A stretch of DNA of 29,707 bases from a virus, in the IMG/VR virus record IMGVR_UViG_3300034152_000095, positions 1-29,707 of that record; one strand, 5' to 3'. Position 1 is the first letter of the stretch; each line of letters opens with the position of its first letter. Both the position numbers and the translations under genes were made by a program. The notes under the pieces are model-generated. The model was not told the origin of the DNA, did no database searches, and saw nothing but the letters and a program-made list of their open reading frames with translations. Of the stretch, positions 1 through 29,707 are shown one piece after another.

Positions 1-167
1 ATGTCCCCATTTATATCTTATCCCTATGAAGCCTTCATTACCATCATAAACCCCATATCTAAGATTTCTGCATCCAATTTGATACACACGACCTTTGATG
101 CAATCTTAGATATGGGGTTTATGATGGTAATGAAGGCTTCATAGGGATAAGATATAAATGGGGACAT
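1..167. repeat. 66-bp perfect inverted repeat (fold-back palindrome)
   Basis: Positions 1-66 are the exact reverse complement of 102-167, separated by 35 bases. Inside the gap, GCATC (70-74) can also pair with GATGC (97-101) after a 3-nt bulge. The right arm is in frame with the coding sequence that runs to 356. Read on the complementary strand, the spacer extends that same reading frame upstream (residues KGRVYQIGCR before NLRYGVYDG). The left arm plus spacer is therefore an antisense copy of the gene's own 5' part. This is what template switching at a GATGC microhomology produces at a contig end. A real palindromic genome end is possible but less likely. Confidence 0.95.
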
Positions 168-356
168 AGATTTTTGGATACTGAGTATCACTGGGATCAA
201 GGCGCACCATTCGGAACTGTCAGATTCCAAATTGATACTGGAATAGATCTTCCAAATGATATACCAGTTGAATCTCAGAACAATCAGAAGTTATTCGATT
301 TCTTGGATGACAAAACCAAATTTCCAGATTATACTGGTGAAATATTTTTCATATAA
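99..356 (+). CDS. C-terminal part of an unrecognised phage protein, 5' end broken by the palindrome
   Basis: The frame is open from the TGA at 96-98 to the TAA at 354-356 and has no credible ATG start. A TTG at 174 exists, but protein-like sequence continues upstream of it through the right palindrome arm (NLRYGVYDGNEGF, then IRYKWGHRFLDTEYHWDQG). The reverse complement of the palindrome spacer adds about ten more in-frame residues, so the native gene clearly begins off the window. The product is aromatic-rich and acidic at its end, and I recognise no domain. Its stop codon lies inside the TATAAATA box at 352-359 that serves the next gene. Confidence 0.7.
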   Translation, partial: CNLRYGVYDGNEGFIGIRYKWGHRFLDTEYHWDQGAPFGTVRFQIDTGIDLPNDIPVESQNNQKLFDFLDDKTKFPDYTGEIFFI

Positions 357-359
357 ATA
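352..359 (+). promoter_or_regulatory. T4-type late promoter TATAAATA
   Basis: This is an exact TATAAATA octamer, the T4 late consensus recognised by the gp55 sigma factor with the gp33 coactivator. It lies exactly 5 nt before the ATG at 365. The expected transcription start, 6 nt after the octamer, is the A of that ATG. There is no Shine-Dalgarno sequence, so the mRNA would be leaderless. Confidence 0.65.
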
Positions 360-364
360 GATGT

Positions 365-679
365 ATGAAAAGATTTAAAGAATATATCAAAGAAAGCATT
401 AAGACTGAATACTATTATATTGCCAGTGGAGCTAAGAATGCCCAATATACTCTTAGGCGAGTCTGGGAAGAGGAACGATGCTATGAAGTCAATAACATTG
501 AAGTAATCACTCCTCAGCAATTTGATGAGTATGTGTGTAATCTCGGCACGAAACAGCAATCAGCAGTAGCAAAAGCACGAAAGATGATAGAACAGCTTAG
601 AGAGCAAGGGATAGACGCAAAACTAGTAGATGGTAGCGCAGGTGCTTTAAGTCCTTATAGAAAACGCAAATCAGAATAG
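365..679 (+). CDS. Small late protein with a T4-like capsid-targeting N-terminus (candidate internal head protein)
   Basis: 104 aa. The N-terminus MKRFKEYIKE|S closely resembles the T4 internal-protein capsid-targeting sequence MKTYQEFIAE|A. That sequence is removed by the gp21 prohead protease after an (I/L)-x-E motif, here I-K-E at residues 8-10. The rest is basic and partly helical, with a run of A, K, R and Q around 62-80 and a basic C-terminus ending RKRKSE. T4 internal proteins enter the prohead and are injected with DNA; that role is inferred here from the N-terminus and from the late promoter directly upstream. Packaging or cleavage is not proven. The ATG at 365 has no Shine-Dalgarno sequence and sits 5 nt after TATAAATA. 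Confidence 0.75.
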   Translation: MKRFKEYIKESIKTEYYYIASGAKNAQYTLRRVWEEERCYEVNNIEVITPQQFDEYVCNLGTKQQSAVAKARKMIEQLREQGIDAKLVDGSAGALSPYRKRKSE

Positions 680-723
680 CCGTTCTTATAGCTCTTGACA
701 CAATAATCAATATATGATATTAT
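673..723 (+). promoter_or_regulatory. Sigma70-type promoter with upstream AGAATnnCCnTTCT box
   Basis: TTGACA at 695-700, a 17-nt spacer and TATTAT at 718-723 form a near-ideal promoter. The box AGAATAGCCGTTCT at 673-686 lies 8 nt upstream of the -35. It is a diverged member of a box family found before four other promoters in this window. Transcription would start near 730, giving a leader of about 70 nt before the gene at 801. Confidence 0.75.
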
Positions 724-763
724 TATATAATATATTTGCGCCATGTTGAGGTGACGGCTTTAA

Positions 764-781
764 GGGCTGGGTTAGCAGCCC
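764..781 (+). other. Leader hairpin
   Basis: GGGCTG (764-769) pairs with CAGCCC (776-781) around the loop GGTTAG, in the leader between the promoter at 695-723 and the next gene. It is followed by TGTTTATT, too weak a T-run for a convincing terminator. It may be an attenuator or a stabilising 5' hairpin. Confidence 0.4.
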
Positions 782-800
782 TGTTTATTGGATGATTATT

Positions 801-1154
801 ATGAAATTGAGAGAATTAAAGCAAGTATTAACAAGACATCAGAGAATACAAGAGGAAGAAGAAATTGAGGTTGTCATAAGAATTGCTAAGCCTTCTGTTG
901 GTCCGATAGCAACGGAAGAGGTTTGTTCAGCATATTTTGGTTTTGATTGGGATAGAGGCAAATTCATTATATCACCAGAAACTCCACTGACACCAAAAAC
1001 GCAGAAAGAGGATATATTTGATCGTGCTTATGATTTCTTATATCAATTATCAGAACAAAAGACACACAAGGGTAATCCAACAGAATTAGCTAAGAGAGCT
1101 AAAGAGATTTTCGAATACACAAAACAAAAAATTAAAGAGGATAAAAATAATTAA
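801..1154 (+). CDS. Unrecognised conserved-looking phage protein
   Basis: 117 aa from the ATG at 801 (MKLRELKQVL); an in-frame ATG at 792 is an alternative. I chose 801 because GGATG lies at usable Shine-Dalgarno distance. The N-terminus is a charged helix with a run of E residues (about 20-24). The middle has a beta-rich stretch with the motif SVGP followed by GFDWDRGKF, and the C-terminus is a lysine-rich helix. I recognise no catalytic motif. It is first in a cluster with the phosphoesterase at 1154, to which it is coupled by a TAATG stop/start overlap. Confidence 0.8.
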   Translation: MKLRELKQVLTRHQRIQEEEEIEVVIRIAKPSVGPIATEEVCSAYFGFDWDRGKFIISPETPLTPKTQKEDIFDRAYDFLYQLSEQKTHKGNPTELAKRAKEIFEYTKQKIKEDKNN

Positions 1155-1681
1155 TGGAAACTTGGTTTACATCAGACACACATTTTGGACATAGAAATAT
1201 TATTAAGTATGATAATCGTCCATTTGAAAATACATTTGAACATGATGAGTTCTTAATTAAGAAATGGAATGAAACAGTTGCACCGAAAGATCATGTTTAT
1301 CACTTGGGTGATTTCTCCTTTCATGGTAGAAAATTCTCAGAAAAAATATTAAGCCGACTTCATGGCAAAAAGTTTTTGATTTGGGGTAACCACGATAGAA
1401 AACAATTCGATGGATTTCAAGAGATATATCCTATACTCAGTCGTAAATGGGATGGAAAGAAATTCATGCTAACACATATACCATTCTTGACATTGCCTAG
1501 AAGTTATAGTTTTCAGCTCCATGGTCATGATCATGTTGGCAATTTTGCTCAAGAATATTATGAAGGTCTCAAAACTAAAGGTATTATTAATCCAAAATTA
1601 CTGACATTTAATGTAGCTTGTAACAGACATGATTATACTCCAATTAATTTGGAATATCTGTTAGAATTACAATCACAATAA
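1154..1681 (+). CDS. Calcineurin-like metallophosphoesterase
   Basis: 175 aa. All signatures of the calcineurin-like metallophosphoesterase fold are present in order: SDTHFGH (residues 7-13, D8 and H10 as metal ligands), LGD (51-53), GNHD (78-81), LTH (106-108) and HGHDH (123-127). The size fits the small single-domain phage phosphoesterases. These use a two-metal centre to cleave phosphomonoesters or phosphodiesters; the substrate cannot be read from sequence. Translation is coupled to the upstream gene by TAATG. A second, protein-phosphatase-type enzyme lies at 3276. Confidence 0.93.
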   Translation: METWFTSDTHFGHRNIIKYDNRPFENTFEHDEFLIKKWNETVAPKDHVYHLGDFSFHGRKFSEKILSRLHGKKFLIWGNHDRKQFDGFQEIYPILSRKWDGKKFMLTHIPFLTLPRSYSFQLHGHDHVGNFAQEYYEGLKTKGIINPKLLTFNVACNRHDYTPINLEYLLELQSQ

Positions 1682-1709
1682 ATATAATTGTAATTTGAGG
1701 AGACTAGTT

Positions 1710-2033
1710 ATGAGTTTTAAGAAATTTCTAACAGAGAAGAAAGTTGCATTTCCAATTAAGCAGAATGGAGCTAAGATTGGTGAAACAGAAACATCATATA
1801 GCAATCAGCAATATGCACCACCAACAGGCAAAGTCATTAAGAATCTGCAAGGTGAAGTTATAGCAGATTATGAAGATAAAGACTGGACTGGTGATAGTTA
1901 TGATTCTGTTTTTATTCGAAAAGGTGTAACTGAAGCCGACAAGCATATTATTGATATCTATGTAGAATCACGAAAGAAATTATATAGAAAAGTAAGACTA
2001 TATCAATCATCCAAATCAAAATCCAGAAAATAG
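1710..2033 (+). CDS. Small protein with a capsid-targeting-like N-terminus
   Basis: 107 aa from the ATG at 1710. A TTG at 1695 would add MRRLV, but GAGGAG lies just before 1710 and the short form begins MSFKKFLTE|K. That matches the T4 capsid-targeting pattern (x-F/Y-x-x-[FY]-[LI]-x-E), with a candidate gp21-type cleavage site L-T-E at residues 7-9. The remainder is lysine-rich with a basic tail (KSKSRK). As at 365, this suggests a packaged internal protein, by inference only. A weak late-promoter look-alike, AATAAATA, lies at 1677-1684, leaving a leader of about 20 nt. Confidence 0.8.
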   Translation: MSFKKFLTEKKVAFPIKQNGAKIGETETSYSNQQYAPPTGKVIKNLQGEVIADYEDKDWTGDSYDSVFIRKGVTEADKHIIDIYVESRKKLYRKVRLYQSSKSKSRK

Positions 2034-2062
2034 TTGACAATTCATGCCATAATTAGTATTAT
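2034..2062 (+). promoter_or_regulatory. Sigma70-type promoter placed for leaderless transcription
   Basis: TTGACA at 2034-2039, a 17-nt spacer and TATTAT at 2057-2062. The ATG at 2069 follows after exactly 6 nt, where transcription should begin, and no Shine-Dalgarno sequence is present. Confidence 0.7.
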
Positions 2063-2068
2063 GGTAAT

Positions 2069-2572
2069 ATGAATATTTTTTATCTTGATGAACATCCAAT
2101 ATTAGCAGCACAATATCATTGTGATAAGCACGTTGTAAAGATGATTCTTGAATCAGCACAAATGCTTTGTACAGCTCATTATAAAATGTTTGTTCCATCA
2201 ATGTATCAGAGAGAATATACCGGCAAACTTCAAGGTATTGATCTATATAAACCAACACACAAGAATCATCCTTGTACAAAATGGGTTTGTGAGTCTAAAC
2301 AAAACTATTGGTATTTGTATGAATTGTTTCTTGCGCTCTGTGATGAATATACACACAGATATAATAAAATTCATTTATCAGATAAAAAGTTCAGAGCTAT
2401 ATTAGGATATATTCCTAATGGTATTCAAGATTTTGATTTCACACAACCAGCACAAGCTATGCCTGATAGATATAAAAATGATTGTTCTGTTTCTGCATAT
2501 CGTGATTACTATATAAATGAGAAATCACACATAGCAAAATGGACAAAACGTGATGCCCCATATTGGTGGTAA
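2069..2572 (+). CDS. Conserved phage protein of unknown function (MNIFYLDEHP...CDKHVVKM type)
   Basis: 167 aa. The N-terminus MNIFYLDEHP followed by YHCDKHVVKMILESAQML is, to my knowledge, characteristic of a family widespread in tailed phages with no settled function. Other conserved-looking features are THKNHPCTKWV (residues about 67-77), CDEYTHRY, QAMPDRYK and the ending KWTKRDAPYWW. It is rich in His, Cys and aromatic residues, so a metal site is possible. The start is placed at an ATG without a Shine-Dalgarno sequence, 6 nt after a -10 box. Its promoter abuts the previous gene. Confidence 0.85.
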   Translation: MNIFYLDEHPILAAQYHCDKHVVKMILESAQMLCTAHYKMFVPSMYQREYTGKLQGIDLYKPTHKNHPCTKWVCESKQNYWYLYELFLALCDEYTHRYNKIHLSDKKFRAILGYIPNGIQDFDFTQPAQAMPDRYKNDCSVSAYRDYYINEKSHIAKWTKRDAPYWW

Positions 2573-2582
2573 AGGAGTCGTT

Positions 2583-3131
2583 ATGAGTAGATTGAATAAA
2601 ACTGTAACATATTTAGCTGGACCGATTGATTTCGCTGATGATCTGGGGGTTGGGTTCAGGCAAGAGATTATTGATAAATGTAAAGCTGCTAAGTTGGGAA
2701 TTAAATTCTTAGACCCAACAAATAAGTTACCAGGGCTTTCTAAAGATGTTGGTGAGGAAGCAGATAATATCAATAGATTTAAAAAGAACAAAGACTGGAA
2801 GAGTCTTAGAAAACTTATGAAGAAAATTGTTAGGTGTGATTTGCGCCAAGTTGATTTATCTGACTTTGTTATTGTGTATGTTGATAGAGATATCCATATG
2901 TGTGGCACGTACCATGAGCTAATACAAGCTGATATCCAAAAGAAGCCAGTACTTGTCATAGTTAAGGGTGGAATTGAAAGAGCATCAGCATGGTTGTTCG
3001 GTTTAATTAAACCAGAATATATGTTTAATGATGTTGATGAGTGTGTTGAATTTCTCATTAATGTTGATTCTGGAAATCAAGAAGTTGATGATCGATGGGT
3101 GATTTTTAGAAAAGATTTGGAGAAACTATAG
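2583..3131 (+). CDS. Nucleoside 2-deoxyribosyltransferase-like protein
   Basis: 182 aa from the ATG at 2583, which has a strong AAAGGAG Shine-Dalgarno sequence; an in-frame ATG at 2550 overlaps the previous gene and is less likely. The N-terminal YLAGPI (10-15) is the nucleotide-binding strand and loop of nucleoside 2-deoxyribosyltransferases. DLRQVDLSDFVIVYVD and CGTYHEL (107-113) fit the second half, with E112 as candidate nucleophile. Family members exchange or hydrolyse the base of deoxynucleosides or nucleotides, so a role in nucleotide salvage or modified-base metabolism is plausible. A conserved nucleotide hydrolase of the same fold is the main alternative. Confidence 0.8.
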   Translation: MSRLNKTVTYLAGPIDFADDLGVGFRQEIIDKCKAAKLGIKFLDPTNKLPGLSKDVGEEADNINRFKKNKDWKSLRKLMKKIVRCDLRQVDLSDFVIVYVDRDIHMCGTYHELIQADIQKKPVLVIVKGGIERASAWLFGLIKPEYMFNDVDECVEFLINVDSGNQEVDDRWVIFRKDLEKL

Positions 3132-3307
3132 TGCAAACAGATGATTATATACCCATAGAAAATGATGATAGATTTGATTATAAAATAAGCATCAAGTGTA
3201 ACATCAAAGAAGAAAAAAAGCGTAAAGACAACCTAAGAGCAAATAAATGGTATAAAAATAAGATTAGGACAGATTATGATTCGTCAAATCAAAGAACCCA
3301 AGGGTAA
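3131..3307 (+). CDS. Small basic protein, GTG start
   Basis: 58 aa, starting at a GTG that shares its G with the previous stop (TAGTG). A GGAG lies about 9 nt upstream. The product is highly charged, with an acidic start (DDYIPIENDD) and then a Lys-rich middle (KEEKKRKDNL). The last 32 nt overlap the start of the phosphatase gene at 3276. The tight coupling supports it as real; function unknown. Confidence 0.5.
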   Translation: MQTDDYIPIENDDRFDYKISIKCNIKEEKKRKDNLRANKWYKNKIRTDYDSSNQRTQG

Positions 3308-4097
3308 GATAATTGTAGTTGGTGATATACACGCCAGATTCACTACATTATGTAATCTTTTGGATGAAGTAGCTAAAGATGTGGACATTTATGATCCAGA
3401 TAATATGCTTGTCTTTGTTGGTGATTATATTGATCGAGGACATGAGCATAAAGCAACTTTAAATCATTTAATTGATTTAAAGACTAATGTACCAAATACT
3501 GTATTCATTCGTGGTAACCATGAAGATATGTTTTTAAATTTTATTTCGCCTAACATTGGTATGTATGGTAATATGCACGCCTATAATGGTGGAAAAGAAA
3601 TGTATGCTGAGTATATGGTACCAAGAGAATATTACAGAATTCGTTATAGTGGAGAATGTGATCTTGATTCTGGATATAGAGATGACTTTATAGCTTGTTT
3701 TCCGAAAAAACATCTTGACTTTATAAGAGAAACAGAGTATTGTGTTGAAAGTGAACATTTTGTATTTTGTCATGCTGGAATTATACCAAACAATCATGTG
3801 ATGACAGAATATAATTGTTTCTTTAAGTATCAAGAGGAAGAGAAGCCGAAGAAATGGTATTCATTAGAAGATCAGACTACGGAGGATTTTACTTGGATCA
3901 GAGAAGGCTTTTTGGGTAAAGAGCATAAATTAGGAAAGACAGTTGTTCATGGTCATACTCCATGCAAAAATGTGTACAACAATAAAGAGTATGAGATTAA
4001 TGTGGATACTGGAGCAGCGTATGGTAAAAAGATGAGTGCCATTGTGCTGGAGTACACAGATAAAGTTGAATATAAAGTTTATAGTGTGAAGGTTTAA
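3276..4097 (+). CDS. Serine/threonine-protein-phosphatase-type metallophosphatase
   Basis: 273 aa. The motifs of the PPP family, as in phage lambda phosphatase, are present in order: GDIHA (16-20), GDYIDRG (49-55), RGNHED (79-84), FCHAG in the second half and HGHTP near residue 226. These residues hold the two-metal site and bind phosphate. Such enzymes remove phosphate from Ser/Thr (and often Tyr) residues, or act on diadenosine tetraphosphate; the actual substrate is unknown. The start lies within the end of the small gene at 3131 and has an AGGA upstream. Confidence 0.92.
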   Translation: MIRQIKEPKGKIIVVGDIHARFTTLCNLLDEVAKDVDIYDPDNMLVFVGDYIDRGHEHKATLNHLIDLKTNVPNTVFIRGNHEDMFLNFISPNIGMYGNMHAYNGGKEMYAEYMVPREYYRIRYSGECDLDSGYRDDFIACFPKKHLDFIRETEYCVESEHFVFCHAGIIPNNHVMTEYNCFFKYQEEEKPKKWYSLEDQTTEDFTWIREGFLGKEHKLGKTVVHGHTPCKNVYNNKEYEINVDTGAAYGKKMSAIVLEYTDKVEYKVYSVKV

Positions 4098-4098
4098 T

Positions 4099-4749
4099 AT
4101 GAATATAATTAGTATACCACAAGAGAAAAGAGTTGTGGGCGAAAAAATGTTATTTGATTGTATTGAAATTGATTTGGATGAAGTTGAAAGTATTACAAGA
4201 ACAATAGATGCAGATTCATTTCAACCACTTCTTTTAATTAAAAGTAAAGGTGAATCTGAACCAATAAAAGCTAAAATGGAAATATTAATGGACTATTATG
4301 CTTTTGAGGGTGAAGATGTCCATAAGCAATTGGGCGAAGCTCTTATTGAAATTAATGATAGAAGAAGTAATGGTGCATATTCAAGACGATTAGATGAATC
4401 TTGGACAAAATCAATAGAGTGTATGATTGTTGATGGAATAGATACAACAATTTTTGAGAATTTTTATTTGGCAACTGCACCAGTAGGATTCATTGATAAT
4501 GATGAAACGAAGCCAATGTACACAATTAGAACTAGACAAGTTATGGGTGATGTTGATATATTTGAACCTGATGATCAAGTTATTGTGGATACATTTGTAA
4601 ATTCACTAAATAGAAGTCTAAGAGAAATGAAAGAAAAAGAACCAGAAAAGACTACATTTTGTTTTCTTAGTTTAGAAGTTTTTAAGTCGTTAACTATTGA
4701 TATGACAGAACCAAACTATCAATGCAAAATTAGGTTTGATTTAGTATAA
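4099..4749 (+). CDS. Unrecognised 216-aa protein
   Basis: It is acidic overall, with mixed strand and helix character and no motif I recognise. Features include a hydrophobic strand FQPLLLIKS near 41-49, YYAFEGEDVHKQLGEA, and a C-terminal CKIRFDLV strand. It begins 2 nt after the phosphatase stop and ends in a TAATG overlap with the next gene, so it belongs to the same transcription unit. It has no Cys clusters, membrane segments or signal peptide. Confidence 0.75.
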   Translation: MNIISIPQEKRVVGEKMLFDCIEIDLDEVESITRTIDADSFQPLLLIKSKGESEPIKAKMEILMDYYAFEGEDVHKQLGEALIEINDRRSNGAYSRRLDESWTKSIECMIVDGIDTTIFENFYLATAPVGFIDNDETKPMYTIRTRQVMGDVDIFEPDDQVIVDTFVNSLNRSLREMKEKEPEKTTFCFLSLEVFKSLTIDMTEPNYQCKIRFDLV

Positions 4750-5111
4750 TGGGACGTGGATTAGCATACAAAAGACATCAGAAAGAGAAGCGCAAAAAGA
4801 AATCATTTAAGCGTTATCTTAATAACTGGCATGATATAGTTATGTGGGGAAGAGAAAGGGCAGAGGAGTTTGCTAAGTACTTTTCTCATTATGCGGATAA
4901 TCAAAAATCATGTAGCTGTTGGATGTGTGGTAATCCACGGAGACAGAAGTTTGCTAAGAAAGAACAGATCACTTTACAAGAGAAAATTCAAGACGAAAAA
5001 GACGCCGAATTAGAGCAAGACTATGAGGAATTTGATAAAACTTTCTATGAAATGTATGAAGATATTGACAAAGATGACCCAGGCGAAGGAATTCATACTA
5101 AAATCAAGTAG
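4749..5111 (+). CDS. Small basic/acidic protein with a CSCWMC cysteine cluster
   Basis: 120 aa. The N-terminus is very basic (MGRGLAYKRHQKEKRKKKS), a central CSCWMCGNPRRQK (about 54-66) could bind zinc or nucleic acid, and the C-terminal 45 residues are strongly acidic. I have seen MGRGLAYRRHQ-type proteins with this cysteine cluster in other phages, but know of no tested function. It is coupled to the upstream gene by TAATG. Confidence 0.8.
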   Translation: MGRGLAYKRHQKEKRKKKSFKRYLNNWHDIVMWGRERAEEFAKYFSHYADNQKSCSCWMCGNPRRQKFAKKEQITLQEKIQDEKDAELEQDYEEFDKTFYEMYEDIDKDDPGEGIHTKIK

Positions 5112-5120
5112 TTACAATTA

Positions 5121-5169
5121 GAATAACCATTCATAACACTTGACTCTTTCCAAAGTTCTGTGCTATAAT
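5121..5169 (+). promoter_or_regulatory. Promoter with upstream GAATAACCATTC box and extended -10
   Basis: GAATAACCATTC (5121-5132) lies 7 nt upstream of TTGACT (5140-5145). After 18 nt follows TGCTATAAT, with the -10 hexamer at 5164-5169 and an extended -10 TG. The transcribed leader ATAGAGAGAAAT leads to an AGAGGAG ribosome-binding site. Both box and leader are shared with the promoters at 7854 and 8170. Confidence 0.85.
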
Positions 5170-5202
5170 AGTATTATAGAGAGAAATCAGAGGAGAAATG
5201 AT

Positions 5203-5394
5203 ATGTTAAGTGATAAAGTTGTTAAATTAGTTTACAAGATAGCAAAAGAAGTTGAACTTCCTGCGGACGTTGTATTTCAGCTTATGCAAGTATATGCCAA
5301 GTCTGATAGTGCAGCGAATCCTGATCTGGAAGATTTTGTTAGAGTATTGAAAGAGACTAAGAAAACACTTAATAGCTTTGGGGTTAGTTTCTAA
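5203..5394 (+). CDS. Small helical protein of unknown function
   Basis: 63 aa from the ATG at 5203, which has AGAGGAGA at Shine-Dalgarno distance. An upstream in-frame ATG at 5140 falls inside the -35 box and cannot be the start. The product is helical and acidic toward the end, with no recognised motif. It is the first gene behind the 5121-5169 promoter. Confidence 0.75.
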   Translation: MLSDKVVKLVYKIAKEVELPADVVFQLMQVYAKSDSAANPDLEDFVRVLKETKKTLNSFGVSF

Positions 5395-5403
5395 GGAGCA
5401 ATT

Positions 5404-5577
5404 ATGAAAAAGTGTCTGTTCTGTTTAGAGCCAGCAACAACAAAAACAAAACCAAAAACATTCATGGCACTTAATGATATAGATGTTTGTGAGAAATGTA
5501 ATAAGAAACTCATTGAAATTGAAAATGAGTTTATTGAATGTTGCAAAAGAATGAAAAAGAGAGATCAGGAGGGGTAA
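5404..5577 (+). CDS. Small CxxC...CxxC zinc-ribbon-like protein
   Basis: 57 aa. CLFC (4-7) and CEKC form two CxxC pairs typical of a small zinc ribbon, and a CC pair follows near the C-terminus. AAGGAG precedes the ATG. Its TAA overlaps the next ATG (TAATG). Function unknown; a DNA- or protein-binding adaptor is one possibility. Confidence 0.7.
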   Translation: MKKCLFCLEPATTKTKPKTFMALNDIDVCEKCNKKLIEIENEFIECCKRMKKRDQEG

Positions 5578-5822
5578 TGAAATATCAAGTTAAAGATGAG
5601 ACAGTTGATTTGAAAGTTGGAGATCAAATTTACGGAAACTTGAGACTCTGGTATGGAATGAGCCCAAGTTGGTACAGATATACAATCAAATCAATTGAAG
5701 TTAAAGAGAGATTTGGTCAACCAAATGTATTACTAGTAGTTGATATTGATGCGTGTGATAATTATGGTGATGAAAGAAAGATAGACAGAAACGTTAAACG
5801 ATGGTATAATCAATTATATTAG
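5577..5822 (+). CDS. Unrecognised 81-aa protein
   Basis: The start at 5577 is supported by AGGAGGGG immediately upstream; an in-frame upstream ATG at 5538 lies inside the previous gene. The sequence looks like a small beta-barrel, with alternating hydrophobic strands such as LLVVDIDA and several Trp/Tyr residues. No domain recognised. It ends 1 nt before the CCA-adding enzyme gene. Confidence 0.75.
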   Translation: MKYQVKDETVDLKVGDQIYGNLRLWYGMSPSWYRYTIKSIEVKERFGQPNVLLVVDIDACDNYGDERKIDRNVKRWYNQLY

Positions 5823-5823
5823 A

Positions 5824-7143
5824 ATGAAAGAGATTAAAGAATTATTAAACATAGCTGAAGTTCAGAGACTCAAAGAAGTTCTCGGCGAGGAAGCAGATTT
5901 ACATCTTGTTGGCGGTGTTGTCAGAGATACTATTCTTGGTAAGAAGCCTAAAGATATAGATCTTGCAACTCGATTGACTCCAGATGAAATGTTAGTCAGA
6001 TTCAACAGAGCTGGTATTGGTTCTGTGCCTACTGGTATTCGCCGGGGTACTATGACTGCTCTTGTTGATGGTGAACCAATCGAAATTACTACTTTCAGAA
6101 ATTACAAAGATGAAAACACTTTCACTGATAGCATTGAAGAGGATTTATCGGCAAGAGATTTGACTATTAATGCAATTGCTGTATCTGTTAATACTGGTGA
6201 GATTGTTGATCCTTTTGATGGTTTGGATGATCTTGAAAATGGTATTGTTAGAGCCGTTGGTGATGCTAATGTTAGATTCACTGAAGATCCACACAGAATA
6301 ATTAGAATGGTTCGTTTTGGTGCAGCAAGTGGAAGAATGATTTCTCCTTTGACTCTATTGGCAGCACATGAAAATTTTCATCTTGTTGCTGATGTTGCAA
6401 TTGAAAGAATCAATGCTGAATTCATTAAGATTATGACTTCTGAATTTCCTGTTGAAGCCCTTAAACTTCTTATTGAAATTGGTTTTATGGATATGTTTAT
6501 CCCTGAACTGCTTGAACTTGATGGTGTGAAGCAGAATCATTGGCATATACATGATGTGCTTGGACACACTCTTAAAGTTGTTGAGCATACTCCTAGAAAT
6601 AGAATTCTGAGAGTTGCAGCACTTCTCCACGACATAGGAAAGCCTGCAAGCTTAACTGTTGGTGATGATGGAGTTAGACATTTCATTGGACATGAGTTAG
6701 CTGGTCTTGATATTGCTGAAAGAATTCTTGAAAGACTCAAGTTTACTAACAGTGATAAGAAAGTTATACTGAAGCTTATTCGCAATCATATGAGACCTAC
6801 TGATGGTGGCGGAAGGAGCATTAGAAAGACTATGGCCAAGCTTGGTGAGCATTTTGATCTGTTTGTTCAGCTCAAGAAAGCTGATAGACTTGGTGGTAAG
6901 CTGATTGAAAATTTTGAAGAAGAATGGCAGAAGTTCCTGGATCGAGTCGAAAAGGAAAAGAATAGAAAAGTTGTAGCTCCTTTCGATCATCTTAATATCA
7001 GTGGTAATGATATCATTAAACTTGGTATTAAGCAGGGACCAGAAGTTGGACGAGTTCTTAAAGAACTGCAAGAGCTAGTTTTGGAAGAACCAGAAATTAA
7101 TAATCGAGAAACTTTAATTGAAATTGCAAAGGGGTTAGTATGA
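5824..7143 (+). CDS. cca: CCA-adding tRNA nucleotidyltransferase with HD domain
   Basis: 439 aa. The N-terminal catalytic domain of the class II poly(A) polymerase/CCA-adding family is intact: GGVVRD (30-35), the metal-binding pair DID (44-46), then RRGT and the strand PIEITTFR, with EEDLSARDLTINAIA and DPHRIIRMVRF following in the usual order. A C-terminal HD phosphohydrolase domain follows (LLHDIGKP, H269 and D270), as in bacterial Cca proteins. The enzyme adds or repairs the 3' CCA of tRNAs without a template. All 14 phage tRNA genes downstream already encode CCA, so repair of host or phage tRNAs is a likelier purpose than maturation. Codon use resembles its neighbours. Confidence 0.93.
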   Translation: MKEIKELLNIAEVQRLKEVLGEEADLHLVGGVVRDTILGKKPKDIDLATRLTPDEMLVRFNRAGIGSVPTGIRRGTMTALVDGEPIEITTFRNYKDENTFTDSIEEDLSARDLTINAIAVSVNTGEIVDPFDGLDDLENGIVRAVGDANVRFTEDPHRIIRMVRFGAASGRMISPLTLLAAHENFHLVADVAIERINAEFIKIMTSEFPVEALKLLIEIGFMDMFIPELLELDGVKQNHWHIHDVLGHTLKVVEHTPRNRILRVAALLHDIGKPASLTVGDDGVRHFIGHELAGLDIAERILERLKFTNSDKKVILKLIRNHMRPTDGGGRSIRKTMAKLGEHFDLFVQLKKADRLGGKLIENFEEEWQKFLDRVEKEKNRKVVAPFDHLNISGNDIIKLGIKQGPEVGRVLKELQELVLEEPEINNRETLIEIAKGLV

Positions 7144-7670
7144 ATGATATTGATGGACTATTAGAAGAACTTAACGAGTATAAAGAAATTCTCTCGGATT
7201 TTAATAAAATATGCCATTTATTTTCTGATGATGACGCCAAAGCGACTCTTGCGAAATTATACGAGAACCTTGGTCAATTAACATGGAAATTAAGAGCAAC
7301 TAAAATCCGAGAGATTAAATTTCCTGAAGAAGGCAATTTTAAAACGACAAGAGATACTGGTAAGTTAGTTAGAGTTAGACCATGTAATGAGAAATATAAT
7401 CACAAGACATATCTTGGTATTCATCTTGGGAATGCAGCTCTTGGGAAGACAATGCATATTGAAGATGATCAAGAAACTATACAATTACAGTTTACACATC
7501 AGAATCCAGCTATGTATGTTCCAGAGATAAATGAAGTTATTTATGGTTGTGGTAGCTGGTGGTCCGAGATTGATAGTGTTGAAGATCTAAAAGATATCAC
7601 AGATGAAACAATTGATAATACTTGGTATGTCAAACTACTCAAAGAAAAAGCAAAAGCAGAGGAAAAATGA
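7140..7670 (+). CDS. Unrecognised 176-aa protein
   Basis: It overlaps the CCA enzyme stop by ATGA, so it is translationally coupled. The N-terminal 60 residues are helical and acidic. The C-terminal half contains KTYLGIHLGNAALG and a CGSWWSEID segment in a beta-rich context. No catalytic signature is evident. Similar LG(I/F)xLG-type sequences occur in other large phages to my recollection, without known function. Confidence 0.8.
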   Translation: MNDIDGLLEELNEYKEILSDFNKICHLFSDDDAKATLAKLYENLGQLTWKLRATKIREIKFPEEGNFKTTRDTGKLVRVRPCNEKYNHKTYLGIHLGNAALGKTMHIEDDQETIQLQFTHQNPAMYVPEINEVIYGCGSWWSEIDSVEDLKDITDETIDNTWYVKLLKEKAKAEEK

Positions 7671-7729
7671 GTACGAAGATATATGATGGATTCAAAATCA
7701 AGTTTAAAGATCTGAGAAAAGAAACATAA
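7667..7729 (+). pseudogene. Truncated remnant, N-terminal 20 codons of a phage gene
   Basis: An ATGA overlap with the preceding gene starts MSTKIYDGFKIKFKDLRKET and then hits a TAA. N-termini of the form M-[GS]-T-K-I-Y-[DT]-G-F-K occur in longer phage proteins to my recollection. The next 105 bases to the promoter at 7835 hold no gene, which suggests the body was deleted. It could instead be a true 20-aa peptide. Confidence 0.4.
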
Positions 7730-7834
7730 GTACTAGTAATCACTAACACTAGAACGCATTAGGATTGCTCTGGTTGCTCTATTTTGATTTAGAGCTATCA
7801 TAGCATAGCTACGAAAAATCTCCAACCTAGAGTA

Positions 7835-7883
7835 GAATGACCATTCTAAATACTTGACTTTTATTTGGAAAGTATGATATAAT
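7835..7883 (+). promoter_or_regulatory. Promoter with GAATGACCATTC box and extended -10
   Basis: The palindromic box GAATG-AC-CATTC (7835-7846) lies 7 nt before TTGACT (7854-7859). After 18 nt comes TGATATAAT, with the -10 hexamer at 7878-7883. The leader carries AAGAGGAG ahead of the ATG at 7915. Confidence 0.9.
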
Positions 7884-7914
7884 AGTATTATAGAGAGAAA
7901 TAAGAGGAGTTATT

Positions 7915-8094
7915 ATGACATTCAAAACACAAGCAAATGAAATTGAGTTCGCCCAGTTGATATTAGCACTTGAGAAAGCTGGTGTATTCAATAATGAGCA
8001 AGTTATAGACAGTTTGTGTGAAGAATTGAGAGTTGCTCCTGTTGACTTGTGGTGCATTAAGAACAGAGCCGAGAAAGTATTGGAGGGAAAGTAA
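7915..8094 (+). CDS. Small helical protein of unknown function
   Basis: 59 aa. A strong AGAGGAG Shine-Dalgarno sequence lies at the right distance. The helical sequence contains EIEFAQLILALEKAGVF and VAPVDLWCIKNRAEKVL. It resembles in size and style the 63-aa gene at 5203, which shares the same promoter type, and both look like two- or three-helix proteins. No domain recognised. Confidence 0.75.
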   Translation: MTFKTQANEIEFAQLILALEKAGVFNNEQVIDSLCEELRVAPVDLWCIKNRAEKVLEGK

Positions 8095-8150
8095 AATGAC
8101 TAATTATAACATAACGTTAGAATTAGTTGTACTTGATCATTGTGATGTTA

Positions 8151-8199
8151 GAATGACCATTCTATTTACTTGACTTTTGTTTGGAAAGTATGATATAAT
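8151..8199 (+). promoter_or_regulatory. Promoter with GAATGACCATTC box and extended -10 (second copy)
   Basis: GAATGACCATTC (8151-8162), TTGACT (8170-8175), an 18-nt spacer and TGATATAAT with the hexamer at 8194-8199. The geometry is the same as the copy at 7835-7883. Confidence 0.9.
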
Positions 8200-8230
8200 A
8201 GTATTATAGAGAGAAATAAGAGGAGTTATT

Positions 8231-8476
8231 ATGAAAGTTAAATCAATCAGATCAAATCAAACTGAAATAGTTAAAAATAACGGTTCAAGACTGTTAGTGT
8301 CTTATGAAACACCAGTTGCTTATTGGTGTGCTCCTGAGAACAGACTGTATATCACAGATAAGAAATGGTCTGTTACAACTAGCAAGCATATAAACAAGTG
8401 GAAACAACAATTCTCGGCTACAGAAAAGAGAGTTGATCAAGCAGCACTTGACAATTATATGAGTAGAATGGACTAG
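8231..8476 (+). CDS. Small phage protein (SNQTE...SYETPVAYW type)
   Basis: 81 aa. It starts at an ATG behind AAGAGGAG in the duplicated leader. It has a compact beta-rich N-terminal half, with IRSNQTEIV, LLVSYETPVAYW and the segment KKWSVTTSKHINKW. This matches my recollection of a small uncharacterised phage/plasmid domain (a DUF8033-like pattern). The C-terminal 20 residues are helical. Function unknown. Confidence 0.8.
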   Translation: MKVKSIRSNQTEIVKNNGSRLLVSYETPVAYWCAPENRLYITDKKWSVTTSKHINKWKQQFSATEKRVDQAALDNYMSRMD

Positions 8477-8486
8477 AGGAGATAAT

Positions 8487-8759
8487 ATGAAACGAAAGTA
8501 TTATGCAGATACAGAATTTGGTAGAGTTGAGGTTCTTGGCAAGAACCTCAAAACATTGATATTATACACATTTGACGGCGAATGGACTGGTAAATATAAG
8601 TCAGTTTCAACAAAGGAGAATAACAGAAGTAATTTTCCATATCTTAGAAAATTATTTAGTCATAGAGATACAAAGTATGGTTACGCATATAACGCAAATG
8701 GAGTTCATTTATATGATCTCTGTGTTGATAATTCTATATTGACATTGAATATTAGGTAG
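8487..8759 (+). CDS. Unrecognised 90-aa basic protein
   Basis: It has an AGAGGAG Shine-Dalgarno sequence 6 nt upstream and follows the previous stop by 10 nt, so it is the second gene of the 8151 promoter unit. The composition is Tyr- and Lys-rich with beta-strand character (EFGRVEVLG, LKTLILYTF). No motif recognised. Confidence 0.75.
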   Translation: MKRKYYADTEFGRVEVLGKNLKTLILYTFDGEWTGKYKSVSTKENNRSNFPYLRKLFSHRDTKYGYAYNANGVHLYDLCVDNSILTLNIR

Positions 8760-8804
8760 CATCAAATGACACGAAAAGAGATGCAATTGAGGAGATTGAT
8801 ATAA

Positions 8805-9689
8805 ATGGCGAGTCTGATTAAAGAATTAGAAGATAGAAAGCTGATTACACCGCCACAGTTTCTTGCTAGTAATGTGCATTATGAAACTATTATGGGTTCA
8901 TTTGCTTATGGCGTTTCTTCTGATACGTCTGATACTGATGTATATGGATTCTGTATTCCACCTAAGCATATTATCTTTCCTCATGTTAATGGTACAGTGA
9001 TTGGTTTTGATAATGATTACCCTAAGTTTGAACAATATCAGCAGCACCACATCAAAAGAGAAGATAATAACAAAGAATATGATGTTGCGATTTATAACAT
9101 CGTGAAATACTTCAGACTTTGTGTGGATGGTAATCCAAATATGATTGATTCCCTGTTTACACCTACCAATTGTGTTGTTCATATAACTAAGCAGGGACAG
9201 CTTGTTAGAGACAGCAGGAAGCTTTTCCTAAGCAAGAAATGTTGGCACACATTCAAGGGCTATGCTTATCAACAAATGAGCAAGATACGCAAGGGAACAA
9301 ACAAATCGAATCCACGTAGGGCTAAGTGGATTCAAGACTATGGCTATGATGTTAAGTTTGCATATCATCTTGTTAGATTACTTGATGAGGTTGAGCAGAT
9401 TCTAACTGAGGGTGATATTGATTTGCAGCGTAATAGAAAACAGCTTATTGCTATTCGTAATGGTGAATGGGAGCTTAAAGAACTGGAAAATTACTTTGTT
9501 GAGAAAGAAAAATCATTAGAGAAAGTCTATCTGGAATCTGATGCTGTTCCACATAAGCCACGTGATGAAGAAATTAAGAATTTACTTCTGAGTGTTCTTG
9601 AGGAACATTATGGTTCTCTTGATAGTTTGATTCAGACAGCAAACAAAGATAGACAGATTCTTGATGAGATTAGGAGACTTGTTAGATGA
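8805..9689 (+). CDS. Predicted nucleotidyltransferase (RlaP-like, polymerase-beta fold)
   Basis: 294 aa. The N-terminal domain carries the polymerase-beta nucleotidyltransferase signature MGSFAYGVSSDTSDTD (G31-S32 and metal ligands D43 and D45), then VYGF and, further on, a D-V-A-I-Y strand. The C-terminal half is helical with YQQMSKIRKG and KFAYHLVRLL. This layout fits the predicted nucleotidyltransferase family that includes RlaP, named for its association with RNA ligases. The substrate is unproven; tRNA or RNA end repair is an inference from the family and from the nearby CCA enzyme and tRNA array. GAGGAG supports the ATG at 8805. Confidence 0.85.
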   Translation: MASLIKELEDRKLITPPQFLASNVHYETIMGSFAYGVSSDTSDTDVYGFCIPPKHIIFPHVNGTVIGFDNDYPKFEQYQQHHIKREDNNKEYDVAIYNIVKYFRLCVDGNPNMIDSLFTPTNCVVHITKQGQLVRDSRKLFLSKKCWHTFKGYAYQQMSKIRKGTNKSNPRRAKWIQDYGYDVKFAYHLVRLLDEVEQILTEGDIDLQRNRKQLIAIRNGEWELKELENYFVEKEKSLEKVYLESDAVPHKPRDEEIKNLLLSVLEEHYGSLDSLIQTANKDRQILDEIRRLVR

Positions 9690-9895
9690 ATTGTAAGTGT
9701 AAATTTATTACTATTGATGCAGATGACAATCATATTATAAATGAGATTCATCCCGATCATTATATTGAAGTGTATTGTAATGATTCCGAAGAATCAATTT
9801 ATCTTAGAGCAAGAACCGTTGATGCAGATTTAATGTCATATTCTATAATTAGTGAAAATGGAAAAATTAAATCTTATGTTGAGTGTCCGATATGA
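9686..9895 (+). CDS. Small acidic protein, unknown
   Basis: 69 aa, overlapping the previous stop by ATGA. It begins MNCKCKFITIDADDNH and is acidic with beta character. Only two N-terminal cysteines are close together, so a zinc site is not evident. It is translationally coupled in a run of ATGA-linked genes ending at 11794. Confidence 0.7.
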   Translation: MNCKCKFITIDADDNHIINEIHPDHYIEVYCNDSEESIYLRARTVDADLMSYSIISENGKIKSYVECPI

Positions 9896-10107
9896 GCCAG
9901 AAACTAAAACTTATATTAGACAAAAGAAGAAAGCCAATTAAGACATTTCAGGGGGAATATAATTTTACTATATGTTATCCAAATAAATGTGATGGACATT
10001 TAATGAATAACTTTTGTTCTTCTGATGAATTTAAAGAGTTCACACAAGAGCTAGTCAATCGTGGTTATGATATCACAACATTAAAGATTGAGGTTGAAAA
10101 GAAATGA
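9892..10107 (+). CDS. Small basic protein, unknown
   Basis: 71 aa from the ATG at 9892, which overlaps the previous stop as ATGA. A GTG at 9883 is an alternative, but the ATGA coupling matches its neighbours. The N-terminus is basic (KLKLILDKRRKPIK), and three Cys residues lie in the middle (CYPNKCDGH, NNFCSS). No domain recognised. Confidence 0.7.
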   Translation: MSQKLKLILDKRRKPIKTFQGEYNFTICYPNKCDGHLMNNFCSSDEFKEFTQELVNRGYDITTLKIEVEKK

Positions 10108-10334
10108 ACTGGTTTTATGTGAATGATAAATTACCTGAGATGAATCAAGTGGTGTTAGTTGCTGGTGAAGCTATAGGCGTTACAGTAGGCAGAAGAATTC
10201 ATATGATTGCTGGTGGTTGGTCTCTATGGGAAATTCTTGATGAGATTGACGATGATTTGACAAAAACAGATAAAGTATCAACAATGGTAGAAGCTTGGAT
10301 GCCATTACCTAATTATGGAGCATATAATGAGTAA
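10104..10334 (+). CDS. DUF551-like small protein
   Basis: 76 aa. The pattern W-x-x-V-N-D-x-L-P-E near the N-terminus (WFYVNDKLPE), then VVLVAGE and a closing AWMPLPNY, matches the small DUF551 family common in phages and prophages, whose function is unknown. It is ATGA-coupled to the preceding gene and overlaps the next start by 8 nt. Confidence 0.8.
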   Translation: MNWFYVNDKLPEMNQVVLVAGEAIGVTVGRRIHMIAGGWSLWEILDEIDDDLTKTDKVSTMVEAWMPLPNYGAYNE

Positions 10335-10644
10335 AGCTATTATAGAGTTTAGAGAGTTCGACCATTACGAAACAGCTATTAGGAGAGCAAGAGATTTCTT
10401 GATTAAGTATAGAGAGACAGGAGAAGTTGGCTGGATTAGTGATGCTGAACGTATATTAGATAAAGCATATAATGAAAAGCCAAGTCTATATGATGTAACC
10501 ACAGCAGCAGAGGAGAAAGCTGAGGAAGTTATAGAGTTTGTAGAAATTGTTAGAGATCATTTTGATTGTGATGAGGACGCACACAAGTACGATACATTTT
10601 GTAGATGCTGTGAAGCCAAAGAGTTGTTGGAGAAATTAAAATGA
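10327..10644 (+). CDS. Helical 105-aa protein, unknown
   Basis: The ATG at 10327 has GGAG at 10317-10320; an in-frame ATG at 10315 would add only MEHI. The protein is mostly helical and acidic, with a cluster DTFCRCCEAKELLEKL near the end that may be a small metal site. No family recognised. Confidence 0.75.
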   Translation: MSKAIIEFREFDHYETAIRRARDFLIKYRETGEVGWISDAERILDKAYNEKPSLYDVTTAAEEKAEEVIEFVEIVRDHFDCDEDAHKYDTFCRCCEAKELLEKLK

Positions 10645-10928
10645 GATTAATGAATGATATCGAAAGACTTGATGAAGTTGTGGATGGTTATGTTGGGGTA
10701 TATAATAGACCGAATATGTATTATCCACACACAAGAATTGTTAAGTTGTATGACCATTTTATTTTTGTAATGACAGATAAGAAATGCTATTATATATGTA
10801 ATCGTGATGTTAGTTATACTGTTAAAGTAACAAGTTTGGACGAGTATGATTTAAGTTATGATTTTAGTGTTGTCGAAAGTATTGAGGATGTTATTGATAT
10901 GATTGAAGATCATGAGGGAGAGTTATGA
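10641..10928 (+). CDS. Acidic 95-aa protein, unknown
   Basis: ATGA-coupled to the previous gene. Tyr- and Asp-rich, with predicted strands around LYDHFIFVMTD and KKCYYICNRD and an acidic helical tail (ESIEDVIDMIEDHEGE). No known motif. Confidence 0.7.
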   Translation: MRLMNDIERLDEVVDGYVGVYNRPNMYYPHTRIVKLYDHFIFVMTDKKCYYICNRDVSYTVKVTSLDEYDLSYDFSVVESIEDVIDMIEDHEGEL

Positions 10929-11794
10929 GTATACAAAGTTTATCGGTTGTAGTACCAAATAAGAAATGTATTAACAATTGCAAATTCTGTGTATCCAGAA
11001 TGCATCCAGATGATGACTATGAGAATATGATAACTGGTAAGAATCTGTATTGTGATTTGTATCATAAAGATTTTAGAAATCGAATGGAATATGCAAGAGA
11101 CTGTGGTTGTAATTCAGTTATATTAACTGGTGATACAGAGCCACAACAAAACTGGGATTTCTTAAAACAGTTTGGTGAGTTTAATCAATCGCTCAAGAGT
11201 CCATTTAAGAATATAGCAATACAGACATCGGGAACTATGTTAGATGATCATTATTTGTATTTCTTGAGACATCATGTTGGAGTAACTACGATAGCATTAT
11301 CTGTTGCCGACTTGTTTAATAATGAGAGTAATTTTGATATACAGCAGACTCCAGAGAAGCTTAGATTTAATATTAATCGCTTATGTGAGAGAATAAAGAA
11401 GTATAGATTTAATCTTAGACTTTGTTTGAATATGTCAGATGTATATAATGATGTGCCAGCAGATATATTCTTCCAGACTGCTAATTTTGCAGGAGCAAAT
11501 CAATTGACATTTAGAATGCTATATACATCAGGAACAGACAGTGAGCAAGATAAATGGATTGAGAGTCATCAATATACTGGTATGCAAGATATCATTAAGT
11601 ATATTAAAGATAATGGAAAGCTGATACGAGTTCTTGAATATGGGCAGTTATGTTATTCTGTTAATGGTATATCCACTGTTGTTGATGATGATTGTATGAG
11701 CCAGACAGCTAAGAAAGATTTGAAGTATCTTATATTGAGACCAGATTGTAAGTTATACTCTCAATGGGACGATAAGGGCAGTTTAATATTTTAG
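10925..11794 (+). CDS. Radical SAM protein
   Basis: 289 aa. The cluster motif C-x3-C-x2-C is present at C15, C19 and C22 (KKCINNCKFC), the site that binds a [4Fe-4S] cluster and S-adenosylmethionine. The order is that of a short TIM-barrel radical SAM core: SVILTGDTEP in the position of the GGEP-type SAM-binding strand, then IAIQTSGTML, IALSVAD and LRLCLNMSDV. Three further Cys residues after 180 could bind a second cluster but are not arranged in a recognised motif. The substrate is unknown, with nucleoside/RNA modification and peptide modification both possible. It is the last gene of an ATGA-linked run. Confidence 0.88.
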   Translation: MSIQSLSVVVPNKKCINNCKFCVSRMHPDDDYENMITGKNLYCDLYHKDFRNRMEYARDCGCNSVILTGDTEPQQNWDFLKQFGEFNQSLKSPFKNIAIQTSGTMLDDHYLYFLRHHVGVTTIALSVADLFNNESNFDIQQTPEKLRFNINRLCERIKKYRFNLRLCLNMSDVYNDVPADIFFQTANFAGANQLTFRMLYTSGTDSEQDKWIESHQYTGMQDIIKYIKDNGKLIRVLEYGQLCYSVNGISTVVDDDCMSQTAKKDLKYLILRPDCKLYSQWDDKGSLIF

Positions 11795-11802
11795 GAGATA
11801 TT

Positions 11803-11931
11803 ATGCACGAATTAGAAAAAACTAATGATGAATGTGAAAGACTAGAGAAACAAAATTCGTATTTACTTGCTAGAATTCGTATTTTGGAGAACATCAAAAG
11901 AAGTGGTACACTAGATGATATTTTTAGATAA
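11803..11931 (+). CDS. Small coiled-coil protein
   Basis: 42 aa with AGGAG 6 nt before the ATG. The sequence is one charged helix (ECERLEKQNSYLLARIRIL) with heptad-like leucines and isoleucines, then SGTLDDIFR. It probably multimerises or binds a partner; function unknown. Confidence 0.6.
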   Translation: MHELEKTNDECERLEKQNSYLLARIRILENIKRSGTLDDIFR

Positions 11932-11952
11932 TCATATCAGGAGATTTTAATT

Positions 11953-12201
11953 GTGTCAAAGAAAATGAAAATAATTGAAGATATTAAAGATGCGTTTGGT
12001 TCATCTTTAGATAAAGAGACTGAAGAAAAATTGAATAAGGTATCATTTAAGTTATTTTCTCTTATTGAAGAAAATAAAAAGCTATTAAAAAAGAATAAAG
12101 AACTTGAATCTGTCAATCAAATGTTGAGAGCCGCCAAAGATTTGGATGCCAATAAACAGCGAAATGATTTTAAGGATTTGTTTGGAAATATTTTTAAATA
12201 A
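11953..12201 (+). CDS. Helical coiled-coil protein, GTG start
   Basis: 82 aa starting at a GTG supported by AGGAG at 9 nt spacing. It is almost wholly helical, with a leucine-containing coiled coil around 32-60 (FSLIEENKKLLKKNKELE). Its tail RNDFKDLFGNIFK resembles that of the previous small gene (LDDIFR), so the two may be relatives or partners. Confidence 0.75.
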   Translation: MSKKMKIIEDIKDAFGSSLDKETEEKLNKVSFKLFSLIEENKKLLKKNKELESVNQMLRAAKDLDANKQRNDFKDLFGNIFK

Positions 12202-12225
12202 TACGGAAAAATCAGGAAAAACACC

Positions 12226-12255
12226 TTGACTTTATATAAATAGATGTGTTATAGT
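12226..12255 (+). promoter_or_regulatory. Promoter of the tRNA region, with an embedded TATAAATA
   Basis: TTGACT (12226-12231), an 18-nt spacer and extended -10 TGTTATAGT (hexamer 12250-12255) form a good promoter for the leader and tRNA array. A perfect TATAAATA at 12235-12242 lies in the spacer, in the same context (TATAAATAGATGT) as the late promoter at 352, so the array might also be transcribed late. Confidence 0.7.
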
Positions 12256-12479
12256 TAATATAACAGTTTAATTCACAAAGGTATGTTTATAATGCTTTTA
12301 GTTCAACAATTTAGACATATACATCAAATTATTAGTGTCATTAGGGTGGCAGCCAATAATCGTATGTTTAATAGTTGGGCTGTCCGCTATAAACGTATCT
12401 CCTAGATTCTATTAGATTCTCTGAGGTACTTCAGAGAGTCGAAATCAAATTAAAATTCAATTCTCTGAAATAACTTTGT
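12256..12479 (+). ncRNA. Structured non-coding leader before the tRNA array
   Basis: No ORF is credible here. A 10-bp stem, 12415-12424 with 12431-12440 around the loop GGTACT, is followed by single-stranded A/T-rich sequence. Upstream, GGCAGCCAAT (12347-12356) can pair with TTGGGCTGTCC (12375-12385) in a bulged stem. It lies between a good promoter and tRNA-Lys, so it would be transcribed with the array. It is either a stable small RNA released by tRNA processing or a decayed tRNA segment. I could not fold it into a cloverleaf. Confidence 0.4.
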
Positions 12480-12554
12480 GGGTTCGTGGTGTAATTGGCA
12501 GCATAGGAGACTTTTAATCTTTTGGAGCGAGTTCAAATCTTGTCGAACCTACCA
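12480..12554 (+). tRNA. tRNA-Lys (anticodon TTT)
   Basis: 75 nt with encoded CCA. The acceptor GGGTTCG pairs with CGAACCT, ending in a G-U pair. The anticodon loop is CTTTTAA and the T-loop TTCAAAT. The anticodon stem has two G-U pairs. Confidence 0.93.
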
Positions 12555-12618
12555 CTTTGAAGTCATACTTTTAATAAATAGGTTAAATAATAGTATTAAC
12601 TTATTGATTGGGTATGAT

Positions 12619-13161
12619 GTGAAAAGTAATGTAGAAAAACAACTAGATTGGATAAAAAGAACCAAAGAACGAATGATACTTGCCATGGGCAGTAAATGTC
12701 AGTGTTGTGGTTACAACAAAAGTCATGCAGCATTAGAATTTCATCATATTAATCCTGACGAAAAGGAATTCGGATTAGGAAGATGGAAAAGTAGATGTTG
12801 GGAGAAAATAGTGTCGGAATTACGAAAGTGTGTAATGGTGTGTTCAAATTGTCATAAAGAAATACACGCAGGTGTAAGAAAGATACCGAAACGAGCTAAA
12901 CGATTCAATGAAGATTATGCCGAATACAAAATAAGCATGACAACTCAAAGGAAATGTTTGTTTTGTGGAGATGAATATGATACCAAAATCAACTCTAAGA
13001 GCAAATATTGTTCTTATGAGTGTTCCAGAAAAGTAGCACAAAGGGTTGATTGGGATAAAATAGATTTACAAAAGGAATTGAGAACAAAAACAATAGCACA
13101 GATTGCAAGAGAACTTAATGTTTCATGGAACTGTGTTAAGAAACATATTAAGCGGTTGTAG
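12619..13161 (+). CDS. HNH endonuclease (free-standing homing-type) inside the tRNA array
   Basis: About 180 aa from the GTG at 12619; longer readings run back into tRNA-Lys and are not credible. The HNH core is clear: CQCCGYN (about 26-32), LEFHHINPDEKEF with H42-H43, and CSNCHKEIH near 75-83. A second CLFC...YCSYEC zinc finger follows, then a helix-turn-helix-like tail (TIAQIARELNVSWNCVKKHIKR) that would bind DNA. Such genes spread between phage genomes by cutting alleles that lack them. The last four codons (AAG CGG TTG TAG) also form the 5' acceptor strand of tRNA-Arg, so the two genes overlap by 10 bp. Confidence 0.9.
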   Translation: MKSNVEKQLDWIKRTKERMILAMGSKCQCCGYNKSHAALEFHHINPDEKEFGLGRWKSRCWEKIVSELRKCVMVCSNCHKEIHAGVRKIPKRAKRFNEDYAEYKISMTTQRKCLFCGDEYDTKINSKSKYCSYECSRKVAQRVDWDKIDLQKELRTKTIAQIARELNVSWNCVKKHIKRL

Positions 13162-13228
13162 TCTAACTGGAAAGGCGCCAGTCTTCTAAACTGGATTTAT
13201 GGGAGTTCGAGTCTCTCCAACCGTGCCA
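13152..13228 (+). tRNA. tRNA-Arg (anticodon TCT)
   Basis: 77 nt with CCA. The acceptor GCGGTTG pairs with CAACCGT, the anticodon stem is CCAGT/ACTGG and the loop CTTCTAA. Its first 10 bases are the end of the HNH gene, including that gene's TAG stop. Confidence 0.93.
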
Positions 13229-13246
13229 TAAGAGTAGATGATTTTT

Positions 13247-13323
13247 GCCTGAGGTAGCTCAGAAGGTAGAGCGTTAGGTTGAAGCCCTAAGCGTCAGTGG
13301 TTCAATTCCACTCCCAGGCACCA
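13247..13323 (+). tRNA. tRNA-Phe (anticodon GAA)
   Basis: 77 nt with CCA. The acceptor GCCTGAG pairs with CCCAGGC (one A-C mismatch), the anticodon stem is TTAGG/CCTAA and the loop TTGAAGC. Confidence 0.93.
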
Positions 13324-13327
13324 TTAT

Positions 13328-13404
13328 GTTGACCATAGCTCAGTTGGTTAGAGCGCCTGACTGTGAATCAGGAGGCGAGGGTTCAATTCCCTCTGGTCAC
13401 CCCA
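13328..13404 (+). tRNA. tRNA-His (anticodon GTG)
   Basis: 77 nt with CCA. The extra 5' G(-1) faces C73, as in bacterial tRNA-His. The anticodon stem is CCTGA/TCAGG and the loop CTGTGAA. Position 1-72 is a T-C mismatch. Confidence 0.93.
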
Positions 13405-13406
13405 AT

Positions 13407-13483
13407 GCCCGGGTAGCTCAGTTGGTTAGAGCGTCCGTCTGATAAGCGGGAGGTCGGTAGTTCAATTCTATCTCCGGGTACCA
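13407..13483 (+). tRNA. tRNA-Ile (anticodon GAT)
   Basis: 77 nt with CCA. The acceptor GCCCGGG pairs with TCCGGGT through G-U pairs at both ends. The anticodon loop is CTGATAA. Confidence 0.94.
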
Positions 13484-13488
13484 TTTAT

Positions 13489-13564
13489 GGGGCTGTAGCT
13501 CAGTTGGGAGAGCATCTGCCTTGCAAGCAGAAGGTCAAGAGTTCGAATCTCTTCAGCTCCACCA
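13489..13564 (+). tRNA. tRNA-Ala (anticodon TGC)
   Basis: 76 nt with CCA. The acceptor GGGGCTG pairs with CAGCTCC, with the G3-U70 pair (GGG/TCC) that is the alanine identity element. The anticodon stem is TCTGC/GCAGA and the loop CTTGCAA. Confidence 0.95.
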
Positions 13565-13573
13565 GATTTTTGT

Positions 13574-13650
13574 TGATAGGAACTGCACCGGGTGTGGAGG
13601 GGAGACTGTTAATCTCTTTGTGGTGGGTTCGAGTCCCACCCTATCAGCCA
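13574..13650 (+). tRNA. tRNA-Asn (anticodon GTT), atypical D-arm
   Basis: 77 nt with CCA. The acceptor TGATAGG pairs with CCTATCA, the T-arm is GTGGG/CCCAC and the anticodon loop CTGTTAA. The D-arm is odd: AA replaces the usual TA at positions 8-9, and the D-stem CTGC/GGAG has a G-G mismatch. A second, canonical tRNA-Asn follows directly. Confidence 0.82.
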
Positions 13651-13659
13651 TTTATTTGT

Positions 13660-13735
13660 TCCTCTGTAACTCAGTTGGTAGAGTATTCGTCTGTTAAACG
13701 AGGTGTCGCTGGTTCGAGTCCAGCCGGAGGAGCCA
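13660..13735 (+). tRNA. tRNA-Asn (anticodon GTT)
   Basis: 76 nt with CCA. The acceptor TCCTCTG pairs with CGGAGGA, the anticodon stem is TTCGT/ACGAG and the loop CTGTTAA. It is close to the bacterial consensus tRNA-Asn. Confidence 0.95.
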
Positions 13736-13739
13736 TTAT

Positions 13740-13815
13740 GCCGGGATAGTTCAGCGGTCAGAACGTCTGTCTCATATGCAGGTTGTCGGTGGTTCAAATC
13801 CATCTCCCGGTACCA
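13740..13815 (+). tRNA. tRNA with anticodon CAT (Met, or Ile after lysidine modification)
   Basis: 76 nt with CCA. The acceptor GCCGGGA pairs with TCCCGGT and the anticodon loop is CTCATAT. It is not initiator-like: the anticodon stem TCTGT/GCAGG lacks three consecutive G-C pairs. Sequence alone does not settle elongator Met against Ile(CAU). Confidence 0.92.
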
Positions 13816-13816
13816 T

Positions 13817-13893
13817 GCAGCGGTAGCTCAATGGACAAGAGCAGTCGGCTACGAACCGACAGGTTGAGGGTTCGAGTCCTTCCCGCTGTGCCA
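13817..13893 (+). tRNA. tRNA-Arg (anticodon ACG)
   Basis: 77 nt with CCA. The acceptor GCAGCGG pairs with CCGCTGT, the anticodon stem is GTCGG/CCGAC and the loop CTACGAA. A34 is expected to be deaminated to inosine by the host enzyme. Confidence 0.95.
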
Positions 13894-13894
13894 T

Positions 13895-13970
13895 ACTCGG
13901 ATAGCTCAGTTGGTAGAGCGTTTGCCTTACAAGCAAGATGCCGGGAGTTCGATTCTCTCTCCGAGTACCA
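13895..13970 (+). tRNA. tRNA-Val (anticodon TAC)
   Basis: 76 nt with CCA. The acceptor ACTCGGA pairs with TCCGAGT, the anticodon stem is TTTGC/GCAAG and the loop CTTACAA. Confidence 0.95.
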
Positions 13971-13971
13971 T

Positions 13972-14042
13972 ACGTCTTTGATCAAGGGATCTACTGGTCT
14001 CCAAAGCCAGAAAGCCGAGTTCGATTCTTGGGGGGCGTGCCA
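13972..14042 (+). tRNA. tRNA-Trp (anticodon CCA), short D-loop
   Basis: 71 nt with CCA. The anticodon stem is CTGGT/GCCAG and the loop CTCCAAA. The acceptor ACGTCTT pairs with GGGGCGT using several G-U pairs. The D-arm GATC/GATC has only a 4-nt loop, explaining the short length. Confidence 0.85.
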
Positions 14043-14043
14043 T

Positions 14044-14117
14044 TGGCGATTGGTGAAACGGTATCACAGCAGACTTTGAATCTGTTATTGGGAGTTCGAA
14101 TCTTCCATCGCCATCCA
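14044..14117 (+). tRNA. tRNA-Gln (anticodon TTG)
   Basis: 74 nt with CCA. The acceptor TGGCGAT pairs with ATCGCCA and the anticodon loop is CTTTGAA. Confidence 0.93.
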
Positions 14118-14123
14118 TTTTTT

Positions 14124-14211
14124 GGAAGATTGACAGAGTGGTTGATTGTAGCAGGTTGCTAACCTGTAGTGTGTAAAAGCGCCGAGGGTTCGAATCCCTC
14201 ATCTTCCTCCA
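14124..14211 (+). tRNA. tRNA-Ser (anticodon GCT)
   Basis: 88 nt with CCA and the long variable arm of class II tRNAs. The acceptor GGAAGAT pairs with ATCTTCC, the anticodon stem is CAGG/CCTG and the loop TTGCTAA. It is the last tRNA of the array. Confidence 0.95.
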
Positions 14212-14218
14212 ATTATCC

Positions 14219-14247
14219 TTTACAAATCATCTTACTTGTGTTATCAT
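14219..14247 (+). promoter_or_regulatory. Sigma70-type promoter placed for leaderless transcription
   Basis: TTTACA (14219-14224), a 17-nt spacer and extended -10 TGTTATCAT (hexamer 14242-14247). The ATG at 14254 lies exactly 6 nt downstream, without a Shine-Dalgarno sequence. Confidence 0.55.
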
Positions 14248-14253
14248 ATCCAA

Positions 14254-14481
14254 ATGAAACAGAAATCAAAATACAAACATTATCGTTCAGGCAATCTTTG
14301 GCTTTGCAATTGCTGTAATCAGTTAGCTAATTGTGTATATTTTTCTTATAGAGATGATTATCTTGATGAAACATTTAGTTATTATTGCTGTTGTAAATCC
14401 ATAAAGTGTATGCGAGATTTCATCAAGAAAAAGAATGAAATAAAAGGCAAAGACTACAAAATACCTAAATATCCTAAATAA
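14254..14481 (+). CDS. Small Cys-rich protein, unknown
   Basis: 75 aa from the ATG at 14254; a TTG at 14236 lies within the promoter. It is rich in Cys and Tyr, with CNCC near residue 19, a C-V-Y-F strand and YYCCCKSIKC (about 46-55), enough for one or two zinc sites. The C-terminus is basic (KKKNEIKGKDYK). No family recognised. The start has no Shine-Dalgarno sequence and coincides with the predicted transcription start. Confidence 0.75.
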   Translation: MKQKSKYKHYRSGNLWLCNCCNQLANCVYFSYRDDYLDETFSYYCCCKSIKCMRDFIKKKNEIKGKDYKIPKYPK

Positions 14482-14485
14482 CATA

Positions 14486-14513
14486 TTGACATATAGTTCA
14501 TATATGATAATAT
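14486..14513 (+). promoter_or_regulatory. Sigma70-type promoter placed for leaderless transcription
   Basis: TTGACA (14486-14491), a 16-nt spacer and extended -10 TGATAATAT (hexamer 14508-14513). The ATG at 14520 follows after exactly 6 nt and has no Shine-Dalgarno sequence. Confidence 0.65.
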
Positions 14514-14519
14514 AGTTAT

Positions 14520-14789
14520 ATGAGATACATTTCCTTAATAATTATTCTGTTAGTGTTTGTTGCTGCTTCTGATGGTCGTTTAGGAAGAACATCAACAGGA
14601 ACAGTAACAATCACACTAACAATTCCACCACGAATAGAACAGAATCCAAATACACAAGAATGGACTCCATCGAATTGGGATAATTATGATGTGGAATGGT
14701 ATAAGAAAGTTAATCGTGAATGGGTGCCTGTTCCAGATAATCAAATGGGCACATCAGGAACATATATGAAGTTGATATTACCGCAATGA
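14520..14789 (+). CDS. Small exported or membrane-anchored protein
   Basis: 89 aa. The N-terminus MRYISLIIILLVFVAASDG is a signal peptide or single anchor: a positive residue, then about 13 hydrophobic residues and small residues before the likely cleavage (AAS|DG). The rest is a hydrophilic, Trp-rich, beta-looking domain (TVTITLTIPP, EWTPSNWDNYDVEW). A periplasmic role during infection, such as superinfection exclusion or envelope modification, is possible but unproven. It overlaps the ligase start by ATGA. Confidence 0.75.
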   Translation: MRYISLIIILLVFVAASDGRLGRTSTGTVTITLTIPPRIEQNPNTQEWTPSNWDNYDVEWYKKVNREWVPVPDNQMGTSGTYMKLILPQ

Positions 14790-15742
14790 GCATTATAACG
14801 AGACCATTACTAGCAGGAACAGTCAAAGACTTTTCAAAGATTAAATACCCAGTACTAGCAACACCAAAGCTAGATGGCATACGTTGTCTTATTATAGATG
14901 GTGAGCCAGTATCAAGAAAGTTTAAACCAATACCAAATAAGTATGTATATGCAAAGTTAAAAGCTATGGCTAAGTCATTTAATCTCGACGGTGCAGATGG
15001 TGAATTAATGTTATTGCCTGAATATAAAGATATGGAAGAAGTTCCAAAGACATTCAATGACATACAATCTGAAATAATGAGCTTTGAAGGTGAACCAAAT
15101 TTTGTTTATTGTGTTTTTGATTTAGTCAAAACCGATTTAGAAACTCCATATACAAATAGAATGTCAAATTTTGCCCTTTGGTATAATTTAACAGACTCAG
15201 CTAGTTTAGCTACACCACATTTAAAAGAGGGACTTAAACGTTTGAGGTGTGTATCACCTGTGCAGCTAAATAATGAAGATGAATTATTAAAATATGAAAC
15301 TAATTGCATTGTGGCTGGTTATGAAGGCATAATGATACGGTCTCCAGAAGGTCGTTACAAGTGTGGTCGTTCTACAGAACGTGAAGGAATACTACTAAAG
15401 ATAAAGAGATTTAAAGATGCAGAAGCCGAGATTATTGGCTTTGAGGAGAAGATGCATAATGAAAACGTCCAAGAGAAAGATGAATTTGGCCTTGCCAAAC
15501 GCTCAAGTTGCAAAGCAGGTCTTGTTGGAGCTAACACTTTGGGTTCTGTTTGCGTTCGTTGCAGTAGTAGCGGAGTTGAGTTTGGTATCGGTTCTGGTTT
15601 CGATGATGCGTTAAGAAAAGAAATATGGGAGAATAAAGATAAATACTTAGGTAAGTTAATAAAATACAAATACCAAGAAATGGGAAAAGAAGCACCAAGA
15701 TTTCCAGTGTTTCTTGGCTTCAGACATGAGGATGATTTATAA
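14786..15742 (+). CDS. ATP-dependent DNA ligase
   Basis: 318 aa. The nucleotidyltransferase motifs occur in order: motif I KLDGIR with adenylated Lys28, DGADGEL (motif III region), FVYCVFDLV, YEGIMIRSP (motif IV) and LLKIKRFKDAEAEIIGF (motif V into the OB domain). The length matches small T7-type phage ligases and is shorter than T4 gp30. It seals nicks during replication and repair and lies directly upstream of gp33-, gp59- and gp32-like genes. It overlaps the upstream gene by ATGA and shares an A with the next start. Confidence 0.95.
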   Translation: MSIITRPLLAGTVKDFSKIKYPVLATPKLDGIRCLIIDGEPVSRKFKPIPNKYVYAKLKAMAKSFNLDGADGELMLLPEYKDMEEVPKTFNDIQSEIMSFEGEPNFVYCVFDLVKTDLETPYTNRMSNFALWYNLTDSASLATPHLKEGLKRLRCVSPVQLNNEDELLKYETNCIVAGYEGIMIRSPEGRYKCGRSTEREGILLKIKRFKDAEAEIIGFEEKMHNENVQEKDEFGLAKRSSCKAGLVGANTLGSVCVRCSSSGVEFGIGSGFDDALRKEIWENKDKYLGKLIKYKYQEMGKEAPRFPVFLGFRHEDDL

Positions 15743-15984
15743 TGTCATTAAAACTACAGAATCAACAAACATTCGCTAGACATATAGAGAGAACTGTCCG
15801 AGAAAAAGAGTTGACATATATTGAGGCTGTAGTAGAATATATCAATGAAACAGGCATTGAGTTTAAGAAAGTTAATAAGCTTATCGGAAAAACATTAAGA
15901 GATAAGATAGAGAAAGAAGCATTAGACTTGAATATGTTTCCGACAAAAAAGAAAGATTCAAACACTTTATTATTTGACGAATAA
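15742..15984 (+). CDS. 33: Late-transcription coactivator, T4 gp33-like
   Basis: 80 aa. It aligns by eye with T4 gp33: LTYIEAVVEYINETGIEF matches the gp33 segment around SYLEATTAFLEENSI. Next, KLIGKTLRDKIEKEALDLNM matches FIPSGIIEKIQSEAIDENL, and the end DSNTLLFDE corresponds to TNTLDFLL, the sliding-clamp-binding tail. gp33 bridges the RNA polymerase beta flap and the gp45 clamp to activate transcription from TATAAATA promoters. It is shorter than T4 gp33 (112 aa) at the N-terminus. Its place before gp59 and gp32 is the same as in T4. Confidence 0.88.
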   Translation: MSLKLQNQQTFARHIERTVREKELTYIEAVVEYINETGIEFKKVNKLIGKTLRDKIEKEALDLNMFPTKKKDSNTLLFDE

Positions 15985-15985
15985 T

Positions 15986-16153
15986 ATGGCAGATACATTT
16001 TATAATGAACCTGTGAAGTGGTTACTTGATAGAATTATTGAATCCAAATATCACAATGAAGATGAAGCTGTGCAACAATTTTGTTCTAAGTTACTTGATG
16101 ATTGGGACAAATATCGTTTTATGAAAGACGAAGAGCATGATGGAACCATTTGA
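15986..16153 (+). CDS. Small helical protein between gp33- and gp59-like genes
   Basis: 55 aa. It starts 1 nt after the gp33-like stop and ends 17 nt inside the gp59-like gene. It is acidic and helical (PVKWLLDRIIESKYHNEDEA, DDWDKYRFMKDEE). I know of no counterpart in T4. The tight packing argues for a real gene. Confidence 0.6.
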   Translation: MADTFYNEPVKWLLDRIIESKYHNEDEAVQQFCSKLLDDWDKYRFMKDEEHDGTI

Positions 16154-16751
16154 AGCTTATACAGTCTATGTTGCTATGAAGATGCACTTTAATGGTAACT
16201 ATGACTACAAAAAGTATAATGGAAAAATACGAAGTAAGCAAGAGTCTTTTAGAAAGCGTTCCGATAAATATCATTTCATAAAAATATCCAAGAAATATAA
16301 CAAAGATGAGTTTGAAAAATTGCTAATTGCTAATTTCATAGAGAAACCAAATCTATGGATTGGTGATTTATTTGATGATGAATGTATAGATAAATACATA
16401 AGGATGAAAGGTAGGCATGAGAGTATAACACACAATTTTGAATCTGATTGTCAAAGATTGTATGATTATATTACTGATAATGACCTTAACTTTAAAGATT
16501 TATTTGATGTGTCTGATGGACAACATCCAATAATTCTAAAGAAGTTTCTACATGGAGAAATCTGTATAGAATCATTCTTGATTCTGGACCATATATTTGG
16601 ACTGTTCAGAAAGATGGATAATCATCTTAATGATACCATTGTTTGGACGGAAATCAAGAAAAAATGCTTGAAATATAGAGTATTTTTTGATATACTTATT
16701 GAGAGCAAACAAAAACGATACGTTAAGATACTAAAAGATATATTTGTTTAG
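16137..16751 (+). CDS. 59: DNA helicase loader, T4 gp59-like
   Basis: 204 aa, against 217 for T4 gp59. The N-terminal segment (VYVAMKMHFNGNYDYKKYN, then KRSDKYHFIKISKKYN and IGD near 76) follows T4 gp59 (LMIKQHMNGKYDVIKYN, KRRDKYFFQKLSEKY, WIGD). The C-terminal helical domain contains FESDCQRLYDYI and ESFLILDHIFGLF, matching ISFETFILLDSFL. gp59 binds forked DNA and gp32 and loads the gp41 helicase. The start is one of two adjacent ATGs (16137 or 16140). Confidence 0.9.
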   Translation: MMEPFEAYTVYVAMKMHFNGNYDYKKYNGKIRSKQESFRKRSDKYHFIKISKKYNKDEFEKLLIANFIEKPNLWIGDLFDDECIDKYIRMKGRHESITHNFESDCQRLYDYITDNDLNFKDLFDVSDGQHPIILKKFLHGEICIESFLILDHIFGLFRKMDNHLNDTIVWTEIKKKCLKYRVFFDILIESKQKRYVKILKDIFV

Positions 16752-16794
16752 ATTATGAGATTTGTGGATAAGATTAATAGGAGATAAAGATAAA

Positions 16795-17673
16795 ATGGCA
16801 TTTAAAGACTTAAAGAGAAGAAAAGGCCTAGATGAGCTAACAAAAGAGATTGAGAGCTATTCATCTAAGAAACAAGAAGATGATAGGTTCTGGAAAGTTA
16901 CCAGAGATAAAAGTGGTAACGGATCCGCATTGATTAGATTTTTACCTGCACCTGATGGAGAGACCTTTCCGTGGGTAAGAATGTTTAGTCATGCATTTAA
17001 AGGTCCTAGCGGACAGTGGTATATTGAGAAATCATTAACAACACTCAAACAGAATGACCCAGTTAGTGAATATAATTCTCAGTTGTGGCAGAACGGTGAA
17101 GAAGATCAAGCAAGAAAGCAGAAACGTAGGCTTCATTATGTTTCTAATATTCTTGTACTCAAAGACCCTGGCAACCCAGAAAATGAGGGCAAAGTGTTTC
17201 TATTTAAGTATGGAAAGAAAATCTTTGATAAGATCAAAGATCAAATGGAACCAGAGCCAGATGGACTTGAAGATAAAGAACCAGTTATACCTTTTGACCT
17301 TTGGGAAGGAGCAGACTTCAAACTCAGAGTGAGAATGGTTGACAAGTTCCCTAATTATGATAAATCTGAATTCAGCCGTCCAGAAGCTTTGTTTGAAGGA
17401 GATGATGAGAAACTAGAAGAACTGTGGAACAAAGAGTACAAACTCCAAGAATTGATTGCTCCGAGTGAGTTCAAGAGTTACGACCAGTTGAAATCGAGAC
17501 TCGAAACAGTACTGTGCTTGTCGTCTAATGCCCCTGTGCAAAACTCAGCACCGAAAGCTGAGGCAGCAGCTCAATCTATATCAGAGCCAGAAGCAGAGAT
17601 AGAGGAAACTCCATCGACTAATGAAAGTGATGATGAGCTTGAGACTTTGTTGCAATTAGCGTCTGAAGATTAA
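16795..17673 (+). CDS. 32: Single-stranded DNA-binding protein, T4 gp32-like
   Basis: 292 aa from the ATG at 16795 (GGAG upstream). It has a basic N-terminus with the LAST-like KRRKG, then the core: GNGSALIRFLP, SHAFKGPSGQWYIE, VSNILVLKDPGNPENEGKVF, KIFDKI and FDLWEGADFKLRV, all collinear with T4 gp32. An acidic Asp/Glu-rich tail ends DDELETLLQLASED, as expected for the protein-interaction domain. The zinc ligands are missing: H66 remains, but the T4 cysteines are replaced around EKSLTT (78-83) and DPVS (88-91). Its stop overlaps the convergent tail gene's stop. Confidence 0.95.
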   Translation: MAFKDLKRRKGLDELTKEIESYSSKKQEDDRFWKVTRDKSGNGSALIRFLPAPDGETFPWVRMFSHAFKGPSGQWYIEKSLTTLKQNDPVSEYNSQLWQNGEEDQARKQKRRLHYVSNILVLKDPGNPENEGKVFLFKYGKKIFDKIKDQMEPEPDGLEDKEPVIPFDLWEGADFKLRVRMVDKFPNYDKSEFSRPEALFEGDDEKLEELWNKEYKLQELIAPSEFKSYDQLKSRLETVLCLSSNAPVQNSAPKAEAAAQSISEPEAEIEETPSTNESDDELETLLQLASED

Positions 17674-19910
17674 GACGTTTCTGTTCTGACAGCGGAACCA
17701 CCTCTAGTTGACATGGGTGCTCTTCCGCTGTTTTTTCCTCCAGAGCTTGTGTTGATTTGGGTGCTATTAATTACACTATTATTAGCACTAACAGTGTTCA
17801 TAGCTTGAGTCAATTCATCAATAGAATCTCTTAACAAAGACATTTCGTTTATATTATTCTTAGCCATAACTGTTGGTTTAGGACCACCCAATAGACCGGC
17901 GAATTGTCTTTGTTCACCAGTTGGACCTAATCTACGATTTTCTAGCCCTTCATGTGGCACTAATTGACCATTAACTGTTACTTTATTCCATTTAGCAAAT
18001 TCTTCTGATGCTCCCTGATAATCACCAGCGTTTAACTTTTGTAGCATTGTTGATGTTTTGAATCCAAGAACACGTTCATTTCTAGCTGTATTCGGATTAT
18101 CTTCTCTACCTTCACCTACATTATATACAAATGATACGAGAGCATCAAATTGGTCTTGTGTTAATGGTACTTTAACATTACGTTTAACAATATTCTCAAA
18201 TTTTCTAACATCACGTTCAAATAACTGTTCTGCTTCTTGTGGGGTTACTGTATCTCCTAATTGAACTGGCTTACCATCTAGTCCAATGCCAGTTCCATAT
18301 CCAATTGATACTTGTTTGAAATCGCCATATGCTTGTAACTCTGGAACACCACCTCTTGTTTCTCTGAGTTTAAGTAGTTTCTTACCCTTATCTGACATAC
18401 TCATACCAGTTGCAGAACCCTTTTTCTGTCCAGCCATATCAACTTGTGGTGCAGGTTTACTTGTTAAGAAGCCTTGCTCTTTGCGTTTGTGCATTTCATT
18501 TCTATGCTTATCATATTTACGTTTTTTGATTCGTCTTTGTTTCTTTATGAGAGCATCTTTGTATGATTGTGCTGATGCATCACTAATCTTGCCAAGATAT
18601 TGTTGTTTGCCACTAGCACGTTCTTGTTTACGCATGATAACTTTGATTCGATTGAGATTCATATCTTCAATCTTTCTTATTTTGTCATCTTCTTCCGATT
18701 CAATGATTTGTAATGCAGCTAATCTTTCTGAACGTTCAGCACTAGCACTACGACTTGAAGCTGATCTGATTTCTTTTTCTGGATCATATATGCCGAGTGT
18801 TTGTTTAATGGCTCTGTTGAATTTTCTCCACCAAGTTCTGAATCCAGAGTCATCATTGAAGAACATTTCATCTTGCAGTTGTTTAATAAAGTCCTCAACA
18901 CCAGAAGCTTTAAAGAATTCACTACTAAGCTTATATGATATCCCACCAACAGCAGCTAGAAGTAGTCCTTTACCAACTATTGCTGTTGCGGCAGGTATCA
19001 AGGCTCCAATAGAACCACCAAGAGCAGCACCCGAAAATGCTGCCGTTGGATTAGTAAGCAAGTTCATAATGTTTTTGAATACATTTCCTTTTTTCTTCTG
19101 TTTGAAATCTTCTGGCTTAACTCCAGGTATATCACCACCACGTTCAACTCTAGCGAATAGTCTTTCTCTCTCTTCTTCTAATTTTCTTAGATCACTAGCA
19201 TCATCTTCTCTTTCTTCATTGACCATGAATGTATAGATATTTTGTAATATATCTCTGATTTCTTGTAGATATTCACCACTTTGTAGTTGTGGTGTATCAG
19301 AAACAGGCTCAGCAGGCATATCATCAACTGGTTCAGGTTCTGGAGTTGTCCCAGGAGCTGCCATTGCTTCTTGAAATCCTTCTATATCTCCCTTTCTGGC
19401 TTTTCTAAGACTATCTCTTTCTTTAGATTTTCTTTCTCGACGAGCTTTCCATTTATTGCCAAGATAATTGGCGGCGATAGCCATTAATGGATCATTACCA
19501 GTTATACCGATAAGTATAGAAGTAACATCAACGAAATTATCTGAAATCATCCCTTTGAGTCTATTGGTTATGGACGTTTTCTTATCAATATCATCAGCCA
19601 ATGCTTTGTTCAGTGCATCACTTCTGGCATCTAATACTTCCAATTCTTTGTCTGTGATACTAGCTTTTTTATATGCTTTGCGTAATAGTTTTAATCTTGC
19701 GTGTCTTTCTTTGAGTCCAGCTACTTGATCTTTTTCTGCTCCTTGTAGTAATTCATTGAACATATTGGCAAAGAATTCAGTTTCTTTACTGAATTGGTCA
19801 TCTTCTTTTTGTGTACCTTTGAATTTAGATGCAACATCACCGTATCTGCGCTCCTCGGCAGTCATGTTCCGTCTGCGTTCTTTTTCTAAGAAGTCATTAA
19901 TAGAAGCCAT
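17670..19910 (-). CDS. Large tail protein with C-terminal GH24 lysozyme domain (tape-measure-like)
   Basis: 746 aa. The N-terminal 200 residues are helical and highly charged, then a Pro-rich linker (about 185-205) and another charged coil. Hydrophobic, Gly/Ala-rich membrane-like stretches lie near 123-150 and 285-328. A GH24 (T4-lysozyme-type) domain spans about 505-665: LRETRGG (catalytic Glu about 516), AYGDFKQVSIGYGTG, LTQDQFDALVSFVYNVG and GLENRR. The last 80 residues are Ser/Thr/Asn-rich. Membrane segments plus lysozyme suggest a tail component that opens the cell wall at DNA entry. A tape-measure role fits its place last in the tail operon but is inferred. It overlaps the upstream gene by TAATG. 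Confidence 0.85.
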   Translation of the reverse strand: MASINDFLEKERRRNMTAEERRYGDVASKFKGTQKEDDQFSKETEFFANMFNELLQGAEKDQVAGLKERHARLKLLRKAYKKASITDKELEVLDARSDALNKALADDIDKKTSITNRLKGMISDNFVDVTSILIGITGNDPLMAIAANYLGNKWKARRERKSKERDSLRKARKGDIEGFQEAMAAPGTTPEPEPVDDMPAEPVSDTPQLQSGEYLQEIRDILQNIYTFMVNEEREDDASDLRKLEEERERLFARVERGGDIPGVKPEDFKQKKKGNVFKNIMNLLTNPTAAFSGAALGGSIGALIPAATAIVGKGLLLAAVGGISYKLSSEFFKASGVEDFIKQLQDEMFFNDDSGFRTWWRKFNRAIKQTLGIYDPEKEIRSASSRSASAERSERLAALQIIESEEDDKIRKIEDMNLNRIKVIMRKQERASGKQQYLGKISDASAQSYKDALIKKQRRIKKRKYDKHRNEMHKRKEQGFLTSKPAPQVDMAGQKKGSATGMSMSDKGKKLLKLRETRGGVPELQAYGDFKQVSIGYGTGIGLDGKPVQLGDTVTPQEAEQLFERDVRKFENIVKRNVKVPLTQDQFDALVSFVYNVGEGREDNPNTARNERVLGFKTSTMLQKLNAGDYQGASEEFAKWNKVTVNGQLVPHEGLENRRLGPTGEQRQFAGLLGGPKPTVMAKNNINEMSLLRDSIDELTQAMNTVSANNSVINSTQINTSSGGKNSGRAPMSTRGGSAVRTETS

Positions 19911-20143
19911 TACTTATCTTGATTCCATTTATCATCAAATGTTGAGAATCCTACATAAGCACCAATGATTGATGCTGCAAAGAGATAGTAACCTGTAATG
20001 ATATCATCCAAGAGTGCTAGTTTCTCTTTGTCTACTACGAATAGAACCAAAAATAGAACAATAATAGCAGTAATGAGAGCCATATATGCCATTCTTCTTC
20101 TATGTTTCCATCTAATTGTTGGTTGTGGGTGTTGATCAGTCAT
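19910..20143 (-). CDS. Small two-helix membrane protein (holin-like, or tail-associated)
   Basis: 77 aa. After a basic start (RWKHRRRM), two hydrophobic segments follow: MALITAIIVLFLVLFVV (about 20-36) and a Gly/Ala-containing one, YYLFAASIIGAYVGFSTF (about 52-69), joined by a charged loop. The size, charge and topology allow a class II holin. It sits among late tail genes just before the lysozyme-containing protein, consistent with a lysis or injection role. Proteins of the RWKHRRRMA type occur in marine T4-like phages to my recollection. The ATG has no Shine-Dalgarno sequence and lies 5 nt after TATAAATA. Confidence 0.75.
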   Translation of the reverse strand: MTDQHPQPTIRWKHRRRMAYMALITAIIVLFLVLFVVDKEKLALLDDIITGYYLFAASIIGAYVGFSTFDDKWNQDK

Positions 20144-20148
20144 ACTAT

Positions 20149-20156
20149 TATTTATA
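20149..20156 (-). promoter_or_regulatory. T4-type late promoter TATAAATA (minus strand)
   Basis: An exact octamer on the minus strand, 5 nt upstream of the ATG at 20143. It lies at the 3' end of the gp51-like gene and would give a leaderless start for the membrane protein and tail lysozyme genes. Confidence 0.65.
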
Positions 20157-20343
20157 ATCGTTTTTTTCGATTTAGATCTTTCATTCTCTTTTCTTCAGCT
20201 TTCAAATAATTAGTTAGCATAATAATATAGTATTCCAACTCATAGGGAATCATATCTTCCAATTCTGCTAGACTATATTTGTGATGCTGAACCAAATCAA
20301 AGAGCGTCTTGTAATAGCTTTCAAGACTGAAATGACCCAGCAT
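20152..20343 (-). CDS. 51: Baseplate hub assembly protein, gp51-like
   Basis: 63 aa. The sequence YYKTLFDLVQHHKYSLAELEDMIPYELEYYIIML has the pattern (YxxLF-hydrophobic-QHHxxS, then E-x-M-x-P-[YF]-E) of the small gp51 proteins that follow gp26 in distant T4-like phages. T4 gp51 acts catalytically in hub assembly and is larger. The gene overlaps the gp26-like stop (TAATG). The identification rests on the pattern and on the position after gp26. Confidence 0.7.
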   Translation of the reverse strand: MLGHFSLESYYKTLFDLVQHHKYSLAELEDMIPYELEYYIIMLTNYLKAEEKRMKDLNRKKRL

Positions 20344-21092
20344 TATACGAAAAAAGATTCCAACCCCTCTACTTTGTATTCAGAATGATGTTTACATAGA
20401 GGGCAGTCAATATTGACAACCATTTTTAGCGTTGGCATAGTTTCAAAGAATTCATCAATCTTATCGAATTGTTCAGCTTCTAAAGATTCGAGCCATTCAA
20501 TACCAGATTTAATTGTGCCATCTTCTGTTGGATATACAGCTTCACCATCATAGATGTATTCTATACAGTTCCATATAACAGAAAATAATACATCAACATC
20601 ATTTGTTCCTCTTGCTCTATTCACATCCCTTAATAGACCAAGTTTAGGATATTTCATTTTGATGCCAATGCCTCTTGATTCATCAATAAGAAATTTATCT
20701 TTGTGGTTCTCATTAAATACTATCTCAGCTTCTTTGAGATCAACTGTTATTTCTTTGTGTTTCTGACATTCTGGACAGTCAGTGAATTGTTTATCACGAC
20801 CACTAAATTTTAATATCGTTGTATCGCCAACAGATTTAATTCTGAGTTGTAGTAATAGGTACTCAACATCAAATGTAGTTAAACTATCAACATCAAAATT
20901 CTCCTCTAATATACAGTTATTGATAATTTGTTTTGATGTATCTGATATATCATCAATGTTATCACTCTGTAATGCCATGATGAGTAGTTTATTTTCTTTT
21001 ACTTTAAATTGTCTTATTTTAATTTGTTGTTTAGTTGAAGGTACCTCAACTGTATAGATCGCTGTATCTATCTTTGGAAAAGAGAATGACAT
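20343..21092 (-). CDS. 26: Baseplate hub assembly chaperone, gp26-like
   Basis: 249 aa. Features of the T4-type baseplate hub protein family: an N-terminal beta region with IKIRQFKVKENKLLIMAL (about 24-41), an ILEEN segment, then the two-Cys CPECQKHKEI, and a late CPLCKHHSEY that pairs with it into a zinc-ribbon-like site. EYLLLQLRIKSVG sits in the position of the conserved FLFLQLRxxSVG motif. In T4, gp26 is needed to assemble the baseplate hub. It precedes gp51 in the same operon and has GAGGT before its ATG. Confidence 0.85.
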   Translation of the reverse strand: MSFSFPKIDTAIYTVEVPSTKQQIKIRQFKVKENKLLIMALQSDNIDDISDTSKQIINNCILEENFDVDSLTTFDVEYLLLQLRIKSVGDTTILKFSGRDKQFTDCPECQKHKEITVDLKEAEIVFNENHKDKFLIDESRGIGIKMKYPKLGLLRDVNRARGTNDVDVLFSVIWNCIEYIYDGEAVYPTEDGTIKSGIEWLESLEAEQFDKIDEFFETMPTLKMVVNIDCPLCKHHSEYKVEGLESFFV

Positions 21093-21107
21093 AATTACCT
21101 CACAATA

Positions 21108-21965
21108 TTAAATTCCAGCTTTTTTAGCTAGATCTCCTAAAAAATCTCCGACAGTATCAATGTTCCCCACCGTTTTCTCTGACACCCTAGGATCCCAACC
21201 TTTTAAGAAGTCATCTGCTCCAGTACCTGGTGTTGATGAGCCTCTTGATAATATATCTTCCAATGTTCTATATCTTCTATATGCAAATTCAACATCAAAT
21301 GTCAGTATTGAATTGCCTGCGTGTTGCAATTGTTGTCCAGCTAATGCTATTGGGTAAGCCTCTTCAATTCTTACCATATATAGACCCAAACTAGACATAG
21401 CAACATCTGAAACACCAGATGCAATATCTTTAATGTTATTTACTTGTGTTCCTACAAACTCTAATGCACTTTCCAATGCTTGTGTTGCTGTAGCAGCAGT
21501 ATTACCAACCTGAATTCCTGGTGGTAGTTTAATGACATAGATATCACTTGTATAGTTATCGTAGTATTGCCAATAGTTGTGTGTTGGATCAGTCATCATT
21601 CTATGCCACATATCAAAGAACTTTCTTTCTGCCATACTATTGGTACAGGTGAATGTAAGATTTAATGGCTCATATACAACACCATAAGGCATTTTTATTT
21701 CAGTGCCATACATTGTGAATGGCACAGTCATAAATCTTTTGCCAGGTATTTGTGCTGATTGTGCCATTAATGACACCATAAATCCATTAGCCATATTTGT
21801 TAGCAATGATACACCACTAACAGTTTTTGAAATTGGGGTACCTTCTAATAAACCAGAGAGACCAGATATACTAGCAGGTGGGACAATATACACAAGATAA
21901 TGTGAATCTTGAGCAGGTCCTCCAAGACCATTTAATATTGACTTAAAACTATCTATGCTATACAT
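21108..21965 (-). CDS. 54: Baseplate tail-tube initiator, gp54-like
   Basis: 285 aa (T4 gp54: 320). It begins MYSIDSFKSIL, as T4 gp54 begins MYSLEEFNNQ, and carries the diagnostic strand ILTFDVEFAYRRY, matching TTFDVTFAYRVM in T4. The core IPGKRFMTVPFTMYGTEI and LNLTFTCTNSMAERKFFDMW looks like the tube-protein fold shared by gp48, gp54 and gp19. gp54 caps the baseplate and starts polymerisation of the tail tube. The C-terminal 60 residues are Gly/Ser-rich. GGGAG supports the ATG at 21965. Confidence 0.85.
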   Translation of the reverse strand: MYSIDSFKSILNGLGGPAQDSHYLVYIVPPASISGLSGLLEGTPISKTVSGVSLLTNMANGFMVSLMAQSAQIPGKRFMTVPFTMYGTEIKMPYGVVYEPLNLTFTCTNSMAERKFFDMWHRMMTDPTHNYWQYYDNYTSDIYVIKLPPGIQVGNTAATATQALESALEFVGTQVNNIKDIASGVSDVAMSSLGLYMVRIEEAYPIALAGQQLQHAGNSILTFDVEFAYRRYRTLEDILSRGSSTPGTGADDFLKGWDPRVSEKTVGNIDTVGDFLGDLAKKAGI

Positions 21966-22571
21966 TTATATTTTCTCCCTGCTATCATCCCAGATTTCTT
22001 TTCGATTAGATTTCTTGAATGTTTCTGTTGGTAAAAATAGCGCCAATGACCATTCAGATGGATGAATATATGTAAATTTAGTAGCCATTTGACGATACAA
22101 ATATTTCTTAATTGCTGGTTTATAGTACCTTAATATACTATATTTAGTGAGCATATTATAATCAATAATGAACTGTTCATCCTCACCTTCTTTTTGGTTT
22201 GTGAACTTGAGCATATTATCAAACAATATCAATCGTTCTTTGTGAGGCAAATAATGAAAATTCAACCCAATAAAATACTCAGAGCTTCTAATGTGTGTAT
22301 CAATTGGAACAACTAAAGGGAATATATCATAATATGGCAGCTTATCTTTGTGTAGAGGCATATAACCAAACATATACATACTGCCAAATTGAGGTATTCT
22401 TTCGTGTCGTTCTGGGTGATCTTCTATAATATCTTTTGGTATAACACCCTTATAATCCATAACGTGTTCTCTATACCATTTCAATGATTCGAGTGTTCTG
22501 CCTGGGTAGAAGCCTTCTAAATTTGCTTCTTCTGTGATTTCTTCAACTATCGAATCGTATTTTATTTCCAT
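21966..22571 (-). CDS. Conserved structural/assembly protein of unknown role
   Basis: 201 aa. The central block SMYMFGYMPLHKDKLPYYD, then FPLVVPID, FIGLNFHYLP and RLILFDNML, is distinctive; I recall it in marine T4-like phages next to tail genes without agreed function. It is rich in Tyr, Phe and Pro, and the C-terminal third is helical with a lysine-rich end. It ends immediately before the gp54-like gene and shares its operon, so a role in the tail or baseplate is likely. The ATG has no Shine-Dalgarno sequence and lies 5 nt after CATAAATA. Confidence 0.8.
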   Translation of the reverse strand: MEIKYDSIVEEITEEANLEGFYPGRTLESLKWYREHVMDYKGVIPKDIIEDHPERHERIPQFGSMYMFGYMPLHKDKLPYYDIFPLVVPIDTHIRSSEYFIGLNFHYLPHKERLILFDNMLKFTNQKEGEDEQFIIDYNMLTKYSILRYYKPAIKKYLYRQMATKFTYIHPSEWSLALFLPTETFKKSNRKEIWDDSREKI

Positions 22572-22575
22572 AATA

Positions 22576-23025
22576 CTATTTATGTGATTTTTTGAGAATT
22601 GCGTAACCTAATTGTTCTATTTGTTCTTCTGTCCAGATGACAAATTTCCATTTTCTCTCTTCAGCATATTGCTGTGCTGCTTTCCACTTAGATTGATTCT
22701 TAACCCAAGCTGTTACCTCATTGATATAACCCTTAGTTATCTTGGAACGTTTACGGGGTTTCTTAACTTGACTCTTTGGTTTAACTTCAACTAGATATGT
22801 TTGCCCTGTATCATATGTTATTTTGAAATCCATATAATATCTGTGTAGTCTTTTGTCGGTAGCACATAAATATGGTATGACAACTGATTCGGATGACCAA
22901 GATATGACTTTGGAACTTTTGTCGCAATAGTCCATCACTGCCAATTCCCAACTAGAACGATAGATGATTTTAGTGGGATCACCATCATATTTACTTATGT
23001 TGTTGGGCTTAAAATAACTTTTCAT
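22576..23025 (-). CDS. 4: Head completion nuclease, gp4-like
   Basis: 149 aa from the ATG at 23025 (MKSYFKPNNISKYDGDP); longer in-frame extensions would run into the divergent gene. It has the T4 gp4 signature IYRSSWELAVMDY followed by WSSE, then IPYLCATDKRLHRYYMDF. The following VEVKPKS gives a PD-(D/E)xK nuclease set (E near 29, D near 67, E-x-K near 80-82). gp4 trims or processes DNA at the portal before tail joining. It begins the minus-strand operon, 22 bp from the divergent gp48-like start. Confidence 0.88.
   Translation of the reverse strand: MKSYFKPNNISKYDGDPTKIIYRSSWELAVMDYCDKSSKVISWSSESVVIPYLCATDKRLHRYYMDFKITYDTGQTYLVEVKPKSQVKKPRKRSKITKGYINEVTAWVKNQSKWKAAQQYAEERKWKFVIWTEEQIEQLGYAILKKSHK
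22577..22584 (-). promoter_or_regulatory. Late-type promoter CATAAATA (minus strand)
   Basis: One mismatch from TATAAATA, exactly 5 nt upstream of the ATG at 22571, which lacks a Shine-Dalgarno sequence. It has the same geometry as the exact octamers at 352, 20149 and 23035. Confidence 0.5.
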
Positions 23026-23030
23026 AACCT

Positions 23031-23038
23031 TATATATA
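23031..23038 (-). promoter_or_regulatory. Late-type promoter TATATATA (minus strand), part of a divergent pair
   Basis: One mismatch from TATAAATA, exactly 5 nt before the gp4-like ATG at 23025. It overlaps the plus-strand octamer at 23035-23042 by 4 bp. Confidence 0.45.
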
Positions 23039-23042
23039 AATA
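23035..23042 (+). promoter_or_regulatory. T4-type late promoter TATAAATA
   Basis: An exact octamer 5 nt before the gp48-like ATG at 23048, with no Shine-Dalgarno sequence between. It drives the plus-strand baseplate genes and overlaps the minus-strand TATATATA. Confidence 0.65.
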
Positions 23043-23047
23043 CAATT

Positions 23048-23923
23048 ATGAGCTTTTTAGATTTTGTCAAGAAAATATCACAGAAACGCAATACTTATGA
23101 TAATCCCGAAGGCAAATTAGCACCTGAACACACTGGCGTACCACAGCAGTCAGTTGAGAGTCTTTGGTATCCATCAGATTTATGGACAGAAGGCAACGAA
23201 CCCTATATATTATTTCATGTTAGGGATGCTGTTGCCAGAGATGCACCATTCAAGAAAGCTATTGCACTATATATGCCACCTACAATTACAGTCAATCATG
23301 GTGCAGAGTATCAAGAGATGGAGTTTGGTATTACTAAATTAATTAACTTCTGGAAAGATATGGCTTCAGAAGCTAAGAATATTCAAGGCGGGGCTAACTG
23401 GAAAGATGTAGCATTCGGAGAAACAGGCAAGAATGTATTAGCACAAGGTATAGGTAATTTAACAGACTATACATTGGGCGACTATAATGTTGGTAAGAAA
23501 CTTGAGCAGTATTTTGGTCGAACAAAGAACCCACACGCATCATTAACATTCGAGGGTGTTAAGTTTAGAACATTTACATTTGATTTCTTGTTGATGGCAA
23601 GAAACGAAGCTGAATCAGAAAGCATTAAAGAGATAATCAAAGCATTTAAACACGCTATGCATCCAGCCGTTGGTGATGATGGTAGTACAAGATTCTGGAA
23701 ATATCCAGATAACTTTGATATATTCTTGCTCAGTCCAAATAACAAATATTTATTTCATATTTTGACATCAGCTCTTGTTGATATGAATGTTGATTATACA
23801 GCTACAGGCAATGGTGTACCATCATTCTTTGGTGATACTGGTGCTCCTGTAGCCGTTAAGATATCATTGACATTCAAAGAACTTGCATTGCTTGATAAAG
23901 ATAGAATTGATCAGGGGTACTAA
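23048..23923 (+). CDS. 48: Baseplate tail-tube cap protein, gp48-like
   Basis: 291 aa (T4 gp48: 364). The middle (ITKLINFW... ASLTFEGVKFRTFTFDFLLMARN) and the C-terminus with FDIFLLSPNNKYLFHI and PVAVKISLTFKELALLDKDRI match the tube-like fold of gp48. The ending follows T4 gp48 (TFTLEITMREIITLNRASL). gp48 completes the baseplate and, with gp54, is the platform for the tube. It is first in a three-gene baseplate unit with gp53-like and hub genes; its stop shares an A with the next ATG. Confidence 0.82.
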   Translation: MSFLDFVKKISQKRNTYDNPEGKLAPEHTGVPQQSVESLWYPSDLWTEGNEPYILFHVRDAVARDAPFKKAIALYMPPTITVNHGAEYQEMEFGITKLINFWKDMASEAKNIQGGANWKDVAFGETGKNVLAQGIGNLTDYTLGDYNVGKKLEQYFGRTKNPHASLTFEGVKFRTFTFDFLLMARNEAESESIKEIIKAFKHAMHPAVGDDGSTRFWKYPDNFDIFLLSPNNKYLFHILTSALVDMNVDYTATGNGVPSFFGDTGAPVAVKISLTFKELALLDKDRIDQGY

Positions 23924-24426
23924 TGGACCATTTTAAATATTACCCGAAAATAGAGTATTGTGATGAATTGGCTGTTAATATAATGGTCAGAAATGTGATT
24001 CGTGAAAGAGTTAATAACAATCAAGTATTGTACTATGAATACACAGTTAGAGATGGTGAAAAGCCCGAAACTATATCATCTGACTATTATGGTACATCTA
24101 ATAATGTGTGGCTAATATTATATGCAAATAATATACTAGATGCTAGATTTGATTGGGCACTTGGAATACAAGACTTTCACGAATTCGTTAAAGATAAGTA
24201 TGGCACAGTTGAGAAAGCCCAAATAGATGTACACCACTACCTCCTGGATAACACTTATATAATAGACCAAACCACATATGAAGATATAAATATTGAAGCA
24301 CATAGAAAGAAAATAGTAACAAACTATGAGTATGAGTTTCAGGTTAATGAAGCAAAGCGAAATATTAAAGTGATTGACACAGTACACGCTCAAGATCTTA
24401 TAACAGAACTGCAAAGGATGTTTTAA
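23923..24426 (+). CDS. 53: Baseplate wedge protein, gp53-like
   Basis: 167 aa. The segment YYEYTVRDGEKPETISSDYYG (about 38-58) followed by NVWLILYANNI is the LysM-like signature of gp53, where a Y-x-V-x-D-G-[ED]-x-P-E-x-I-[SA] stretch precedes Y-x-W-[IL]-[IL]-L. gp53 links the central hub to the wedges of the baseplate. The C-terminal half is helical and ends in ELQRMF. It overlaps both neighbours by single bases. Confidence 0.9.
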   Translation: MDHFKYYPKIEYCDELAVNIMVRNVIRERVNNNQVLYYEYTVRDGEKPETISSDYYGTSNNVWLILYANNILDARFDWALGIQDFHEFVKDKYGTVEKAQIDVHHYLLDNTYIIDQTTYEDINIEAHRKKIVTNYEYEFQVNEAKRNIKVIDTVHAQDLITELQRMF

Positions 24427-25841
24427 TGGCTCAAATTGAACGTATTCGTCGTGAAGGCGATTTTGTTTTAAATGAATTGACATTGATTGTGCCCTCTGAA
24501 GGTAAAGAGTATGACATAAGTGGTCATTGGGTGCAATTCATATATGAAGAAGATTTATTTAGAGCATTCACACATTTCTCTGTTATTATGATGGACTCTA
24601 TTGATTATCCATCTTTGATTCCTCTGGTTGGAGGAGAAAGAATTCGTGTATCATTTACAAGACAGAAAGAAGATGAGCCAATTAACCAGTCAATAGATAA
24701 AGGTGATACGTCCAGACCATCACAAGAGGTAGAGCTGTTAGACCCAATTACATTTGAAGGTGTATTATATACTATAGATAATAGACATATTGCCAATGGT
24801 TCAGATAAAGCACAATCATACATTCTACAATGTATATCACCTGAAGCCGTAAATGCCGTTAAGACCAAAGTAACAAGAGCTTGGAAGAAAAGTTTATACT
24901 CTGATGTTGTGAAAGATGTATTTGATGAATTCATTAAAGAAAATAAAGAACTTGAAGTTGAACCAACTCTTATGAGCCAAGACTTTGTTGGTGCAAATAA
25001 AAAGCCAGTTGTGGTCATTAAAGAGATTAGAAAACGGGCACAATCATCAGTCGGGCAAAACAATACACTATACACATTCTATGAAGATGCTGATTCGTTT
25101 CATTTCAAAACTATCAATACACTCATTGAACAGCCACCAGTAAAAACAATCCAGTTTGAGGTTAATAATGTTGTGTACACAAATAGCATTTCTCATGCTG
25201 ATAAAGATATTGCCAGAGACATTAATAGAGTTGAGACATATTTCCATAGCAAAGAATTTGATTTACTCGATGAGATGATGAATGGACAATATAGTTCAAG
25301 TTTATTGGTTGTTGACCCAATAAGACGAGTGTTTGAGACTAAAGAATACTCACTTGAGGATAACTATAATAAATTTAAACATCTTGAATCGAATAAGTCA
25401 TACAGAGCTGACCATCCAGCCATAGGCAACCCAAAGAGTAGATATTCTTATGTTGTTGCACCATATGGCAGAGAGCAACAGGCACATTTAGTCGAGAGAG
25501 ATGCCGAAATATCATCATTCTTTCTTGAAGAGGTGATACCATATCGAGAATCCCAGTTAGAACAGATTAGAAAGAGAGTTGTTACACTTAATTTCCCTGG
25601 TGACCCAAGAGTGCGAGTTGGAAATATAATTAACTTCGAGATACCAGAAGTTTCTGGTCGTGTTAGTGATGACTATCCACAAGAGAAAGATAGATATCTC
25701 AATGGCAAATATCTCATTGTTGGAATCAGTCATGTAATTGAGCAGACCGAATACTATATCAGTGTGGATTTAATCAAAGACTCATACCTATCAGAGATTA
25801 TTCACAGAGATCCAATACAGAGATACAAAGAAGCCTATTAA
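24426..25841 (+). CDS. Baseplate hub protein, gp27-type
   Basis: 471 aa. It follows gp53 directly and has the architecture of contractile-tail hub proteins (gp27 / gp44 fold): an N-terminal beta domain (HWVQFIYEEDLFRAFTHFSV), a helical insert (SDVVKDVFDEFIKEN), and a central barrel ending YFHSKEFDLLDEMMNGQYSS. The closing beta domain includes VTLNFPGDPRVRVGNIINF and YLIVGISHVIEQTEYY, the typical end of hub domains. The hub forms the trimeric base for the spike. It is longer than T4 gp27 (391 aa), and identity is by architecture and context rather than strict alignment. Confidence 0.78.
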   Translation: MAQIERIRREGDFVLNELTLIVPSEGKEYDISGHWVQFIYEEDLFRAFTHFSVIMMDSIDYPSLIPLVGGERIRVSFTRQKEDEPINQSIDKGDTSRPSQEVELLDPITFEGVLYTIDNRHIANGSDKAQSYILQCISPEAVNAVKTKVTRAWKKSLYSDVVKDVFDEFIKENKELEVEPTLMSQDFVGANKKPVVVIKEIRKRAQSSVGQNNTLYTFYEDADSFHFKTINTLIEQPPVKTIQFEVNNVVYTNSISHADKDIARDINRVETYFHSKEFDLLDEMMNGQYSSSLLVVDPIRRVFETKEYSLEDNYNKFKHLESNKSYRADHPAIGNPKSRYSYVVAPYGREQQAHLVERDAEISSFFLEEVIPYRESQLEQIRKRVVTLNFPGDPRVRVGNIINFEIPEVSGRVSDDYPQEKDRYLNGKYLIVGISHVIEQTEYYISVDLIKDSYLSEIIHRDPIQRYKEAY

Positions 25842-25845
25842 AATA

Positions 25846-25874
25846 TTGACACATATATATTATAGTGTTATACT
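25846..25874 (+). promoter_or_regulatory. Sigma70-type promoter
   Basis: TTGACA (25846-25851), a 17-nt spacer and TATACT (25869-25874). It is followed by a leader of about 18 nt containing TTAGGAG before the ATG at 25899. It marks the switch from late tail genes to the accessory block. Confidence 0.8.
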
Positions 25875-25898
25875 AAAAATAAAATTTAGGAGTTTATA

Positions 25899-26207
25899 AT
25901 GGACGTTGTAGAGGTATTGATAATTTTGGCACTATCATTTACTTTTGGATTTTTGATCGGTCTTCTATTTAAAAAATTAGCTAAAGACTTGAAGAAGCTT
26001 AAAGAAAGACGAGAAGAAAAGAAACGAATGGAAGCATATAGCAATGCTATATCCAAAGGAATCAGCACAAGTGTATTCACACGCAAATCGGATAAAGATA
26101 TAGCTTTGGATAAAATGGCAGCAGCTAATGAAAAGTTCCAAAAGCGAATGGCTGAAGAACAGAAGCAAAGAGAAAAAGAGGAATTGGAGAAGAAAAATAA
26201 TGAGTAA
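25899..26207 (+). CDS. Membrane-anchored coiled-coil protein
   Basis: 102 aa. One N-terminal transmembrane helix (VLIILALSFTFGFLIGLLF, 6-24) is followed at once by KKLAKDLKKLKERREEKKR, then a long charged coiled coil to the end. The strong positive charge after the helix predicts a cytoplasmic C-terminus, so it is unlikely to be an inner spanin despite the similar outline. A role at the inner membrane early in infection is possible; function unknown. Confidence 0.78.
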   Translation: MDVVEVLIILALSFTFGFLIGLLFKKLAKDLKKLKERREEKKRMEAYSNAISKGISTSVFTRKSDKDIALDKMAAANEKFQKRMAEEQKQREKEELEKKNNE

Positions 26208-26424
26208 GAAATATGATGTATGTGGTCGCTGCGGTGATGACAACTGGTTTGTAAAAGAATTTGATGATTTGGTATTAGCTAAGATGTATCAAAAGAAATG
26301 CCAATTAATTGTAAATGGGTTTCATAAGACAAGAAAATTTGACAGAACCAGCTCAAAAGATCCAAATTTAATCATAAATCCTGATGTTCCAACAGAGTAT
26401 TTTATAGTGGAATCAGACGGATAA
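26200..26424 (+). CDS. Small protein with a CGRCG motif
   Basis: 74 aa from the ATG at 26200 (MSKKYDVCGRCG), overlapping the previous gene by 8 nt; longer readings lie inside that gene. One CxxC pair near the N-terminus, the rest mixed helix and strand, ending in EYFIVESDG. No family recognised. Confidence 0.7.
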   Translation: MSKKYDVCGRCGDDNWFVKEFDDLVLAKMYQKKCQLIVNGFHKTRKFDRTSSKDPNLIINPDVPTEYFIVESDG

Positions 26425-26441
26425 TGTTGGATATAAGTACT

Positions 26442-26483
26442 TGAAATCATTAGACTTATTTTTTGAAAAACCTAATGATTTCA
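26442..26483. other. 12-bp perfect hairpin in an intergenic region
   Basis: TGAAATCATTAG (26442-26453) pairs fully with CTAATGATTTCA (26472-26483) around an 18-nt loop that itself contains TTTTTTGAAAAA. No terminal T-run follows on the plus strand, so it is not a typical intrinsic terminator. It may be a transcript-end stabiliser, processing site or protein-binding site. The surrounding 133 bases (26425-26557) hold no gene. Confidence 0.6.
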
Positions 26484-26572
26484 GGGGGTTAGGAAATAAA
26501 AGGGTTAGCAGGAAAAGCTGGAAATATATTAAATAATATAATCCAGTCCTCCTTCCGATGATGGAGAACGAT

Positions 26573-26935
26573 GTGAATAATATACCTTGCTGTGAAATAT
26601 GCGGACTTCAGTTAGAGCCTGGAAGAACGATTGACCTAGATACCAATGAAATCATTGAGTGGTATTATCAGTGTGATTGCCATGATAATCAATTCTTAGA
26701 TGAATTATCCAACACAGTATTCACCGATTTACATAAACTATTCTCAGATATAATTGCAGCAAATAACAACATTTCATATTCAGTTGAGAATAGTATTCTT
26801 ACTGTCAATTACGAAAAGATACCTAAAATAGATATTGAACGTATGGAGAAATACATTAAGAGAAAGTATCCAAATATTAAGACAACTAAAGTTGGAAAAT
26901 ATGCATATCAATATCAAGAGATATCAGATGGATAA
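26573..26935 (+). CDS. Small zinc-finger-like protein; paralogue-array member 1
   Basis: About 120 aa from the GTG at 26573, which has GGAG 6 nt upstream; ATGs at 26558 and 26561 would add 4-5 residues but lack a Shine-Dalgarno sequence. The N-terminal CCEICG and a CDC pair could bind zinc. The C-terminal half has the strand-helix-strand pattern shared by the downstream array, ending in YIKRKYPNIKTTKV. It is coupled to the next gene by an 8-nt overlap. Confidence 0.65.
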   Translation: MNNIPCCEICGLQLEPGRTIDLDTNEIIEWYYQCDCHDNQFLDELSNTVFTDLHKLFSDIIAANNNISYSVENSILTVNYEKIPKIDIERMEKYIKRKYPNIKTTKVGKYAYQYQEISDG

Positions 26936-27209
26936 ATTAGATAGATTTTATCAAGATATCCAAGTAGCATTTGATGAACGATTTATAGATCGTATAGAAA
27001 CAAAATGTAATGACAATTTTATAGAATTATCCATAATACCACACTCACACAATAAGACAATATTGGAACGCATAGTGGAATACATACATTCCAAATATGA
27101 ATATGGTGCAGCTATCAGAGACAATAAAGTTATTATCATATTATGTAACAAGAAAAACTTGACACCATTTCATAATGTGATACACTTAAAGAATGAACAA
27201 TGTAATTGA
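26928..27209 (+). CDS. Small protein; paralogue-array member 2
   Basis: 93 aa from the ATG at 26928, overlapping the previous stop; longer readings lie inside the previous gene. The order is an N-terminal helix, the strand FIELSIIP, the helix ILERIVEYIHSKYEYG, then the strand NKVIIILC. The Y-I-x-x-K-Y core is shared with the later genes at 28617-29597. Confidence 0.7.
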   Translation: MDKLDRFYQDIQVAFDERFIDRIETKCNDNFIELSIIPHSHNKTILERIVEYIHSKYEYGAAIRDNKVIIILCNKKNLTPFHNVIHLKNEQCN

Positions 27210-27504
27210 GTTTAAGCCCAAACTAACATTAGTTGAGCGTGTACTTAAACAATATGATATTGAGTACATGATTGAGAATAACTATTTGGAATTCAGAATA
27301 GTTAGTCCAAGTAACCACAAGAGAGTATTTGTTGGTGTATATTATGGTGAAACTGATGATATGTATATTGTGAATATGGCAATTGAAGAAAGTACCCGAT
27401 ATAATTTTTTATATAATGACTGTGATTTTGCTTTCACTCGCCGTACAGTGGCAGAAGAAATAAATGGCATTATAGAATATCACAATGAATGGATCACAAA
27501 ATGA
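27193..27504 (+). CDS. Unrecognised 103-aa protein
   Basis: Overlaps the previous gene by 17 nt and the next by ATGA. It has alternating strands (LEFRIVSP, KRVFVGVYYG, DMYIVNMAIEE) and a C-terminal helix. It resembles the neighbouring array in size and in its first strand-helix unit, but lacks a clear Y-[IL]-x-x-K-Y core, so I do not count it as a member. Function unknown. Confidence 0.7.
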   Translation: MNNVIEFKPKLTLVERVLKQYDIEYMIENNYLEFRIVSPSNHKRVFVGVYYGETDDMYIVNMAIEESTRYNFLYNDCDFAFTRRTVAEEINGIIEYHNEWITK

Positions 27505-27749
27505 CTAGAATTAAATTCAAAATACTTGAAGATACATTTGCAAATGGCAATAAAAAATATCGTATTAAATATAGAAAGAGATTCTGCCCATTTTGGATAT
27601 CTTGGTACAAGTATAGATGGATTGATGACTCGCCGCAATATTATGTTGATACAATTAAAGAAGCTGAGATGGTGTGTCGAAATTTAGAGAATCAAATCAA
27701 ATCAAAAATAAAGATATCAACTAAAATAATTAATCATTTTAATCAATAA
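27501..27749 (+). CDS. Small basic protein, unknown
   Basis: 82 aa from the ATG at 27501 (ATGA overlap); an ATG at 27489 is an alternative. It is very basic and aromatic (KYRIKYRKRFCPFWISWYKY), suggesting nucleic-acid or membrane-surface binding. The acidic patch DDSPQYYVDTIKEAE is followed by a helix and a lysine/isoleucine-rich tail. No domain recognised. Confidence 0.7.
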   Translation: MTRIKFKILEDTFANGNKKYRIKYRKRFCPFWISWYKYRWIDDSPQYYVDTIKEAEMVCRNLENQIKSKIKISTKIINHFNQ

Positions 27750-27759
27750 CATAGCTATA

Positions 27760-27809
27760 GAATAACCATTCATTATGACTTGATTTCTCTATTCAACCTG
27801 TGATATACT
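27760..27809 (+). promoter_or_regulatory. Promoter with GAATAACCATTC box and extended -10
   Basis: GAATAACCATTC (27760-27771), 8 nt, TTGATT (27780-27785), an 18-nt spacer and TGATATACT with the hexamer at 27804-27809. It is a fifth member of the boxed-promoter family, here starting the last accessory operon. Confidence 0.8.
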
Positions 27810-27840
27810 AATAGTAAGCATTGAATATGGAGAGTATATC

Positions 27841-28023
27841 ATGGCGTGTTTCTATTGTCAAAAGAATAAACCAACTAAAAATATTGATGATGATTTGATC
27901 TTATATGTTAAAGATTTAGATGAAACTGTTGTTTTGTGTGATGACTGCCATAATGATTTGAGAGAGACACATCAACAGCACCAAAAAATAGTAAAGATAC
28001 TAAAATCAAAAGATTGTCAATGA
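27841..28023 (+). CDS. Small zinc-ribbon-like protein
   Basis: 60 aa with ATGGAGAG before the ATG. CFYC (3-6) and CDDC form two CxxC pairs, as in the 57-aa gene at 5404, which is also downstream of a boxed promoter. The helical C-terminus is His/Gln/Lys-rich. The two may be distant paralogues. Confidence 0.72.
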   Translation: MACFYCQKNKPTKNIDDDLILYVKDLDETVVLCDDCHNDLRETHQQHQKIVKILKSKDCQ

Positions 28024-28256
28024 AATGGGGTGAAGAATTAACAGCAAAAGATTGGCTATTTAGGGAGCTTAATGAGGAACATTTCTTTCAAAATATGAAA
28101 ATATTAGATGTTGGAAACTGCAAGTTATCAATAAAAGTCAAAGATAAGATATACTGCAATCGAGTTCGGAAATACTTATTGAAAACTTATTATCCTGATG
28201 TTATAATGAGAATAGCTGTTAGAGGTGATATAATACAGATATGGATAAGAAAATGA
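28020..28256 (+). CDS. Small protein; paralogue-array member 3
   Basis: 78 aa from the ATG at 28020 (ATGA overlap; a TTG at 28014 is less likely). It has an N-terminal helix (EELTAKDWLFRELNEE), the strand CKLSIKVKD, the helix VRKYLLKTYYPDV and the strand DIIQIWI. The same order of elements occurs in the array genes that follow. Function unknown. Confidence 0.72.
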   Translation: MKWGEELTAKDWLFRELNEEHFFQNMKILDVGNCKLSIKVKDKIYCNRVRKYLLKTYYPDVIMRIAVRGDIIQIWIRK

Positions 28257-28636
28257 GTGATGATTTAAAGGACTTTATCGGTGAGTTGAAAACAGCAGCT
28301 AAAAATGGTGATGTAGTTGTAATACTTGAATCACATTTAGATAGAATACTTATTGTTCCAACATCAGAGCAAACAAATGATAATATGGTATTCGCTTGTA
28401 ATAAAATGGAACAGAGATATGCACAATTGGGCAGTTTTGGTGTTATACAGAGTGTGTTAGCATTTCAGCCATGCAGCTATATGGCAACAGAATATTTGAA
28501 AGACATTAAGACTTATTTGCCTGTTTATGATTACAATGAATTGATAATATCAAGCCAAAGTAAATTTTCAAAAGACTTTTGGTCAGCACTAGATAGTTAT
28601 CACAGAAGGAGAAAGGGTGCAAAGTCTAATTACTGA
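28253..28636 (+). CDS. Unrecognised 127-aa protein
   Basis: ATG at 28253 (ATGA overlap); an ATG at 28241 would add MDKK. It contains an N-terminal amphipathic helix, the strand GDVVVILESHLDRILIVPTS and helices from about 45 on. It looks unlike the array members around it. The C-terminus RRRKGAKSNY is basic. No family recognised. Confidence 0.7.
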   Translation: MSDDLKDFIGELKTAAKNGDVVVILESHLDRILIVPTSEQTNDNMVFACNKMEQRYAQLGSFGVIQSVLAFQPCSYMATEYLKDIKTYLPVYDYNELIISSQSKFSKDFWSALDSYHRRRKGAKSNY

Positions 28637-28898
28637 GATCCATAAACTACTCAAAATGGGCGAGTTGCGTAATATATGGTTCTATAAACATGGTAGATAT
28701 GCTGGTTTAAAATTTAACAGACCATCAAATAAGCAAAAAGAAAAGGCTATAGAGCATATTAATAGCAAATACAGTGATATACTCAAAGCTACAGGCAACA
28801 AAAAAATTGTAAATGAAATTAGATTGAAGTTCAAGAGTAATAAACTATTACTTAAATTTTATAATGAGATATTCGAGCAATATGGAAAAGGCGACTAA
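28617..28898 (+). CDS. Small protein; paralogue-array member 4, GTG start
   Basis: 93 aa starting at a GTG with a strong AAGGAG 5-6 nt upstream, inside the end of the previous gene. Order: helix, strand YAGLKFNRP, helix KAIEHINSKYSDILKATG, strand EIRLKF and a terminal helix. INSKYSDI is nearly identical to ISQKYSDI in the next gene, direct evidence of paralogy. Confidence 0.75.
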   Translation: MQSLITEIHKLLKMGELRNIWFYKHGRYAGLKFNRPSNKQKEKAIEHINSKYSDILKATGNKKIVNEIRLKFKSNKLLLKFYNEIFEQYGKGD

Positions 28899-29148
28899 AC
28901 TGGCAAATGAGCTGAGAGAACAATATAAAGCTGGTAACATAACGTTTACCAATTTTTCTCTAAAAAAGAAGCTTGTTGGCATTGCATTGAGGCGACCAGA
29001 AATTGGTGATTCAGTGTCGCTATACATATCACAGAAATACTCAGATATTATGTATCCATGTAGGAGATTAGATTATCATAGCATTATATTCAGATTCAAA
29101 ACTGTTGATGATTATCGAAAGTTTATAGATGGGGTACAAAAACCATGA
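28882..29148 (+). CDS. Small protein; paralogue-array member 5
   Basis: 88 aa from the ATG at 28882 (CGAG upstream); an ATG at 28864 would add MRYSSN. N-terminal helix ATKLANELREQYKAG, strand LVGIALRRP, helix VSLYISQKYSDIMYP, strand SIIFRFKT, then a short helix. Function unknown. Confidence 0.75.
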   Translation: MEKATKLANELREQYKAGNITFTNFSLKKKLVGIALRRPEIGDSVSLYISQKYSDIMYPCRRLDYHSIIFRFKTVDDYRKFIDGVQKP

Positions 29149-29597
29149 GATCTGCCAGAAGATTAGCAATTGAAATAAAGAATAACTGGAAAGACATTAG
29201 AATAATTGATTCTGATCCTACCATTTATTCTGTGAATTTTAATATTAAAGATAAAAAGAAAAGAAAGGAAGTTAAGAACTATTTAAACAAAAAGTATGAT
29301 GACATATTATCTCATGTGAATTTAAGGGATGATGGTATCAATATTATGTTTGAGTACAATGAAGATTTCTTATTCTTTGATGATCAAATATTATTGGAGC
29401 CTATGGTTCCTGTTGGTACAGTTGTTTCTAAACTTTCAGATGATGTGTGTTTGCCTTATGGATTTTTAAATTGTGATGGAGGACATATTTCTAAAGATGA
29501 ATTTCCACAATTATATGAAGCTTTGGCTGGCTATACAGAGCTGCATGGAGTAGCTCAGTTACCAAATTTGTCAGGACATCTAATTAAGGCTATATGA
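29145..29597 (+). CDS. Paralogue-array domain fused to a phage tail-collar domain; member 6
   Basis: 150 aa, ATGA-coupled. Residues 1-75 repeat the array fold: helix ARRLAIEIKNNW, strand YSVNFNIKD, helix VKNYLNKKYDDILSHV and strand INIMFEY. Residues about 87-150 are a tail-collar domain of the T4 gp12 type: PVGTVVSKLSDDVCLPYGFL, then NCDGG, ISKDEFPQLYEAL and LPNLSGHLIKAI. Collar domains are found at the tips of short tail fibres. A fusion with a non-structural small domain is unusual. The frame has no sign of a frameshift, and the stop at 29595-29597 overlaps the next ATG. Confidence 0.8.
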   Translation: MRSARRLAIEIKNNWKDIRIIDSDPTIYSVNFNIKDKKKRKEVKNYLNKKYDDILSHVNLRDDGINIMFEYNEDFLFFDDQILLEPMVPVGTVVSKLSDDVCLPYGFLNCDGGHISKDEFPQLYEALAGYTELHGVAQLPNLSGHLIKAI

Positions 29598-29707
29598 GTG
29601 GAACAAAAACAAGAAAGGAGTTATTTGAGCAATTATTGAAAGAATTAATAGATAAGGTGATGTGTTATAATTTGCATATCGAAGGGCACAATAGACACAC
29701 AAATGGA
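29594..29707 (+). CDS. N-terminal part of a small protein, cut by the window end
   Basis: It starts in an ATGA overlap with the previous stop and stays open for 38 codons to the end of the window. The sequence starts MSGTKTRKELFEQLLKELID and is helical and charged. It may be another array member, but the diagnostic core is not reached. Confidence 0.6.
   Translation, partial: MSGTKTRKELFEQLLKELIDKVMCYNLHIEGHNRHTNG

Follow-up and report, generated by a model that had tools for sequence, protein, structure and literature searches.

Small phage proteins commonly act by binding host proteins (PMC11323111). T7 Gp0.4, Gp4.5 and Aqs1 (PMC11323111) are of this kind and their targets are known. The six proteins described here, which we call A to F, are likened to them by kind and not by sequence: they are small and apparently non-enzymatic, and their promoter type fits early expression.

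Among described folds, the C-terminal oligomerisation domain of ArgR/AhrC (2p5m, 1b4b) has the alpha-beta-beta-alpha-beta-beta-alpha order predicted here, and it recurs near the top of the Foldseek matches for the models of F and B (target-normalised TM about 0.5-0.6). However, these matches have E values of 0.1-0.7 at 12-17% identity, the members have no DNA-binding N-domain and no sequence-profile match was found. We treat the likeness as a resemblance only and do not assign the members to ArgR; the recurring matches suggest only that the predicted topology is of a known two-layer alpha/beta type. The LAGLIDADG homing-endonuclease fold (I-CreI, WhiA) also shares the element order but gives a weaker match. 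Inspected by eye, no member ends helix 1 with a LAGLIDADG motif, and Pfam gives no match; the members do not belong to that family. Finally, the C-terminus of F matches most of the phage tail-collar domain (PF07484, phrog_523). Unlike a collar on a long fibre, this one sits on a small unrelated N-terminal domain and scores just under the Pfam cut-off.

The cluster and its setting

The window, meaning the whole 29.7-kb virus record that was analysed, is a fragment of a T4-like myovirus. Its recognised T4-like gene set comprises gp32, gp59, DNA ligase, a lysozyme-type hub, a baseplate hub, tail tube, gp2 and gp4, together with gp48-like and gp53-like proteins, a phrog_350 tail protein and 14 tRNAs. 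The gp32 protein is ~53% identical to that of the closest known phages (P-SSM2, DLP_6) and likewise ~53% identical, over its whole length, to the best viral contigs. For gp4 the identity to relatives is ~55%, and for the tail protein adjoining the array ~24%. By these identities, the phage is an isolated, distant relative of T4. The tRNA array itself contains an ORF with weak HNH matches (12607-13161) and two tRNA-Asn(gtt) back to back (13574-13735). The DNA at 12696-12866 is 77% identical to Prevotella Lak megaphages and, in the part of the window that was searched (4708-29707), is the only near-match to phage records apart from tRNA-Ala.

An earlier note had proposed a tandem array of about six small paralogues. 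All six ORFs are present, whereas the array is not uninterrupted: four other genes, at 27193, 27501, 27841 and 28253, intervene. The genes, all on the + strand, form two blocks. Block 1 consists of an ORF at 25899, a small CxxC protein (26200-26424), A (26558..26935), B (26928..27209) and two unrelated ORFs. Member A starts with ATG at 26558 (GTG at 26573 is an alternative) and carries an N-terminal CxxC...CxC ribbon at ~aa 6-40 ahead of the shared domain (~26699-26932). The first unrelated ORF (27193..27504) is small and overlaps B; the second (27501..27749) is small, basic and PHROG 2010-like, of unknown function. A promoter cassette separates these from block 2, which opens with a zinc-ribbon-like ORF (27841..28023; CxxC...CxxC, HNH_5-like with an E value of 1.4e-4, below cut-off) that overlaps C (28020..28256) by 4 nt. 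An unrelated ORF follows (28253..28636), then D (28617..28898), whose GTG start at 28617 is preceded by AGAAGGAG, E (28882..29148) and F. In F the shared domain (29145..29402) continues in frame into the collar domain (29403..29597). The contig end cuts a further overlapping gene, of which the start is seen (29594..29707).

Adjacent genes share 4-20 nt (ATGA or longer) throughout two stretches, A to 27749 and 27841 to the contig end; in block 1 a gap precedes A. Translational coupling, as proposed in the earlier note, would fit this overlapping arrangement of the DNA. Ribbon-like genes are locally concentrated, the CxxC protein at 26200-26424 lying directly before A and near the two other cysteine-ribbon proteins (the A N-terminus and 27841).

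Relatedness and predicted fold of the six members

The relatedness tests were run without the sequence motif by which the six had been proposed. In an all-against-all comparison of 51 window proteins (1275 pairs), D-F and E-F took the top two ranks, in that order, with D-E at rank 5 and C-F at rank 6. Taken singly, no pair is significant (best E value 0.11 after correction), but chance would not be expected to place four of the six top pairs among these neighbours. Leave-one-out profiles in a window-sized search recovered F at 4e-8, E at 4e-5, D at 9e-5, A at 6e-4, B at 0.17 and C at 0.83; C, which pairs with F, was recovered from it pairwise (E value 0.003). A second leave-one-out setup gave 9e-7, 6e-5, 0.001, 0.002, 0.02 and 0.5 for the six members, compared to a best E value of 0.018 and a best second member of 0.6 among 150 random sextets drawn from segments of the window proteins, controls that correct in part for the six having been picked after their sequences had been seen. 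Mutual recovery by profile, whose failure the earlier note would have taken as a refutation, is seen for A, D, E and F and, by pair, for C, with B weak; the best E value is far below that of the random sextets (9e-7 versus 0.018). In addition, A and D are 73% alike over a 26-nt stretch in helix 1 of the shared domain.

By these computations, A, C, D, E and F at the least descend from one ancestor. Membership is firm for A, D, E and F and good for C; B is weak in sequence and supported by its fold. What the members conserve is restricted to core and helix-cap residues (Y-x4-Y-x-D-I), while charge and loops differ: from member to member the shared domain spans a pI of 6.5 to 10 and a net charge of -1 to +11. 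The motif alone was rejected as a definition of the family, since it is found also in an unrelated baseplate-wedge-like protein (L062, as YLQKKYPNI). The ORF at 28253, whose element order looks similar by eye, was rejected as a member; no profile relation to the family was detectable.

AlphaFold2 (AF2), given the other members as alignment, models F as alpha-beta-beta-alpha-beta-beta-alpha over residues 2-83, with a pLDDT mostly of 81-94 (81-94 over aa 1-80); the collar part is not resolved. From its single sequence, B is modelled as alpha-beta-beta-alpha-beta-beta (pLDDT 72, pTM 0.63), the third helix being present in the F model. The two models share a fold, and the helix-strand order given in the earlier note is borne out for both, except that each half has one strand more than it counted. 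Because B was folded without the other members, its predicted structure independently supports its membership, and we consider B a probable member of the family.

It is improbable that the resemblance is partly a coincidence, with D, E and F (and C) a real family and A and B alike only in a common type of fold and in a helix-cap motif that occurs often. The profile's failure to recover B, its modest recovery of A and the similar motif in the baseplate-like protein would all be expected in that case. Nevertheless, only the single best value of the null is on a par with that of the fifth-best real member (0.02), and the second of the null is far weaker (0.6); B is predicted to adopt this fold when modelled by itself, and A and D share their helix 1 stretch.

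The fold also raises the question of nucleic-acid binding. Under this explanation, the domains would have LAGLIDADG or ArgR-C topology and be either decayed remains of homing endonucleases or small regulators or binders of DNA or RNA. The element order agrees with both folds, weak Foldseek matches include ArgR C-terminal domains (F, B), WhiA and I-CreI (F) and PI-PfuI (B), and the pI values of C, D and E lie on the basic side, at 9.5-10 (D, at pI 10, is very basic). Nonetheless, no Foldseek match to the F or B model falls below an E value of 0.02, the end of helix 1 is without the LAGLIDADG-type glycine/acid motif, the domains of A and F are, like B, near neutral, and PDB sequences yield no hit by profile. 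We therefore regard this explanation as unlikely.

Searches for relatives outside the array gave no significant match to the shared domain in Pfam, PHROGs, PADLOC or PDB sequences; PADLOC gave a single weak and partial hit, in which C matched the profile of a type I specificity subunit (E value 0.015). Likewise, tblastn in phages with B, D, E and the F domain gave nothing above noise. Scans of viral contigs with F, E and a D-E-F alignment, and of genome contigs with the D-E-F alignment, found no relative; such scans rely on short peptide patterns and mostly detect close relatives, and a C-D-E-F alignment was too diverged for them. T4-like contigs collected via gp4 and gp32 (50 and 30 records, most of them fragments) contained no member. 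Two weak leads were dropped: a match to G048 (E value 0.02, 21 positions) was dismissed, and phrog_7777, weakly similar to B, led nowhere. The proposal of diverged tandem paralogues from an unrecognised family is upheld by profile recovery, shared predicted fold and these searches. As far as tested, the domain appears to define an undescribed family within the collections searched, although its kind is familiar, that of the small orphan proteins of large phages.

Promoter-like sequences

Ahead of block 1, a sigma-70-type promoter-like site (25846..25874, +; TTGACA-17-TATACT with an extended -10 TG) lies in a 57-nt intergenic gap, 24 nt before the ORF at 25899; it is a consensus match only, at 11 of 12 bases. 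Ahead of block 2, a promoter cassette (27758..27810, +) consists of TAGAATAACCATTC followed by TTGATT-18-TATACT. The 14-base element TAGAATRACCATTC occurs in four exact copies in the window (in the 27758 cassette and at 5119, 7833 and 8149) and in none of 100 shuffles. All four copies are on the + strand, each ~80 nt before a small ORF. For sigma-70-type sites in general, a scan of the window shows no excess over shuffles.

TATAAATA is the T4 late box. It is found 13 nt upstream of three starts, 365, 20143(-) and 23048, and those at 20143(-) and 23048 head runs of structural genes; across the window the exact sequence is not enriched (5 found versus 4.7 expected). The run at 17670-20143 (-), whose first gene has TATAAATA 13 nt upstream, comprises a small membrane-type ORF and the gene for the 746-aa lysozyme-type hub protein. 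Block 2 has no TATAAATA ahead of it and has the host-type cassette. Taken together, the promoter-like sequences and the shared element would fit early transcription.

Elsewhere in the window, two promoter-leader cassettes at 7833-7915 and 8149-8230 are near-identical (TAGAATGACCATTC ... TTGACTTTT ... TATAATAGTATTATAGAGAGAAATAAGAGGAGTTATTATG) and ~316 nt apart; the cassette recurs at 5119 and, in diverged form, at 27758. The cassette could be a spreading promoter unit; no further copy was found in viral contigs.

Fused domains and the possible role of the family

Two members carry a second domain. The C-terminus of F matches phrog_523 (E value 2.7e-6) and PF07484 (E value 4.7e-5; 23.7 bits, 0.3 below the curated cut-off of 24), and F is shown by these computations to be fused to a predicted phage tail-collar domain. 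In the same way, A is shown to be fused to a predicted cysteine ribbon. Read from the sequence, the ribbon fusion in A and the ribbon gene that overlaps C may represent a single pairing, fused in one place and split in the other.

Of the features seen, the collar fusion speaks most strongly for a role in the virion, at least for one copy. It raises the possibility that the family consists of virion or tail-fibre modules, in which the domain would be a unit of collar or fibre attachment or assembly and the separate copies would be baseplate or fibre accessories or chaperones. The cluster also lies behind the gp48-gp53-like and phrog_350 tail genes and shares their strand, which points the same way. 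On the other hand, a structural domain is present in only one of the six copies, A bears a ribbon instead, the block is preceded by a host-type promoter cassette and no TATAAATA, and the domain was not found in ~80 T4-like records, most of them fragments. On balance we consider a structural role for the whole family rather unlikely.

We favour, with a probability of about 50%, a lineage-specific family of small alpha-beta-beta-alpha-beta-beta(-alpha) proteins that arose by local duplication in a small-gene cluster beside the baseplate operon and serve as early accessory binding proteins. Local duplication would have expanded the domain family within the cluster, and host RNA polymerase would transcribe the array genes early. 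The domain would be a non-enzymatic binding scaffold, the most economical proposal because no catalytic pattern is conserved, only core and cap residues are common and charge varies. Each copy may have a binding partner of its own, a protein or nucleic acid that probably belongs to the host, as is the case for many small phage proteins, and F would have been diverted towards the virion through the gain of its collar domain. That virion-type collar and the position of the cluster after baseplate genes count against an early accessory role, as do the consensus-only nature of the promoter matches, the numbers of sigma-70-type sites and of exact TATAAATA, neither of which exceeds expectation, and the failure of PADLOC to give a convincing match.

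Action against host or rival systems, as the earlier note had suggested, could only be inferred; the sigma-70-type promoter-like sites ahead of both blocks and the wide variation in surface charge (pI 6.5-10) lend it some indirect support, and the collar domain of F, which the note had not noticed, speaks against it. More speculatively, and with less than even odds, the family may be a new phage domain family that serves as an evolvable scaffold, its early copies directed one by one at different targets in the host or its defences and one copy moved onto the virion by collar fusion.

The family is at present known from a single contig fragment. One scaffold in several copies, one of them joined to a virion domain, would allow binding specificity to be compared among paralogues, and new inhibitors directed against the host may be sought among the diverging tandem families of small proteins that phages carry.
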